Shown: one piece after another, positions 1 to 64,000 of the stretch
How positions within the stretch are numbered: the stretch's first letter is position 1
Layout of the letters: the number at the start of each line of letters is the position of its first letter
DNA from: Antrihabitans stalagmiti
Lineage (GTDB): Bacteria; Actinomycetota; Actinomycetes; Mycobacteriales; Mycobacteriaceae
Assembly: GCF_016482825.1 (NCBI RefSeq)
Contig: NZ_JAEMNV010000004.1
Coordinates: 461,655-525,654 of the forward strand
Direction: 5' to 3'
DNA length: 64,000 bases
Position numbers and translations under genes: made by a program
Notes under the pieces: model-generated
The model's database searches: none
Told to the model about the DNA's origin: nothing
Seen by the model: the letters and a program-made list of their open reading frames with translations, nothing else

Positions 1-1
1 G

Positions 2-46
2 GCCGGTTCCGGATTGATCACTCCCCGTACGCTTTCCGTAGTCTGA
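2..46 (+). CDS. panD: 3' end of probable panD (aspartate 1-decarboxylase), partial
   Basis: An open frame runs in from the left edge and stops with TGA at 44-46, 13 bases before coaX. It encodes the tail AGSGLITPRTLSVV. In related actinomycetes panD lies directly before coaX and its product ends in a similar Gly/Pro-rich extension, which is the main ground for the name. Only about 14 codons are visible, so the identity rests on position and a loose tail resemblance. An unrelated gene end is possible. Confidence 0.45.
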   Translation, partial: AGSGLITPRTLSVV

Positions 47-59
47 CCGGCGCCGGTAG

Positions 60-863
60 ATGCTGCTCACGATCGATGTTCGCAACACGAACATCGTCCT
101 CGGTCTGTTCACCGGCTCGGGATCGCACTCGAAGCTGGTGCGGGACTGGCGTATGCACACCGACGCCAGGATCACCGCAGACGAGCTTGCGCTTGCTCTG
201 AGAGGCCTGCTCGGCAGCCATATCGAGGGAATCACCGGTGTGTCAGCACTTTCCACGGTTCCGTCGGTGCTGCGCGAGCTTCGTACGATGTTGCGAAAAT
301 ACTGGGGTCACGTACCGCACGTTGTCGTGGAGCCGGGTGTTCGCACCGGAGTGCCGTTGCTCGTCGACAACCCGAAGGAGGTCGGCGCCGACCGGATCGT
401 CAACAGCATTGCGGCACATCACCTCTACCGGACGCCCGCGATCGTCGTCGATCTCGGAACAGCGACGTGCGTCGACGTGATTTCCGCCAAAGGTGAATTC
501 CTCGGGGGCTGCATCGCCCCCGGGGTCGAGATCTCCATGGATGCGCTTGTGCACAGCGCATCGTTGCGTAAAGCGGAGTTGCTGCGGCCGCGATCGGCAG
601 TCGGCAAGAACACTGTCGAATGTATGCAGGCTGGAGCGGTATTCGGTTTCGCGGGAATGGTCGATGGACTCGTCAGGCGGGTCAGGGCGGATCTTCCCGG
701 CTTCGAAGGCGACGACGTCGCTGTGATTGCCACCGGTGACAGTGCACCGCTGATCATCCCGGAGTCCGACGTGATCGCCCATCACGAGCCGGACCTCGCG
801 CTGGAAGGCCTGCGCCTGGTCTACGAGCGCAATCTCGCCAAGGGCCGCCTGCGCAACGCTTAG
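60..863 (+). CDS. coaX: Type III pantothenate kinase
   Basis: 267 residues, the usual size for CoaX. The enzyme phosphorylates pantothenate with ATP, the first step of coenzyme A synthesis, in the cytoplasm. Visible marks are the N-terminal phosphate-binding motif DVRNTN at residues 6-11 (Arg instead of the more common Gly, as in mycobacterial CoaX), the GADRIVNS segment near residue 103 and DLGTATC near 124, typical of the acetate/sugar kinase-like fold. The ATG at 60 follows the putative panD end by 13 bases with no clear ribosome binding site, suggesting translational coupling in a pan operon. CoaX is often non-essential beside CoaA in mycobacteria; whether CoaA exists here is not visible. 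Confidence 0.93.
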
Positions 864-896
864 GTTTCTCCCGCTCAGGTTTGTGACCGTAGGTGC

Positions 897-902
897 TACA
901 CT
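897..902 (+). promoter_or_regulatory. -10 element TACACT for leaderless Cys leader ORF
   Basis: TACACT fits the actinobacterial TANNNT consensus and ends six bases before a GTG at 909. That spacing puts the transcription start on or next to the GTG, predicting a leaderless message. No convincing -35 hexamer is visible at the usual distance, which is common in this group. Confidence 0.55.
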
Positions 903-908
903 TTTCTG

Positions 909-950
909 GTGATTACCCGCATGAGTGCCCAGGAGTGTTGTCGAGGCTGA
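909..950 (+). CDS. Leader peptide with adjacent Cys codons (putative cysteine attenuator)
   Basis: A 13-codon ORF starts with GTG and reads VITRMSAQECCRG before TGA at 948-950. Two consecutive TGT codons (936-941) lie three codons before its end. It ends 39 bases before the cysteine dioxygenase start. Leaderless short ORFs with consecutive Cys codons are a described class of cysteine-responsive attenuator in mycobacteria, and this one has the same build. CCAGGA (929-934), just before the Cys codons, can pair with TCCTGG (975-980), which overlaps the GGAG ribosome binding site (979-982) of the next gene. GAGG/CCTC (943-946/951-954) form a small hairpin with the stop codon in its loop. Ribosome position on the leader could therefore expose or hide that site. 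The pairing is by eye, not calculated. Confidence 0.6.
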   Translation: MITRMSAQECCRG

Positions 951-989
951 CCTCTGCCTTGACCAACTAACACTTCCTGGAGAAACCTC

Positions 990-1595
990 ATGCTCTCCGC
1001 ATCTTCTGTGGAAACACGTGTATCTGCTCGTCCCGCACCGCACGCCTCCCGCGACGTCTCCGATCGCGTTATCGCTTCGGCGCTTCCCACTCGCCTGCGC
1101 CCGGCCGACCTGCTGCGGCTCACCGACGAAGGCGCTGTCGACGTCCTCAACGGGCACTACGACCACCTGCTGCCATCGGGTGGGCAGTGGCCGACGGGCA
1201 ATCGCTGGGCAGTTCGCCTCAGCTCCGACGACGACGTCGACGTGTGGCTGATCAGCTGGGTTCCCGACCAATCGACCGAACTGCACGATCACGCGGGCTC
1301 CCTCGGCGCACTGACCGTTCTCAGTGGTGCGTTGTCCGAATACCGTTGGACCGGTGCGGAACTGCGACGCCGGACCCTGAGCGCAGGCGACCAGGCCTCG
1401 TTCCCGATCGGGTGGGTGCACGACGTGATGCGTGCTCCTGATGTGCCAGGTGGTTCCGACGTTTCCGAACCGACGCTCAGCGTCCACGCCTATTCGCCAC
1501 CGCTGACTGCGATGTCCTACTACGAAGTTGCCGACGGGCAGCGATTGCGTCGCACTCGGACCAAGCTCACCGACATGCCAGAGGGAGATCTGTAG
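990..1595 (+). CDS. Cysteine dioxygenase family protein
   Basis: 201-residue cupin of the type I cysteine dioxygenase family, which oxidises L-cysteine to cysteine sulfinate with an iron centre in the cytoplasm. The three-His metal site is visible: H99 and H101 in TELHDHAGS and H144 in GWVHDV. ATG at 990 has GGAG (979-982) seven bases upstream. It forms an operon with the rhodanese gene two bases downstream and sits behind the Cys-Cys leader ORF at 909-950, so cysteine supply probably sets its expression. Other thiol dioxygenases (for 3-mercaptopropionate) share this fold, so the exact substrate is inferred from the family and from the leader. Confidence 0.85.
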   Translation: MLSASSVETRVSARPAPHASRDVSDRVIASALPTRLRPADLLRLTDEGAVDVLNGHYDHLLPSGGQWPTGNRWAVRLSSDDDVDVWLISWVPDQSTELHDHAGSLGALTVLSGALSEYRWTGAELRRRTLSAGDQASFPIGWVHDVMRAPDVPGGSDVSEPTLSVHAYSPPLTAMSYYEVADGQRLRRTRTKLTDMPEGDL

Positions 1596-1597
1596 CG

Positions 1598-2047
1598 ATG
1601 ACACGAAAGCTTGCAGAACAACGACTTTCGATCGACGAGATGCTGGAGCAGGCGCGTGAGCAGCTCACCCGCATCTACGCATTCGAGCTACCCGAGGCGG
1701 TTGCGCGCGGCGCGATTCTGGTCGATATTCGACCGCAGGCGCAGCGGGTCCGTGAAGGCGCGCTTCCCGGCGCACTGGCCATCGAGCGCAATGTGCTCGA
1801 ATGGCGTTGCGATCCAACCAGTTCGGCTCGGATCGCGTTGGCGGTCGATCACGACGTCGAATGGATCGTGGTGTGCTCGGAGGGGTACACGTCGAGCCTG
1901 GCGGCGGCTGCCCTGCAGCAGCTCGGCCTACACAGGGCGACAGATCTGGTCGGTGGCTACAAGGCGATCCAAGCGGCAGGCCTACTTCAAGTCGCTTCGG
2001 GTGCAGCCCATTTCGACCGGGTGTCCGAGACCGTCGTCGCAAGCTGA
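1598..2047 (+). CDS. Rhodanese-like domain protein
   Basis: 149 residues with a single rhodanese domain. The active-site loop CSEGYTSS holds the sulfur-carrying cysteine at residue 93, and an RVREGALPGAL segment near 50-60 matches the usual R-x-GHIPGA region. Such proteins move sulfane sulfur between carriers in the cytoplasm. The start ATG lies two bases after the cysteine dioxygenase stop with GGGAGA upstream inside that gene, so the two are cotranscribed. The pairing suggests handling of sulfur released from cysteine. The donor and acceptor cannot be read from sequence. Confidence 0.88.
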   Translation: MTRKLAEQRLSIDEMLEQAREQLTRIYAFELPEAVARGAILVDIRPQAQRVREGALPGALAIERNVLEWRCDPTSSARIALAVDHDVEWIVVCSEGYTSSLAAAALQQLGLHRATDLVGGYKAIQAAGLLQVASGAAHFDRVSETVVAS

Positions 2048-2078
2048 CGGCCCCGGACGCCCGGGCGGTGGAGCGGTT

Positions 2079-3242
2079 TCAGCCGAGTGCGGCGAAGAAC
2101 TCACGGATATCGCCTACCAGTAGGTCCGGAGTTTCGAGCGCGGCGAAGTGCCCGCCGACCTCGAAGTCGCTCCAGTGCACGATGTTGTGCCCTTCCTCGG
2201 CGTAACGGCGGATGGAGACGTCTTCGGCGAATGCGGCAACGCCGGTCGGAACGTTCGACGGGACCGGCCATTCGCCGCCGTGTGTGCTCTCGTAGTACAT
2301 GTTCGCCGACGACGTCGCGGTGCCTGTGAACCAGTACACCGACACGTCGGCGAGAATCTCGTCGCGCGAAACAGCGTCCTCGGGAAGCGCTTTGGTGCTG
2401 TTGGTCCATTCCTTGAACTTCTCGACGATCCACGCGAGCTGACCGGTGGGGGAGTCGGCGAGTCCGTACCCGACCGTTTGAGGCCGCGTTGCTTGAATCT
2501 TGAAGTAGCCGTCCTGCTCGGCCGTCCAATGGCCGAGGCGTGCGATTCGTTCACGCTCGGTCGCCGTCATGTCCGCTAGGTCGTCGTCCGACACCGGGCC
2601 GAGGGGGATGAAGCCGAACGTCGCCGCGTTGACGTGCACGCCGATCACACGGTCGGGTGCGACACGACCCATATCGGGCGCGACGAAGGCGCCGTAGTCG
2701 CCACCTTGAACGCCGTATTTTTCGTAGCCGAGCATGCTCATGAGCTGTGTGAAGGCCTTGGCGTTGCGCATGCTGCCCCAGCCGCTGTCGGAGAGGGGAG
2801 TCGAGAAGCCGAAGCCGGCCATCGAGGGAATGACGAGGTGGAAGGCCTGGTCGGGGTCCAATCCGTGCGCACGAGGATCGCTGAGCGGACCGATGACATT
2901 GAGGAATTCGACCACCGATCCCGGCCACCCGTGCAGGAGTACCAGCGGCGTCGCATTGGGCTCGGGGGAGCGGACGTGGAAGAAATGGATGGTCTGCCCG
3001 TCGATCTCGGTCAGGTATTGCGCATGCTGGTTGAGTCGCTCTTCCGCTGCGCGCCAATCGAATTCGTTACCCCAGTAGGCCGCAAGTTCCTTCAGGTAGG
3101 AGACGGGAACGCCACGTTCCCACTCGGCGCCGGGGAGTTGCTCGGGCCAACGGGTGTTGGCGATACGGGCCTTCAGATCCTGGATCGCCGCTTCCGCGAT
3201 CTCGACTCGGAACGGACGGATCTGCGCGCTGGACTCTGTCAT
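2079..3242 (-). CDS. Epoxide hydrolase (EHN domain), alpha/beta hydrolase
   Basis: 387 residues from the ATG at 3242, chosen over upstream in-frame ATGs because CTCCCC on the plus strand (3250-3255) gives a GGGGAG ribosome site at good spacing. An N-terminal epoxide-hydrolase domain (about 5-110) precedes the alpha/beta core. HGWPGS (104-109) is the oxyanion-hole region, D182 in GGDYGA is the expected nucleophile, and the His in [10 protein letters not shown] near the C-terminus completes the triad. Family members open epoxides to diols by an alkyl-enzyme ester. It is divergent from a TetR gene, with two identical palindromic operators between them. A -10-like TATTCT (complement of 3281-3286) lies between the operators, so repression by the neighbouring TetR is very likely. 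Natural substrate unknown. Confidence 0.88.
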
Positions 3243-3260
3243 TGTGCTGCTCCCCTGAAT

Positions 3261-3280
3261 TGAACGGATCATTCCGTTCA
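3261..3280. promoter_or_regulatory. TetR operator copy 1
   Basis: TGAACGGATCATTCCGTTCA: 8-bp perfect arms around a 4-bp spacer. An identical copy lies 28 bp away at 3289-3308. It sits just downstream of the presumed -10 of the epoxide hydrolase gene, where a bound repressor would block transcription. Confidence 0.8.
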
Positions 3281-3288
3281 AGAATAAC

Positions 3289-3308
3289 TGAACGGATCAT
3301 TCCGTTCA
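3289..3308. promoter_or_regulatory. TetR operator copy 2
   Basis: Exact second copy of the 20-bp palindrome at 3261-3280, with the same orientation and spacer. It lies immediately before TAAGGT (3314-3319), the likely -10 of the TetR gene whose ATG follows six bases later, so it covers that promoter. Together the copies would couple autorepression with control of the hydrolase. Confidence 0.8.
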
Positions 3309-3325
3309 AGGGGTAAGGTCGAGGA

Positions 3326-3967
3326 ATGTCAGAGCAGACATCGCACTCTCGGCGCGGCCGGTTCGCCGAGGCCGAACGCAACGACGCGACGATTCTGGAC
3401 GCAGCGCGAGAAGTGTTCGTGACGGATCCGTCGGCACCGATGTCGGCTGTCGCGAAGCGCGCAGGCGTCGGAATCGGTGCGCTGTACAACCGCTATGCAG
3501 GCAAGGAGGACCTCCTCGCCACCCTGTGCTCCCGCGGGCAAGACAAGTACCTCGAAGAGGTGGAACGTGCTCTGAGCAGCGACGCGGACCCCTGGGATGC
3601 CTACGTCGACTTCCTGCGCCGCATCGTCGAGGCCGATACGCACTCACTGACCGTCAGGCTGGCAGGCACCTTCACTCCGACAGCCGAACAGCTGGACAAA
3701 GCAGAACGAATGTTGGCTCTCGGCGTCGAATTGTTCGAGCGAGCCCAGGCGACAGGACAATTGCGATCGGGCGTCACGTATCTGGACGTGTCCTACCTGC
3801 TCGAGCTAATCGCGAAAAGCGCACTCGGCGACAGCGCCCGGACCGCCGAGCTACGCACGCGGCAACTGGCCGTGATCATCGACGGACTGCGGAACACCGG
3901 TGGCGACGAACTGCCGGGGACCCCGCCGACCTGGGAGGAGCAAACCGCCCGCTGGGTACGGGAGTGA
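3326..3967 (+). CDS. TetR family transcriptional regulator
   Basis: 213 residues. The N-terminal helix-turn-helix is clear (ILDAAREVFV..., then MSAVAKRAGVGIGALYNRY, residues about 24-65), followed by a helical ligand-binding domain with no closely recognisable subfamily. ATG at 3326 has TAAGGT six bases upstream and no strong ribosome site, so the message may be leaderless. Divergent from the epoxide hydrolase with two identical operators between, it probably represses both genes and is released by a substrate or product of the hydrolase. Sixteen bases precede the next gene region, but lysS appears to have its own promoter. Confidence 0.92.
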   Translation: MSEQTSHSRRGRFAEAERNDATILDAAREVFVTDPSAPMSAVAKRAGVGIGALYNRYAGKEDLLATLCSRGQDKYLEEVERALSSDADPWDAYVDFLRRIVEADTHSLTVRLAGTFTPTAEQLDKAERMLALGVELFERAQATGQLRSGVTYLDVSYLLELIAKSALGDSARTAELRTRQLAVIIDGLRNTGGDELPGTPPTWEEQTARWVRE

Positions 3968-3974
3968 CTACCGA

Positions 3975-3980
3975 TAGGCT
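3975..3980 (+). promoter_or_regulatory. -10 element TAGGCT of lysS
   Basis: TAGGCT ends eight bases before the GTG at 3989, matching a leaderless start there. The alternative GTG at 3983 would lie only two bases after the -10, too close to be transcribed. Confidence 0.5.
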
Positions 3981-3988
3981 GCGTGGTC

Positions 3989-5500
3989 GTGAGTGATACG
4001 AATACGCCGCCCGTCGACGACACCCCCGAGCAGATCAGGGTGCGTCAGGCCAAGCGCGACCGACTGCTCGAGCAGGGCCGTGAGGCGTATCCGGTCTCGG
4101 TTGCTCGTACCCATACGCTTGCCGAAGTTCGCGCGCTGTACCCGGACTTGGCCGTCGACATCGCAACGGGGCAAACCGTTGGCGTTGCGGGCCGAATCAT
4201 CTTCCTGCGCAACACCGGAAAGCTCTGCTTCGCCACTTTGCAGGAAGGCGACGGGACGCAACTGCAGGCCATGATCAGCCTCGCCGGTGTAGGCGCAGAA
4301 TCGTTGGCGGACTGGAAGTCCGACGTCGACCTCGGTGATTTCGTATTCGTTCGTGGCGAGGTAATCAGTTCGCGGCGTGGCGAATTGAGCGTTCTAGCCG
4401 ATTCGTGGGAGATGGCAGCGAAATCGCTACGACCACTCCCGGTCGCGCACAAGGAAATGAACGAAGAATCGCGGGTCCGGCAACGCTATGTCGACTTGAT
4501 CGTTCGTCCGCAGGCGCGCGAAATGGCGCGCAAGCGGATTGCTGTTGTGCGTGCGCTCCGAAATGCACTGGAGGCACGTGGTTTTCTCGAAGTCGAGACA
4601 CCGATGCTGCAAACACTGCACGGCGGTGCGGCGGCCCGTCCGTTCGTAACGCATTCGAACGCACTCGACATCGACTTGTTCCTGCGGATCGCGCCCGAGC
4701 TATTTCTCAAGCGGTGTGTGGTCGGTGGCATAGAGAAGGTCTTCGAGATCAATCGGAACTTCCGAAACGAAGGTTCCGACGCGACGCATTCTCCGGAATT
4801 CGCGATGCTGGAAACCTACGAGGCCTACGGAACCTACGACGATTCCGCGAAGATGATCAGGGAATTGATACAGGAAGTTGCTCAGGAGGCGCTCGGAACT
4901 CAGGTCGTCACTCTCGCCGACGGCACCGAATACGATCTGTCGGGCGAGTGGACGACGGTGCAGATGTATCCGTCGTTGTCCGAAAGCATCGGAGTCGAGG
5001 TCACCCCTGATACCAGCGTCACAGAATTGCTCGAACTTGCCGAGCGCGTCGGACTGGAGATTCCCGAAGGCAAGGGGTACGGCCACGGCAAACTTGTCGA
5101 AGAGTTGTGGGAACACCAGTACGGCGACAAGTTGCACGCCCCTACTTTCGTTCGCGATTTCCCTGTGGAAACGTCACCGCTGACTCGTGCGCACCGATCC
5201 GTTCCCGGTGTCACCGAGAAGTGGGACCTTTATGTTCGCGGTTTCGAATTGGCAACGGGCTATTCGGAATTGGTCGATCCCGTGGTGCAGCGCGAGCGTT
5301 TCGTCGATCAGGCTCGCCTGGCGTCGGCGGGTGACGACGAGGCTATGGTTCTCGACGAAGAGTTCCTCGCTGCAATGGAGCACGGAATGCCGCCTACGAC
5401 CGGAACGGGTATGGGAATCGACAGGTTGCTGATGGCGCTGACCGGACACGGAATCAGAGAAACCATCTTGTTCCCAATTGTGCGGCCGACCGCGCGCTAG
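3989..5500 (+). CDS. lysS: Lysyl-tRNA synthetase (class II)
   Basis: 503 residues from GTG 3989 (two more from GTG 3983). It charges tRNA-Lys with lysine in the cytoplasm. An N-terminal OB-fold anticodon-binding domain covers about 60-170. Class II motif 2 is [18 protein letters not shown] around residue 255 and motif 3 is [13 protein letters not shown] near residue 475, with lysine-recognition residues in the ETYEAYG stretch between. Order lysS-lsr2-clpC is conserved in mycobacteria, where this copy is the housekeeping enzyme. No ribosome site precedes it, and a -10 at 3975-3980 suggests a leaderless message. It lacks the transmembrane part of the longer LysX. Confidence 0.96.
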
Positions 5501-5586
5501 CCGCCTTTGCGGAGTCTTTCGACCGCAAGCGAGTGGTCTTTATTGCATTCGCATTATCTTTGTCGTGGAATATCTCGCAATAGGGG

Positions 5587-5592
5587 TACTCT
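5587..5592 (+). promoter_or_regulatory. lsr2: Possible -10 (TACTCT) of lsr2
   Basis: The 149-bp gap between lysS and lsr2 is AT-richer than its surroundings. TACTCT fits TANNNT and would give a 5' leader of about 50 bases carrying GAGAGGAA ahead of ATG 5650. A TTGTCG 21 bp further upstream is a poor -35. Tentative. Confidence 0.35.
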
Positions 5593-5649
5593 AGGCGCGA
5601 GTAGTAGGCCTGCAATGGAGGCCACTCCATTCGAGAGGAAAGTCACCCC

Positions 5650-6006
5650 ATGGCTAAGAAGGTCACTGTCACGCTCATCGACGACGTGGACGGCGAAGCG
5701 TCGGCGGATGAGACCGTTGAGTTCGGTATCGACGGCGTCTCCTACGAGATCGACCTGTCGTCGACAAACGCAGCCAAACTGCGTTCACAACTCGACCTGT
5801 GGGTTTCGAGTGCGCGCAAGGTGAGCGGCCGTCGCCGGACCCCCAAGCCTGCGATTGTGGCCAGCGGCACAAAGAGCCGCGTTTCCGTCGACCGCGAACA
5901 AAGCGCAGCAATTCGTGAATGGGCTCGCCGAAACGGACATAAGGTATCTGCCCGCGGCCGCATCTCCGCAGAAATCACCGACGCCTACAACAAGGCGAAG
6001 AAGTAG
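5650..6006 (+). CDS. lsr2: Lsr2 nucleoid-associated protein (H-NS-like)
   Basis: 118 residues, the standard size. The N-terminal oligomerisation domain begins [15 protein letters not shown]. The C-terminal DNA-binding domain contains the AT-hook-like RGR in [10 protein letters not shown], which enters the minor groove of AT-rich DNA. Lsr2 bridges DNA and silences AT-rich and horizontally acquired genes in actinobacteria. The start has GAGAGGAA upstream. It stands alone, followed 20 bases later by a strong hairpin. A central Arg/Lys-rich linker (around residues 55-75) joins the two domains. Confidence 0.97.
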
Positions 6007-6026
6007 CACCACTCGAAACTCCCACC

Positions 6027-6063
6027 TCGGGCCGAGTCGATCTTGGGTATCGACTCGGCCCGA
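6027..6063. terminator. Terminator between lsr2 and the kinase gene
   Basis: A perfect 15-bp stem (6027-6041 with 6049-6063) with a 7-base loop is followed by GCTGTGTTTTCT on the plus strand. It sits between two converging genes and can stop lsr2 transcription; on the other strand it lies just past the kinase stop codon. Confidence 0.85.
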
Positions 6064-6073
6064 GCTGTGTTTT

Positions 6074-7835
6074 CTACGAGAAATCCAACGCTTCCGTCGC
6101 AGCGGTCGATTGTGCGTGCGTCGGTTTCGTTCCACCACCGATCGCATAGACCGTATTACCTACCGCCGCGACCGCAAGACCGTGTCGTGCCGTATGCAGT
6201 GCGGGGAACGTTGCCCAGGTCCCCGTTGCCACATCGAATGCCTCGACGGTGCCGAGCACCCGCGTCGGTTCCTCACCGCCGACGGCAACGATGCGTCCGT
6301 CGACGTACACCGCTCCTAGCCCGCCACGCGGGGTCGGCATGGCCGCCAGCGTCGTCCAGGTCCGGGTAGCCGGGTCGTACCGCTCCACTGCGCCCGTGTT
6401 CTTGTCCGACGACAAATCTCGTCCACCGAGTGCATAGAGGTAGGTTCCGTCGGTAGCCGCCGCGAGATGCTCGCGTGCCGTAGGAGCGCCGGGGGCATCG
6501 CGCCACGCAGTGCCGTCGAATACGGCGGTTGTCGTGGAGAGCGTGCTGTTCGCCTGACCTCCCGTGACGATGATCTGATCACCGACGACAGCGGCCGCTC
6601 CTGCTGCGCGTGGTTCCGGCAACCTCGGCAGTTCGACCCAGGCGCCGTCGCGGAGAACGAACACCCGGTCCGAGGTCGTCGCGGTCAGGTCGTGGCCCTG
6701 CGGTTCCCAGCCGCCGATGACGACAAGTTCACCCCTGTAGTCGACGGCCATCGGGTGATTGAGCGCGATAGGTAGGTCGGGACCGGACTTCCACGTGTCG
6801 ATCGCCGGGTCGTAGCCCTGCACCTTTCCTGTCGAGCCCTCGTTGTCGAGACCGCCGAACACCCAGATGGTGCCGTCGGACATGGCCGTGGCCGACTGCT
6901 GCCTGGCAAGGCGCGCATCATCGAGTTGCCGCCACGCTTCGGCCGGTTGTGCCGAACGTGCAGGCAATGCGAGCGCCTCGGTCGTCGCGATCGACGCCGC
7001 ATGTGTCGGCTTGCTCGCACCGCCGATCGCGTAGATCCAATTGCCTACCGCTGCAACCGCCAGACCGTGCCGTGGTGTGTGCATCGGCGGAAGCGCGGAC
7101 CACGATCGGGACACGATGTCGTAGGACTCGACTGTGCCGAGCACCCGGGTCGGTTCCTCGCCGCCGACCGTCATGATGCGGCCGTCGACGTACACCGCGC
7201 CGAGTCCGCCGCGCGGCGTCGGCATGGCGGGAAGCGAGGTCCACACCTCCGAGGTCAGGTCGTACGCCTCCATCGCTCCGGAGTTCTTGTCGGCCGACAG
7301 GTCTCTGCCGCCGACCGCAAAGACCGACTTACCGTCCGTTGTCGCAGCGAGATGCTCACGCGGTGTGATGACGCCGGGGGCAACACGCCAGGCCGTGCCG
7401 TCGAAGATCTCGGTTGTGGTCGACAGCTGCTGGTCTTCCCACTGGCCGCCGACGACGACGATCTTGTCGTCGACCACAACCGCGGCGCCGGCAGCGCGCG
7501 GTCGGGCAAGCTTCGCGATGTCGACCCAGGCGCCGTTGCGAAGTGCGAACACCCGATCCGACGTCTTCGCGGTGAGATCGGCGCCGCTCGGCTCCCAACC
7601 GCCTATGACGATCAGCTCGCCCCGGTAGGCGACTGCCATGGGGTGATTGAGTGCGAGGGGCAGATCGGGTCCGGACTTCCAGGTGTCGATCGCCGGGTCG
7701 TAACCCTGGACCGCGGCGGTCGACCCGTTGTTGTCGAGACCGCCGAAGACCCAGATCGTGCCGTCGTCGACGACCGTCGCGGACTGTTGACGAGCGAGTT
7801 TCGCGTCTTTGAGCGATCGCCATTCCAGCGGCACG
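6074..7835 (-). repeat. Tandem duplication of a Kelch propeller coding unit
   Basis: Two head-to-tail coding units of roughly 890 bp (about 6945-7835 and 6074-6944) encode near-matching blocks. Shared strings include DGTIWVFGGLDN, VQGYDPAIDTWKSGPDLP and MPTPRGGLGAVYVDGRI. Nucleotide similarity is also high by eye, so the duplication is fairly recent or kept similar by gene conversion. Confidence 0.85.
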
Positions 7836-9085
7836 GCTGCGGCAACCGTCGACGGTGCCGAGGACGCGCTCGACGCTATCGGCGAACCGGTCGAGTCGTT
7901 GCGGGCGAGCACGACTCCACCGACCGACGCGGCGACGACCAAGGCGGCAACGGCAGCGACCGCGAATGCCAGGCCGCGCCGTTTGCGCTCGGCACCAACG
8001 GGATTGGGGGCCCGATGGTGAGGGCCCGATGCCGCAGCGGGTACCGCGTGCTGAGTCGAGGGTCCGGACGGCTGCCCGAAGGCAGCGTCGTAGGGCAGCA
8101 CCGGCTGATAGTGCGGACCTGATCGATGGCTCGGTCCGGAGTGTCCGGTAGGCGGCGCAGTGAAATATTCGGTCACCTCGTCGTCACCGGATGGCAGCGC
8201 CATCGCCTCGACCTTGAGGCCGTGCTGCTGCTGCGCCTCGCGTAGTGCGTTGCCGAAATCGGCGGACGTCTGCCATCGACCTGCCGGGTCGTCCGCCATC
8301 GCCCGCTCGATTGCGCGGCAGACGTCGTCGGGAACCCCGTTGGGTCGTAGGTCCGGTATCGGCGTCGTGCTGATTCGCAGGAACTGAGCAATCAACTCTT
8401 CGTCGGTTTTGCGTTCGTAGGCCGCGCGGCCCGCGATCAACGCGAAGATCGTCGCACCGAGCCCGTAGATATCGGCGGCGATCGTAGGTGGCCTGCCCTT
8501 GAGTACCTCGGGCGCGGTGTAGGCGAGCGAGCCGGTGAACGCGCCCGTGGCAGTCTCGAATCCGCCTGCGATGCGGGCGATTCCGAAGTCGGTCAACTGT
8601 GGTTCACCGTAATCACCGACAAGTACGTTCGCCGGCTTGACATCGCGATGCAGGGTTCCGCCCTCGTGGGCGGTCTGGAGCGCGCCGGCGAGTTTGACGC
8701 CGATCCGGACGGCGTCAGGCCACTCGAAGTTGCCGTCGCGGCGGACGCGGGTGGCAAGGGAATCCTTTGCGAGATAGGGCATCACGATGTACGGACGGCC
8801 CGTTGCCGTGACACCGAGCTGCAGGATGTTCACGATGTTCGGATGGCCCGAAAGTCGGCCCATCGCATAACCTTCGCGCAGAAATCGCTCGCGGTTCTCC
8901 CTGTCGAGGTCCGACGACAGCAGCTTGATCGCCACGGTGCGGCCGAGCGCGGGTTGCCAGCAGCGGTACACGACACCGAAACCACCGCGGCCGACCTCTG
9001 TTGCGCCTTCGAAACCGGCTGCGGCCAGCTCGGATTGAAGGCTCGGGTCAGCGGGATGACTCGGATCGCCCTCGTAGCCGGTCAG
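6074..9085 (-). CDS. PknK-like Ser/Thr kinase with duplicated Kelch propeller domain
   Basis: About 1003 residues. The kinase domain shows GRGGFG (about 32-37), VAIK, HRDVKPANVL and DFGIA, so it looks catalytically intact. A Pro/Gly/His-rich linker leads to one membrane helix (about 370-395). Then come two consecutive blocks of about 295 residues, each with five to six Kelch repeats, beginning LEWRSLKDAKL and EAWRQLDDARL. The kinase would be cytoplasmic and the two propellers outside the membrane, fitting a sensor. No ATG/GTG/TTG with a ribosome site fits the start. CTG at 9083-9085 has GAGAGG seven bases upstream and matches the N-terminus of PknK-type kinases, so it is chosen; TTG at 9157 is an alternative. 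Divergent from chorismate mutase and near an FHA-domain gene, a plausible phospho-partner. Confidence 0.85.
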   Translation of the reverse strand: MTGYEGDPSHPADPSLQSELAAAGFEGATEVGRGGFGVVYRCWQPALGRTVAIKLLSSDLDRENRERFLREGYAMGRLSGHPNIVNILQLGVTATGRPYIVMPYLAKDSLATRVRRDGNFEWPDAVRIGVKLAGALQTAHEGGTLHRDVKPANVLVGDYGEPQLTDFGIARIAGGFETATGAFTGSLAYTAPEVLKGRPPTIAADIYGLGATIFALIAGRAAYERKTDEELIAQFLRISTTPIPDLRPNGVPDDVCRAIERAMADDPAGRWQTSADFGNALREAQQQHGLKVEAMALPSGDDEVTEYFTAPPTGHSGPSHRSGPHYQPVLPYDAAFGQPSGPSTQHAVPAAASGPHHRAPNPVGAERKRRGLAFAVAAVAALVVAASVGGVVLARNDSTGSPIASSASSAPSTVAAAVPLEWRSLKDAKLARQQSATVVDDGTIWVFGGLDNNGSTAAVQGYDPAIDTWKSGPDLPLALNHPMAVAYRGELIVIGGWEPSGADLTAKTSDRVFALRNGAWVDIAKLARPRAAGAAVVVDDKIVVVGGQWEDQQLSTTTEIFDGTAWRVAPGVITPREHLAATTDGKSVFAVGGRDLSADKNSGAMEAYDLTSEVWTSLPAMPTPRGGLGAVYVDGRIMTVGGEEPTRVLGTVESYDIVSRSWSALPPMHTPRHGLAVAAVGNWIYAIGGASKPTHAASIATTEALALPARSAQPAEAWRQLDDARLARQQSATAMSDGTIWVFGGLDNEGSTGKVQGYDPAIDTWKSGPDLPIALNHPMAVDYRGELVVIGGWEPQGHDLTATTSDRVFVLRDGAWVELPRLPEPRAAGAAAVVGDQIIVTGGQANSTLSTTTAVFDGTAWRDAPGAPTAREHLAAATDGTYLYALGGRDLSSDKNTGAVERYDPATRTWTTLAAMPTPRGGLGAVYVDGRIVAVGGEEPTRVLGTVEAFDVATGTWATFPALHTARHGLAVAAVGNTVYAIGGGTKPTHAQSTAATEALDFS

Positions 9086-9279
9086 TGTCTTGCCTCTCGT
9101 AGCGGTTCTCGGGTGGTGGACTCGTGAGTTCTGTGTGAATCCATTGTGAGGGCGCAACCGGCTCGCAGGGGGTGCGGATTTGCCCCTCCTAGGGTGACTT
9201 CCGGTAGTCGGTCGGTCACGAAAGGATCTAGTTGTCCAACAGAGACGGACCACACCGCCGAATGCAAGGAGTTCCGGAA

Positions 9280-9621
9280 ATGACAATCACCACGCATGCC
9301 CCGTTCGAGGCCAAGATCGACGAGATCGATGCGGCCCCGATCGATGCGCTGGAGAGCCTCTCCGACGAACTCGACCAGCTGATGATGCGGGAAGAAATCG
9401 ACCACCTGGACGCACAGATCGTGGCTCTCGTCCGCCGGCGCGTCGAGATCACTCGGCGTGCCGGCCTGGCCCGAGTGGGTGCGGGGCTGCCTGAAGTGAC
9501 CCGACATGCCGAAATGGGTGTGCTGCGCCGTTTCGAAGCACAGCTCGGACGCGACGGCGTCAGCCTCGGAATGCTGCTGATCCGCCTTGGCCGCACCGGT
9601 CTTCCCGGCCGCGGAAAGTAG
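9280..9621 (+). CDS. Chorismate mutase (AroQ type)
   Basis: 113 residues from ATG 9280, preferred over an upstream frame start because AAGGAG precedes it at good spacing. The C-terminal 80 residues carry an AroQ domain: EEIDHLDAQIVALVRRRVEITRR supplies the catalytic helix with Arg/Lys, and the domain ends LIRLGRTG. The enzyme converts chorismate to prephenate for Phe and Tyr. The protein resembles the small cytoplasmic mycobacterial enzyme, with a 35-residue N-terminal extension and no signal peptide. Whether it needs a DAHP synthase partner, as its mycobacterial counterpart does, is not visible. Confidence 0.85.
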   Translation: MTITTHAPFEAKIDEIDAAPIDALESLSDELDQLMMREEIDHLDAQIVALVRRRVEITRRAGLARVGAGLPEVTRHAEMGVLRRFEAQLGRDGVSLGMLLIRLGRTGLPGRGK

Positions 9622-9700
9622 TTCGAGCGCGACACGTTCATCGACGATCTTGCTGTAAACAGAGGTAAGCGGCACGATTGACCCGTGAACAGAGGTCGAT

Positions 9701-10324
9701 GTGTCGGTACTTGACGGGCCGTGCCTGCGATATGCAGACGAAGTAGGACGCCAGCAGGAGCTGGTTTTGTCACCCGAGAGCCCTCGGGTGACCCTTGGAC
9801 GGTCACCTCAGGCGGACGTTCCCTTGACGTGGGACGACGAGGTATCGCGCCTGCATGCCGCGATCGAGTGGATGGGAACGCACTGGACGATCCTGGACGA
9901 CGGTCTCTCGCGCAACGGCACTTTCGTCAACGGCGAGCGGCTGGCCGGTCGGCGCCGGTTGCGTGCAGGTGATCGCATTCGCATCGGCGGCGCGCTGCTG
10001 ACCTTCCACGAATTCGGCGCAGGGGTCGACGATGTGACGCGGGTGTCGTCGAGCGCGGTCCCGACGTTGCGTTCGCTGACCGAGACACAGCGCTCGGTGT
10101 TGGTCGCACTGTGCAGGCCGTACAAACACAGCGCAGCATTTGCGAGCCCGGCGTCGAATCAGCAGATCGCGGCCGAGCTGTATCTGAGCGTCGACGCGAT
10201 CAAAACCCATCTACGCGCGCTGTTCGCGAAGTTCGGGGTCGAGGATCTACCGCAGAATCAGAAGCGGGTCCGGTTGGCCGAACTCGCATTGCAGAGCGGT
10301 GTCATCTCCGAACGCGATCTCTAG
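9701..10324 (+). CDS. FHA domain protein with C-terminal helix-turn-helix
   Basis: 207 residues from GTG 9701 with AGAGG upstream. An N-terminal FHA fold (about 10-105) shows GRSP, SRLHAAIE and SRNGTFVNGERL, the phosphothreonine-binding loops. The C-terminal part (about 120-200) contains SNQQIAAELYLSVDAIKTHLRALFAKFGVED, a LuxR/GerE-like helix-turn-helix. FHA domains read Thr phosphorylation by PknB/PknK-type kinases, and a PknK-like kinase gene lies on the other side of the chorismate mutase gene, so this may be a kinase-controlled regulator. Direct DNA binding is inferred from fold only. Confidence 0.8.
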   Translation: MSVLDGPCLRYADEVGRQQELVLSPESPRVTLGRSPQADVPLTWDDEVSRLHAAIEWMGTHWTILDDGLSRNGTFVNGERLAGRRRLRAGDRIRIGGALLTFHEFGAGVDDVTRVSSSAVPTLRSLTETQRSVLVALCRPYKHSAAFASPASNQQIAAELYLSVDAIKTHLRALFAKFGVEDLPQNQKRVRLAELALQSGVISERDL

Positions 10325-10336
10325 CGTGGATCGTCG

Positions 10337-11263
10337 TCACGCGCCGAGTCGGTGTTCGCGTGGACTTACCCCGTGTTCACGCTTGAAGGCCGTACTCAGC
10401 GCGAAGGCGCTGCCGTAACCCACTTGTCGGGCAACGGTTTCGATGGTCGCATCCGATTCGCGGAGGATGTCCGCAGCGAGCGCGAGACGCCATTCGGTGA
10501 GGAAAGCCATGGGTGATTCGCCGACAAGTTCGGTGAAGCGTTTGGCGAGCGCGGCGCGGGACGCACCCACTTCGGCCGCGAGATTCGCCACTGTCCAGCC
10601 GTGCGCCGGATTGTTCTGCATCAGCCGAAGTGCCTTGCCTATCAATGGGTCCGCGTAGGCGTGGTACCAGGCGGGTGCATCCTCGCGCGCAAACCAGGCT
10701 CGCAGTGCTGCAATGAGCAGCAGATCGAGCAGTCGATCGAGCACAACACCTTGTGCGGGTTCGTCTCTGCCGATCTCGAGTTCGAGCAATTGCAGTAGGG
10801 GACCGCTCAATTCGCCGTTTCGCAGGACCGTGAGCGGAGGCAGTGAGCGCAGTAGTCGCTGGCTGACCGCTCCGGCCATCTCGTAGGTTCCGGTCACGAT
10901 CATGTCTTCGCCTGCCGGATTGGTTCCCCAGCTGCGGATGCCCAAACTTAATGTTTCGCAAAGTATTTCACCGTCCGGCGTCATCGTGACCTGGCCCGGC
11001 GCGATGATGATCTGCGGTTCGGTAGCAGGATCGTCGGCGACCGTATAGGCCTCCGGGCCACGGCAGATCGCTATGTCGCCTGCGGCGAGTTGGGTTGTGC
11101 TCCCGTCGTCCTGACATATCCACGCGTCACCGCGCAGCACCACGGCGAGGGTGAGTGGCGCTTCGTCCTGCACACGCAACGACCACGGCGGATCCAGGAT
11201 CGAACGCATCAGAAACGCCCCGCGAGCGCGGGGGCCTTCGAGCAGGCTCGCAAGCACATCCAC
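10337..11263 (-). CDS. AraC family regulator with cupin sensor domain
   Basis: About 308 residues from GTG 11263 (DVLASLLEGPRARGAF...), the usual start of this subfamily; longer in-frame starts are possible. The N-terminal cupin-type sensor domain covers about 10-180. The C-terminal AraC DNA-binding domain has two helix-turn-helix units: VANLAAEVGASRAALAKRF and IETVARQVGYGSAFALSTAF. It is divergent from an NmrA-like oxidoreductase and a DUF1772 membrane protein, the likely targets. Family members of this form often respond to small organic or redox-active molecules; the ligand is unknown. Confidence 0.88.
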   Translation of the reverse strand: MDVLASLLEGPRARGAFLMRSILDPPWSLRVQDEAPLTLAVVLRGDAWICQDDGSTTQLAAGDIAICRGPEAYTVADDPATEPQIIIAPGQVTMTPDGEILCETLSLGIRSWGTNPAGEDMIVTGTYEMAGAVSQRLLRSLPPLTVLRNGELSGPLLQLLELEIGRDEPAQGVVLDRLLDLLLIAALRAWFAREDAPAWYHAYADPLIGKALRLMQNNPAHGWTVANLAAEVGASRAALAKRFTELVGESPMAFLTEWRLALAADILRESDATIETVARQVGYGSAFALSTAFKREHGVSPREHRLGA

Positions 11264-11382
11264 GCCGTCGATCGTAGACGATCGAACATGGAAACGAGAG
11301 TCTGAGCGATGGATCGTCTCGCCTAGCCGAACTGTAATTGGAGGCACAACGAAGGACACACCAACCCGAAAGGCTCGAAACA

Positions 11383-12246
11383 ATGACAATCAACAGGACG
11401 ATCGATACGAATTCCACGATCTTGGTAGTCGGCAGCACCGGCAAGACCGGCCGTCGCGTCGCAGAGCGATTGAGCGACCTCGGCTACAACGTCCGCCACG
11501 GCGCACGCTCGTCGGACGTTCCCTTCGACTGGGCGGACCGCGAGACCTGGGGCGCCGCGCTCGCCGACGTCGACGCGGCCTACGTCACCTACTTCCCCGA
11601 TCTCGCAGCGCCGGGATCGATCGCCGACATCCAGACCTTCACCGAGCTGGCTGTCGCACGGGGAGTGCAGCGGTTGGTCCTGCTCTCCGGCCGGGGTGAG
11701 GAAGATGCCGAGGCGTGCGAACGGGTCGTCCAGGCCGCCGGCCTCGAATGGACGATCATCAGGGCGACGTGGTTCGCGCAGAACTTCAACGAGTCGTACT
11801 TCTTGGAGCCGATCCAGGCAGGCGAGGTCGCATTGCCGGTCGGTTCGGTCGCCGAGCCGTTCGTCGACGCGGACGACATAGCCGACGTTGCCGTCGCAGC
11901 ACTGACCGACGACCGGCATGTGGGTGAGTTGTACGAGTTGACGGGTCCGCGGTTGCTCACCTTCGCCGATGCTGTTGCCGAGATCGCCTCGGCAACAGGT
12001 CGCGAGATCGCCTTCGTTTCCATCACCGCTGAGGAGTTCGCCGCGGGTCTCGCCGAGCAGGGTGCGCCCGAGGAGGTAATCGGTCTGCTGATCTACCTCT
12101 TCACCCACGTCCTCGACGGCAGGAACGCCTCGCTTGCCGACGGCGTGCAGCGAGCACTCGGTCGAGAGCCACGCGACTTCAAGGTCTTCGTCGCAGACGC
12201 TGCGGCGACAGGCATCTGGGCCGCCGTGACCGAGCAGGGAGAGTAA
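11383..12246 (+). CDS. NmrA-like NAD(P)-binding oxidoreductase
   Basis: 287 residues from ATG 11383 with GAAAGG upstream. The Rossmann motif GSTGKTGRRVAERL (about 14-27) binds NAD(P). No SDR catalytic Tyr-x-x-x-Lys is evident, as in NmrA/HSCARG-like and atypical short-chain reductases. It probably acts on or senses quinones or the nicotinamide redox state. It is cotranscribed with the DUF1772 gene four bases downstream and divergent from the AraC regulator. Confidence 0.85.
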   Translation: MTINRTIDTNSTILVVGSTGKTGRRVAERLSDLGYNVRHGARSSDVPFDWADRETWGAALADVDAAYVTYFPDLAAPGSIADIQTFTELAVARGVQRLVLLSGRGEEDAEACERVVQAAGLEWTIIRATWFAQNFNESYFLEPIQAGEVALPVGSVAEPFVDADDIADVAVAALTDDRHVGELYELTGPRLLTFADAVAEIASATGREIAFVSITAEEFAAGLAEQGAPEEVIGLLIYLFTHVLDGRNASLADGVQRALGREPRDFKVFVADAAATGIWAAVTEQGE

Positions 12247-12250
12247 CGCC

Positions 12251-12751
12251 ATGCAGACGATTCGCACCCTCACCTTGATCGTGGCAACGCTGACCTCCGG
12301 CTTGCTTGCCGGCGTGTACTACGCCTACGCGACCTCGGTGATGCCCGCGCTGAACCAGGTCGACAACCGTGCGGCGGTTGACGTCATGCAGCGGATCAAC
12401 AGCGTGATCGTGAATCCGATGTTCATGCTGACCTTCCTCGGCGCACCGCTCGCCACCGTCGGAGCGGTTGCCTTGGTACTCGGCAAGGACACCAGATCTC
12501 TGCTCGCCTGGGTCGCGGCAGCTGCGGTCCTCAATATCGTTGCCACGATCATCACGATCGCCCTGAACGTTCCGCTCAACGACCAACTCGACGCGGTGGG
12601 GGATCCGAGCAGGCTCGGTGATCCAGCCGCAGCATGGGCGGACTTCTACTCCTCCTGGGTCAACTGGAACATCGTGCGAGCTGTTGCGCACACGGCAGCC
12701 TTCGGAACCTTGGCCTGGGCGCTGGTTCTGCTCGGCCGTAAATCCGTGTAG
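12251..12751 (+). CDS. DUF1772 (anthrone oxygenase-like) membrane protein
   Basis: 166 residues with four predicted membrane helices (about 5-27, 55-77, 83-105, 140-162). The DUF1772 family includes fungal anthrone oxygenases, but most bacterial members have no known activity. It follows the NmrA-like gene by four bases, so they form one unit under probable control of the divergent AraC regulator. The N-terminus carries the family pattern GLLAGVYYAYATSVMPAL. Confidence 0.82.
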   Translation: MQTIRTLTLIVATLTSGLLAGVYYAYATSVMPALNQVDNRAAVDVMQRINSVIVNPMFMLTFLGAPLATVGAVALVLGKDTRSLLAWVAAAAVLNIVATIITIALNVPLNDQLDAVGDPSRLGDPAAAWADFYSSWVNWNIVRAVAHTAAFGTLAWALVLLGRKSV

Positions 12752-12761
12752 GCAGTTCCGT

Positions 12762-13718
12762 TCAGGCCACCAGGGCGAGCCCGGAGATCTCGTTCGAGGT
12801 CGTGCCGCCGACACGTGCAAGCAAACGAACGATCGAATCGGAAACCAGCGCCGGCTGCTCGAGAATCACCGAGTGGCCGGCGCCTTCGACGATCACCAGA
12901 TCCGAGTACTCGACATGAGCGGCCATCGAGATCGAATGCGACGGCGGCGTCATCAAATCAGCGGATCCGCACAGCACGAGTGTCGGAATCGCGGAGAGCA
13001 GATCGAGCGATTCCGTCTCGTCGTAAGTCATGAACGAGCTGAGGAAGGTTGCCATCGTGACGATCGGGGTCGCGTTGTGCATCGCGTTCGCAAGAGCGAG
13101 GACACGGGGATTGACCTTGCGGGTACCGAACTCGGCGGAACGGACGACCGGCGCGAACACCTTGCAGCCGAAGCGCTTGGCCTTCTGCATCGTCACAGGT
13201 GAACGGCGGACGGCAGCCTGGAAGACCGAGACGATGGGGTTGCGGAGCACGCGACCGAAGCCGGCTTCGGCAAGGCCGCTCGCCGCGGTGGCGATCAGCG
13301 CGACACCTGCGATGCGGTTGCCGATCTCGTGCGGAAACAGACCCGCGTAGGTCAGTGCTGTCATCCCACCCATCGAATGTCCGACCAGCACGACCGGGCC
13401 GGTCGGAGCGACGGCGTCGAGGACCGAATGCAGATCGTGAGCGAGCTGAGTGATCGTGTACGTCCCGGCGGGAGCTTCGGCGGAGTCGCCGTGACCGCGG
13501 TGATCGTAGGAAACGATGCGGGCATCGGGAAACTGATTCCGCAGTGTTGCGCGGACGTAGGTCCACGACTCGGTCCGCAAGCAGTGCCCGTGCAGGAAGA
13601 CCACGGTCAGTGCCGCGTCGACGGATCCGATTTCGCGAACCGAGAGCAGTACACCGTCAGCTGTTGTCACCATGGCACGACGTTCCACCGCTTCGGCGAT
13701 TGTGCTCGTGATCGACAT
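12762..13718 (-). CDS. Alpha/beta hydrolase
   Basis: 318 residues from ATG 13718 (MSITSTIAEAVE), with CGGAGC upstream. The core shows HGHCLRTESW (oxyanion hole), the nucleophile elbow GHSMGG (Ser near 125), an acid near GSADL and a His in GAGHSVILE. A complete triad is therefore visible. No signal peptide, so cytoplasmic. It converges with the DUF1772 gene, with ten bases between. It resembles general lipase/esterase or epoxide hydrolase-like members; the substrate is not readable. Confidence 0.85.
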   Translation of the reverse strand: MSITSTIAEAVERRAMVTTADGVLLSVREIGSVDAALTVVFLHGHCLRTESWTYVRATLRNQFPDARIVSYDHRGHGDSAEAPAGTYTITQLAHDLHSVLDAVAPTGPVVLVGHSMGGMTALTYAGLFPHEIGNRIAGVALIATAASGLAEAGFGRVLRNPIVSVFQAAVRRSPVTMQKAKRFGCKVFAPVVRSAEFGTRKVNPRVLALANAMHNATPIVTMATFLSSFMTYDETESLDLLSAIPTLVLCGSADLMTPPSHSISMAAHVEYSDLVIVEGAGHSVILEQPALVSDSIVRLLARVGGTTSNEISGLALVA

Positions 13719-13905
13719 GGTGGGCTCCGTGAGTTCGTGTACTGGACTGGGTGCGATAGGACTCACTCTGCTCCGGTGGACGACTCCGAATAAGGCCCCT
13801 GAGTGCTGAGCCGAAGCACCCCGGGGGTGCGACTATCACCACCAAGGTGGGCAAGGGGTTGCTGCTGGGGTGCTGTCGGGGTCCTACAGGGGTCGTGTGC
13901 ACCCT

Positions 13906-13923
13906 TGTTCGCTGTTGGCGTAC
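13906..13923. promoter_or_regulatory. ClgR-like operator upstream of clpC
   Basis: TGTTCGCTGTTGGCGTAC matches the actinobacterial ClgR consensus WNNWCGCYNANRGCGWWS at all positions but the central A. ClgR activates Clp protease genes in Corynebacterium, Mycobacterium and Streptomyces. It lies immediately upstream of the putative -35, the right place for an activator. Confidence 0.6.
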
Positions 13924-13929
13924 AGGAAC

Positions 13930-13956
13930 GGAAACGAAACCCCTAGCTGCGGCGTT
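13930..13956 (+). promoter_or_regulatory. SigH/SigR-like promoter of clpC
   Basis: GGAAAC (13930-13935) and CGTT (13953-13956) are 17 bases apart, fitting the SigH/SigR pattern GGAA(C/T) with CGTT. That sigma factor controls oxidative and heat stress genes in actinobacteria. The start of transcription would be near 13963. Assigned by eye only. Confidence 0.45.
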
Positions 13957-14109
13957 AACTACGTATGCCGGCATTCACAGCCCGCCTAAATGGGTGGACG
14001 AGCGGCGGGTCGAATCCTGGGCAACTAGAGTAGTACCGGGGGACTGGAACCTTGATTGGTTCGGCGATCGATCCGGAGACAGTGCCGGGCAAGAAGTGAG
14101 GGAGAGCAG

Positions 14110-16644
<2,535 letters not shown>

Positions 16645-16654
16645 GCAGCTACGC

Positions 16655-16708
16655 CGCTCGTGAGTCCTTTTGGAGGTCCTGGCCTCCGGAAGGGCTCACG
16701 AGCGTTTT
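16655..16708 (+). terminator. clpC terminator; copy A of a palindromic repeat
   Basis: A long hairpin (arms 16655-16676 and 16683-16704, few mismatches) is followed by TTTT. The arm core CTCGTGAGTC...GGAGG recurs in another terminator at 47668-47715, 31 kb away, so this is a shared element rather than a one-off. Confidence 0.85.
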
Positions 16709-16760
16709 GCGTTGAAGCTCGAATTATGTGAATACCGTGTCATGCTGGCGCCGAGCAACC

Positions 16761-16766
16761 TACTCT
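16761..16766 (+). promoter_or_regulatory. -10 element TACTCT for the LVIVD gene
   Basis: TACTCT lies exactly seven bases before ATG 16774, and no ribosome site is present. This predicts a leaderless message. Confidence 0.5.
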
Positions 16767-16773
16767 CGGGTCT

Positions 16774-18294
16774 ATGGACGGTGCACGCAGTCGCAGACCG
16801 ATCGGCATTCTCGCTCTGACGCTCGGAGTTGTTCTGGCAACTCCGGGTACCGCGGTTGCTGATCCGGTCGGCGACTTTTTTGCTGTGCACCGGACCGCGG
16901 TCGCCCGAGCCGACTGCGGACCCGGGTCGGCGCCGGAGCCCGGGCTGCAGGGCGAGGTCCCGCTCGCCGACCGCGACAGCGGCCGCAGTCAGACCGCGTA
17001 CTCGTGCAACATGAGCCTGATCGGCCAGTACCAAGGCGAAGGTGCCGGGATTGTCAGCCCGACCTACAAGAACTGCTCTTACACTGGATCAAATTGGCCT
17101 ACAGGGTTTTTGAGCCCGCACCCCGGCGTGCAGGTGATCGACGCCGCCGATCCGGGCAACCCGCGGATGACGGCGAACCTCACCGAACCTGCAATGGACG
17201 GCGGCACCTGGGAGTCGTTGAAGGTCAACGAGAAGCGCGGTCTCCTCGCTGGTACCGGTACCGGAATTCTGGTCGGCGCCGGCTACTTCTCCGTCTACGA
17301 CATCTCCCAGGATTGCGCGCATCCTCGCCTGCTCAATCCGGGAACCGGCAGCAATCTGACGATGCCGATTCCGATCACGACGCACGAGGGTGGCTTCTCG
17401 CCTGACGGCAATACCTATTGGGCAGCAGGGACGGTCGGAGGACTGCTGCATGCGATCGATATCAGGGACCCAAGCAATCCGCGGGTGATCTGGTCCGGGT
17501 TCACCGGACTGGAGAACCACGGGTTCGGTGTGAGTCCCGACGGCAACCGGCTCTACATCTCGACCCTCGGCGGTATCACCGTTCTGGATGTCAGCGCCGT
17601 GCAGCGCCGCGACCCGTACCCGAACGTTCCGCACATCTCGCGGCGATTCTGGATCGACGGCCAGATCACGCAGCACACGATTCCCATCGAGAAGGACGGT
17701 CGCCAGCTGTTGCTGACCGTCGACGAGGCCGGTTCGGGCGGCGTGAAGATTCTCGACGCCACCGACGAGCAGAATCTGCAGTTGGTCAACACCATCAAGC
17801 TGGAGATCAACCTGCCACCCAACGCCGACCGCTGGTCGCAGTCGGCGGCGGGGAACAGCGTGTTCGGCTACGACGCCCACTACTGTTCGGTCGACCGGCC
17901 GGTAGACCCGACTGCATTGGCGTGTGGCTGGATTCAGTCGGGCATCAGGGTTTTCGACATCCGAGATGTGAACGACGTCAAGGAGATTGCGTACTACAAC
18001 CCCGGCGGCGAGGCAGGAAAGAACGGCGTTCTGGTGAACTCGCTGCATGCAACGGTCGGTAATCTTGCGGCGCCGCCGCTGATCGGCACCATCGCGATCG
18101 CACGCGCGATCGTCGAAGGCCAGATCTCGGCAGGCGAAGTACTCAGTCCACGTTCGCATCTGGTGATAGCCGACATGAGTGCGGATTGGTGTATGTCGCC
18201 GCCGGAGTTCCACGGCGATCAGATCTGGGTCAGCTGCATGGACAACGGGTTCATGGCCTTGCAACTCGACAACGGGGTGTATCCGCTCAGGTGA
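16774..18294 (+). CDS. Secreted LVIVD-repeat (beta-propeller) protein
   Basis: 506 residues. Signal peptide about 1-30 ending TAVADP. The rest contains repeated PGVQVIDAADPGNPR, HAIDIRDPSNPRV and GIRVFDIRDVNDVKE units, the LVIVD beta-propeller repeats of actinobacterial exported proteins. Function of the family is unknown. It has a probable leaderless start and overlaps by GTGA the DUF305 gene downstream, so the two are cotranslated and probably act together at the cell surface. Confidence 0.82.
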   Translation: MDGARSRRPIGILALTLGVVLATPGTAVADPVGDFFAVHRTAVARADCGPGSAPEPGLQGEVPLADRDSGRSQTAYSCNMSLIGQYQGEGAGIVSPTYKNCSYTGSNWPTGFLSPHPGVQVIDAADPGNPRMTANLTEPAMDGGTWESLKVNEKRGLLAGTGTGILVGAGYFSVYDISQDCAHPRLLNPGTGSNLTMPIPITTHEGGFSPDGNTYWAAGTVGGLLHAIDIRDPSNPRVIWSGFTGLENHGFGVSPDGNRLYISTLGGITVLDVSAVQRRDPYPNVPHISRRFWIDGQITQHTIPIEKDGRQLLLTVDEAGSGGVKILDATDEQNLQLVNTIKLEINLPPNADRWSQSAAGNSVFGYDAHYCSVDRPVDPTALACGWIQSGIRVFDIRDVNDVKEIAYYNPGGEAGKNGVLVNSLHATVGNLAAPPLIGTIAIARAIVEGQISAGEVLSPRSHLVIADMSADWCMSPPEFHGDQIWVSCMDNGFMALQLDNGVYPLR

Positions 18295-18920
18295 ACAGAC
18301 GTCGAACCGCAACGATTGTCTCTGTTGTCGCCGCATTGCTGATCGGGCTTGCCGCCGGTGTCTTTCTCGGCAGACCGAATTCGACGGACGACGGCGGTCC
18401 GGTGCTCGGCACCGTCGAAATCGGGTTCGCGCAAGACATGTCGATTCATCACGAACAGGCAATATCGTTGTGCGACAACCTGGCTGCAGATGTCGACCCG
18501 AAGGTCGGCCAGGTATGCGCAGGCATCAGAGCCAATCAGGGGCGTGAGATCGGAATGCTGCGCGGTTGGTTGGAACTGTACGACCTACCGCAGTCGTCGC
18601 CGACGCCGATGGCCTGGATGGGTTCGGAACATCATGGCGGCCATGATATTTCGTCGGCGCAGCTGCCAGGTATGGCGAGCTGGATGGAGATCGACGAATT
18701 ACGCGGGCTCAACGGCCGAGCTGCCGAGGTTCGTTTTCTGCAACTGATGCTCCGCCACCATCAAGGCGGGCTGGACATGGCGGGTTACGCGGCCGGCCAC
18801 ACCGACGTCGCACCGATCGAACGGATCGCGACGGGAATGGTTTACGAGCAGACGCAAGAGGTTCTTGTGATGGACCAATTGCTGCGAGATCGCAGTTCCG
18901 CAGCGCTGCCATACCCGTAG
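18291..18920 (+). CDS. DUF305 membrane-anchored protein
   Basis: 209 residues from GTG 18291, which overlaps the LVIVD stop (GTGA). A membrane helix or signal anchor at about 8-28 (ATIVSVVAALLIGLAAGVFL) is followed by a DUF305 domain. Paired His motifs are visible: FAQDMSIHHEQAI and LMLRHHQGGLDMA, plus SEHHGGHD. DUF305 proteins carry metal ligands and are often linked to copper tolerance. A second member lies at 21372-21998 near CopB. Metal binding is inferred from the family. Confidence 0.85.
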   Translation: MNRRRTATIVSVVAALLIGLAAGVFLGRPNSTDDGGPVLGTVEIGFAQDMSIHHEQAISLCDNLAADVDPKVGQVCAGIRANQGREIGMLRGWLELYDLPQSSPTPMAWMGSEHHGGHDISSAQLPGMASWMEIDELRGLNGRAAEVRFLQLMLRHHQGGLDMAGYAAGHTDVAPIERIATGMVYEQTQEVLVMDQLLRDRSSAALPYP

Positions 18921-18922
18921 GG

Positions 18923-19384
18923 CTATCCTCGTCCGGCGAAACGGTCGCGCGCATCGCGTCGAAACATGTATCGCAATGCTGCGACGACAGCGACGATGTG
19001 GACGATTCGGACGACGCCGATCAATACTGATACCGGGTCGAGGTCGTCGATCAGCTCGCCGAAACCGTTGGCGGACAGTGTCGCGGCCATCGGCTCGATG
19101 ATGAGCGACGCCAGCCCGACGGTGCCGAGTCCGACGGCCAGCGTCGTGCGGGCCCAGCCGTCGCCTGCCCGAAGTCGCAAGGCAATACCGAGAACGACGA
19201 GGTAGACAACGGCGCGGACCCCGAGACCCGCTGCCAGAGCGCCGATGTCCGACCCGGGCTCGTCGAGTTCGACGGCTGTTCGCAGGACCGCCTCGACCGC
19301 ACCGGCGGTGACTGCGACGACAACGGCGACGAAGGCTCGCTCGACCGAAACCGAGGTGGATGGCGTGAGAACTGTTGCGGTCAT
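18923..19384 (-). CDS. Hypothetical membrane protein (four helices)
   Basis: 153 residues from ATG 19384 with AGGATT upstream. I see four hydrophobic stretches (about 13-35, 46-68, 80-100, 117-138) and a basic C-terminus RRDARDRFAGRG. I do not recognise a family. It converges on the DUF305 gene, with two bases between stops. It sits between metal genes, but nothing in it shows metal ligands. A longer upstream start region exists, but it lacks a ribosome site and would not look like protein. Confidence 0.6.
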   Translation of the reverse strand: MTATVLTPSTSVSVERAFVAVVVAVTAGAVEAVLRTAVELDEPGSDIGALAAGLGVRAVVYLVVLGIALRLRAGDGWARTTLAVGLGTVGLASLIIEPMAATLSANGFGELIDDLDPVSVLIGVVRIVHIVAVVAALRYMFRRDARDRFAGRG

Positions 19385-19474
19385 GGAGAAATCCTGCGTC
19401 GGCACATCGGCGCGCCACATCAACCCGTGGTCGTGATTCGATGTCCCTCTCAGGTATGACCGATGGCAACGAAG

Positions 19475-19502
19475 AGCGGGCCCGCCGTTGGGCGGGCCCG
19501 CT
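19475..19502 (-). terminator. Terminator after cbtA
   Basis: A perfect 12-bp GC-rich stem (19475-19486 with 19491-19502) with loop GTTG lies 15 bases past the cbtA stop on the minus strand. The following minus-strand bases are only mildly T-rich. Confidence 0.7.
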
Positions 19503-19517
19503 ATTGTTCGTGTCGTA

Positions 19518-20324
19518 TCAGCGAGTGGCGGAGAGCTTTTCGGCGTCCGAACGCTGGCGGGTAGCCAGATCGGTGAGGACGGCGAAGGCGAGACCGAGGC
19601 CGATCCACAGCGTTGCCTGTGTGGCGAGTGAGGACAGTCGGAATTCCCACAGCAGCGTGGCAGGGAAATCGGGACCGACTTCGTTGACACCCGGCAGCAA
19701 CACGTAGCCGAGCACGACGATGACGAGGAACGACGCGACCGGTGCAGCGAGGCGAACACTGAACTGCTGCGTTGCAACGATCTTCGACACGTATGCGGCT
19801 GCCGCGATCGCGGCGAGGCCGAGGATCACAGCAGCAAGCCAAAGCAACGTGCGTTTGTTGATGGTCTCGGGATCGCCGACCGCGGGCGGGTTGGCCGGAT
19901 ATTTGAAGAACGGCACTGCTTCGATGGCGAGCCAGCCTGCGGTTGCAAGGGTTACCGCAAGCACCGGTCCCGGAAGGTCGACCACGCGGCGTGCGTAATG
20001 CGCTGTCGCCGCGAAGATGGCACCGAGGGCGAGACCCGCCAACGCCGTCGCGAGGAACAGGCCGCCCTTCTGGCCGTCCCTGGAGACGAGCGCATCGTCG
20101 CCGTGCGAATGGCCCTCGGTAGCTTCGTCACCGTGCGAATGACCGGCGACCGCCCCGGAGTCGTCGTGTGGCTCGGCGGCAGAGTTGGCCTCTTCGATCG
20201 CGATGGCTGCGTCGACGTGCGGTTCGCCGATGAAGAACGCGACACTGCCCGCGAGGAGGCCGGCGATCAGGCCAGCGAGCAGACCACGAATGAGGAGGGT
20301 TTTCAGAGTTCCGGTCAGTGGCAC
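19518..20324 (-). CDS. cbtA: CbtA, cobalt transporter subunit
   Basis: 268 residues from GTG 20324. Five or more membrane helices; the first is LLIRGLLAGLIAGLLAGSVAFF. A His-rich cytoplasmic or periplasmic loop with GHSHGDE and GHSHGDD (about 60-80) could bind metal. CbtA is a predicted cobalt importer subunit linked to B12 synthesis. It overlaps cbtB by 10 bases, and both lie behind a cobalamin riboswitch. Function is inferred from family and riboswitch, since these transporters are little tested. Confidence 0.85.
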   Translation of the reverse strand: MPLTGTLKTLLIRGLLAGLIAGLLAGSVAFFIGEPHVDAAIAIEEANSAAEPHDDSGAVAGHSHGDEATEGHSHGDDALVSRDGQKGGLFLATALAGLALGAIFAATAHYARRVVDLPGPVLAVTLATAGWLAIEAVPFFKYPANPPAVGDPETINKRTLLWLAAVILGLAAIAAAAYVSKIVATQQFSVRLAAPVASFLVIVVLGYVLLPGVNEVGPDFPATLLWEFRLSSLATQATLWIGLGLAFAVLTDLATRQRSDAEKLSATR

Positions 20325-20509
20325 GGAAGCCCCAGCAGGTGACGACCGTCGTGCATCAACTCGTGCAGATACATACCGCTGCGCGAGATGGTGCCCTGGT
20401 CGAAACCGACAAGGTACAGCGTGAGCAGTGCCATGAGCACGACACCTACTGTGATCAACAGCGTGCCGACCGAATCGGTCGCCTGGCTGGGAGTGTGTGC
20501 AATTGCCAT
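20315..20509 (-). CDS. cbtB: CbtB, small cobalt transporter subunit
   Basis: 64 residues: one membrane helix (about 15-36) and a C-terminal metal-binding tail MYLHELMHDGRHLLGLPCH with His ligands, typical of CbtB. ATG 20509 has a strong AGGAGG site. It overlaps cbtA and is the first gene of the pair behind the cobalamin riboswitch. It probably passes cobalt to CbtA. Confidence 0.88.
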   Translation of the reverse strand: MAIAHTPSQATDSVGTLLITVGVVLMALLTLYLVGFDQGTISRSGMYLHELMHDGRHLLGLPCH

Positions 20510-20549
20510 TTGGATCCTCCTGGGATTACGCGTCCCGGTCGAGCGAATT

Positions 20550-20662
20550 GCGATGGTGGGGCGTCTGGCTGACCAGCGTATAAGCGCCGGATCACAGTGG
20601 CGCGACCGCTCCGGTGTTGCACCGGTATTACCGCTTCACCATCACGTTGTCATCGGCACTTT
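20550..20662 (-). ncRNA. Cobalamin riboswitch controlling cbtBA
   Basis: Read on the minus strand, the conserved core appears in order: GGTGCAACACCGG (complement of about 20611-20624), GCGGTCGCGCCACTGTGA (about 20592-20609) and the B12-box-like GTCAGCCAGACGCCC (about 20559-20573). It ends about 40 bases before the cbtB ribosome site. High cobalamin would shut down translation or transcription of the cobalt transporter. Ends of the element are approximate. Confidence 0.85.
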
Positions 20663-20664
20663 CG

Positions 20665-20687
20665 CACCTGTGAACAGGTGGTGTCAA
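20665..20687 (-). promoter_or_regulatory. Promoter region of the riboswitch with embedded palindrome
   Basis: On the minus strand TTGACA (complement of 20682-20687) is a consensus -35. Two bases past its 3' end begins a perfect palindrome, CACCTG-4-CAGGTG (20665-20680), placed between -35 and -10. This is a classic operator position, so a repressor may act in addition to the riboswitch. The protein is unknown; the palindrome could instead be part of the RNA. Confidence 0.4.
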
Positions 20688-20846
20688 TCGTAGTTGGCGC
20701 CGGCTCGCGTCGTGATGCAAATGCTGCCCAAACGTGGCACTACTCTGCGTGCGCGGAACTTCCGACCACATAGAGAGTCCGGTGTCGAGAAGCCATTCGA
20801 CCACGTCAGGTGCATTGGTGCGGTTCCAATCGAAGTTCGTAGGCGA

Positions 20847-20867
20847 ATATACCCCCTGGCGGTATAT
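20847..20867. promoter_or_regulatory. Copper-type (CsoR/RicR-like) operator upstream of the DUF6153 gene
   Basis: Perfect 7-bp arms ATATACC and GGTATAT flank CCCTGGC. The C-tract/TA pattern matches operators of CsoR-family copper repressors. It overlaps TATATT (20863-20868), the likely -10 of the gene at 20885. Two similar sites precede copB at 24.2 kb. Confidence 0.7.
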
Positions 20868-20884
20868 TGGGTAGGATCGAAAAC

Positions 20885-21289
20885 GTGCAGCCAGTGATCC
20901 GACGCCGTCGACCAGGCGCAGCCTTGGCGACTGGATTGCTGATTGCACTGACAGCTCTCGGTGTGTTGTCGATGCACTCGGTGACGGCTACCGCTACGTC
21001 GATGTCGACGAGTGGAGGCCACGCCTCGATGGCGGCCACGCCTTCGGTCGACAATTCGATTCCGATCGCGTTCAGCGAGCACGACTGCCCTTCGGCGCAT
21101 CAGATGACGCATCCGTGCGCGGGCACTGTGACGTCGTGGCCTGCATCGACAGCGCCGACCTCGCGCGTCGGCATCGAACTCTTCCCCGCAGCGGTGGACG
21201 GAATCGGCGGCCGAACCCAGTCGCCGATGGGACGCGCGCCACCGTGGGCCGTGTGGGTGTTGGATCGATCGGTGACTTTGCGAGTGTGA
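20885..21289 (+). CDS. DUF6153-like small exported protein, copper regulated
   Basis: About 134 residues from GTG 20885. An in-frame TTG at 20867 overlaps the -10 and is rejected. An N-terminal hydrophobic segment (ATGLLIALTALGVLSMHSV, about 15-33) may be a signal anchor. The rest is low-complexity with scattered His and Met, and EHDCPSAHQMTHPCAGT offers Cys/His ligands. It resembles DUF6153 proteins of actinobacteria. The copper-type operator at its promoter suggests a periplasmic copper role. Function unknown. Confidence 0.65.
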   Translation: MQPVIRRRRPGAALATGLLIALTALGVLSMHSVTATATSMSTSGGHASMAATPSVDNSIPIAFSEHDCPSAHQMTHPCAGTVTSWPASTAPTSRVGIELFPAAVDGIGGRTQSPMGRAPPWAVWVLDRSVTLRV

Positions 21290-21371
21290 CAGGGAGTCCG
21301 AGATGTGTAGTCGTCTCGGCGGGTCGTTAGGCCTTGATTCCTGTATTGACCACTCTTGCAAGGAGTTTCAC

Positions 21372-21998
21372 ATGCGTACCAAAATCAGTACGACGCTCGC
21401 TGCTGCCGCAGTCAGCGCGTTCGTCGTCTCCGGCTGTACCGACAACCCGACCGATTCGTCGATGGAAGGGCACTCGATGGCCCCTTCGTCGACGGCGCAA
21501 AACTCGACACCCCCGGCTCCTGCGTCCGTGGAGTTCAACGATGCCGATGTGATGTTCGCGAAGATGATGTACCCGCACCATGCACAGGCTGTCGAGATGG
21601 CTGCGATGGCAGTCGGCCGCACAGACAATCAGGAGGTGCTGTCGTTGGCTGCGGCGATCGAATCCGCACAGCAGCCGGAAATGGACCAATTGACGGCGTG
21701 GCTGGCCCAATGGGGCCAGCCGGCACCCTCTGCAGACATGGGTGAGATGAGCGGAATGGATCACAGTTCGCAGAGCGGCATGATGACTCAGCAGGACATG
21801 GATGCGTTGATGTCGGCGTCCGGTCCGGACTTCGACCGGCTGTGGCTGACGATGATGGTTGCCCACCACACGGGTGCGATCGAGATGGCGAACGTCGAAA
21901 TCGCGCAAGGTTCCAATCCCGATGCCATAGGGATGGCTCGCACGATCGCCGAAACTCAGCAGCGGGAGATCGACGCTATGCGGCAGCTTCTCGGCTGA
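21372..21998 (+). CDS. DUF305 lipoprotein
   Basis: 208 residues from ATG 21372 with AAGGAG upstream. A lipoprotein signal ends in the lipobox VVSGC (Cys near 22). The DUF305 domain has two His pairs in like surroundings, MMYPHHAQAVEMA and MVAHHTGAIEMA, with a Met/His-rich loop between (SADMGEMSGMDHSSQSGMM). These are the expected copper ligands of CopM-like DUF305 proteins. It follows the DUF6153 gene by 82 bases and may share its copper-type promoter. It converges on copB with a shared terminator. Confidence 0.88.
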   Translation: MRTKISTTLAAAAVSAFVVSGCTDNPTDSSMEGHSMAPSSTAQNSTPPAPASVEFNDADVMFAKMMYPHHAQAVEMAAMAVGRTDNQEVLSLAAAIESAQQPEMDQLTAWLAQWGQPAPSADMGEMSGMDHSSQSGMMTQQDMDALMSASGPDFDRLWLTMMVAHHTGAIEMANVEIAQGSNPDAIGMARTIAETQQREIDAMRQLLG

Positions 21999-22017
21999 CC
22001 TGATCCGCTAGGGACCG

Positions 22018-22050
22018 AAGGCCGCACCCTCTGCTCGGGGGTGCGGCCTT
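22018..22050. terminator. Bidirectional terminator between the DUF305 gene and copB
   Basis: A perfect 12-bp stem AAGGCCGCACCC / GGGTGCGGCCTT with a 9-base loop lies between convergent genes. A-rich and T-rich arm ends on each side make it usable from both strands. Confidence 0.85.
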
Positions 22051-22061
22051 CCGTACGAGAT

Positions 22062-24203
22062 TCAGCCGATAGCCATCGGCTCGTTCTGCTCGTCCCGGCT
22101 GTCCTGGCCCAGAGAACCGGTGACGGCGTCCGGACTAAGGTCGAGTCGGCGCAACAATTGTGCGTTCGCTGCTACGACGATCGTCGAGAGGGACATCAGG
22201 ATTGCCCCGACCGACATCGGGAGCACGAATCCGACCGGTGCCAGCATGCCTGCCGCTAGCGGAACGGAGATGAGGTTGTATCCCGCTGCCCACCAGAGGT
22301 TTTGCTTCATCTTCCGGTAGGAAGCTCGCGAGAGTTCGATCACCGAAAGGACCGATCGGGGGTCGTCGCTGGCCAGGATGACCCCGGCCGATGCGATCGC
22401 TACGTCGGTGCCCGCGCCGATCGCGATGCCGACGTCGGCCTGGGCGAGTGCCGGCGCATCGTTGACTCCGTCACCGACCATCGCGACGGTCCGGCCTTCT
22501 GTTTGCAACGCAGCGACGCTGTGCGACTTGTCTTCTGGTTTCACTCCGGCGAAGTAGCGGTCCACGCCGAGCTCGGTGGCGACGGACTTTGCGACGGCGT
22601 CGGCGTCACCGGTGATCATGACCACCGTGATTCCGCGGTCGTGGAGCGCGTCCACCGCTGCGTGGGACTCGGGCCGGATCTCGTCGGCGAGCTCGAGTGC
22701 TCCGATCACGACGCCGTCCGCGAGGACGTGCAGGATGATCGCCCCTTCGGCGCGCCAGCGGTCGGCGACTGCGAGCTCGGTCGCGTGCTCCTGCTCCAGG
22801 AGGGCCGGACCGCCGACCTGAACTCGGGCTCCGTCGACTTCGGCCGACACTCCGATGGCCGGGGATGACCGAAACTCGGTGGCGGCGAGGACCGTCAGGT
22901 TCCGGTGCCGTGCGGCGGCGACGATAGCGCGTGCGAGTGGATGCTCGGAATCTGTTTCCGCTGCAGCGGCGAGTGCAAGGACCTCGTCTGCAGTGCGGCC
23001 TGCGGACACCTCGACGGCGGTGACGGTCGGTTCGCCTTTGGTCAGGGTGCCGGTCTTGTCGAAAAGCACCGTGTCCACGGTCCGCATGGTTTCGAGTGCC
23101 AATCGGTCTTTGACGAGAACGCCGCCTCGGGCTGCTCGTTCGGTGGCGATGGAGACCACAAGCGGAATGGCAAGGCCGAGTGCGTGCGGGCAAGCGATGA
23201 CCAACACGGTGATCGTGCGGATGACGGCATCGTCACCCATTCCGAACTGGGTCCACACGACGGCAGTGATTGCTGCTGCTCCGAGCGCGAACCAGAACAA
23301 CCACCCTGCTGCGGTATCCGCGATGCGCTGTGCACGTGACGTCGAATTCTGCGCGTCGGCGACCAACCTGCCGATTCCGGCGAGGGTGGTGTCCTGCCCA
23401 ATCGCGGTGACCTGGACCCGAATGCCGGAGTCGGTTGCCACGGTTCCCGCAACGACCTGATCGCCGTCGCCGCGGCGGACGGTGCGCGATTCTCCGGTGA
23501 TCATCGATTCGTCCATACTCGCCGAACCGGCGACGATGGTGCCGTCTGCGGGCACCCGCCCTCCGGGGCGAACGACGACGACGTCGGAGAGTTGCAGTTG
23601 GTCCGGAGATACCGAAACGACGTCGTCGCCCTCGACACGTTCGGCTGTGTCTGGCAGTAGAGCGGCCAGTGAATCCAGGGCGGACGTCGTCTGTGCGAGT
23701 GAGCGCATCTCGATCCAGTGCCCGAGCAGCATGATCACGATCAGCAATGCCAGTTCCCACCAGAAGTCGAGCTGGTGATCGAGCACACCGAGGCTCGCTC
23801 CCATCGATGCAACGAATGCGACCGTGATCGCCAATGCTATGAGAAGCATCATTCCCGGTGTACGCGAACGTATTTCGCTGACTGCCCCGGTGAGGAACGG
23901 AGATCCGCCCCATACGAACATAACTGTGCCGAGGACGGGTGAGATCCAGGCGATCCACGAGGCGTCGGGTAGCGAGTAGCCGACGAGCATCGCGAACATG
24001 TCCGAGGCGAATACCACTGGGACCGCGAGCGCCAACATGATCCAGAACAAGCGTCGGAACATGCCGACGTGATCGCCGTGACCCGCATGCCCACCGTGGC
24101 CCGAGTGCTCCGAATTGCCGGACCCGGCTGGGCTGTGCTCGGACCCGACGTGGTCCGGATCCGTGGTGGTCGTTTCGGTATCGGCATGGGTGTCGTTGTG
24201 CAT
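22062..24203 (-). CDS. copB: CopB-type copper-translocating P-type ATPase
   Basis: 713 residues. A His-rich cytoplasmic N-terminus (GHGGHAGHGDHVG, about 33-46) replaces the CxxC domain of CopA. The membrane metal site is CPH in VIACPHALGLA near residue 336, the mark of the P1B-3 (CopB) group. Other motifs: TGES, the phosphorylated Asp in DKTGT near 380, HPLARA, and GDGVNDAPAL. Eight membrane helices are expected. CopB pumps export copper (or silver), with Cu(II) or Cu(I) preference varying. Two copper-type operators lie upstream, and DUF305/DUF6153 partners lie downstream in convergent order. Confidence 0.92.
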   Translation of the reverse strand: MHNDTHADTETTTTDPDHVGSEHSPAGSGNSEHSGHGGHAGHGDHVGMFRRLFWIMLALAVPVVFASDMFAMLVGYSLPDASWIAWISPVLGTVMFVWGGSPFLTGAVSEIRSRTPGMMLLIALAITVAFVASMGASLGVLDHQLDFWWELALLIVIMLLGHWIEMRSLAQTTSALDSLAALLPDTAERVEGDDVVSVSPDQLQLSDVVVVRPGGRVPADGTIVAGSASMDESMITGESRTVRRGDGDQVVAGTVATDSGIRVQVTAIGQDTTLAGIGRLVADAQNSTSRAQRIADTAAGWLFWFALGAAAITAVVWTQFGMGDDAVIRTITVLVIACPHALGLAIPLVVSIATERAARGGVLVKDRLALETMRTVDTVLFDKTGTLTKGEPTVTAVEVSAGRTADEVLALAAAAETDSEHPLARAIVAAARHRNLTVLAATEFRSSPAIGVSAEVDGARVQVGGPALLEQEHATELAVADRWRAEGAIILHVLADGVVIGALELADEIRPESHAAVDALHDRGITVVMITGDADAVAKSVATELGVDRYFAGVKPEDKSHSVAALQTEGRTVAMVGDGVNDAPALAQADVGIAIGAGTDVAIASAGVILASDDPRSVLSVIELSRASYRKMKQNLWWAAGYNLISVPLAAGMLAPVGFVLPMSVGAILMSLSTIVVAANAQLLRRLDLSPDAVTGSLGQDSRDEQNEPMAIG

Positions 24204-24234
24204 CTTTCTGCGCCGTCCTTCGATTGAAACCTGG

Positions 24235-24249
24235 TACCCCCTGGGGGTA
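24235..24249. promoter_or_regulatory. Copper-type operator 1 upstream of copB
   Basis: TACCCCCTGGGGGTA, a perfect 7-1-7 palindrome, is a near-ideal CsoR-family site. It lies 32 bases upstream of the copB start codon on the minus strand. Confidence 0.75.
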
Positions 24250-24267
24250 TTAGTTCGCAGTTCGGAC

Positions 24268-24284
24268 TATACCCCCTCCCGGTA
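24268..24284. promoter_or_regulatory. Copper-type operator 2 upstream of copB
   Basis: TATACCCCCTCCCGGTA is a less perfect relative of the sites at 20847 and 24235, sharing TACC...GGTA ends and a C-tract. Two sites could allow graded repression. Confidence 0.55.
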
Positions 24285-24398
24285 CTTCTGAAAAGCGGTC
24301 GTTCACGACCGACGCTTGGAAATTCGCACAACCCGTCCATTGAGCGTTGGCACAGTGCCTAATGACACGACGGGAAATCGCTGGCACCGTCAGTGCAC

Positions 24399-26192
24399 AT
24401 GAACAGTGCGGTTCGGAGTGGAACCTTGTCGGCGGGTCGAACCCGCAAGCGGTCGGTAGCGGCCTTCGTCGCCTTCCTGCTCGGGTTGTCGGTCGTCCAG
24501 GTGGTAGCTGCGCCCGGTGTGAGCGCAGCGCCGGTCAGTTCGGCGACCGACCGCCAGGAGCATCCGGTGTACTCGCGTGACGGGATCGCGGTCACCTACG
24601 TCAGCTACCTTCTGCCTCTGCCCGCAGACGCGCCGGCGCATCCCGCGGAATGCGACCGGGTCGGCTTCCTTCGCTACCGCGTCGCAGACGGCCCGACCAA
24701 CTCGCGCGACGCAGACCACGTTGTCGTCCAGCAGCAAGGACTCGGCGGCGGTGCCATCAACTCCGACGGTGTGTCGTTCAATACCGTCAACTCCGCCCGC
24801 AACCTCGGCACCGAAATCGAGTACTGGGCACTCGCCCGACGCAGTGCCTGCCTCGACGAAACGTTCGGTTTCGACGTCGCGCTTCGAACCGGCAACTACC
24901 TCGACGCAGTCGACTACTACTTCAACGGCAAGCAACTCGACGGGCAGAAGTTCCCCGGCTTCAAGCAGTCTCACGACCTGCAGGTGACCGACTGGATGGG
25001 CCTCGAGCGCGTCGTCCGCGACCAGTACGAGATCATGCTCGCCGAGTTGCCCGACCAGGCCGAGCGCCAACGAAAATTCGTCTGCACCGGAATCTCACTC
25101 GGTGGTTTGGTGACCGGAATGTTCGCCGACTGGGATTTCGACGGCAACGCTGCGACGAACGACGATGCCGGCTTCAACCAGTGCGCGGCGTTCGCGGCTC
25201 AGGACTCGATGATCACCTCGGATCCGGTCGCAATTCAAAACACTCCCTTCTTCCGAGACGTCACCGACGTCATCGTCGGTACCACCAACGGCGTCCTGCA
25301 GACCGGATTCCGTGCCGGTGTATTGCCGCGAACTCTCGGCCCCGCACCTGTCGTCGGGACGAAAGCGTTTATGATCTACCGCCTTGCAGGCTTGGCCGCG
25401 CATCTCGAGCCGGACGCGGAATCGCAACTCCTGAGCCATCTTCCACATGATCTCGAGGTGGATCTGACGCTCAACACCCTCTTTGCCCCGACGTGGAGTT
25501 CGTTCGTCACCAACGGTGCCGACGGCTCGGGAACGATGCGCGATTTCCGTTTCACCAACGACGCTCTGCTCGGTGTCTTCATCGACAACAACTCGTCCAA
25601 TTTCTCGCTGCTCCAGCAAGGTATCGGTGCGCTCGACGGTGGACCGTTGCAGGACAAATCTTTTCCGAATCCGGGCGAGGTCACGCAGATACCGCTCCTC
25701 GGCACCTACCTGCGGTTGAGTGCGGGTTCGCAGAAACGAGTCGCTCCGACCGACCGCACGGTGCTCTACACCTGGCGTAACTACGACGATGTTCGCGGCG
25801 TGCCGTACACGGCGCCGAACCATGAGGTCGCCGATATTCGGGATGTGGCGAGGCAATTGGCGACTGGCGGTCCGACCGCGTACTGGGAGACGTACTTCCC
25901 GTCGCGCGTGGTCGTCGATATCGGCGCAGGCTTCGGTGGTGCCAGGAGCGGTGAAATGGTGAATTTGCGGTACGACAATATGAGTCGCACCAAACCTAAC
26001 TTCGCGGCTTTTGCAGGGGACGGCGTCGTCGGAAGCACAGCAGGCGTGCTCTTTCCGCCACCCATGCTGGCGCAGGTGAACACTCTGCCCGGGTACAACC
26101 ACATCGACACGATCGGTGCGGCCGCGATCCAGAACAACGGCCAACCCGACTACAGCGGTCAGTACCTCGCCGAGTTCATCACGGGGCTGTGA
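24399..26192 (+). CDS. Secreted alpha/beta hydrolase (lipase/esterase-like), paralogue 1
   Basis: About 597 residues from ATG 24399 (GTG 24393 possible). Signal peptide about 1-45 (AAFVAFLLGLSVVQVVAAP...SAAP). The nucleophile elbow is GISLGG (Ser near 233), and a late His lies in LPGYNHIDTIGA. Acid residue uncertain. It shares layout and motifs with the next gene (DWDFDGNAATNDDAGFNQC against DFDGKRETEADAGFNLC; PGYNHID against PGYRHYD), so they are tandem paralogues. The two are one base apart and cotranscribed. Extracellular lipid or ester substrate is likely but unproven. Confidence 0.75.
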   Translation: MNSAVRSGTLSAGRTRKRSVAAFVAFLLGLSVVQVVAAPGVSAAPVSSATDRQEHPVYSRDGIAVTYVSYLLPLPADAPAHPAECDRVGFLRYRVADGPTNSRDADHVVVQQQGLGGGAINSDGVSFNTVNSARNLGTEIEYWALARRSACLDETFGFDVALRTGNYLDAVDYYFNGKQLDGQKFPGFKQSHDLQVTDWMGLERVVRDQYEIMLAELPDQAERQRKFVCTGISLGGLVTGMFADWDFDGNAATNDDAGFNQCAAFAAQDSMITSDPVAIQNTPFFRDVTDVIVGTTNGVLQTGFRAGVLPRTLGPAPVVGTKAFMIYRLAGLAAHLEPDAESQLLSHLPHDLEVDLTLNTLFAPTWSSFVTNGADGSGTMRDFRFTNDALLGVFIDNNSSNFSLLQQGIGALDGGPLQDKSFPNPGEVTQIPLLGTYLRLSAGSQKRVAPTDRTVLYTWRNYDDVRGVPYTAPNHEVADIRDVARQLATGGPTAYWETYFPSRVVVDIGAGFGGARSGEMVNLRYDNMSRTKPNFAAFAGDGVVGSTAGVLFPPPMLAQVNTLPGYNHIDTIGAAAIQNNGQPDYSGQYLAEFITGL

Positions 26193-26193
26193 G

Positions 26194-28026
26194 GTGACAA
26201 CGCGTAAGGGCCACTGGCTGATCGGCGCCATTGTTGTTGCGCTGCTGTCGAGTTCGGTGTTGGTAGGGACCCCCGTCGAGGCCACTGCGGCACCGATCGT
26301 GCCCGGCGTACCCGACCAAGAGGTCGTCACACCGGTCACCGACCCGGCTCTCGGTGACGACGTCGAGCAGACCTACGTGCGACTGCACTATCCGAGCCCG
26401 TTCTCGACGACGAACCATCCGGAGGCGTGCGACTGGATCTCCTACCTCCGGTACCGCTCGACGAAGGGGCCCAAGGACTCCGCGAAAGCGGATGCGATCC
26501 TCACCATGCAGCCGGGCCTGTACTCCGGTGCCGCCAACCTCAATGCGCAAGCGCCGCAGGTTGTTCGGAAGGCGGCAGCGCAGGGCAAGTACGTCGAGTA
26601 TCTCTCGATCGACAGGCGAGCGAACTGCGCGGAGGACCGGACGGGGTGGGCCGCGGCCGAGGAGGTAGGCGACTATCACGTCGCAGCGAACTACTACTTC
26701 GGCGATGCCGAGATCGACGGCAAGAAGTATCGGTACCAGACCCCGCAGGACCTTGCCTTCCTCGGCGAATACGGTCTGGCGCTGACCCTGGACGACTGGC
26801 GGGCCGTCATCGAACATGCCCTGCCGAACGAGGCGGACCGCACCAGGTCCTTCTGCGGTGGCCATTCGCTCGGGGCGTTCCTCGTCGGTCCGATGATGGC
26901 CTGGGACTTCGACGGCAAACGCGAGACCGAGGCCGACGCCGGCTTCAACCTGTGCGGTGGCGGCAGCGTGCCGTTGGACGGATTTGCGATGACAGATCCC
27001 GCGGGTCTGGAAGGAACGGGGCTGCTCGACGAGTTCGTCTCGACTGCAGGCGGTTTCGTCCGTAAGGGCGTCGACTATCTGCTCGCGAACGGTCTTGGCG
27101 TCGGTCAACTCCCCGTCATCGCAGCATCGGAGGTGATGAACACCTATCAGCTGGCTGCTATGGCCGCTGCGCAAGATCCGACGGGGGAGAGCGATCTCGG
27201 CAGGATCGTCCCAGCCGATCTGCGGACCGAACCGTGGATGCGGCTGTTCTACGGGCGCGACTACCTCGATCTGTTCACCGGATCCAACCTGCCTCGTGAT
27301 TTCCGGATCACCAACACGGCCGCCCTCGCCATGTTCTTCGATCAGAACTCGGCGGAATACGTCCTACAGACCGGAATGGGGTTCTACGACTGCCCCGTGC
27401 AAGGCAAGACGTATCCGATTCCGAACGGCCTTGCGTCGGTGCCGATCCTCGGCCCCACGATCTTCGTCATCCCGCAGCGTGTCGGCTTCGGCCAGAATTA
27501 CACGCCCGCCGACAAATCAGCGTTGTGTGGCTGGCGGAATTACGACGCCGTCGCCGAGTCGAGCATCGACGGACCCGATCTGGGCCACGGTCCACCGACC
27601 GACCAGGACCATGAAGTGACCGATGTGCAGCAGTTCGCACGAGCTATGAACCCAGGCGGGCAGCCGACCGACTTCTTCGAGCTCTACACGCCGATCAAGT
27701 TGATCACCGACATGATCTTCGCGCTCGGTGTCGGTCGAGACGGCGACCTCGAGCACCTCGAATACCGATCCGGCGGCGTCCTCGATTTTCTGCTGCACCT
27801 CGGCCGCTGGCAGAGCACACCGGCGGGCGCGCGGAACCTCACGTTGCTGTCGGGGGATTCACCGGTGCAGAACGCCGGTTTGGGTGGACTTCTGCCGTAC
27901 AACGCCAAGTTCCTACCCGGCTACCGGCACTATGACGTAGTGACCGCAGCCGAGAAACAGAACAACGGCGTACCCGAACTCGCAAGCTCCTACATCGCGG
28001 GGTTCATCACTAAGCCTGTGTCGTGA
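26194..28026 (+). CDS. Secreted alpha/beta hydrolase (lipase/esterase-like), paralogue 2
   Basis: 610 residues from GTG 26194, one base after the previous stop. Signal peptide about 1-35 (GAIVVALLSSSVLVGTPVEATAAP). The nucleophile elbow is GGHSLGAF (Ser near 223), with a C-terminal LPGYRHYDVV supplying the likely catalytic His. It shows clear similarity along its length to paralogue 1. Its stop overlaps the PucR start, so all three form one operon. Family function is not characterised to my knowledge. Confidence 0.75.
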   Translation: MTTRKGHWLIGAIVVALLSSSVLVGTPVEATAAPIVPGVPDQEVVTPVTDPALGDDVEQTYVRLHYPSPFSTTNHPEACDWISYLRYRSTKGPKDSAKADAILTMQPGLYSGAANLNAQAPQVVRKAAAQGKYVEYLSIDRRANCAEDRTGWAAAEEVGDYHVAANYYFGDAEIDGKKYRYQTPQDLAFLGEYGLALTLDDWRAVIEHALPNEADRTRSFCGGHSLGAFLVGPMMAWDFDGKRETEADAGFNLCGGGSVPLDGFAMTDPAGLEGTGLLDEFVSTAGGFVRKGVDYLLANGLGVGQLPVIAASEVMNTYQLAAMAAAQDPTGESDLGRIVPADLRTEPWMRLFYGRDYLDLFTGSNLPRDFRITNTAALAMFFDQNSAEYVLQTGMGFYDCPVQGKTYPIPNGLASVPILGPTIFVIPQRVGFGQNYTPADKSALCGWRNYDAVAESSIDGPDLGHGPPTDQDHEVTDVQQFARAMNPGGQPTDFFELYTPIKLITDMIFALGVGRDGDLEHLEYRSGGVLDFLLHLGRWQSTPAGARNLTLLSGDSPVQNAGLGGLLPYNAKFLPGYRHYDVVTAAEKQNNGVPELASSYIAGFITKPVS

Positions 28027-29198
28027 TGTCGCGGCCACAACCTCCGCGGCTCCAAGCCCACGTCGTTGCGGCCATGCGAACGAGAGCGGCAGCGCTGATC
28101 GGGGGCTTCTCCGCAGCGTTGCCGCCCTACGAACAGGTGCCGGCAGCTCTGGTGGAGACCCAGTTCGTCGAGGGTGCAAAGGCGAACGTCGAAGCGTTTT
28201 TCGAGTGTCTGGAAAACGGCTTCCCAGTGCCGGCCGACAAACTTGCGGTTATCACCAATCTGGCACTGCAACGCGTTCGCGACGGGGTGCCACTGGAAAC
28301 CGTTCTCGGTACCTACCGCGCTGGTGCCGGGTTTCTGTGGGCGGAACTGGAACGCACGTCCGATGACGACGAACTGGCTGCATTGCGCGCCGCCGGTCCG
28401 TTGCTGATGGAGTACGTCGCGACGGTGACGTCGCACGTGGCGGTCGCGTGTATCGACCACGTCAGCGACCCGTTGTGGGAACAACGCGACCGGCGCCGCG
28501 CGATGATCGACGCGCTGATCGACGGTCGCACCCCACACGAGTGGATGGACGATGGAACCGTTGCCGTCGCGGACGCTTTTCTCGTCGTGGTGTTTGCGGT
28601 CGGGGGATCGGCGAATCCGGCTCTTGCCGCGATGGTGCGCAGCAGACTCGACCGGATTCCAGGGGCGTTCGCGAGGCTCGACCGCACAGGCTGGACCGCT
28701 CTTGTACCGCTTTCAGGTTCCGTGGAGAACACCGCGGCCACGGTGGCGAATTGCTTGCAGAAGACCGAATCGACAGGTCCGACGGACGGGTTGTGGATCG
28801 GCGTCGCCCCCGCGGATACGCACGCCGACATACCGACCGCGGTTCGGGATGCAACTAACGTCGCGTCGATCTGCCGACACCTCGACAGGCACGGCGTAGT
28901 GACGCGGCCCGAGGACGTACTCGTGCACTTCGCATTGCTGAGTGGGGTCGGCGTGCGGCGCTATCTGGCCGATGTGATCGATCACTTGCGCGCGCAGCCG
29001 ACACTCGACGAAACCTTGACCGCGTTCTTCGACAGCGACTACAACCAGATCGCTGCCGCCCGCCGACTCGGGATCCATCGCAACACCGTGACCTATCGGC
29101 TCACAGGCGTTGCGACGCTCACCGGCTTGGATCCGATGCGCCCGCGGGAGGCGATGGTGCTCCTCGCCGCGCAGTTGGTCGCGTCGTTGCAGGACTGA
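28026..29198 (+). CDS. PucR/CdaR-type transcriptional regulator
   Basis: 390 residues from ATG 28026 (GTG 28023 also possible), overlapping the upstream stop. The C-terminal helix-turn-helix DYNQIAAARRLGIHRNTVTYRL (about 335-356) is the PucR HTH_30 signature. A GGDEF-like middle domain and an N-terminal helical sensor (RsbRD-like, about 20-160) precede it. Being the last gene of the operon with two secreted hydrolases, it may control them in response to released products. Confidence 0.88.
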   Translation: MSRPQPPRLQAHVVAAMRTRAAALIGGFSAALPPYEQVPAALVETQFVEGAKANVEAFFECLENGFPVPADKLAVITNLALQRVRDGVPLETVLGTYRAGAGFLWAELERTSDDDELAALRAAGPLLMEYVATVTSHVAVACIDHVSDPLWEQRDRRRAMIDALIDGRTPHEWMDDGTVAVADAFLVVVFAVGGSANPALAAMVRSRLDRIPGAFARLDRTGWTALVPLSGSVENTAATVANCLQKTESTGPTDGLWIGVAPADTHADIPTAVRDATNVASICRHLDRHGVVTRPEDVLVHFALLSGVGVRRYLADVIDHLRAQPTLDETLTAFFDSDYNQIAAARRLGIHRNTVTYRLTGVATLTGLDPMRPREAMVLLAAQLVASLQD

Positions 29199-29211
29199 TC
29201 AGGTGTGGGTG

Positions 29212-29520
29212 TCAGCCTTTGGCTGCCACGTCGAGGACAACCTCGAACTCGAGTAGCGAGGCACCTGAGGCGACGGGCTTCGCGCGCTCACCGGAATGGG
29301 CCTCACGGGCTGGCCCGTCCCGCCACGTTGTGAAGGACTCCTCGGAGTCCCATTGCGTCACAACGAAATAACGGTCGTCACCCTTGACCGGACGGAGCAA
29401 TTGAAAGCCGAGGAAGCCCGGCGAATTCTCGACCGCGTGCGCACGCGCAGCGAATCGTTTTTCGAGTTCGGGTCCCGCGCCTTCGGGGACCTCGATTGCG
29501 TTGATCTTCACGACTGCCAT
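29212..29520 (-). CDS. mhuD: MhuD-like heme-degrading monooxygenase
   Basis: 102 residues, an ABM-fold dimer. The residues key to MhuD heme breakdown sit at the same numbers here: N7, W66 and H75. MhuD opens heme to mycobilins and frees iron, without carbon monoxide release. Order mhuD-hydrolase-mutY-canB matches Mycobacterium tuberculosis Rv3592-Rv3588c. No ribosome site is present; TACTGT (complement of 29529-29534) lies eight bases before the ATG, so the message is probably leaderless. The start codon overlaps the start of the divergent hydrolase gene. Confidence 0.88.
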   Translation of the reverse strand: MAVVKINAIEVPEGAGPELEKRFAARAHAVENSPGFLGFQLLRPVKGDDRYFVVTQWDSEESFTTWRDGPAREAHSGERAKPVASGASLLEFEVVLDVAAKG

Positions 29521-30307
29521 GCTTGAAAACAGTACCCGGCCGACAGAACCGAGAGGGGTGCGTCAGGTGTTGCACGACGAAGGTGGCTCGGGAGCCCCGA
29601 TCGTGCTGTTGCACGGACTGATGGGCAGCGCGCGCACCTGGCGTCGTCACGTCCCGTGGTTGCGCGAGCACGGCCACATCTACACCTTCGACGCCGCAGG
29701 CCACGGCAGACCCGCGCCGACGCACCTCACCACCGAAGCGTTCGTCGACGACCTCGCGGCTGCGGTCGCGCCGATCGACGATCCGCTGACGGTGATCGGG
29801 CACTCGATGGGCGGTTTGCACGGTTGGTGCTTCGCTGCGGCGTACCCCGATCGAGTGACCGCCCTCGTCGTCGAGGACATGGCTCCGGACTTCCAGGGTC
29901 GAACTGCCGCGCACTGGGCGGCGATGATCAGGGCGTGGCCGCAACCGTTCCGAACGGAAGCGGAGCTCGTCGACTTCTTCGGAGATGTTGCGGGACAATA
30001 CTTTCTGGACTCGTTCAGTCGTCGCTCCGACGGCTGGTACCTCCACGGCGACGTGGACACCTTTCGTGACATCTCCGAGGAATGGGGCACGCGGGACTTC
30101 TGGGCGCAGTGGCAGGACGTCCGCGTGCCTGCACTACTGATCGAAGGCGAGTACACGATCACCCCGGAGGGACAGATGCAGCGAATGGCTGACCTGCACC
30201 CCGATTCGACCTACGTCCGCATCGAGCAGGCAGGCCACCTCGTGCACGACGACCAGCCGGACGCCTATCGCGTCGCGGTCGAAGAATTTCTCGGCGGGCT
30301 CGGCTGA
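29519..30307 (+). CDS. Alpha/beta hydrolase (Rv3591c-like)
   Basis: About 262 residues from ATG 29519. HGLMGSARTW is the oxyanion region, GHSMGG carries the nucleophile near 97, and EQAGHLVHDD gives the His. The acid is likely in EGEYTI. The chosen ATG shares two bases with the mhuD start on the other strand and has no ribosome site. GTG at 29558 (VRQVLHDEGG) with GAGAGG close by is an alternative. Its 3' end overlaps mutY by 43 bases. Position beside mhuD is conserved in mycobacteria; substrate unknown. Confidence 0.82.
   Translation: MLENSTRPTEPRGVRQVLHDEGGSGAPIVLLHGLMGSARTWRRHVPWLREHGHIYTFDAAGHGRPAPTHLTTEAFVDDLAAAVAPIDDPLTVIGHSMGGLHGWCFAAAYPDRVTALVVEDMAPDFQGRTAAHWAAMIRAWPQPFRTEAELVDFFGDVAGQYFLDSFSRRSDGWYLHGDVDTFRDISEEWGTRDFWAQWQDVRVPALLIEGEYTITPEGQMQRMADLHPDSTYVRIEQAGHLVHDDQPDAYRVAVEEFLGGLG
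29529..29534 (-). promoter_or_regulatory. -10 element TACTGT of mhuD
   Basis: The complement of ACAGTA gives TACTGT eight bases upstream of the mhuD ATG. It falls inside the coding start of the divergent hydrolase, so the mhuD promoter is embedded in that gene. Confidence 0.45.
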
Positions 30308-31203
30308 GCACCCTCACCGGCCAGTGCGAACAAGCCGTCCTCGGTCTGCTCGATCAAACCGTCGACCAGCAGCGAATCCAACGCGCGATCACGCTGTGCA
30401 GGATCGTGGGACCAGACGATGTCGAGGCGTGCTCGTTCGACCGCCGCACTTGCTGCTCGAAGCACGTCGAGCAGTTTGCCGCGGACCTGCCTGTCGGTCC
30501 CTTCGAACTTCTGGACCTTCTTCGGCGCAGCCGTGGACGGGGGTTTGCCAGCGTCGACCCACGCGCAATCCGGCAGCGGACACCGAGCGCAGTCGGCCGC
30601 GCGTGCCGTGCAGATGACCGCGCCGAGTTCCATCAGTGCGGCCGACATCGTCGCGGCGCGTGCCATATCTGTCGGCAGCAGCGCTTCGACGTCTGCGAGG
30701 TCGCGCGTCGTCGACGGATTGCCTGCGTCAGCGAGGCCGTGCACAGCGCGTGCGACAACTCGGCGAACGTTCGTATCCACGACGGGCACCCTGGCGCCGT
30801 AGCAGAAGCAGGCAACGGCGCGTGCGGTGTAAGCGCCGACGCCCGGCAAAGTTAGTAGCGCATCGACGTCGGCGGGCACGACGTCGTCGAATTCGGCTGC
30901 CAGGACGCGAGCACATTCGTGCAGGCGCAAGGCGCGGCGGGGATAGCCCAATTTGCCCCAGGCTCGCAGCACTTCGCCCTGTGAGGACGCGGCCATCGCT
31001 GACGGAACCGGCCAGCGGGCCACCCACTGCTCCCAGATCGGCGCGACCCGCGAAACCGGCGTCTGCTGCAGCATCACCTCGCTCATCAGGATCTGCCAGC
31101 CCGTCACCCCAGGACGCCTCCACGGCAGGTCACGAGCGTTGCCGCGGTACCACTCGAGCAGCTCCTCGGTGCCGTTGCCCTTGCTCAAAGACACGGTTCT
31201 CAC
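30265..31203 (-). CDS. mutY: A/G-specific adenine glycosylase MutY
   Basis: 312 residues from GTG 31203. GGAGG lies only two bases before it and 11 before an in-frame GTG at 31194, so either may be used. MutY removes adenine opposite 8-oxoguanine. The HhH-GPD domain contains LPGVGAYTARAVACF followed by the catalytic Asp in VVDTNVRRV. A [4Fe-4S] cluster motif C-x6-C-x2-C-x5-C (CTARAADCARCPLPDC) is present. The C-terminal MutT-like domain is very short, as in mycobacteria. The 3' end overlaps the convergent hydrolase gene. Confidence 0.93.
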   Translation of the reverse strand: MRTVSLSKGNGTEELLEWYRGNARDLPWRRPGVTGWQILMSEVMLQQTPVSRVAPIWEQWVARWPVPSAMAASSQGEVLRAWGKLGYPRRALRLHECARVLAAEFDDVVPADVDALLTLPGVGAYTARAVACFCYGARVPVVDTNVRRVVARAVHGLADAGNPSTTRDLADVEALLPTDMARAATMSAALMELGAVICTARAADCARCPLPDCAWVDAGKPPSTAAPKKVQKFEGTDRQVRGKLLDVLRAASAAVERARLDIVWSHDPAQRDRALDSLLVDGLIEQTEDGLFALAGEGAQPSPPRNSSTATR

Positions 31204-31264
31204 AACCTCCCTGCAGCCGCTGTCGGTGAGAGTTTCCGCATGCTTTACGCGTCGAACTCGCTGG

Positions 31265-31270
31265 TAACCT
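31265..31270 (+). promoter_or_regulatory. -10 element TAACCT of the carbonic anhydrase gene
   Basis: TAACCT lies exactly seven bases before ATG 31278 with no ribosome site between, so translation probably begins at the first base of the message. Confidence 0.55.
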
Positions 31271-31277
31271 GCAGAAT

Positions 31278-31916
31278 ATGCACAATGGCACCATGCCGAA
31301 TGCCAACCCGATCAGCGCCTGGAAGTCCCTACGTGAGGGCAACGAGCGATTTGTTGCCGGAGCTCAGGAGCATCCTAGCCAGGGTGCGGCCTATCGCGCG
31401 CAGCTCGTCAACGAGCAGCATCCGACCGCCATCCTGTTCGGTTGCGGCGACTCGCGGGTCGCCGCGGAGATCATCTTCGATCAGGGCCTCGGCGACATGT
31501 TCGTCGTTCGGACGGCAGGCCATGTCGTCGACAGTTCCGTTCTCGGGTCGATCGAATACGGAGTGGCGATTCTCGAGGTCCCGCTGATCGTGATTCTCGG
31601 TCACGATCGCTGTGGTGCCGTGCAGGCGACCCTCGACGCACTCGACCGCGGCAAGGTCCCTGACGGATTCATCCGCAGTGTCGTCGAGCGTGTGACCCCG
31701 TCGATCCTGATGGGCCGCAAAGAAGGTCTGACGACCGTCGACGAGCTGGAGACCCGCCACGTGGTCGAAACCGGGTCACTGATCATGCAGCGTTCGCGGA
31801 TCATCGCCGATCGTGTTGCGTCCGGTAAGTGTGCAATCGCACATGTCACCTACAAGCTCGCCGACGGCAAAGTTCAGCTGCACAGCTCGCTGGGTGACAT
31901 CGGCGAGGTCGTCTGA
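31278..31916 (+). CDS. canB: Beta-carbonic anhydrase
   Basis: 212 residues. It interconverts CO2 and bicarbonate with zinc. Zinc ligands are in FGCGDSRV (Cys near 51, with the Asp/Arg pair) and GHDRCGA (His near 106, Cys near 109). Position between mutY and the next membrane protein matches Rv3588c (canB). ATG 31278 is chosen over the in-frame ATG at 31293 because a -10 sits seven bases before it. It stands divergent from mutY, with a 74-base gap. Confidence 0.93.
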   Translation: MHNGTMPNANPISAWKSLREGNERFVAGAQEHPSQGAAYRAQLVNEQHPTAILFGCGDSRVAAEIIFDQGLGDMFVVRTAGHVVDSSVLGSIEYGVAILEVPLIVILGHDRCGAVQATLDALDRGKVPDGFIRSVVERVTPSILMGRKEGLTTVDELETRHVVETGSLIMQRSRIIADRVASGKCAIAHVTYKLADGKVQLHSSLGDIGEVV

Positions 31917-31983
31917 GCGCGTCTGTGACGCGTTCGATGCCGACACGCCGAGTCAGGTCGCTCGCTCCCTAGGTCGAGACACC

Positions 31984-31989
31984 TACCGT
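31984..31989 (+). promoter_or_regulatory. -10 element TACCGT for the Rv3587c-like gene
   Basis: TACCGT ends six bases before GTG 31996, with no ribosome site visible. This suggests another leaderless start. Confidence 0.45.
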
Positions 31990-31995
31990 GTAAAC

Positions 31996-32697
31996 GTGTT
32001 GGAACCGACCGGACCGCTGCCACCCGAAATCTATTGGCGTCGTCGTATGCTCGCGATCGGCGTCGCGGTGGTCGTGCTGGTCCTCGTCGTCTGGGCCGTC
32101 AGTTCGATCGGCGGGGACGAATCGCCCGACACCACCGCAGCTGCAGCGAGTTCCTCGTTGACGCTGCCTTCTGCCGCATCGTCGACCTCGGTCGTCGACA
32201 CCGGCGAGCCCGGTAGCTCGGGCGGCGGTTCGGGGTCGGGCTCGGATTCGAGCGAAACGTCGACGGCTGCAGGGACGCCCACATCGGCAGCCCCCGTCGC
32301 ACCGGGACAGTGCCCCGATCAGTCACTTGCCATCAAGGCCACCGTCGAGCAACCGACCTACCAGGTCGGTCAGGAACCCGTCTTCGGCATCGTGATCACG
32401 AACATTTCACCGACGCCGTGCGAACGCGAACTCGGCGCGGGCTTGCAGCAGGCGATGGTCTACACCATCGACGGTCAAGTTCGGCTGTGGTCGAACATCG
32501 ACTGCTTCCCTAACCCGGAATCGCGCATACAGCAGCTCAAGCCGGGCGAGCAGGCACTGTTCACCGTGAAGTGGTCCGGGACGACGTCACAGCCGGAATG
32601 TGCGGGAGATCGCGCACCGGTCGCACCCGGCGCCTACACGGTCATCGCGCAGCTCGGGGCATTGCGCAGCGGTCCGGAACCGTTCAACATCGCGTGA
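31996..32697 (+). CDS. Membrane-anchored Rv3587c-like protein
   Basis: 233 residues from GTG 31996. One membrane helix at about 19-40 (MLAIGVAVVVLVLVVWAVSSI) is followed by a Ser/Thr/Gly-rich linker (45-95) and an extracellular beta-rich domain of about 120 residues with four Cys (QCPDQ, PCERE, DCFPN, PECAG) that may form disulfides. Orthologues sit at the same place, between canB and disA, in mycobacteria. Function unknown. The extracellular domain has Ig-like features (VFGIVITNIS, GAYTVIAQLG). Confidence 0.82.
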   Translation: MLEPTGPLPPEIYWRRRMLAIGVAVVVLVLVVWAVSSIGGDESPDTTAAAASSSLTLPSAASSTSVVDTGEPGSSGGGSGSGSDSSETSTAAGTPTSAAPVAPGQCPDQSLAIKATVEQPTYQVGQEPVFGIVITNISPTPCERELGAGLQQAMVYTIDGQVRLWSNIDCFPNPESRIQQLKPGEQALFTVKWSGTTSQPECAGDRAPVAPGAYTVIAQLGALRSGPEPFNIA

Positions 32698-32740
32698 GGC
32701 GGTCGGTCAGGTTGGATGGTCGCTACGCAAAGCTCCGCGC

Positions 32741-33820
32741 CTAGTCGTACGGACCCGAGATGCTCGCCTCCGCGAGCCTCGACAGACCTTCGCGGATATG
32801 ACGCGCCCAGCTCTGGCCTATGCCGTCGACCGTTTGCAGGTCGCCGGCAGTGGCAGCCAGAATTCCTTGCAGTGAGCCGAAAGAGCCGACCAGCCAATGG
32901 ATTTGGTGAAACGGCAGTCGCGGAACGCGCGTCAGTACGCGGTAGCCACGTGGATTCATCGGAGTATCGAGCGCCTCGATAGTCGGGGGATAGCCGAAGA
33001 TCTGCGACAGCATCGTGAGATCGAGCAGGTCGACATCGGTGAGCGTGTCGACGGATTCCAGCGTCTCGTCGATCGCCTGCCCGCTCGGCGGTTCCTGCCC
33101 GGCCAGGTAGTCACGAATGAGCAGCTGGCGCGCAAATTCGTTGTCGCCAACCAGTTCTTCGAGCTGCAACGCCAATTGCCGCCCGTCGGTGCCGAGTTCG
33201 AGGACGTCCTGCTCGATCTCGACCGAGATTCGACGGACCATCTCGAGTCGTTGCACGACGGTCAGGGCATCGCGAAGCGTCACGAAGTCTTCGATCTCGA
33301 CGACCGACAGTTGCCGATTCACCTCGTCGAGACGGGCTTTGTACCGTTCCAGCGTTGCGACCGCCTGGTTCGCCCGTGACAGGATCGTCGCAGAACCTGC
33401 CATGACGTGCCGGATACCGCCGACGTACACACTGACGATGCTCATGGACTGGCTGACCGACACAACCGGAAAGCCGGTCATGATCGCCGTGCGCTCGGCC
33501 GCGCGATGGCGGGTGCCGGATTCGACGGTCGGGATCCTCGGGTCGGGAACCAGCTGAACGTTGGCGCGCACGATGCGCGCGGCATCGGTGGAAAGCACAA
33601 CTGCGCCGTCCATCTTGGAGAGTTCACGAAGCCGGGTCGGTGCGAATTCGACGTCGAGTGAGAAGCCACCGTCGCAGATGGCCTCGACGCTCGGGTCGTA
33701 GCCGAGCACGATCAACCCGCCGGTTCGGCCGCGCAGAATCCGTTCGAGACCGTCGCGCAGCACAGTGCCTGGGGCCAGTCGGGCGATGGCGTCGCGCAAG
33801 GCAGCTGTCGGCTCTTCCAC
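32741..33820 (-). CDS. disA: DisA, diadenylate cyclase and DNA integrity scanning protein
   Basis: 359 residues from GTG 33820, with GAGAGGGTGGA just upstream. The DAC domain (about 10-150) shows DGA in KMDGAVVL and RHR in [11 protein letters not shown], which bind ATP and make c-di-AMP. A helical spine follows, and a C-terminal HhH domain ([19 protein letters not shown]) binds branched DNA. It is the only diadenylate cyclase in mycobacteria. In M. tuberculosis it follows radA directly; here a TerD-vWA gene separates them. Confidence 0.96.
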
Positions 33821-33940
33821 TCCACCCTCTCCCTCATGGTTGATTCGCTACGGTCGGTCGCGTGTGTTTCGAGCTTGCGCCCGAACATGTGTGCATCTCA
33901 GATTACGCATGCGTGTGTGCGAATGTGGACGCCGCCGTGG

Positions 33941-35287
33941 TCAGGCCAAGATGCCCAGTCCGCGTGCCGCGCCGATCCAGGACGGAAATTCCGACAGCAG
34001 CAAGTCGTAGAGTTCGGCGTCGGGGACCTTTGCGATGTCCGCGACGGCGAAGAAGCCGACGTTGTCGACGGCTCGATCGGTCAACGTATCGAACTTCTCC
34101 AGTATCCCGAATCCGGATTTGCCGAGGCCGACGAACTGCCAGAAGATCGGCTCCTGCACCGCACCGCGAAGTTCTGTTTCGATCTCGCGATTGCGGTAGA
34201 CGCCGCCGTCGGAGAAGAAAAGCACGAGTGTCGGTGCAGGCGTTGGGTTGTCGGCGACGAAGCGACGGACCTCGGCGATCACCTTCTGTTCCTCGTTGCC
34301 GATTCCGATACTGCGCATGTCGAGTCGACCGCTCGGGTCCGCCTTCAGCTTACGGCCGGGAAACTTCATCGCGCCGACGCGAACGTTGTTCGCGAGCCAG
34401 TCGGGTAGGTCCGCGATGTGGAGGTCGGGCAGCCGCGCGCAGTTCGTAGCAAACGTGTAGGCCTGCATCGCGCCGTCGTCGTCGAGTTGGGCCGCGACCG
34501 CAGCCATGCGTTCGACGACGTCGGCGACGGTTCCCTTCAGGTACAGCGACGTCATGGAACCGGAGGCATCCAGTATGAGGATCACCCGCGCGACGACGCC
34601 CGTTGCGCCCTTCTTTGCGAGTGACACCGCGACCTGCTGTTTGCGCAAAGACAACCGTTTGCGCATGTCGACCGGCAGAGCTTCCTCGCCCGCGGTGTTC
34701 GATACCGAGGCTGCCTGCACTGGTCGGGCTGCCCGGGGTTGAGTAGGTACGGGCGTCGGTGATTCGTCGACGCTGATCCCGAAATCTGTTGCGAGCCCGT
34801 GTAATCCGGAGTCGTAGCCCTGCCCGACCGCGCGGAACTTCCAGCCGTTGCGACGGTAGATTTCGCCGAAGACGAAGGCCGACTCGGAGCGGGCATCGGT
34901 GATGTCGAATCGGGCAACCACGCTGTCGCTCCCGTCGACGAGCTGCAGGACGAGTCCACGCACCTGACCGAACGTGCCGCCGTCCGCGGATGCTGCAACG
35001 ACGATCCGGTCGATGTCGGCTTCGATCGCCCCGAGTTCGATAGCAAACTGATCGTGGCGGACGCCTGCGCCATTCTGCTTGCCGCCGTGCACAATTGCGC
35101 CTGACGCATGCCTCGGTTGGTTGTAGAAGACGAAGTCGTCGTCGGACCGCACCTTGCCCGCGGGGGTGAGCAGCAAGCACGACGCATCGACATCGGGTGT
35201 GCCGACATCGACGGTCCACGTCAGCACAGCGCGGACACTGTCCGCTTCGAGTGCGATGTTGGTGCCCTTGTGCATCGATTCCTGCAT
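33941..35287 (-). CDS. TerD-domain protein with C-terminal vWA domain (tellurite/stress type)
   Basis: 448 residues from ATG 35287. N-terminal TerD domain (about 1-180): [42 protein letters not shown] and [21 protein letters not shown], with the acidic residues that bind calcium in TerD. A Pro-rich linker leads to a vWA domain (about 225-448) with MIDAS motif DASGSM. Such Ter proteins belong to tellurite, phage and chemical stress systems of unclear mechanism. TAATCT (complement of 35295-35300) lies seven bases before the ATG, so it has its own leaderless promoter. No other ter genes are seen in the window. Confidence 0.85.
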
Positions 35288-35294
35288 GCGGGCG

Positions 35295-35300
35295 AGATTA
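35295..35300 (-). promoter_or_regulatory. -10 element TAATCT of the TerD-vWA gene
   Basis: The complement of AGATTA gives TAATCT exactly seven bases upstream of the ATG at 35287, without a ribosome site. This marks independent leaderless expression. Confidence 0.5.
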
Positions 35301-35324
35301 CCGGTCTGTCCGAAACGGTTTCGC

Positions 35325-36707
35325 TCAGAAGCCCGGCATCGCGCCGCGCAGAGCTTCGCCGAGATCGGCGACCGGAATCGCTTTGATTCCCGCAGGAATC
35401 GGCCCGTGGTCGAGGGGGACTACCGCTTGGGTGAAGCCGAGGCGCTGAGCTTCGGCCAAGCGGCGGCCGATGTTGGAGACCCGACGCACCTCGCCCGTCA
35501 GGCCCACTTCGCCGATCACGATCGTGCCGGCCTGCACCGCCGTGGTTTCGAGTGTCGACGCGAGGGCAACCGCGATGGCGAGGTCTGCCGACGGCTCGGT
35601 CATTCGCATGCCCGCGACCGTGGAGACGTAGACCTCGTGCTTCGAGAAGTACTTTTTCGCCCGGCTCTCCAGGACCGCGAGCATCATCGCGACCCGGTTG
35701 TAGTCGAGACCGCTGACCGCCCGCCTGGGTGTCGGCATCTGCGAAGGTGTTGTGAGAGCTTGTATTTCGCCGAGCATCGGGCGCTTGCCGTCCATCGTGA
35801 CGGCGACTGCGGTACCGGGAACCGCGTTGGCGCGATTGTGCAGAAACAGCCCGGAAGGGTCGCTGATGCCCTCGATGCCGTCCTCGTGCAACTCGAAGCA
35901 ACCGACCTCGTCGGAGGCCCCGAAGCGGTTCTTGATGCCGCGCAGCATCCGCAGCGTCGAGTGCCGGTCTCCTTCGAAATTGAGCACGACGTCGACAAGA
36001 TGCTCCAGGGTCCGCGGACCCGCGACCGCGCCTTCCTTGGTGACGTGGCCGACCAGCAGCACGGCGATGCCTGAGGCTTTGGCAAGCGATGTCAACGCTG
36101 TCGTGACCGCGCGAACCTGGGTGACGCCGCCGATCACTCCGTCGACATCGGTGGCGGACATGGTCTGCACCGAGTCGACGATCACGAGTGTGGGTCCGAC
36201 CTGCTCGACATGGCCGAGGACGGTAGCTAGGTCGGACTCCGATGCCAGATAGACCCGTTCGTGGACCGCGCCGGTGCGGTCGGCGCGCAGGCGCACCTGC
36301 CCAGCGGATTCCTCGCCGGTCACGTAGAGGGCGCGTTCGCCCGCGGCACGTCTAGCCCACTGGTGAACGACTTCGAGCAGCAACGTGGACTTGCCTACAC
36401 CGGGTTCGCCGGCGAGTAGTACCACCGAACCAGGAACGATCCCGCCACCGAGAACCCGATCGAGCTCGCCGACCCCGGTGGGCAGCGCGATGTTCGTTTT
36501 GCCGTCGACCTGCGTTATCGGCGTTGCAGGGGTGGACGGCAGCATCGCTGCGCGTGGCGCGCCGATTCCGCGAGCTGTACCTACCGCGGCCAGTATCGGA
36601 ACCTCGTCGACCGAACCCCAGGTACCGCAGTCAGGGCATTTGCCGACCCATTTTGCGACCGTGTGCTGACAGGACGAGCAGCGATAGCTCGATTTCGGTT
36701 TGGCCAC
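35325..36707 (-). CDS. radA: RadA (Sms), recombination ATPase
   Basis: 460 residues from GTG 36707 ([13 protein letters not shown]). A start further upstream at 36737 would fall inside a hairpin terminator, and RadA proteins normally begin near the zinc finger. C4 zinc finger [18 protein letters not shown], Walker [10 protein letters not shown] near 100, the RadA motif KNRFG, and a C-terminal Lon-like domain. RadA is a DnaB-type helicase aiding branch migration in recombination. TAGGCT (complement of 36715-36720) lies seven bases before the GTG, so its message is probably leaderless. Confidence 0.95.
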
Positions 36708-36714
36708 GTTCGGG

Positions 36715-36720
36715 AGCCTA
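36715..36720 (-). promoter_or_regulatory. -10 element TAGGCT of radA
   Basis: TAGGCT on the minus strand is seven bases from GTG 36707, with no ribosome site. It lies just after the lpqE terminator. Confidence 0.5.
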
Positions 36721-36723
36721 GGT

Positions 36724-36748
36724 CCGCCGTCCGACAATCGGACGGCGG
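36724..36748 (-). terminator. Terminator between lpqE and radA
   Basis: Perfect 11-bp arms CCGCCGTCCGA / TCGGACGGCGG around CAA, 26 bases past the lpqE stop. T-run is absent. It separates the lpqE message from the radA promoter. Confidence 0.6.
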
Positions 36749-36773
36749 CGTGCCGGGTGTGAGCCCAGGGGAA

Positions 36774-37424
36774 CTAGTGGCCGCCCTCGGCCTCTTGCCC
36801 GCCTGCTGAACCGTGCTCTTCGGTAAGCCCCGATTTCTCGGTCTCGATCCGTTCGGCTGCGGCGGCATCGACAGGAACGTTGATCGTGATGTCGCCTGCT
36901 TCTGCGAAGGTGAACGTGACCGCGACGGTCAGCCCGGGGGAGACGCTGCGCTTCAGATCGTTGATCTCGACCACGAGCTTCGTCTTACGTACGGTCGCCT
37001 GCTCGGACGCTGTGGAGGGTGCCGTCGATTCCGACTCCGACTCCGATGCCAGAGCAGTCGGCGGCACGGCCTCGATTGCTGCCTGCGGGTCGAGCTCTGG
37101 CGTGGCCTCCGGCTTGATCGTGACCGACCCTGCGTCCGAGGTGATCTTCTCCAGCTTGTCGGCTTTGTCCTCGCTGGTGTTGACCACGAAGAACGCGAGG
37201 GCAGCCTTGCCGCCCTCGGCATTGGAGTAATCAGCGCTCGGATACAGCACGTGAAGGTTGCGCAGCGAGATGGGGCCCAGTTCTCCTGCGCTGCCGTTCA
37301 CCGCTGCGACCTGCGTGGTCATCTGTGAGATCTGGCCCGAGCCGCAGCCGACGAGGGCGAGCGTCGTGCCCGCGGCGAGCGCAATGAGTGCGGCGACGCG
37401 ACGTGTGGGCGCTACGGTCTTCAC
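36774..37424 (-). CDS. lpqE: LpqE-like lipoprotein
   Basis: 216 residues from GTG 37424 with GGAGG upstream. Lipoprotein signal with lipobox LVGC (Cys near 27). The exported part has a copper-chaperone-like (PCuAC/DUF461-type) beta domain: GPISLRNLHVLYPS, ALAFFVVNTSE and VVEINDLKRSVSPGLTVAVTFTFAEAGDITINVPV. A Ser/Glu-rich insertion (about 125-145) and an acidic Gly/His tail follow. It is the neighbour of radA as in M. tuberculosis Rv3584. Metal binding is inferred only. Confidence 0.85.
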   Translation of the reverse strand: MKTVAPTRRVAALIALAAGTTLALVGCGSGQISQMTTQVAAVNGSAGELGPISLRNLHVLYPSADYSNAEGGKAALAFFVVNTSEDKADKLEKITSDAGSVTIKPEATPELDPQAAIEAVPPTALASESESESTAPSTASEQATVRKTKLVVEINDLKRSVSPGLTVAVTFTFAEAGDITINVPVDAAAAERIETEKSGLTEEHGSAGGQEAEGGH

Positions 37425-37673
37425 GGGGGTCCTCCATCGAGTTCTGACGTTGGGGGCGTGGGTACTCTCGCTCCAACCACGCAGCGTAGTAGTCCACTGC
37501 AGAGCCTAAGCCGCTGGGCCGGTTCCGTAACGGAGAACGCGACCATTTCTCTGTAGCCGGGAACCTGTTCCGGCACAGCACAATGCACGTATCGCCGCCT
37601 GTGTCAACCCCCACGATCAGGTCGCGATGCCCCTGACCTGCACCGTTGATCCCACCGCCCGATTGCGCCGTGT

Positions 37674-38195
<522 letters not shown>

Positions 38196-38267
38196 TTCGT
38201 TCAGGACAGTGATTTTCAGAGCAATGTCCGCTGAAGGAACATCGTTCCTGGACTTGGCAGTACGCCT

Positions 38268-38990
38268 GTGACCACAGCATCCGGCGGCCGCGTTGTCGCA
38301 TTGGTACCCGCGGCCGGCCGGGGCGTTCGCCTCGGTGAACAAACGCCCAAGGCGTTTGTCACCCTCGCGGGCACGTCGATGATGCGGCTTTCCGTCGACG
38401 GTCTGCTCGCCTCCGGCGTTGTCGACCATGTCGTCGTCGTTGCACCCGCCGAATTGATCGGTGCGGCCGTTGCGCTGCTTCCAGCCGGTGTACAGGTTGT
38501 CGAAGGTGGCGCCGAGCGTATCGATTCGGTGCGCGCCGGAATCGCCGCGGCACCCGATGCCGACATCTACCTCGTGCACGATGCCGCACGGGCTTTGACA
38601 CCGACCAGCTTGATCGCGCGCGTCGTCGCGGAACTGCGTAGCGGTCGCAAGGCTGTGGTTCCCGCTTTGGAAGTCACCGACACCATCAAAACCGTCGACA
38701 TTCTCGGTGGCGTGACGGGAACTCCGAAGCGCAGCGAGTTGCGCGGGATTCAAACACCGCAGGGGTTCGACGCCGCACTGATGCGTCGCGCATACGAGGC
38801 GGCGTCGGCCGACGACCCAGCGACAGACGACGCGGGACTTGTCGAGCGGCTCGGCGAGCGCGTGCGGACGATCCCCGGCGACCCGCTCGCTTTCAAGATC
38901 ACCACCCAACTCGACCTCACCTTGGCTCGGGCACTGACTGCAGCAACAACGAAACCAGCAACGAACACTGCCGACGAGGGGTTGGGATGA
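38268..38990 (+). CDS. ispD: 2-C-methyl-D-erythritol 4-phosphate cytidylyltransferase
   Basis: 240 residues, third enzyme of the MEP isoprenoid route. It joins CTP and MEP. The nucleotide loop is [18 protein letters not shown] (about 13-30), with VHDAARAL near 104 and GIQTPQGF near 162. Start GTG 38268. Its stop overlaps the ispF start (ATGA), so they are translated together. Order carD-ispD-ispF is conserved in mycobacteria. Confidence 0.96.
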
Positions 38991-39463
38991 GAGTCGGAAT
39001 CGGTACCGATGTGCATCCGATCGAACCTGGCAGGCCGTGTTGGATGGCCGGACTGCTGTTCGAGAACGCAGACGGTTGTTCCGGTCATTCCGACGGCGAC
39101 GTCGCGGTCCACGCATTGTGCGACGCCTTGTTGTCGGCTGGTGGGTTGGGCGATCTGGGAGCGGTTTTCGGTACCGGTCGGCCGGAGTGGGCCGGAGTGA
39201 GTGGCGCTGCGATGTTGACCGAGGTCCGCAGGTTGCTTGCCGAGCAAGGCTTCATTGTCGGAAACGCCGCGGTTCAGGTGATCGGGAACAGTCCCAAGAT
39301 CGGCCCACGGCGAGCCGAGGCGCAGGACGCACTGTCTGCCCTGCTCGGTGCTCCTGTTTCGGTTTCGGCCACTACCACGGACGGCCTTGGTTTGACAGGC
39401 CGCGGCGAGGGCATAGCCGCTGTGGCGACGGCATTGATAACGGTGGCATCGCCGGTCGCGTGA
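38987..39463 (+). CDS. ispF: 2-C-methyl-D-erythritol 2,4-cyclodiphosphate synthase
   Basis: 158 residues. Zinc-site residues are in [10 protein letters not shown] (Asp8, His10) and [16 protein letters not shown] (His near 42). It cyclises CDP-ME 2-phosphate in the MEP route as a trimer. It overlaps ispD by four bases. In M. tuberculosis cysS follows directly; here a conservon of about 5 kb lies between. Confidence 0.96.
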
Positions 39464-39763
39464 TCGCGGGAAGACACCTCTGAACAGGCATGTTCGCGGG
39501 TTTGACGCGATCCGATCGGCCTGATTCAGCAACTCGCTAGTTACCGATACGTGATCAAGTCGCAGCACATCTGCGGCTGCGTCGTTACGTAATAGATGCG
39601 AAGTTGTGACCCGTGGTCTATGCTCCCTTTCACCGGTGTGTCGCACGTCTCACCCCTCGAATCCGGGGCGTGCGACAGACCGGCAGCTATTCGCCGCGAA
39701 CGTCCTTCAACTGCTCTGCAGGCCAGAAGCACAGAAGACCTGCTATCGAACGGGTGGTAACTC
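39464..39763 (+). other. Intergenic region before the conservon, with hairpin
   Basis: No gene is seen in these 300 bases. TATGCT (39619-39624) is a possible -10. A hairpin with 9-bp outer arms TGTCGCACG (39639-39647) and CGTGCGACA (39669-39677), plus inner CCCC/GGGG, would lie at the start of the leader, about 87 bases before the cvnA ATG. It could be a regulatory leader structure or an attenuator. Confidence 0.4.
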
Positions 39764-42442
39764 ATGGTTGTCGATGAACCAGACGCCGTCACCAACGACG
39801 AACCTCGAACTGTGCCGGCCTGGTCGGTAGCGGCGTGGCCGCTGCGGTGGAAGGTTGCCGCGATCTTGATTCTGCCTGTTGTGCTGGCTATGACGCTCGG
39901 CGCACTTCGAGTCCAATCGGAACTACGTGACGCCTCGCGGCTGAGTATCGCTGCGGACGACTCCGACATCGTTTCTCCCGCGGTCGAATTCATCGGTCGC
40001 ACAAACGATCTCGCCGTAGCGGCCGCAACGCGCACCGACGTAGCCTCGGCTACCGCTCGTTTCGACGAGATCGCAACACGATTCGGCGAATTGATCAGGT
40101 CCGGCGAATTCGAAACCAGCGTCGCCGCCGACTTCGCAACGGCGACAACAACTGCTGACTCCCTGCGTAAGTTGGTGTCGGCAGGTGCAGCGCCGGTTTC
40201 GCAGTTGGCTCAACTCTCCGACGACGTCACTGCGAGCACGTCGGCGGCACTCACGTCCACGATGCGATCGATCGACGACGACGGCGTCCGGACTTTGGCC
40301 GACAGCTTGGCGGTCGCTCTTTCGGCGCAACGCTCGCTGACCACGCAGGAGGTGCTGGTCGAGTCCACCGACTTCGGTGACGACGTCGCGGTCCGCGTCC
40401 AGGTCGCTGCCGCTGCGGGAACCGAGACGGCTGCCCTCGACGAATTGGCACGACTCGGATCGACATCGGTCGACGTCAGTGCACTGCTGTCCGCTGTGCA
40501 GAACCGCAGAGATGCCTACAGCAGGCCGGGCGCGGCCGCCGTCGAGGCCAGCCAGTTCACGACGTCGGCCGAGTCGAGTGCCGAACAGTACGGCCAACTC
40601 ACCAGCGGACTCGGCACGGAACTGAGCGAGACCGTCCAGGGACGCGCCAACGACCTTCGGTCGGCGGCTTTGCGCGATGCGGCAATCGTGCTCGGCGCCG
40701 TCCTCGTAGCGCTTGCTCTTGCGCTCGCCGTCGGCCGGTCGCTGATCCGGTCGATCAGTACGTTGCGTCACGGGGCGCTTCAGGTTGCCAGGCTCCGACT
40801 GCCGGAAGAGATCGAACGCCTCGGTTCCAGTGGCGGCGTTCCGGTCATCACGGCCGTTCCGGTGCATACGAAGGAAGAGATCGGTCAACTCGCGAGGGCT
40901 GTCGACGACATTCACTACCAGGCCCTGCGCCTGGCGAGTGAGCGCGGCCAGCACCTGCAGATCGGCGACATGTTCGAAACGCTGTCCCGGCGCAGCCGTT
41001 CACTCGTCGAGGAGCAACTCTCCCTCATCGAGACGCTGGAACGCGACGAACAGGATCCCCAGCGGTTGGAGCATCTGTTCCGCCTCGATCACCTCACGAC
41101 CCGTATGCGACGCAATGGCGACAACCTTCTCGTCCTCGCGGACACGACCGAACGCAGTGGGCGGTTGGATCCGGTTCCGGTCGGCGATGTGCTGCGTGCC
41201 GCGATGTCGGAGGTCGAGGAGTATCGCCGCGTCGAGATCGGTCCGGGCACGGACGCCGCATTGACGGGTTCGGCCGCCGCGGATATCAGCCATCTGCTTG
41301 CCGAACTCATCGACAACGCATTGCGCTTCTCGCCACCCGACACGAACGTCGCGTTGACGGTGTCACGCGCTGTCGACGGCGGCATCCTCGTCGAGGTCGT
41401 CGACGGCGGGCTCGGGATGCCGGAGGCCGACCTGCGCGCTGCAAACGACAGGCTGTCGATGGGTGGCGAGGTTACGCCCGAAACTGCAAGGCGCATGGGA
41501 CTTTTCGTTGTCGGCCGGCTCGCCCGACGCCACGATGCGACAGTGCGGATTCGAAGTACATCTGGCCAGCACGGGCAGTCGGGTGTCACGGTCAGCGTGC
41601 ATCTTCCCGGCGCGCTGATCGCAGCGCCACGTGCCGTCGACCGCACCAACGGCCAGAACGCAGGCACACCGGTCCGCAGCAGTGCCATCGAATCTGCCGA
41701 CTTCTTCGGTGCTCGACGGGTCGCCGACAACACCGAACGCAAACCCGACGATGCGGTGTTCGCAGGCAGGATATCGACGCCTGTCGAACCTGCATCGGAT
41801 CCGACGTATTCGCCAGGTCTGCCGCGACGTTCACCGGGTGCGAGTGGTGTCAGTGCGGAATCGATGCTCAGGCCGATCGGGGTGACGCCGACCCCGGCAC
41901 CGGCGACGACATCGGACACCGGACGTCCCATTCAGTCGGAGACCTACGACTTCTTCAGCCCTAGGCCTGCCATCGACAATTCCGACGGCCAGCCCGCAGG
42001 CGATCCCGTCTGGCCCACGGTCGAGTTTCCGGTCCCGGATCCTGCCCCACCGGCTGTGTCTGTGGACGCCGAGCCGATGGCCGCGGCCGACGCTCCGCCG
42101 ATCTTCCAGCGCCTCACCTCGGAGTGGCTGCTCGAGACGACGCCAGGTGACTCGGGCGAGCGCAACTGGTCGACGCCAGCCGATACAGGTTGGTCGGCCG
42201 CGCAGCACGCCAGCGAAAGCAGGATCGACCGCTACACCGAATCCGGGCTTCCGTTGCGAGAGCGGGGCGCTCGCCTCGTTCCAGGTCACGCGCGCTGGAA
42301 TGCGAGCACCGGCGGCGGAACGATCCGGAACGTGCGTGATCCAGCAGAGGTTCGTGCACTACTCGACGAGCAGTTCGCAGGTGTCCGACAGGGACGGACC
42401 CGCACCGAAGAAGGCCGACACAGCCGCGAAGGAGACCGATGA
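39764..42442 (+). CDS. cvnA: Conservon sensor histidine kinase-like protein (CvnA)
   Basis: 892 residues. A first membrane helix at about 28-48 precedes an extracytoplasmic domain (about 50-300), a second helix near 308-326 and a HAMP region. A nitrate-sensor-type H-box [14 protein letters not shown] lies near 445, and an HATPase domain ([34 protein letters not shown]) lies near 515-620. A disordered 270-residue C-terminal tail follows. With the roadblock, DUF742 and GTPase genes it forms a conservon like Rv3365c-Rv3362c, a membrane signalling complex resembling a G-protein-coupled system. Confidence 0.9.
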
Positions 42443-42858
42443 CAACCGGAACCAGGCCTACGACCGACCGCACGCTCGATTGGTTGGTATCGAACTTCGT
42501 ACGCGAGGTACCCGGCGTTTCGCACGCTGTTCTGGTATCCGCCGACGGACTGCTGATGGCAGCGAGCGCTCAGTTGCCGGTCGACCGCGCTGAGCAGCTT
42601 GCCGCGGTCACGTCGGGGCTTGCGAGTCTGTCGCACGGCGCAGCCAACCTGTTCGACGGTGGCACAGTTCTGCAATCGGTCGTCGAGATGCAGAACGGCT
42701 ACCTGCTGCTGATGAGCGTCGGTGACGGTTCGATACTTGCCACCCTCGCCTCGACCGCGGCCAAGATCGGCCAGGTCGGCTACGAGATGGCAGTTCTTGT
42801 CGACCGCGTCGGCAAGACGGTGCAGGCGTCTGCCCGTTCGCATCAGGGCGCTCGATGA
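42439..42858 (+). CDS. cvnB: Roadblock/LC7 domain protein (CvnB)
   Basis: 139 residues with one roadblock/LC7 domain ([28 protein letters not shown]..., [19 protein letters not shown]). These act as regulators (likely GTPase-activating) of the conservon small GTPase, as in MglB. ATG overlaps the cvnA stop (ATGA), with GAAGGAGA upstream. The stop likewise overlaps the cvnC start. Confidence 0.92.
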
Positions 42859-43232
42859 CGATGACCGTCAGTTCGTCGGCGGGGACTGGTGGACCGAACC
42901 TCGCGAGGCCGTACACCTTGACCGGCGGCCGGACGAGGTCGTCGATCGACCTGCCGCTCGAGGCAGCTCTGGAGACGACCGCGGAAGCCTCGTCCCACCA
43001 CTGGGCGCCAGGCGACCTACGCGCCGACATCGTCGAATTGTGCAAACGCAGTCCGTCCGTTGCCGAGGTCTCTGCTCTGCTTTCGATTCCGATCGGAGTC
43101 GCACGAGTACTGCTCGGCGACCTCGTTATGTCGTCGCATCTCCGAGTCCACGCCACACTCACCGAGCGTTCGACCGTTTCCGAACGCCGCATCCTGATCG
43201 AAAGGACCCTCGGTGGCCTTCTCGCACTCTGA
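42855..43232 (+). CDS. cvnC: DUF742 protein (CvnC)
   Basis: 125 residues. DUF742 pattern: [14 protein letters not shown] near the N-terminus and a winged-helix-like [38 protein letters not shown]742 proteins bridge sensor and GTPase in conservons. It overlaps cvnB by four bases, and its end overlaps cvnD by 20 bases, giving strict cotranslation. Confidence 0.92.
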
Positions 43233-43794
43233 AAATCGTGGGGTCTCGTCGACCAAGATCGTCGTCGCCGGAGGTTTCGGCGTCGGCAAGACGACCTTCG
43301 TCGGTGCGGTGTCGGAGATCGTCCCGCTTCGGACCGAAGCGTTGGTGACCACGGCATCGGCAGGGATCGACAACGTCGACTCGACCCCGTCGAAGGCAAC
43401 GACGACGGTTGCCATGGACTTCGGCCGCATCACGATCGCAGACGATCTGGTGCTGTACCTGTTCGGCACACCGGGCCAGCGGCGCTTCTGGTTCATGTGG
43501 GACGACCTGGTCCGTGGGGCGATCGGGGCTGTCGTTCTCGTCGACACTCGCCGCCTGGACGACAGCTTCGCCGCGGTCGACTTCTTCGAGGCGCGGCAAC
43601 TGCCGTTTCTGGTCGCAGTCAACGAATTCGACGACTCGCCGCGGTATCCGGCAGAGGATCTGCGCGGTGCACTTGCGGTCGGGCCGCACGTTCCGATCAT
43701 CAGCATCGATGCGCGCAAACGCGAGTCGGCCAAGCGAGCCCTTGTCGCTGTCACCGAATACTCGCTCGATCGTCTTTCGACGATGGCGTTGTGA
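43213..43794 (+). CDS. cvnD: Conservon small GTPase (CvnD)
   Basis: 193 residues from GTG 43213. G1/P-loop GGFGVGKTT (about 20-28). The switch II region is LFGTPGQRRFWFMW, a Gly-Thr-Pro-Gly form usual in this group. The guanine-binding motif is AVNEFD, a variant of NKxD. Ras-like GTPase, the output switch of the conservon. Followed by 48 bases and an MHYT membrane protein. Confidence 0.92.
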   Translation: MAFSHSENRGVSSTKIVVAGGFGVGKTTFVGAVSEIVPLRTEALVTTASAGIDNVDSTPSKATTTVAMDFGRITIADDLVLYLFGTPGQRRFWFMWDDLVRGAIGAVVLVDTRRLDDSFAAVDFFEARQLPFLVAVNEFDDSPRYPAEDLRGALAVGPHVPIISIDARKRESAKRALVAVTEYSLDRLSTMAL

Positions 43795-43842
43795 ACTACC
43801 CGTCTCTGTAAGGCCGATCGACATCTCCTGTAAGGACAACCG

Positions 43843-44760
43843 ATGACAACGCTAGAGATTCTCGCCGAATCCCACACGCACAGCGTCTCCGATCATGTGC
43901 ACCACTTCGAGATGGGCAGTTGGCTCCTGATTCTGGCCTACATCGTTTCGGTGGCGGGGTCGGTCGTCGGGCTGGCCTGCACGCGGCGATCGGCGGACGC
44001 CGAGGTTCAGCGTGATCGGCTGCGCTGGCTGGCGATGGCGGCCGTCGCCATCGGTGGCGTTGCGATCTGGCTGATGCATTTCATCGCGATGCTCGGGTTC
44101 GCGGTACCTGGCAGTGTCATTCGCTACAACCTCGGCTGGACGTTCGCTTCGGCCGTGTTGTCGATCGGTGCGACGTTCCTTGGCCTGGTTGTTGTCGGTC
44201 GCACGGTCAACGTGCCGCGGTTGCTCGTTGGTGGCGTGATCATGGGACTTGCCGTCAACCTCATGCACTACACCGGGATGTGGGCGCTGCAGCTGCAGGG
44301 CGAGATCAGCTACAACAAGGTCTACGTGGGGCTGTCGATCGCGATCGCTGTCGTCGCTGCGACAGTCGCGCTGTGGTTCACCTTAGTGCTCGAATCGCTG
44401 TGGCTCCGCTTCGTTGCAGGTCTTGTGATGGGCGTTGCCGTTGTCGGCATGCACTTCACCGGTATGGCTGCCGTCAGCGTCGAGGTCGACCAGTCGGCCC
44501 CGATTCCGGGCGGGCTCGAGGTGTTCACGTTCCTCTTCCCGGTCTTCGTTGTCGGCCTGCTTGCCTTGGCCGTTCCGATCACGGCAGTGCTGATGGCACC
44601 CGATCGAGGCGCGATCGATCTGGAAGCCGAAGCCGATCGGCTGGCTGTCGAGTTGGCGAACGCGCGGCGCAGCGAAGCCGCCGCGATCGGTTCGGGTATC
44701 GGCGCGACTCCGCAGAACGGATCCGCACGGACGGCACCATCCGCGAGGGCGAGCGTCTGA
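43843..44760 (+). CDS. MHYT-domain membrane sensor protein
   Basis: 305 residues, seven membrane helices. Three MHYT-type motifs, MHFIAM, MHYTGM and MHFTGM, lie near residues 84, 144 and 205. These His/Met residues are proposed to hold copper and sense oxygen, CO or NO. Unlike many MHYT proteins, it has no GGDEF/EAL output domain, only a short cytoplasmic tail with a Ser/Ala-rich end. Placed right after cvnD with AAGGA before its ATG, it may feed signals into the conservon. Confidence 0.85.
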
Positions 44761-44808
44761 TCTGCGCGACCACATCGCCCATCGGTCCGTCGGACCGAAA
44801 GGGCCAGG

Positions 44809-44814
44809 TAGAAT
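44809..44814 (+). promoter_or_regulatory. cysS: -10 element TAGAAT of cysS
   Basis: TAGAAT sits eight bases before GTG 44823 and no ribosome site is present. A small CGGTCC-GTC-GGACCG hairpin (44783-44797) upstream may end the MHYT message. Confidence 0.5.
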
Positions 44815-44822
44815 CGCTCGTC

Positions 44823-46247
44823 GTGACCCTGCGCCTGTTCGACACCGAGACGCGGACCTTGCGGGAATTCGTTCCCCGGGTCCCCGGCCACGCGTCGATA
44901 TACCTGTGTGGAGCAACGGTTCAGGGCGAACCACATATCGGCCACGTACGTAGCGGCGTCGCATTCGACGTGCTGCGGCGCTGGCTGACAGCTCACGGCA
45001 CCGACGTAGCTTTCATCCGCAACGTCACCGACATCGACGACAAGATCCTCAACAAGGCCGCCGCCGCGGGCAGGCCATGGTGGGAATGGGCGACCACGTT
45101 CGAGCGGGCTTTCGACGACGCGTACTGCCGTCTCGGAGTGTTACCGCCGTCGATCGAACCTCGTGCGACCGGGCATGTTCCGCAGATGATCGAGATGATG
45201 CAGCGTCTGATCGACAACGGTCACGCGTATGCGTCGGAAGGCAACGTCTACTTCGACGTGCGCAGCTACCCGGACTACGGTCGCCTGTCCGGTCACAAGC
45301 TCGACGACGTGCACCAGGGCGAGAGCGCGGGCGAAGGCAAACGCGACGCTCGCGACTTCACACTGTGGAAGACGGCGAAGCCAGGCGAGCCGTCATGGGC
45401 GACACCGTGGGGACGAGGCCGTCCCGGGTGGCATCTCGAATGCTCGGCGATGGCCGAGTTCTATCTGGGCCCCGAGTTCGATATCCATTGCGGTGGTTTG
45501 GATCTGGTGTTCCCGCACCACGAAAACGAGATCGCGCAAGCGAAATGCGCAGGCGACGCCTTCGCTCGTTACTGGCTGCACAACGGCTGGGTCACCATGG
45601 GCGGGGAGAAGATGTCGAAGTCTCTCGGCAACGTGCTCTCGGTACCCAATGTGCTCGAAAACGTTCGGCCACAAGAACTTCGGTACTACCTCGGCAGCGC
45701 GCACTACCGCTCGATGCTCGAGTACTCCGACAATGCGCTCGAAGTCGCGGCCAAGTCGTATCAGGGTGTCGAAGCCTTTGTCTTGAAGGTGCGTGATCGG
45801 GCGGGGGACCTGCCCGTCGGCAAGTGGACAGACGCCTTCGCCGCGGCACTCGACGACGACCTCGGCGTGCCGAAAGCTCTTGCGGAGATTCATGGTTCGG
45901 TATCGGACGGCAACAAGGCGCTCGATGCGGGCGACCTCGCGGCCGCCGTCGACATTGCCGGCCAGGTGCGGGCGATGCTGCAGATCCTCGGTATCGACCC
46001 GCTGGACCCGCACTGGGCGGATGGCTCGGACAACAGTGCTGCAACGGCTGCGCTGGACGTGCTTGTGAAAGCAGAGTTGAACCGCCGCCAGCAGGCGCGG
46101 GCGGACAAGAATTGGGCGGTTGCAGACGAGGTCCGCGACCGCTTGACCGAAGCGGGAGTCGAAGTCACCGACACCCCGAACGGGCCTGAGTGGACTCTGA
46201 AGTCGGGCCACAAGGTGCACTCGATGCGAGAAGGAAATTTGAACTGA
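44823..46247 (+). CDS. cysS: Cysteinyl-tRNA synthetase
   Basis: 474 residues from GTG 44823. Longer in-frame starts extend back into the MHYT gene and are rejected. The class I signatures are PHIGH (about 38-42, in [18 protein letters not shown], with zinc ligand Cys) and KMSKS near 265. Zinc ligands continue in GWHLECSAM and [10 protein letters not shown]. It charges tRNA-Cys. GATVQGEP differs slightly from the common GPTVYDYAHIGH. It overlaps rlmB by one base (TGATG), an operon conserved in mycobacteria. Confidence 0.95.
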
Positions 46248-47212
46248 TGGCCGGAAACTCCAGCAGGCGCGGCGCAATCCGCAAGACCGGCACCAAAAAA
46301 GGTCAGGTTGTCGGGTCCGGCGGCCAGCGGCGGCGTGGTCTGGAGGCTCGGGGTGCAACACCGCCCGCAGTCGAACGCACGAAGCATCCCGCGTCGAAGC
46401 GTGCGCGAGCGGCAGCCAAGGCCGCACCGACACGTGGGGGAGCTCGCACCGCGGGACGTAAGGCAGAGGACGGTCCGGAGACTGTGCTCGGTCGCAACCC
46501 CGTCGTCGAATGCCTGCGAGCAGGAGTGCCCGCGACGGCGCTGTGGGTAGCGACCGGAACCGAGAGTGACGACCGGCTGAAGGAAGCCGTGCAGCGGGCC
46601 GCCGACGCAGGCATCTCGATCCTCGAGGTGCCACGCACCGACCTGGATCGCTTGAGCGCCAACGGCTTACATCAGGGGATTGCTCTTCAGGTCCCGCCGT
46701 ACCGCTACGCCCATCCTGACGATTTGCTGTCGTCGGCCAGGTCGGCCGCGGAACCGGCTCTGCTTGTCGCGCTTGACAACATCACCGATCCACGAAACCT
46801 CGGCGCCGTCGTTCGGTCCGTCGCCGCGTTCGGTGGCCACGGTGTGTTGATTCCGCAACGCAGAAGCGCGAGTGTCACTGCGGTGGCCTGGCGGACGAGT
46901 GCGGGTGCCGCGGCGCGCCTTCCTGTCGCGCGGGCGACGAACTTGACTCGGACACTGAAGGATTGGCAGAACAAGGGGGTCACGATCGTCGGCCTCGACG
47001 CCGGTGGCGACACCACGCTCGACGAGTTCGACGGGTCTGGTCCGGTGTGCATCGTCGTCGGTTCCGAGGGTAAGGGGCTCTCTCGCCTCGTCCGCGAGAC
47101 CTGCGACGCTGTGCTCAGCATTCCGATGGCCGGTGACGTCGAATCGCTCAACGCCTCGGTGGCGGCAGGTGTCGTACTTGCCGATCTAGCCAGGCAACGA
47201 CGAACTCGTTGA
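46247..47212 (+). CDS. rlmB: 23S rRNA 2'-O-methyltransferase, TrmH/SpoU family
   Basis: 321 residues from ATG 46247 with AAGGAA upstream. A basic, disordered N-terminus (about 1-75) is followed by the RNA 2'-O-ribose methyltransferase substrate-binding domain ([20 protein letters not shown]) and the SPOUT knot: [33 protein letters not shown] and [18 protein letters not shown]. Likely modifies G2251-type ribose in 23S rRNA, but other targets of this family cannot be excluded. It shares the cysS operon. Confidence 0.9.
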
Positions 47213-47255
47213 GCTACGGATTGCGATTACGGCTCCGATTCTGGACTATTTACCC

Positions 47256-47660
47256 ATGAGCTACCCATCGGGCGATCCGAACAAGCCGTACGACCCCAAT
47301 TTTCCTTCGGGTGCTGAGCCGTACCCGAGTCAGCCGTACGGCGACCAGTCCTACGGCGCGCCCGGCTACCAGGCGCAGCCGTACGGTCAGGGATACGGCA
47401 TCCCGCAGGATCATCCGCAGTCGACGGTCATCCTGATCCTTGGGATTCTCGGCATCGTGCTGTGTGCGATCTGTGCGCCGTTCGCCTGGATCATGGGCAA
47501 GAAGGCGCTCAAGGAGATCGACGCCTCCGGTGGTGCAATCGGTGGTCGCGGTCAGGTGATGGCGGGTTACATCATGGGCATCATCGGCACGGCACTCATC
47601 GCGATCGGTCTGTTGGTCGCGATCGGCATCATCCTGCTCGCAGTTCTTTCTTCGACCTAG
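47256..47660 (+). CDS. DUF4190 small membrane protein
   Basis: 134 residues. A Pro/Tyr/Gly-rich N-terminal half with PYGQGYG-like repeats (about 1-50) precedes two helices (about 56-78, 105-130) with a conserved GKKALKEIDASGG loop between. DUF4190 proteins are small membrane proteins of unknown role in Gram-positive bacteria. No ribosome site is present; GACTAT six bases before the ATG may serve as a -10. Confidence 0.8.
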   Translation: MSYPSGDPNKPYDPNFPSGAEPYPSQPYGDQSYGAPGYQAQPYGQGYGIPQDHPQSTVILILGILGIVLCAICAPFAWIMGKKALKEIDASGGAIGGRGQVMAGYIMGIIGTALIAIGLLVAIGIILLAVLSST

Positions 47661-47667
47661 GCCTTCG

Positions 47668-47715
47668 GCTCGTGAGTCTTTTCGGAGGGCGGGCCCTCCG
47701 AAAAGACTCACGAGC
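47668..47715. terminator. Terminator between convergent genes; copy B of a palindromic repeat
   Basis: A perfect 23-bp palindrome (47668-47690 with 47693-47715) with a two-base loop. Its first 21 bases match the arm of the clpC terminator (16655-16676) except at two positions. It lies between the DUF4190 gene and an acyl-CoA dehydrogenase on the other strand. Confidence 0.8.
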
Positions 47716-47726
47716 GGCGTAGCCGC

Positions 47727-48896
47727 CTAACGCAGGATCTGGCGGCCGATTGCGTATTTGTGCACTTCGGTCGGTCCGTCGTAGAGGCGGAACGCACGCA
47801 TGTCACGGAAGATCATTTCGACGACCGTCTCGTCGCTGATACCGATGCCGCCGAGTACCTGCACACAGCGGTCGGCGACCTTGAACAGTTCTTCGGACAC
47901 GTAGGCTTTCGCGATCGAACTTTCGTGGCGGCCTTTGGCGCCGCTGTCCATCAGCCAGCAGGCGTGCCAGATCGTCAGACGGCATTGGTGCAGCGCAATC
48001 TCGTTGTCCGCCAACATGAACGACACGCCCTGGTGCTCGCCGATCGGCTTGCCGAACGCCGTGCGGGTCTTCGCGTGAGCGATGGCGATGCTTTGGGCAC
48101 GTTCGGCAGCACCGAGCCAGCGCATGCAGTGGGTCAGACGTGCTGGCGCCAGACGCAATTGGGCGTATCTGAAGGCCTGCCCCGATTCGCCGAGCAGCGC
48201 ATTCTTCGGCAGGGTCAGGTCGCGGAACTCGACGACCGCATGGCCTTCGACATAGTTGCGGTCCATGGTGTTCATGATTCGTTCGATGACGATGCCCGCC
48301 TGGTCCCCGTCGGTGAGGAACAAGGTCGGCCCACTCGGCAGGTGCGGGTTGTCCTCCAGGTTGGCCATGATGATCCAGGTCTTCGCCCCCCGCGCGCCCG
48401 TGATGAGCCATTTGCGACCGTTGACGACGAAGTTTTCGCCGTCGAACGTCGCCGAGGTCTGCAGCTGGCCTGGATCGGAGCCGGCGCCACCAGGTTCGGT
48501 CATCGCGAAAGCGGAACGTTGGTGGCCTGCGATCATCGGCGCCAGATAGGTTGCGGCCTGTTCGGGTGTGGTGATCTTGCCGAGCAGGAACATGTTGCCC
48601 TCGTCGGGGGCGGCGCAGTTCATCGCGATCGGCCCGAGAGTCGACCAGCCTGCCGCCTCGTACAGAACGGCCTGCTCGACGTGCGACAGTCCCCAGCCGC
48701 CGTCGGCTCGAGCTGCCTGGATGGTGAGAAGCCCTGCGCTGCGGGCGAGTTCGACGAGTTCGTTGCGCAATTCGTCGGTCGGTCCGTGCTGGGTGAGGCG
48801 GGGATCGCGTTCGTACGGAACGATCTGCTGCTCGACGAATCGGCGGATCCGGTCTCGCTTGGCGGCGAGGTCGTCGGAAATTGCGAAGTCGATCAT
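47727..48896 (-). CDS. Acyl-CoA dehydrogenase family protein
   Basis: 389 residues, single ACAD fold using FAD. FAMTEPGGAGSDPGQLQT is the flavin-contacting loop (about 133-150), with HAKTRTAFGKPIGEHQ and VQVLGGIG motifs, and LYDGPTEVHKYAIGR near the C-terminus. The usual catalytic Glu in the last motif appears as GPTEVH. Acts on a CoA thioester, feeding electrons to ETF. No obvious pathway neighbours; the next genes concern cell-surface and zinc functions. Confidence 0.88.
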   Translation of the reverse strand: MIDFAISDDLAAKRDRIRRFVEQQIVPYERDPRLTQHGPTDELRNELVELARSAGLLTIQAARADGGWGLSHVEQAVLYEAAGWSTLGPIAMNCAAPDEGNMFLLGKITTPEQAATYLAPMIAGHQRSAFAMTEPGGAGSDPGQLQTSATFDGENFVVNGRKWLITGARGAKTWIIMANLEDNPHLPSGPTLFLTDGDQAGIVIERIMNTMDRNYVEGHAVVEFRDLTLPKNALLGESGQAFRYAQLRLAPARLTHCMRWLGAAERAQSIAIAHAKTRTAFGKPIGEHQGVSFMLADNEIALHQCRLTIWHACWLMDSGAKGRHESSIAKAYVSEELFKVADRCVQVLGGIGISDETVVEMIFRDMRAFRLYDGPTEVHKYAIGRQILR

Positions 48897-48980
48897 CGGT
48901 GTGCGCCTCTCGTCAGCTCCATTGCCGCGATAAGTTAACCATGATTCGCACTACGAGACCGGATTTGAGGAAGGTCGAAA

Positions 48981-49700
48981 CTAGGGCTTGTGGGTATCGG
49001 TCGAGAACGCGTCCGCGACGTCGGCGGTCTGTATGTCACCTGGTCCGAACGTGGTTGCTGCGACGACGAAGCCAGGTCCGACCGAGGCCGACGCCACCAT
49101 CGGCGAACCCATGTCGGACCAGCCCCACTTGCTACCCGTGACGGCCGGAACTGTCGAGGTTCCCCAGTCCTGGATCGTGCCGTCGCTTGCGACGCGATCC
49201 GCCGTTGCCATCAAGGGGAATATGGGCGACCCGCGATCGGATCTCAGTTTGGCTCGCAGGAAGTTGGCAACGTCGTCCGTAGTCGTGTACGAGGTACCCC
49301 AATCGGGTCCGGCTGTGGTGTCGGTGAGTCGGAACTCGGCCGCGGTCGCGTCGATGGCGGTGGGATATTTGCTCTCGAGCTGCGATGCCGAGAAGTCGTC
49401 GGAGTAGCGAATCATTTGTTCGACCAGATCGAGATCAGTGATCGAGCGATCGCCATGGCGTAGTGCGTAGTCGGCGATGTACAGCTTGACCATCGACAAT
49501 GCCGGTCGGGGTTCGCTCGCGTTGGGAGTCCGAGTGATCGAGCCGGTCCGCAGATCGATGACCGTGATGGCAGTTCGATCCGGTACCCGGGTGAGGTTGT
49601 CCGACGCCGCGGGGGTCGCCGAGGCGAACGCAGGAAGTAGCACGGCAAGCGACGCACCCAGAGCCAACGCGGCGGCGGGGAGGGTTGTTCTCGTATCCAT
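48981..49700 (-). CDS. Secreted serine hydrolase-like protein with SxxK motif
   Basis: 239 residues from ATG 49700 with AGAGG upstream. Signal peptide about 1-30 (ALALGASLAVLLPAFASATP). SMVK near 69 is the SxxK nucleophile motif of beta-lactamases and penicillin-binding proteins. YSDDFSAS (SDN-like) and TGSKWGWSD (KTG-like) follow in the right order. The protein is shorter than class A beta-lactamases, lacks a clear Glu166 and Omega loop, and is more likely a cell-wall or ester hydrolase than a resistance enzyme. Role unproven. Confidence 0.6.
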   Translation of the reverse strand: MDTRTTLPAAALALGASLAVLLPAFASATPAASDNLTRVPDRTAITVIDLRTGSITRTPNASEPRPALSMVKLYIADYALRHGDRSITDLDLVEQMIRYSDDFSASQLESKYPTAIDATAAEFRLTDTTAGPDWGTSYTTTDDVANFLRAKLRSDRGSPIFPLMATADRVASDGTIQDWGTSTVPAVTGSKWGWSDMGSPMVASASVGPGFVVAATTFGPGDIQTADVADAFSTDTHKP

Positions 49701-49792
49701 CGCTCGTACCTCTCGTGACCCCGACTTCGATCATGACCGAAATTCCCCAATCGCGCAGCGCGAAACCGTGGAAGTTGCTCTGAGCAGCGAGT

Positions 49793-50677
49793 TCAGGCGG
49801 CGATGGGGACTTTGCGGCCCGCGTTGCGGTCGCGACGAGAACCGATGATTCGGCACACGACATAGATGAGGAACGAGATCGTGGTGACGAATGTCGATAC
49901 CGGGACACCCGGTGCCAGCGAAAGGAGGATGCCGCCGACAGCTGCTGTCAGCGCGAACGCGCACGACAGGTAGGTCGCACGCAAGGGGTTCGCGGTGATT
50001 CGCGCGGCAGCGGCCGCCGGGGTGATGAGCAACGACAGAACCAGTAGGGCGCCGACGATCTGCACGCCGAGCGCGGCGGTGATACCGACCAGCACCGCGA
50101 ACACGATCGACAGTGCGCGGACCGGCACGCCGCGGGCGAGCGCCACCTCGGGGTCGGTACTTGCAAACAGCAGCGGTCGGTAGACGACGGCGAGCACGCC
50201 GAGAACGAGGACAGCACAGATGAGCATCAGGGTGAGGCCGGTGTTACCGACTCCGACGATCTGGCCGACCAGCAGGGAGAAGCTTGTTCCTGTCCTGCCC
50301 GGGTAGAGCCACATCAACAGCACCGACAGCCCGAGGCCGAACGACATGATGACGCCGATGACCGAATCACGTTCGCGTGCTTTGGTTCCGAGGATTCCGA
50401 ACAATATCGCCGCAATGACCGATCCTGCGATTGCGCCGAGTCCGACGCTGACGCCGGCGAGCAATGCGGCCGCCGCGCCGGTCAGCGAGAGTTCGCTGGT
50501 GCCATGTACAGCGAACGACATCTGCCTGCTGATGATGAGCGGCCCGATCATGCCCGCTAGCAGGCCGAGGATGAAGGCAGCGAGCAGAGCCTGTTGGACG
50601 AAGTCGTACGACAGGAGATTTGCGGTGATCGAAAAGTCGAACATTTTCGAAAACACTTCGGCCAGTTTGTCGTTCAC
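49793..50677 (-). CDS. Metal (zinc) ABC transporter permease
   Basis: 294 residues with about eight membrane helices (ABC-3 family, ZnuB/MntB type). Start GTG 50677 overlaps the ATPase stop (GTGA). No other domain. Together with the two upstream genes it forms an importer whose binding protein has a zinc-type His loop, so zinc is the likely substrate. Manganese cannot be excluded. Confidence 0.9.
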   Translation of the reverse strand: MNDKLAEVFSKMFDFSITANLLSYDFVQQALLAAFILGLLAGMIGPLIISRQMSFAVHGTSELSLTGAAAALLAGVSVGLGAIAGSVIAAILFGILGTKARERDSVIGVIMSFGLGLSVLLMWLYPGRTGTSFSLLVGQIVGVGNTGLTLMLICAVLVLGVLAVVYRPLLFASTDPEVALARGVPVRALSIVFAVLVGITAALGVQIVGALLVLSLLITPAAAAARITANPLRATYLSCAFALTAAVGGILLSLAPGVPVSTFVTTISFLIYVVCRIIGSRRDRNAGRKVPIAA

Positions 50678-51579
50678 GAGTGGTCCTCGTCGACGTGGTG
50701 TTTGCCTGCGGACCCGAGGGCGTCGAGCGCGTCACCGGTTCCAACGACGACGAGCCGACCGCGAACCTTCAGCACGTCGACGTCGGTGTTGTACAACTCC
50801 GACAGCACAGCAGAGGTCATCACTTCGTCCGGTGGTCCGATTCGGAACTGGCCGTCGACGAGGTAGAGCACCCGATCGACAAGCGGCAGAATGGGATTGA
50901 TCTCGTGTGTCACGAAAAGTACTGCGGTGCGGTGAATTCGGCGGCGACGATCGATCAGTTCGGACACCAGGCGCTGGTTGGCGAGGTCGAGGCTGAGCAA
51001 TGGCTCGTCACACAACAGCACCTTCGGATCGCCGACCAGTGCCTGGGCGACGCGGAGGCGTTGCTGTTCGCCACCGGAAAGGGTTCCGAGCGGTGCGTAG
51101 GCGAAGGCCTGTGCACCGACCTCGGCAATCGCTTGCTCGACGATGCGTCGACGCTCACGGCGGCGCCGCAGTCCGGTACCCCAGCGATGACCGTCGACAC
51201 CGAGACCGACCAGGTCGACACCGCGCAGTGGCAGGCCCTCGTCGATCGACTTCTGCTGTGGGATGTAGCCGACCGCCGAATTTCCGGTCCGGGCAGGCAC
51301 GCCCGCGACGTCTGCCGTCCCCGCAGACAAAGCCAACTGGCCGAGCAGAACTTTCAACAGTGACGTCTTGCCTGACCCGTTCGGTCCGAGCACCGCAACG
51401 AATTCGCCTGCCTGGACCGCAAGATCCAGTTGGTCCCACAGCGTGCGTTCACCGAACGCCAACCGTGCACCCGCGAGAGCTATCGCGGGTGCACGGTTGG
51501 CGGTGAGCGCTGAATCGGGCTGTGACACAGGCTGGTCGGCTTCGTGGTCGGCCGCGACGGCGCTTGCGGCAAGGGTCAA
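50674..51579 (-). CDS. Metal (zinc) ABC transporter ATP-binding protein
   Basis: About 301 residues from TTG 51579, which overlaps the binding-protein stop (TTGA). Walker A GPNGSGKT near 68, signature LSGGEQQR near 170, Walker B VLLCDEP near 190, and the H-loop in FVTHEINP. Longer starts further upstream would overlap the binding protein. The C-terminal tail after the ABC domain is longer than normal and ends in His/Asp-rich GKHHVDEDHS. Confidence 0.9.
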   Translation of the reverse strand: MTLAASAVAADHEADQPVSQPDSALTANRAPAIALAGARLAFGERTLWDQLDLAVQAGEFVAVLGPNGSGKTSLLKVLLGQLALSAGTADVAGVPARTGNSAVGYIPQQKSIDEGLPLRGVDLVGLGVDGHRWGTGLRRRRERRRIVEQAIAEVGAQAFAYAPLGTLSGGEQQRLRVAQALVGDPKVLLCDEPLLSLDLANQRLVSELIDRRRRIHRTAVLFVTHEINPILPLVDRVLYLVDGQFRIGPPDEVMTSAVLSELYNTDVDVLKVRGRLVVVGTGDALDALGSAGKHHVDEDHS

Positions 51580-52556
51580 TTGAGCGCCTCGGCGAGTGCT
51601 TCGGCGTTGCGGGTCTGCCATTGAATGTAGTCGAGCCCATCGGGCAGAGTCTCGGTGACCTCGACGATCCGGATGCCCGCGCTCTCGGCATTGGCCCGCA
51701 TGTCCTGGGTCACTTTGTCTTCGGTCTGAATGTTGTAGACCAGCGCATCGACCTTCTTGCCGACGAGCAGGTCCCGTGTCGCCGCGACTGCACTCGGCGA
51801 GGGGTCGGAACCTTCTTCGATGGCACTCTCGAACTCTTCGGGGGTCAGGTCTTCGACGCCGGCTGCTTCGAGCAGGTAGTGCGCTATCGGCTCGGTCTGT
51901 GCGACAGGCGCTTTCGGGTGATCGACGGCGATCTTGGCGGTGATATCCGAGATTGCGTGCAGCTTGGTGTCGAACGCATCGACGCGATCCGTGTAGTTCT
52001 GCGCGTTGTCCGGGTCGAGTTTGCTCAGTTCGTCGGCGATCTTGTGAGCGACGGCGTCGACGGTCGGTATGTCGTACCAGACGTGCTCGTTGACGGCGCC
52101 GTGGTTGTGGCCCTCGTGGCCCTCGCTGTCATGGTCGTCTCCCGCGCCAGCGTGGTTGTGTGCGTCGCCTTCGCTGTCGGAATGACCGGCACCGAGCAGT
52201 TCGTAGGCGTCGACAACCGGCTTGTCCTTCGCCGATCCGAGAATTTTTTCTATGAACTCGTCGTAGCCGCCGCCGTTGAACACGACGAGGTCGGCATCGG
52301 TGACCGCTGCGGCGTCGCTCGGGCTCGACTCGTAGGAGTGGGGATCGGCGCTCGGATCCTGGATCACCGAGGTCACGTTCGCGTCGTCGCCTGCGACGGC
52401 GGCGGCGACGCTGCCCCACACGTTCGTCGAGGCAACGATCGTCGGCTTGCCGTTCGAGGTCGCGTCGTCGGAACTGCAGGCACTGAGGGTCGCCGCCGAG
52501 GCGATGGCGAAGCCGACCGCTGCGATGGCAGTCCTGGATGCGCGGGATCGAGACAC
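51576..52556 (-). CDS. Zinc-binding lipoprotein of ABC transporter (ZnuA-like)
   Basis: 326 residues from GTG 52556 with CAGGAG upstream. Lipobox LSAC (Cys near 27). A His/Asp-rich loop (GHSDSEGDAHNHAGAG...DSEGHEGHNHG, about 124-153) is the mark of zinc-type cluster A-I binding proteins. Metal ligand candidates are HSYESSPSD, NEHVWYD and HYLLEA. First gene of the operon, behind a Zur-like palindrome at 52580-52600. Confidence 0.9.
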   Translation of the reverse strand: MSRSRASRTAIAAVGFAIASAATLSACSSDDATSNGKPTIVASTNVWGSVAAAVAGDDANVTSVIQDPSADPHSYESSPSDAAAVTDADLVVFNGGGYDEFIEKILGSAKDKPVVDAYELLGAGHSDSEGDAHNHAGAGDDHDSEGHEGHNHGAVNEHVWYDIPTVDAVAHKIADELSKLDPDNAQNYTDRVDAFDTKLHAISDITAKIAVDHPKAPVAQTEPIAHYLLEAAGVEDLTPEEFESAIEEGSDPSPSAVAATRDLLVGKKVDALVYNIQTEDKVTQDMRANAESAGIRIVEVTETLPDGLDYIQWQTRNAEALAEALN

Positions 52557-52579
52557 GGGTCGCTCCTGAATTCGAACGT

Positions 52580-52600
52580 TAATGGAAATCGTTACCGTTA
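52580..52600. promoter_or_regulatory. Zur-like operator upstream of the zinc transporter
   Basis: An imperfect palindrome with TAA ends and GG-AA / TT-CC inner arms (TAATGGAAATCG...TTA) lies 24 bases upstream of the binding-protein start. The AAT(G)AAAATC-like shape agrees with actinobacterial Zur boxes in outline, and the location fits. Other metalloregulators (MntR) are possible. Confidence 0.45.
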
Positions 52601-52669
52601 CAGATTAGCGGTCGATTTCCCCTATTGCGTAACTCGCATATGACCCGTACGGGAGCCGCGACACCGAAA

Positions 52670-52698
52670 CGGCCCGACTCGGAAACCGAGTCGGGCCG
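52670..52698 (-). terminator. Terminator after the glycine-rich secreted protein gene
   Basis: Perfect 13-bp stem CGGCCCGACTCGG / CCGAGTCGGGCCG with loop AAA, 19 bases beyond the stop on the minus strand, followed by GTTTCG on that strand. Confidence 0.8.
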
Positions 52699-52716
52699 CG
52701 TCGAGCTTGTGGAGAA

Positions 52717-53448
52717 CTACTTCTTGGGCTCCGCAGGCGGAGTGAACGGTGCATTGATCGTGGAGAAGTACTGAATCGCTGCGCCGATCGCGACCGGCGC
52801 TCCGACGAAGATCGCTCCTCCGAGGGCGCCGACGGGTGCCAGTACGAGTGCGCCCGCGACACAGCCGGCGAGCGGACCGAAGACGGCGGTCAGCACGGCA
52901 GTCGGAGCGGCAACCGCGCCGCCGACGATGCAGCCCGCGGCTCCACCGATCACGGCGCCCGAGATGGCGCCGATGCCGGTGCCGAGAGTGATCGTCTGCG
53001 TGAGGCGGGTCCAGGCAGCAACTTCACGCTCGTACGGCGTCTTCCACGGTGCCTGGTTTTCGAACGGCAGCGCGACGGGCTTGTAGTAGGCGCGGGCCGG
53101 GTCGGTCGACGGCGTCAGCGTTGCTGTGTTGCCATCGATGGACGCATCGATCGGGAAGGCGATGTCGTCGATGCTGTATTCGAGCGGAACGCCGGCAAGG
53201 GTCTGGCCGGAATTCGACCGGATTTCGAACTTGCCGTCAGCGACGATCAGCTTGCCTGCGTTGTCGATCGTGATGACAGCCGAGGCACCGTTCTGGTACG
53301 CCGTGTAGTTGACGCTCGGTGCGATGTCGATGCTGAGAGGAGCCTCTTGTCCAGGCTCGGGCGCCGGTGCCGCGTATGCGGTGCCTGCGGAGATTCCCGT
53401 CGCGGCAATCACGAGTGCCGACGCAGCGGCATATTTGCGGATCTTCAT
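52717..53448 (-). CDS. Secreted protein with glycine-rich hydrophobic C-terminus (hypothetical)
   Basis: 243 residues from ATG 53448 with AAAGGA upstream. Signal peptide about 1-27 (ASALVIAATGISAGTAYA). A beta-rich region (35-115) precedes a long Gly/Ala-rich hydrophobic stretch with GxxxG patterns (about 150-225; AISGAVIGGAAGCIVGGAV, LAPVGALGGAIFVGAPVAIG). Such glycine-zipper segments occur in membrane-inserting or pore-like proteins. Family not recognised. Alone between two terminators. Confidence 0.65.
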   Translation of the reverse strand: MKIRKYAAASALVIAATGISAGTAYAAPAPEPGQEAPLSIDIAPSVNYTAYQNGASAVITIDNAGKLIVADGKFEIRSNSGQTLAGVPLEYSIDDIAFPIDASIDGNTATLTPSTDPARAYYKPVALPFENQAPWKTPYEREVAAWTRLTQTITLGTGIGAISGAVIGGAAGCIVGGAVAAPTAVLTAVFGPLAGCVAGALVLAPVGALGGAIFVGAPVAIGAAIQYFSTINAPFTPPAEPKK

Positions 53449-53832
53449 TCTCGGTCCTTTATGTGTTCACGGTCTGTCTCGTCCGGTTGGTCCGAGCTGA
53501 AAAACATTGCCATGGAATATCTTTGGCTGAGCTGGCGATGTCTTCTCCGTTCGGAGCGAAACCGTATGTCACCTGAGAACGAGCTGAGAACAGTTAAAAT
53601 CAGCGCTGAACGGAATGTGTCGGTTGAACAAACAAACGGTAACTTTCACATAAACACGGCTGATCAGGGCCTTTGCTGGGGATCCGCCGCTAAGGCGAGA
53701 TGCACTGCTGTGGCGCAGCTCTCACCGGGAATCTTCGCGACGTCGCCAACAAATTGCCGACCTCACACGCCTGATCAGGCATGTGAAGTCGGCAATCGGT
53801 GAGCGACGTGGTCGAACGGGGTGGGCCGAAAC
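53449..53832. other. 384-bp intergenic region, AT-richer
   Basis: Contains the promoter of the secreted protein gene at one end and a terminator hairpin (53754-53795) at the other. In between is a stretch with several A/T-rich runs and two CTGAGAAC-type repeats (53573-53593), but no supported gene. Confidence 0.45.
53754..53795 (-). terminator. Terminator after the OtsB-GH15 gene
   Basis: Arms TTGCCGAC-TCACA-GCC (53754-53771) and GGC-TGTGA-GTCGGCAA (53778-53795) with two mismatches and a TGATCA loop. On the minus strand it is followed by TTTGTT, 37 bases past the stop codon. Confidence 0.75.
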
Positions 53833-56388
53833 TCAGTTCGCGGAAAGCAATTGAGCACAGCGCAGCAGGCCGAGGTGGCTGTAGGCCTGCGGATGGTTGC
53901 CGAGCGAGCGTTCGGCGACGGGGTCGTATTCCTCGCTGAGCAGTCCGGTCGGTCCGGCAACGCTGACGAGCTGCGCAAACAAGGCCTCGGCATCCGAGCG
54001 TTTGCCGGTGAGGAGATAGGCCTCGACGAGCCAGGCCGCGCAGAGGTGGAAGCCGCCTTCGCCGCCGGGCAGACCGTCGTCGTGGTGGTAGCGGTAAACC
54101 GTTGACCCGCTGCGTAGTTCGGCTTCGGTGGCGACCACGGTCGCGGCGAAACGCGGATCGGCAGGATCGATGAGCCCGCTGAGGCCGATGTGCAGCGTTG
54201 CGGCATCGAGGTCGGTGCCGTCGTAGGCGGCGGTGAACGACTGGACCTCGTCGTTCCACCCCTTCTGCAGGACCTCGTCGGAGATCGTCTGTCGCAGTTC
54301 GGCCCAGGCGGGATCGATGGAGCGGCCGAACTGCTCGGACAGCGTCACCGCGCGGTCGACCGTGACCCATCCCATCACCTTCGAGTACACGTGATGGCGT
54401 GGATTGCCGCGGATCTCCCAGATGCCGTGGTCGGGTTCCTGCCAGCGGCGCTGCACCGCAGAAACCATGGCGCACACCAGTTCCCAGTCGACATCGGGCA
54501 GCGCCTCGTCGGGATCGGTGATGCCCTTGGCTACCCGGGCATGGGCGAGCGTGGAGATGAGGTCGACGATCGGCCCGAACACGTCGAGTTGGACCTGCAT
54601 GTTCGCGGCGTTGCCGACGCGGACCGGTCGCGACCCGGCATAACCCGGAAGGTTGTCGATCACGGCTTCGGGCGGTAGGCCGGTGCCGTAGATCGTGTAC
54701 AGCGGGTGCAAACGCTCAGGGCCGGGGAGCTTTTCGAGCACGTCGTGCACCCAGGCGAGGTACTCCTCGGCCTCGCGTAACGAGCCGACCGATACGAGTG
54801 CCGACGCTGTGAGGGCCGCATCGCGTAGCCAGCAGTAGCGGTAATCCCAGTTGCGGACGCCGCCGATGTCCTCGGGCAGCGAGGTTGTCGCCGCGGCGAG
54901 GATCGACCCCGACGGTGCGTGCACCAGCCCTCGAAGGGTCAACGCCGAGCGACGCATGAGATCCGGCTTCAGGGGTGGCAGAACCAGCTGATCCGCCCAG
55001 GTGCTCCAGTAGGACTCCGCAAGCGCGCGCCGTTCCGGCTCTTCGAGGGTGGACGGCGCTAGATCCCAAGTACCACAGCGCAGTTCGAGGGTGATCGGGC
55101 CTTCGGAAGGGTCGACGACGGCGAACGCGCTCTGGTTGACGCCGTCGGTTGTGATGTCCCAGTGCACACCGGGGGACCGCAGCACCAATGGATCGTTCGG
55201 CCCGAAGACCCTGAGTCCGAACGTCTCTCGCTCGATCTGGATCGGCACCTGGCCGAACTCGGGACGAGGCGCGAAGCTGACGACCGCTTTGGCGTCGCCG
55301 GTGATGACCCTCGTGAGGTCGGTGCGTTCGAGGCCGACGTCGTGGGGAAGGTAGTCGGTGACCTGCAAACTCGACCACCGTGTTTCGACGGTCATCGTGC
55401 GATCGACGTAACGCTGCGACAGCGGAAGCGCGGCGCGTTGTGGGCCGACCGAGAAATGACCGGCATCCGGACCGCCGAGCAGGTGAGCGAAAACCGCGCC
55501 CGAATCTGGTTCGGGATGACACATCCAGGTGATCGTGCCGTCCGGTGTGACAAGCGCGACCGACCGCGGGCTTGCCAGCAGCGTCAACCGCTCGATCTGC
55601 GGTGCGCTCGCGCCCGACAGCCATCTGCGGCGCTCGTCGAGTAGGAATGCCAACGCTGTCGACACGTCTTCGGTGCTGTCGACTCGGTACTGGGCGAGGC
55701 TTTCGCCGTCGCCGATCTTGATGCCGATGTCCGGCCCGTGCAACCGTGCGAAGGCCTTCTCGTCGGTGACGTCGTCGCCGAAGAATACTGCTGCGGAGGC
55801 GGATTCCTGATGGCGCAGGATATCGAGAGCCTCGCCCTTGTCAGTGACGATAACGGCGAGTTCGATCACCGCCTTGCCTTCGGTGACCTGCACGCCGACC
55901 CAGTTGGCAGCGCCCTGGCGCACCTTGTTGAGGGCCTGGCGGGCAATCACGGGTTCTGCATTGCGGACGTGCAGCGCGACACTCGCCGGTTTGTGTTCCA
56001 CGGTGACGCCCGCGTTCGCAGCGGCGATCTGCTCCAACTCGACGACCAACTCGTCGAGCAGTTGCTTTGCGTCGTTGTCGATCGCGTGCACGAAGCCGAC
56101 GTCGAACTCGGACCCGTGGCTACCGACGAGCTGCACCTCGACGGGCAGTCGCGACAGCGCAGCAAGGTCGCGTAGTGCGCGACCGGAGATGACAGCCGCC
56201 GTCGTGCCCGAAAGCCCTGCGAGCGCGCGGAGAGCGCGCACGGATTCGGGATGCGGAAACGCCTTGGTCGGATCCGAGACGATCGGCGCGATCGTGCCGT
56301 CGTAGTCGGATGTGACGAGCAATCGCGGGGTACGGGCAATAGTTGCCAGTGCACGCCGCAGCTCGAGGGGTAGATCCAAAGCACTCAC
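53833..56388 (-). CDS. Fusion of trehalose-6-phosphate phosphatase (OtsB) and GH15 glucoamylase/trehalase
   Basis: 851 residues. N-terminal HAD phosphatase of OtsB type (about 1-250): nucleophile motif SDYDGTIAPI (D28, D30), SHGSEFD and FFGDDVTDEKAF. C-terminal (about 265-851) GH15 (alpha/alpha)6 domain: WDYRYCWLRDAAL with catalytic acid region, DLDAATLHIGLSGLID and GLLSEEYDP with the likely second Glu. OtsB removes phosphate from trehalose-6-phosphate; actinobacterial GH15 enzymes of this kind can split trehalose to glucose, so one polypeptide could make and then break trehalose. Mycobacterial OtsB1 carries a GH65 domain instead. Start GTG/ATG 56388. Cytoplasmic. Confidence 0.85.
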   Translation of the reverse strand: MSALDLPLELRRALATIARTPRLLVTSDYDGTIAPIVSDPTKAFPHPESVRALRALAGLSGTTAAVISGRALRDLAALSRLPVEVQLVGSHGSEFDVGFVHAIDNDAKQLLDELVVELEQIAAANAGVTVEHKPASVALHVRNAEPVIARQALNKVRQGAANWVGVQVTEGKAVIELAVIVTDKGEALDILRHQESASAAVFFGDDVTDEKAFARLHGPDIGIKIGDGESLAQYRVDSTEDVSTALAFLLDERRRWLSGASAPQIERLTLLASPRSVALVTPDGTITWMCHPEPDSGAVFAHLLGGPDAGHFSVGPQRAALPLSQRYVDRTMTVETRWSSLQVTDYLPHDVGLERTDLTRVITGDAKAVVSFAPRPEFGQVPIQIERETFGLRVFGPNDPLVLRSPGVHWDITTDGVNQSAFAVVDPSEGPITLELRCGTWDLAPSTLEEPERRALAESYWSTWADQLVLPPLKPDLMRRSALTLRGLVHAPSGSILAAATTSLPEDIGGVRNWDYRYCWLRDAALTASALVSVGSLREAEEYLAWVHDVLEKLPGPERLHPLYTIYGTGLPPEAVIDNLPGYAGSRPVRVGNAANMQVQLDVFGPIVDLISTLAHARVAKGITDPDEALPDVDWELVCAMVSAVQRRWQEPDHGIWEIRGNPRHHVYSKVMGWVTVDRAVTLSEQFGRSIDPAWAELRQTISDEVLQKGWNDEVQSFTAAYDGTDLDAATLHIGLSGLIDPADPRFAATVVATEAELRSGSTVYRYHHDDGLPGGEGGFHLCAAWLVEAYLLTGKRSDAEALFAQLVSVAGPTGLLSEEYDPVAERSLGNHPQAYSHLGLLRCAQLLSAN

Positions 56389-56462
56389 GCTGCAAACCTA
56401 TGCGATCGACCGCGCCTGGTACTGCATTGCCGTCGGGAATCTGTCTCAGATCACAGTCGCTG

Positions 56463-57122
56463 CTACAAACCCTGTTGAATCTCGTCGTCGGCACTACCCA
56501 GCAGCAGGCTGACGGTCAGCTCGAGTCGAGCCGTCACGTCCGTCGCAGACGATCGCCTCGTCAGCCACGCAACCAAGTTGGACAGCCACACGTCGCTGAT
56601 CACACGTGCGATCGCGAGTTGCCTTTCGGAGGGTTCGCCGTCGCTCATCGCCCGGGCAAACAGGCGGTCCATGGCTTTGCCGACCCGGTCGACCTCTGCG
56701 GCGGCCGAAGCGTCGGCGAACATAAACGCGCGGGTCATGGCCTCGGTGAGCAGCGGATCACGCTGCATCGCCTTGGTGATTTGCACGAGCATCAGGTGCA
56801 TACGCTCTTGCGGCGAGTCGCCGGGTGGGATGCGACGACGGTTGTCGATGCGCTCGAACTCGCGCGCGAGGGCGGAGACGAGCAGGTGCACCTTCGATGG
56901 GAAATAGCGATACAGCGTGCCGACCGCGACATCGGCCCGCTCGGCGACGGCACGCATCTGGACGGCGTCGTAGCCGCCTTTCGATGCCAGTGCCAGGGTC
57001 GCGTCGAGGATCCGCTTACGACGTTCACGCTGTGCGTTCGAGCTCAGGTCTTCGTCGCTGAGTGTCGGCACAGCGCCGTTGCTCGCGGTCCGTGACGTAG
57101 AAGGCATTGAGGACGATGCCAT
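56463..57122 (-). CDS. kstR: KstR, TetR-type repressor of sterol catabolism
   Basis: 219 residues from ATG 57122. A longer open frame continues upstream but is not protein-like. The HTH (MRAVAERADVAVGTLYRYFPSKVHLLVSAL) and AQRERRKRILDAT region closely match mycobacterial KstR, as does RDPLLTEAMTRAFMFADASAAAEVD and VISDVWLSNLVAWLTRRSSATDV. KstR represses the upper cholesterol and side-chain genes and is released by 3-keto-4-cholestenoyl-CoA-type ligands. Divergent from fadE34, with a perfect KstR box between them, as in M. tuberculosis. Confidence 0.95.
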   Translation of the reverse strand: MASSSMPSTSRTASNGAVPTLSDEDLSSNAQRERRKRILDATLALASKGGYDAVQMRAVAERADVAVGTLYRYFPSKVHLLVSALAREFERIDNRRRIPPGDSPQERMHLMLVQITKAMQRDPLLTEAMTRAFMFADASAAAEVDRVGKAMDRLFARAMSDGEPSERQLAIARVISDVWLSNLVAWLTRRSSATDVTARLELTVSLLLGSADDEIQQGL

Positions 57123-57210
57123 CGACAAACCCCCGCTCTCGTTATAAGGCCCGGTGCAGCGAGCTGACCTGGTGCTTCGGTACCCACTTGACACTTGACT
57201 GGAGTACACA

Positions 57211-57226
57211 TTAGAACACGTTCTAC
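57211..57226. promoter_or_regulatory. KstR operator between kstR and fadE34
   Basis: TTAGAACACGTTCTAC contains the perfect inverted repeat TAGAAC-AC-GTTCTA, fitting the KstR consensus TnnAACnnGTTnnA. It would control both kstR and fadE34. Confidence 0.85.
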
Positions 57227-57260
57227 GAGCCGATGTCATTTGTGAGAGGCGGCAAAAACT

Positions 57261-59423
57261 GTGAGTATCGCCACGACCGACGAGCAGAACGCTGTGCAGG
57301 AGTCCATTCGGGCATGGGCGCGGGGTGCTGCGCCGATTGCAGCGCTGCGCTCGGTCGAAGCGGATCCGGCGCGCGCGGACTACTGGCGTGGGCTGTGGCC
57401 CGGGGTGGCGGAGGTCGGCCTGCTGTCCGTGGCGATGCGCGAAGAACTCGGCGGCGCAGGTGGAACCGTCGTCGACCTGGCGGCAATGCTGGAGGCCGCG
57501 GCCACGGCGTTGGTCGGTGGTCCGGTGCTCTCGACCGCACTTGTCGGGCTGATCCTCGACCGGTCGGGGGAACCGGTCGCCAAACGTAGGGGTCCTGAGA
57601 TCGCCGATGGGACGAGGCCCTGCGCGGTTGTCGTCGACGGCACACCCGCATCGGCGACGTCGGCACCCGACGGCGGTCTCGTCCTGAACGGTCCGGTGGG
57701 CCTGGCGATCGGAGCTGTCGGTGGTGCCGATGTGCTGCTGTCCTACGTGCTCGACGGCGAGGTCGCCTGGTGCCTGGTCGACGGTTCCGCGAGTGGCTTG
57801 CACTGCGAGCCAGTCGATTCACTCGATCGCACGGTCGGGGTCGCGCGCGTCGAATGCGCCGATGTGCACGTTGCACCCGATCGAGTGCTCACCGGCATCG
57901 GGCCAGGCCTCGTTCTCGACCTTGCGGTCACGCTCGCAGCGGCAGAGGCGGCAGGAGTCGCGGGTTGGTGTCTGGACACCGCTGTCGACTACGCCAAGAT
58001 CCGGGAGCAGTTCGGCGCCAAGATCGGGTCCTTCCAGGCGGTGAAGCATCTGTGCGCCGAGATGCTGTGCAACGCCGAACGTGCACGTGCTGTCGCGTGG
58101 GATGCAGCCAACGCTGCCCAGGACGAGAAAGATGTGCCGCTCGCCGCCGCCGTTGCAGGAGCGGTTGCCCTCGACGCGGCGGTCGCGGCCGCGAAAGACT
58201 GCATTCAGGTGCTCGGCGGCATCGGCTTCACCTGGGAACACGACGCTCATCTCTACCTGCGTCGAGCTACTGCCTTGCGGCAACTGCTCGGTGGGTCCTC
58301 GCGCTGGCGGGCACGGGTTACCGACCTCAGCAGGGCAGGTGCCCGGCGCGGATCGACGATCGACCTCAGCGGTCTCGTCGACGCTCGGGCAGCGATCCGG
58401 GCCGACGTCGCCGCAGTCGCGGCGCTGCCTGTCGAGTATCGTCGAGTTGCGTTGGCGGAGAACGGACTTCTCGCTCCACACTGGCCGTCGCCGTTCGGGC
58501 GCGACGCCGATCCCGCAACTCAGTTGCTCATTGCCGAAGAATTGGAGGCCGCCGGAGTCGAATCGCCCGACCTGGTAATCGGTTGGTGGGCAATACCGAC
58601 AGTTCTCGGCTACGGATCCACAGAGCAGATCGAGCGTCACGTGCTGCCGACGCTGCGCGGTGAGGTGGTGTGGTGCCAGCTGTTCAGCGAGCCGGGTGCT
58701 GGATCGGATCTGGCTGCATTACGTACAGCCGCAACCAAAGTCGACGGTGGCTGGACGCTGGCTGGGCAGAAGGTGTGGACGTCGCAGGCGCAGATTGCCG
58801 ATTGGGGTATCTGTCTCGCGCGTACCGACCGCGATGCGCCGAAACATCGTGGGATCACCTATTTTCTGGTCGACATGCGGTCGGCGGGCATTCGCATTTC
58901 GCCGTTGCGCGAGATCACCGGCGAGGAACGTTTCAACGAGGTGTTCTTCGACGACGTCTTCGTCCCGGACGATTGTGTCGTCGGCGCTGTCGACGGTGGG
59001 TGGCGTCTTGCCAACGCGACGTTGGCGAACGAGCGCGTTGCGATCGGCAAGGGGTCCGCACTCGACGAGTCGCTGACCTCGCTGCTCGACAAGACTCCGG
59101 CATCGGACGCCGTGCTGTCCGACCGACTCGGCGCCTTGATCGGCGACGCCATGGTCGGGAATCAACTCGAAGCGCGGATGACGCTGCGTCAGCTGGAAGG
59201 CCAGGATCCCGGGCCGCTGTCGAGTGTCAGAAAGCTGCTCGGAGTCCGGTATCGGCAGGATGTCGCAGAGTTCGCGTTGGATGCGTCCGGTGTCGACGGA
59301 GCGATGGAAGGGCCTGCGTCACATGGGTTTCTGCTCACGCGCTGTCTCTCGATCGCCGGTGGGACAACGCAGATTCTGCTCACCGTCGCCGCCGAACGGA
59401 TCTTGGGGTTGCCGAGGAAGTGA
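57261..59423 (+). CDS. fadE34: Two-domain acyl-CoA dehydrogenase FadE34 (ChsE3)
   Basis: 720 residues from GTG 57261, made of two fused ACAD domains (about 1-360 and 370-720). The first ends IQVLGGIGFTWEHDAHLYLRR; the second has QLFSEPGAGSDLAALRT and LSIAGGTTQILLTVAAERILGLP. Fusing the catalytic and non-catalytic halves replaces the heterotetramer of two genes. In mycobacteria it oxidises five-carbon side-chain steroid CoA esters. Controlled by a KstR box at 57211-57226. Confidence 0.93.
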   Translation: MSIATTDEQNAVQESIRAWARGAAPIAALRSVEADPARADYWRGLWPGVAEVGLLSVAMREELGGAGGTVVDLAAMLEAAATALVGGPVLSTALVGLILDRSGEPVAKRRGPEIADGTRPCAVVVDGTPASATSAPDGGLVLNGPVGLAIGAVGGADVLLSYVLDGEVAWCLVDGSASGLHCEPVDSLDRTVGVARVECADVHVAPDRVLTGIGPGLVLDLAVTLAAAEAAGVAGWCLDTAVDYAKIREQFGAKIGSFQAVKHLCAEMLCNAERARAVAWDAANAAQDEKDVPLAAAVAGAVALDAAVAAAKDCIQVLGGIGFTWEHDAHLYLRRATALRQLLGGSSRWRARVTDLSRAGARRGSTIDLSGLVDARAAIRADVAAVAALPVEYRRVALAENGLLAPHWPSPFGRDADPATQLLIAEELEAAGVESPDLVIGWWAIPTVLGYGSTEQIERHVLPTLRGEVVWCQLFSEPGAGSDLAALRTAATKVDGGWTLAGQKVWTSQAQIADWGICLARTDRDAPKHRGITYFLVDMRSAGIRISPLREITGEERFNEVFFDDVFVPDDCVVGAVDGGWRLANATLANERVAIGKGSALDESLTSLLDKTPASDAVLSDRLGALIGDAMVGNQLEARMTLRQLEGQDPGPLSSVRKLLGVRYRQDVAEFALDASGVDGAMEGPASHGFLLTRCLSIAGGTTQILLTVAAERILGLPRK

Positions 59424-59460
59424 ACGTCGGCGACTTCCGTCGATCGCGGTTCGGTGATAC

Positions 59461-59480
59461 AACTGGAACGTGTTCTAGAA
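59461..59480. promoter_or_regulatory. KstR operator upstream of chsE1
   Basis: AACTGGAACGTGTTCTAGAA matches the long KstR consensus AACTRGAACGTGTTYTAGTT except for the last two bases. It overlaps TAGAAT (59476-59481), a likely -10, so KstR would block RNA polymerase. Confidence 0.88.
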
Positions 59481-59523
59481 TTTGACATCGAGAGCTCAGT
59501 GCAGAGGACTTCGAGGGACGAGC

Positions 59524-60570
59524 GTGGACTTCACAAGAGACGAGACTCAAGTCGCGGTGGCGCAGGCCGCGAACGAGTGGCTCGACCATGCCTCCGACCT
59601 GTCGGATCAGGAGTTGTGGCAGAGCCTCGCAGCTGCGGGACTGCTCTCGCTCGCGTTGCCCGTGCGGGTCGGCGGTGACGGACTCGGCGTAGCTGCGGTC
59701 GCGACACTGCTGACCGAACTGGGTCGCAGAGCTGTGCAGAGTCCGGCGCTCGCAACACTCGGCTACGGGGTACTGCCGCTCGTTGCACTCGGTGGCGATG
59801 AACGCCACGACGACATTCTCGCGGCCGTTGCCGACGGTGCCGTGCTGACGGCCGCTCTCGGCGAGCCGGGTTCGCCGTTCACGACGGCGCCTGTCACGAC
59901 GGCCGTGCTCGATGGTGATTCGGTGCTGGTATCCGGAACGAAGATCGCGGTTCCCTACGCGGACCGAGCGCTGCGGATGCTTACGCCGACCGACGCGGGC
60001 ATCGTTCTGATATCGCCTGATGCCGAAGGGGTTTCGCTCGTACGGACTCCGTCGTCGACGGATGCCCCCGAATTCGCCGTGCGGTTGGATCGCGTCAGGG
60101 TCGACCGGACGGCAGTTCTGACCGGCGATGTTCGAGCGCTTTCGCGGCTTGCCCTCGCGAGCATCGGCGCCTTGTCGGACGGGTTGCTCACCGGCGCAAC
60201 CGAACTAACCTCGACACACATCGGCACGCGGCATCAGTTCGGCAAGCCGCTCGCAACGTTCCAGGCGGTAGCGCAGGAGATCGCGGACATCTACGTCACC
60301 TCGCGCACGCTGCATGTCGCCGCGGTATCCGCGGTGTGGCGGCTCGAACAGGGCCTGGATGCGGACGACGATCTCGACGTGGTCGGCTACTGGCTTGCCA
60401 CGGAAGTGCCTGCGGCAATGCAGGTCGCGCACCATTTGCACGGTGGTCTCGGTGTCGATGCCAGCTATCCGATGCATCGCTACTCGGCTGCGATCAAGGA
60501 TCTCGCACGGATCATCGGCGGATCCTCCTACCGGCTCGAACTGTTGGGGGCACGGTGTACATCGATCTGA
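59524..60570 (+). CDS. chsE1: Acyl-CoA dehydrogenase ChsE1 (FadE28)
   Basis: 348 residues from GTG 59524 with GAGGGA upstream. Smaller ACAD-like subunit, rich in Ala/Val, lacking the clear catalytic Glu motif of the second subunit. HQFGKPLATFQAVAQEIADIY near 230-250 and the C-terminal YPMHRYSAAIKDLARIIGGSSYRL are family features. In M. tuberculosis FadE28 pairs with FadE29 in an alpha2beta2 dehydrogenase that oxidises the three-carbon side chain of 3-oxo-4-pregnene-20-carboxyl-CoA. Overlaps chsE2 by 16 bases. Confidence 0.9.
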   Translation: MDFTRDETQVAVAQAANEWLDHASDLSDQELWQSLAAAGLLSLALPVRVGGDGLGVAAVATLLTELGRRAVQSPALATLGYGVLPLVALGGDERHDDILAAVADGAVLTAALGEPGSPFTTAPVTTAVLDGDSVLVSGTKIAVPYADRALRMLTPTDAGIVLISPDAEGVSLVRTPSSTDAPEFAVRLDRVRVDRTAVLTGDVRALSRLALASIGALSDGLLTGATELTSTHIGTRHQFGKPLATFQAVAQEIADIYVTSRTLHVAAVSAVWRLEQGLDADDDLDVVGYWLATEVPAAMQVAHHLHGGLGVDASYPMHRYSAAIKDLARIIGGSSYRLELLGARCTSI

Positions 60571-61709
60571 CCGAGGCGCAGAAGGCGTTGCAAGACGAAC
60601 TGCGCGAATACTTTTCGACCTTGATCGGCACCGACGAGGCCGAGATCATGATGACCGAACGTCACGGACCCACCTATCGCGAAGTCATCAAGCGAATGGG
60701 GTCCGACGGCTGGCTCGGCGTCGGCTGGCCGAAAGAATTCGGTGGCCGCGGTTTCGGTGAAGTCGAGCAGCAGATCTTCGCGAACGAAGCGATACGAGCC
60801 GACGTGCCGTTGCCGGCCGTGACGCTGCAAACCGTCGGACCGACGCTGCAGACCTACGGCACCGACGAGCAGAAGCGCAGGTTTCTACCTGCGATCCTCG
60901 CGGGCGAAGTGCATTTTGCGATCGGGTACTCCGAGCCCGAAGCAGGCACGGACCTGGCCGCGTTGCGGACCACGGCTGTTCGTGACGCCAACGGTGACTG
61001 GATTGTCAACGGTCAGAAGATCTTTACGACAGGCGGTCACGACGCGGACTTCGTGTGGCTTGCGGTCAGGACCGGCGCGCCGGATTCGCGGCACCGCGGC
61101 ATCTCGATCCTGATCGTCGATACAACCGATCCCGGCTACTCGTGGACTCCGATCATCACGTGTGACGGTGCCCACCACACCAACGCCACGTATTACTCCG
61201 ATGTGCGTGTGTCTGCCGACATGCTTGTCGGAGAAGAGAATCAGGGTTGGCGGTTGATCACGACGCAGCTGAACCACGAGCGTGTGATGCTCGGGCCCGC
61301 CGGGCGGATCGGCGGTCTGTACGACAAGGTGCATGCGTGGGCGGCGCAGCGCGAACTGCTCGGGCACGGCGACGTTCGGCGTGCGCTCGGCGAAATTCAC
61401 GCCACGTACCGATTGAACGAGTTGCTCAACTGGCAGGTGGCGTCCAGTGCCGATGACGCGGTCTCCATCGCGGACGCATCGGTCACCAAAGTCTTTGCCA
61501 CCGAACGGATACAGCGCATCGGCCGCCTGGCCGAGGAGATCGTTGCCCGCTACGGTGACCCGTCGGATCCGGCGACGGCGCACTTGATGAACTGGCTCGA
61601 CAAGCAGGTCAAACGAAACTTGGTCATCACCTTCGGCGGTGGTGTCAACGAAGTGATGCGCGAACTGATTGCGACCGCAGGCCTGAAACTACCCCGCGTA
61701 CCCCGATAA
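60555..61709 (+). CDS. chsE2: Acyl-CoA dehydrogenase ChsE2 (FadE29)
   Basis: 384 residues from GTG 60555, inside the end of chsE1. It has the larger-subunit features: FAIGYSEPEAGTDLAALRTTA (FAD loop, about 120-140), WIVNGQKIFTTGGHDADFVWLAVRT, the catalytic-acid region and C-terminal FGGGVNEVMRELIATAGLKLPR. It partners ChsE1. The overlap argues for stoichiometric translation of the two subunits. Confidence 0.92.
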   Translation: MYIDLTEAQKALQDELREYFSTLIGTDEAEIMMTERHGPTYREVIKRMGSDGWLGVGWPKEFGGRGFGEVEQQIFANEAIRADVPLPAVTLQTVGPTLQTYGTDEQKRRFLPAILAGEVHFAIGYSEPEAGTDLAALRTTAVRDANGDWIVNGQKIFTTGGHDADFVWLAVRTGAPDSRHRGISILIVDTTDPGYSWTPIITCDGAHHTNATYYSDVRVSADMLVGEENQGWRLITTQLNHERVMLGPAGRIGGLYDKVHAWAAQRELLGHGDVRRALGEIHATYRLNELLNWQVASSADDAVSIADASVTKVFATERIQRIGRLAEEIVARYGDPSDPATAHLMNWLDKQVKRNLVITFGGGVNEVMRELIATAGLKLPRVPR

Positions 61710-61718
61710 GGATCTTCC

Positions 61719-62660
61719 GTGACGGAGACAATAGAAGCTGGCGCGGAACGTATTTCGGCTGCCGGTGCAAGCAAGCCACGTCCTGGGCGCGATCCGGTGA
61801 ACCAGCCGATGATCAACAACTGGGTCGAAGCGCTCGGTGACACAAACCCGATCTACGTCGACGACGCCGCGGCTCGTGCGGCGGGCCACGACGGCGTGGT
61901 AGCTCCGCCTGCCATGGCCCAGGTGTGGACGATGGGCGGACTGCATTACACCCGAGCCGACGACGACCCGCTCGGCGCGATCATGGAGCTTCTCGACGAG
62001 GCCGGCTTCACCTCGATCGTCGCCACCAATTGCGAGCAGACCTACCACCGCTACCTTCGCCTCGGCGAAGAAGTGACGATCTCGACGGTGCTGGAAGGTG
62101 TTGTCGGACCGAAGAAGACAGGCCTCGGCGAGGGTTGGTTCGTCACCACCCGCAACGTGTGGGCGGTCGGCGACGAGGTCGTAGCGGAGATGCTGTTCAG
62201 AGTTCTGAAGTTCGCGCCGAGGCAGGCTGCGTCGGCGCCAGAGGGCATCGATCCGGCGGAAGCGATCCGGCCGATGGTTTCCAAGGACACCGAGTTCTTC
62301 TGGGCAGGCGCTGCGCTCGGTGAGCTGAGAATTCAGAAGCTGCCCGATGGTTCGCTGCGCCATCCACCGATACCCGCTGTGTGGCTGGACAAGTCGGAGC
62401 AGTCCGACTACGTCGTCGCGTCGGGTCGCGGCGAAGTATTCAGCTTCGTAGTCCACCACGCACCGAAAGTGCCCGGTAGAACCCTGCCGTTCGTGGTTGC
62501 GCTGATCGAGTTGGAGGAAGGTGTGCGGATGCTGGGTGAACTGCGTGGTGTCGACCCTTCGTCCGTCGAAATAGGGATGGGTGTCGACGTGGAGTTCGTG
62601 AAGATCGACGACGACCTGACGCTGCCCGCATGGCGTCCGCGGTCGGGAGCGACGGCATGA
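61719..62660 (+). CDS. chsH2: ChsH2, MaoC-like hydratase subunit with DUF35 domain
   Basis: 313 residues from GTG 61719 with AAGGAT upstream. N-terminal MaoC-like hot-dog domain (about 20-180; PMINNWVEALGDTNPIYVDDAAARAAGHDGVVAPPAM). C-terminal DUF35 OB-fold (about 200-313; EVFSFVVHHAPKVPGRTLPF, MLGELRGVDPSSVEIGM). In mycobacteria ChsH1-ChsH2 hydrates the unsaturated three-carbon side chain, and the DUF35 domain binds the aldolase Ltp2. Stop overlaps chsH1 (ATGA). Confidence 0.93.
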   Translation: MTETIEAGAERISAAGASKPRPGRDPVNQPMINNWVEALGDTNPIYVDDAAARAAGHDGVVAPPAMAQVWTMGGLHYTRADDDPLGAIMELLDEAGFTSIVATNCEQTYHRYLRLGEEVTISTVLEGVVGPKKTGLGEGWFVTTRNVWAVGDEVVAEMLFRVLKFAPRQAASAPEGIDPAEAIRPMVSKDTEFFWAGAALGELRIQKLPDGSLRHPPIPAVWLDKSEQSDYVVASGRGEVFSFVVHHAPKVPGRTLPFVVALIELEEGVRMLGELRGVDPSSVEIGMGVDVEFVKIDDDLTLPAWRPRSGATA

Positions 62661-63070
62661 TCGCGCCGGTGGCAGGGGACAGGCTCCCGGAGTTCACGGT
62701 CACGGCCGACCCGACGTTCGTCGTCAGTACGGCATTGGCTACCAGGGACTTTCAGGATGTCCACCACGATCGTGACAAGGCGATCGCACGGGGTTCCAAG
62801 GATATCTTCGTCAATATCCTTACTGACACCGGTCTAGTGCAGCGGTTCGTCACGGACTGGGCAGGCCCGACAGCGGTTGTCCGATCGATCGCATTGCGCC
62901 TCGGTGTGCCGTGGTACGCCTACGACACCCTTGTTCTGACGGGTGAGGTCACGGAAGTGGTCGGCAACGACATCGGTATCGACGTCGTCGGCAAAGATGC
63001 GTTGGGAGACCACATCACGGCAAAAGTGACGATTACCCTTCCGTCACAGGCAGCAGGGTCTCAGCTATGA
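62657..63070 (+). CDS. chsH1: ChsH1, MaoC-like hydratase subunit
   Basis: 137 residues from ATG 62657, overlapping chsH2 by four bases. A single hot-dog fold with the hydratase-2 catalytic pair in ATRDFQDVHHDRDKA (Asp and His near 37-42), plus GSKDIFVNILTDTGLV. It is the catalytic partner of ChsH2. ATGA overlap with ltp2 follows. Confidence 0.92.
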   Translation: MIAPVAGDRLPEFTVTADPTFVVSTALATRDFQDVHHDRDKAIARGSKDIFVNILTDTGLVQRFVTDWAGPTAVVRSIALRLGVPWYAYDTLVLTGEVTEVVGNDIGIDVVGKDALGDHITAKVTITLPSQAAGSQL

Positions 63071-64000
63071 GCGGCCTCTCGAACAAAGCGGCCATCGTCG
63101 GTATAGGGGCAACCGACTACTCGAAGGACTCGGGGCGAAGCGAACTCCGACTCGCGACCGAAGCAGTGACTGCCGCGCTCGCCGACGCCGGTCTCACCCC
63201 TGCCGACGTCGACGGACTTACGACGTTCTCGATGGATTCCAACCGGGCAACCGCAGTCGCGCGATCGGTCGGCATCCCTAGCCTGAAGTTCTTCAGCCTC
63301 ATCGATTTCGGTGGCGGCGCCGCGTGCGCGACCGTGCAGCAGGCTGCGATGGCCGTTGCGACCGGGGTGGCCGATGTCGTTGTCGCCTATCGTGCATTCA
63401 ACGAACGCTCTGCAACCAGATTCGGCCAGGTGTCTACAGCCTTGGCGGGGACGCCGTCGTCGGCAGGCGTCGACGCGAGTTGGTCGTATCCGCACGGGCT
63501 CGGCACTCCCGCCAGCCAGGTCGCGATGGTCGCCAGGCGCTATATGCACGTATCCGGTGCTACCAGTGCCGATTTCGGTCGGGTCGCGGTCGCTGATCGT
63601 AAACACGCGGCAGTCAATCCGGCAGCCTTCTTCTACGGCAAGCCGATCACACTCGAAGATCATCAGGCGTCGCGGTGGATCGCCGAACCGCTGCATCTGC
63701 TCGATTGCTGTCAGGAATCCGACGGTGGCATCGCGATCGTTGTCACCTCCGTCGAACGTGCGAAGGATCTGCGCTGCAAACCTGCCGTGATCGCTGCGGC
63801 GGCACAGGGCTCAGGAACGGATCAGTTCATCATGACCAGCTACTACCGCGACGCCATGACAGGCCTGCCGGAGATGGGACTGGTCGGCGATCAGTTGTGG
63901 GCGCAGTCGGGTTTAAGTCCACATGACATGCAGATGGCAGTTCTCTACGACCACTTCACACCGTTCGTGTTGATGCAGCTCGAGGAACTCGGCTTCTGTG
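63067..64000 (+). CDS. ltp2: Ltp2, thiolase-like steroid side-chain aldolase, 5' part
   Basis: Begins ATG 63067 (overlap with the chsH1 stop) and runs off the window end with about 311 codons visible. Thiolase fold (MSGLSNKAAIVGIGATDYSKDSG). The retro-aldolase residue Tyr294 described for Ltp2 is present in AVLYDHFTPF at position 294; the second Tyr near 344 lies beyond the window. With ChsH2 it cleaves the hydrated side chain to the 17-keto steroid and propionyl-CoA. Incomplete only because of the window edge. Confidence 0.92.
   Translation, partial: MSGLSNKAAIVGIGATDYSKDSGRSELRLATEAVTAALADAGLTPADVDGLTTFSMDSNRATAVARSVGIPSLKFFSLIDFGGGAACATVQQAAMAVATGVADVVVAYRAFNERSATRFGQVSTALAGTPSSAGVDASWSYPHGLGTPASQVAMVARRYMHVSGATSADFGRVAVADRKHAAVNPAAFFYGKPITLEDHQASRWIAEPLHLLDCCQESDGGIAIVVTSVERAKDLRCKPAVIAAAAQGSGTDQFIMTSYYRDAMTGLPEMGLVGDQLWAQSGLSPHDMQMAVLYDHFTPFVLMQLEELGFC

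Follow-up and report, generated by a model that had tools for sequence, protein, structure and literature searches.

Why would a gene annotated as a destroyer of cysteine stand directly behind a short open reading frame (ORF) that ends in tandem cysteine codons? The question is raised by a locus in the window, which here means the whole 64-kb stretch of DNA that was analysed. Downstream of coaX (60-863), the -10 element TACACT is followed after six bases by the GTG of a micro-ORF whose 3' end reads CAG GAG TGT TGT CGA GGC TGA, through position 950. Its stop is separated by 39 bases from ATG 990 of a CDO_I family protein (hereafter CDO; Table 1). An original prediction had described this arrangement as a TANNNT -10 element, a GTG start, a 13-codon ORF ending in QECCRG and a 39-base gap. 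All of these parts can be read directly from the DNA, and the transcript start on the GTG is predicted.

The micro-ORF before CDO is a real and conserved feature, which the present analysis confirmed. Under a strict TANNNT it is the sole leaderless short ORF (sORF) of up to 45 codons with at least two Cys codons on either strand of the whole window. A search with a relaxed -10 element and adjacent Cys codons returned one further sORF, at 29935, after which no gene was found. The QECCRG-stop pattern has a single occurrence in the source genome. Positions 700-1200 of the window had no Rfam match at E up to 1.

Table 1. Positions, strand and basis of the features of the leader and its target operon in the window.
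Feature	Position	Strand	Basis
-10 element TACACT	897..902	+	Direct reading; puts the predicted transcript start on GTG
Micro-ORF VITRMSAQECCRG-stop, leaderless-type	909..950	+	Direct reading; GTG 909-911, 13 codons
Tandem Cys codons TGT TGT, proposed sensor codons	936..941	+	Codon counts over collected leaders
Helix A, 5' arm, sORF codons 4-6	919..925	+	96.1% of cells paired; RNAalifold independently
Helix A, 3' arm, includes CDO start codon ATG 990-992	987..993	+	Pairing counts, RNAalifold
Helix B, 5' arm, CCAGGA GTGTT	929..939	+	Best-arm scans
Helix B, 3' arm, AACAC-T-TCCTGG, overlapping Shine-Dalgarno GGAG 979-982	969..980	+	Best-arm scans
Helix C, 5' arm, GTCGAGGC, within codons C-R-G	940..947	+	95.5% of cells paired
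Helix C, 3' arm, GCCTTGAC, just past the stop codon	956..963	+	Pairing counts
Thiol dioxygenase, CDO_I family (PF05995, 1.1e-10)	990..1595	+	Pfam profile; nearest solved 8qfl/8qfr
Rhodanese-like protein, catalytic-site Cys in VVCSEGYTSS	1598..2047	+	Profile, alignment

The leader is not confined to the source genome. A search pattern for QECCRG-stop that left synonymous positions free was found in 172 of 401 family genomes and in 16 of 31 genera, versus 4 of 401 genomes for a reversed-pattern control. Each genome has a single match, save for one (G282) with two. Among the matches listed, nearly all have the identical 21 bases (CAGGAGTGTTGTCGAGGCTGA), and this near-identity indicates selection on the nucleotides, beyond the peptide alone. 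A class-wide search that tolerated one mismatch found the pattern in 7 of 394 genomes, every one of them in the same family. CDO is present in 283 of the 401 family genomes (E up to 0.001, including some weak hits). ECCRG is encoded upstream in 48 of 52 named CDO loci; the remaining four are two Gordonia leaders with a CCR ending, G. alkanivorans with MCMRCR, and Williamsia with none. In 28 CDO loci whose genomes for the most part lack the exact 21-mer, TGYTGY is located within 300 bases upstream in 19 and is absent in nine, and these absences count against the attenuator model.

Outside the core genera the flanks vary and the Cys pair is kept, as in CCRP, CCGA, CCPA, CCQA, CCCRS and KLCCR. 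In the genus g29, probably Mycobacterium, tandem Cys codons with a near stop are found in 35 of 37 loci, and the leader flanks are highly variable (VMERFGFCECCRP, MTTGRQECCGA, VMEHVGFQGCCCRS, VTDVTRTQECCQA). Exceptions to the tandem Cys near the end are L252 (one Cys and then the stop), L077 (MCMRCR) and L246 (CC without a near stop); L252 and L246 are g29 loci. One locus of genus g11 (L154) has ATG TGT TGT TGC TGA (MCCC and stop) roughly 100 bases upstream of the part of CDO that was matched, with no clear -10 element. The QECCRG leader of that genome is located elsewhere, ahead of a separate rhodanese-like gene.

The evidence for translation of the leader comes from 166 unique leaders that stand before CDO or a regex-recognised rhodanese and contain TGYTGY followed by a stop within five codons, a definition that excludes loci without tandem Cys. 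ATG or GTG lies 6-7 bases after NANNNT 196 times in the Cys frame versus 7 and 4 times in the other frames, counts that are not independent because the leaders are related. Such a start in the Cys frame is found in 162 of the 166, and the fitting -10 spacing is conserved. Where several promoter-linked starts were available the one nearest the Cys codons was taken, so some of the ORF lengths (9-27) are too short. The reading frame is kept through a 12-base insertion (L052) and through 3-base deletions.

The choice of Cys codon is also constrained. The first tandem codon is TGT in 161 of 162 leaders and the second in 154 of 162, versus a background of 173 TGT among 641 Cys codons in the long ORFs of the 52 named loci. 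Elsewhere in the leaders, Cys is mostly encoded by TGC (55/63). The tandem codons of g29 are TGT in 35/35 and 28/35 leaders, versus 18/105 in the background. The TGT pair is near-universal despite the preference of the genomes for TGC, and it also occurs in the hairpin-less g29 leaders and in the cysH-operon leader.

Such constraint could also be expected if the 21 bases were an RNA or DNA element (a protein site, an RNase site or a small RNA target) and the Cys-Cys were incidental. Within the 21-mer, third codon positions are mostly no more variable than the rest, TGT and CGA are non-favoured codons in the family genomes with the leader, and TGT is retained in g29, where the structure described below is gone. 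However, the starts are tied to a promoter and in frame, the indels are in frame, and the flanks of the g29 and Gordonia leaders vary freely around tandem Cys codons that are mostly retained. We consider an element of this kind very unlikely.

Three nested helices link codons 4-13 of the micro-ORF with the start codon, the ribosome-binding site (RBS) and the spacer. The original prediction had proposed that CCAGGA pairs with TCCTGG at the downstream ribosome site. These two segments are complementary and form 929-934/975-980 of helix B, which continues as 935-939/969-973, and the RBS-pairing element is kept in relatives. Helix A at the start-codon region is additional to the pairings proposed earlier. 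A hairpin at the stop codon (943-954) had been suggested as an alternative fold. It exists in the window as four base pairs (GAGG/CCTC), but CCTC follows the stop in just 3 of 70 leaders; the hairpin was rejected as a conserved alternative fold, and the conserved helix at this place is helix C. When the leader is aligned over Rhodococcus and Nocardia, as had been proposed, the leader itself, the Cys codons and the RBS-pairing element are kept, but the stop hairpin is not.

Helices A and C were counted in 70 aligned leaders with spacers of 33-46 (51 before CDO, 19 before rhodanese only). These were taken from a set of 143 that omits L140, L141 and L166, motif loci lacking a promoter-linked start. 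Calibrated pair counts are restricted to helices A and C, since helix B is displaced by gaps in the alignment. Of 1050 cells in A and C combined, 1006 (95.8%, 70 leaders) are paired, versus 31.6-54.9% when the arms are slid. Cells with both sides changed number 31 versus 11.3 in shuffles, and 0 of 500 shuffles reached as high a count. Two of the five pair measures do not exceed the shuffles (both-side-changed pairs, 71/500; further pair types, 344/500). RNAalifold recovered A and C from the same alignment and did not recover B. The start-codon base is paired as U-A, U-G or C-G in 69 of the 70 leaders. A covariation test on the CDO tree gave at most two supported independent compensatory pairs, too few for a test. 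Compared with shuffled spacers, the fold energy has a mean z of -3.1 (147 of 162 leaders).

Helix B was assessed by anchored best-arm scans, in which 141 of the 143 leaders were compared. The mean longest run in the short class is 6.2 (CDO) and 7.4 (rhodanese), versus 5.1 and 5.4 for shuffled sequences, and in long CDO leaders it is 6.9 versus 4.9. Nine long rhodanese leaders have a run of 4.9 versus 4.6 shuffled, and none of helices A, B and C is clearly present in them. Long-spacer leaders were also aligned separately (A3; 61 CDO leaders with spacers of at least 60, mostly Nocardia-type). In this alignment 482 of 549 helix A cells are paired. Arm 2 can pair equally well with arm 1 (488/488 cells) and arm 3 (427/427), and arm 3 can largely pair with arm 4 too, with three G-C for A-U replacements. 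This is the layout of a 1-2-3-4 attenuator, like the classic attenuator. A repeated GCCTCGAC/TCGAGGC set in the Nocardia-type A3 leaders permits the 1:2, 2:3 and 3:4 pairings.

The cost of opening the start region (-15 to +6) was calculated for 156 of the 162 leaders. Ribosome-free QECCRG leaders require 15.2 kcal/mol in the short class (n=54) and 15.3 kcal/mol in the long class (n=55). A ribosome placed on the first Cys codon lowers the cost to 7.6 and 9.5 kcal/mol, and with shuffled sORFs it is 8.2 and 10.0 kcal/mol, respectively. The corresponding values of the window leader are 17.0 free, 4.7 stalled and 5.0 kcal/mol shuffled. In leaders of all kinds the free cost exceeds the stalled cost by over 5 kcal/mol in 79 of 156, and exceeds the shuffled mean plus 2 sd in 100 of 156. 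The g29 leaders (n=32) have kept the Cys codons and not the structure (7.2 free, 7.2 stalled, 7.6 shuffled), and 13 leaders without ECC likewise show no start-closing structure. In silico, sORF pairing closes the RBS of the window leader and of the QECCRG class, and a ribosome positioned on the Cys codons opens it; the g29 leaders do not behave in this way. Because the stalled ribosome opens the start in these calculations, the predicted sign is the canonical one, ON at low cysteine. The window leader and its QECCRG relatives are predicted to act by translation attenuation, being ON when Cys-tRNA is short. A transcription terminator was rejected, as no terminator-like site was found.

The original prediction had expected the canonical logic to be backwards for a gene that destroys cysteine, unless the switch is inverted. 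In an inverted attenuator the stall would mask the leader, the freed Shine-Dalgarno (SD) sequence would pair locally and CDO would be off, with high cysteine meaning on. This would suit the textbook role of CDO as a cysteine destroyer. It is also what a cruder first measure suggested, since the mean unpaired probability of four SD bases is 0.29 free versus 0.13 stalled (147 leaders). The fall was greater than 0.2 in 46% of these leaders, which counts against the attenuator model. The SD-only measure pointed the opposite way because the freed SD pairs locally when the leader is masked; in the masked window leader, GGAGA 979-983 pairs with 953-958. However, this local fold is weak against the drop in the cost of opening the window start region given above, and the average opening cost is lower after stalling in both QECCRG classes. 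In Gordonia sp. NB4-1Y, a cysteine dioxygenase and four sulfurtransferases are described, in the accessible part of the report, as higher on three organosulfur sources versus MgSO4, so a CDO is up, not down, in the sulfate-free cultures (PMC7661421). That transcriptome agrees indirectly with ON at low cysteine. The anatomy, in which a stall is predicted to free the RBS, and the accessible NB4-1Y data both point away from an inverted sign, which we regard as improbable.

A ribosome at the stop codon lowers the opening cost to 8.6 kcal/mol in the short class and 11.1 kcal/mol in the long class. It opens the start nearly as well as a ribosome at the Cys codons, and therefore dwell time matters. 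Relative to the ribosome-free cost, this opening would be compatible with coupling alone, in which the start region requires sORF translation to open but no cysteine is sensed, or with a nascent-chain arrest by ECCRG that responds to another signal (redox, persulfide or metal). The QECCRG peptide is moreover fixed in most of the collected leaders. Yet Q, E, R and G vary outside the core genera and the Cys pair stays, which argues for the codons rather than a peptide motif. A pure peptide-motif reading was rejected on the variation of the flanking residues in g29 and Gordonia, and coupling or arrest as a whole appears doubtful to us.

The leader probably belongs to the leaderless poly-cysteine class of attenuators and acts on translation, with the operon ON at low cysteine. 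Transcription would start on the GTG, and ribosomes would load directly and translate the 13 codons. The free RNA of codons 4-13 would fold back, so that helix A shuts the CDO start codon and helix B the RBS, with helix C stacked inside the closed fold. When Cys-tRNA is short, the ribosome would wait at TGT-TGT and cover the 5' sides of helices B and C; the start of CDO-rhodanese would then open, and the operon would be translated in response to the lack of cysteine.

Leaderless poly-cysteine short ORFs of mycobacteria were reportedly described by Canestrari et al. 2020 (Mol Microbiol 114:93). The leaders described here resemble them in the predicted leaderless-type start, the Cys codons near the end, the sulfur-metabolism operon and an RBS sequestered by a structure that a stalled ribosome would prevent. 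The leaderless-type promoter, the conserved Cys codons and the RBS pairing bear out the class that had been assigned to the locus, and the earlier interpretation is partly supported overall. Unlike the mycobacterial sORFs, these leaders have just two tandem Cys codons, an almost invariant 21-base end and three nested helices extending to the start codon. The target, compared with what citing papers in their accessible parts say of the mycobacterial class, also differs and is here a thiol dioxygenase and a rhodanese, or a rhodanese-like protein alone. The mycobacterial class is taken up in the accessible parts of PMC9094748 and PMC13236596. Judged from sequence and modelling, the conserved leader appears to be a cysteine-type attenuator whose sequestration of the start site is unusually complete.

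A second Cys leader, of the canonical kind and with a relaxed -10 element, lies in the same genome at L283:5857-5949 (MTGPGVRLVARRHVDLKRVCSSCCLASTTR and stop). Its peptide ends in RVCSSCCLASTTR and stop with a TGT TGT pair, and it heads an operon of a nitrite/sulfite reductase-type protein, two PAPS-reductase-domain proteins and a GTPase-domain protein. This RVCSSCC leader shares with the window leader the leaderless-type start, TGT TGT and a sulfur operon. It differs in its 30-codon ORF and 118-base spacer, and the same in-silico test gave a small effect (8.8 free versus 7.1-7.5 stalled). A putative sulfate-assimilation Cys leader and the CDO leader coexist in one genome.

The window dioxygenase has the CDO_I profile and the HxH...H cupin ligands, with H99, H101 and H144 invariant in 27 sequences. 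Among solved structures the closest are those of ergothioneine dioxygenase (5.7e-13), with Bacillus CDO at 6e-6; the ergothioneine dioxygenase of Thermocatellispora tengchongensis (PDB 8qfl and relatives) is about 25% identical to it. Arg76 is invariant in the 27 aligned sequences and stands opposite a Ser in ergothioneine dioxygenase, so that cysteine and ergothioneine are both no more than candidate substrates. The name cysteine destroyer is a putative annotation, because the closest solved relative is an ergothioneine dioxygenase. The AlphaFold model of the dioxygenase is poor (mean pLDDT 43.6) and its fold ranking is weak evidence.

The leader stands before CDO-rhodanese or, in other genera, before a rhodanese-like gene alone without an adjacent CDO. 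Both units are found in one Gordonia genome (G040), where a CCR-ending ORF precedes CDO with its rhodanese (L165) and a QECCQG ORF precedes a second, separate rhodanese-like gene (L147). The catalytic-site Cys is kept in 4 of 11 aligned rhodanese-like proteins (window, L113, L114 and L139). It is replaced by Ser or Gly in the other seven (L122, L141, L147, L089, L142, L146 and L094), and the Cys leader is retained in these. A Pfam scan of ten such proteins left two without a hit at 0.1, and L089 and L146 fell under the Rhodanese cut-off. The assignment of these weak members rests on alignment because the Pfam hits are missing or below the cut-off.

Two rhodanese proteins are down in dibenzothiophene culture of R. 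qingshengii IGTS8, according to the accessible part of PMC8557817, a decrease that would count against the attenuator model if either were the window-type rhodanese. The rhodanese proteins in the accessible part of the MI2 paper, which was searched for expression of the window-type rhodanese, are other ones. A search of mainly open literature, mostly without full texts, found none on this leader or on CDO behind such leaders.

A structured, family-wide putative cysteine attenuator is now searchable by sequence. The need for a thiol dioxygenase and a rhodanese at scarce cysteine would most likely lie in the release of sulfur, or its relay, from another thiol. More specifically, and tentatively, the operon may serve sulfur salvage during cysteine starvation. 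The 'CDO' would oxidise another thiol (for instance ergothioneine or a mycothiol-derived one) and the sulfite would pass to cysteine synthesis, so that the dioxygenase would come under a Cys-tRNA sensor. Elsewhere the sensor would drive a rhodanese-like protein lacking the catalytic Cys, which may be a sulfur-status partner rather than an enzyme. The paradox of an annotated cysteine-destroying enzyme that is predicted to be ON at low cysteine turns the question onto the roles of the actinobacterial 'CDO' and rhodanese, and the interest lies in why these proteins would be called for when cysteine is short.
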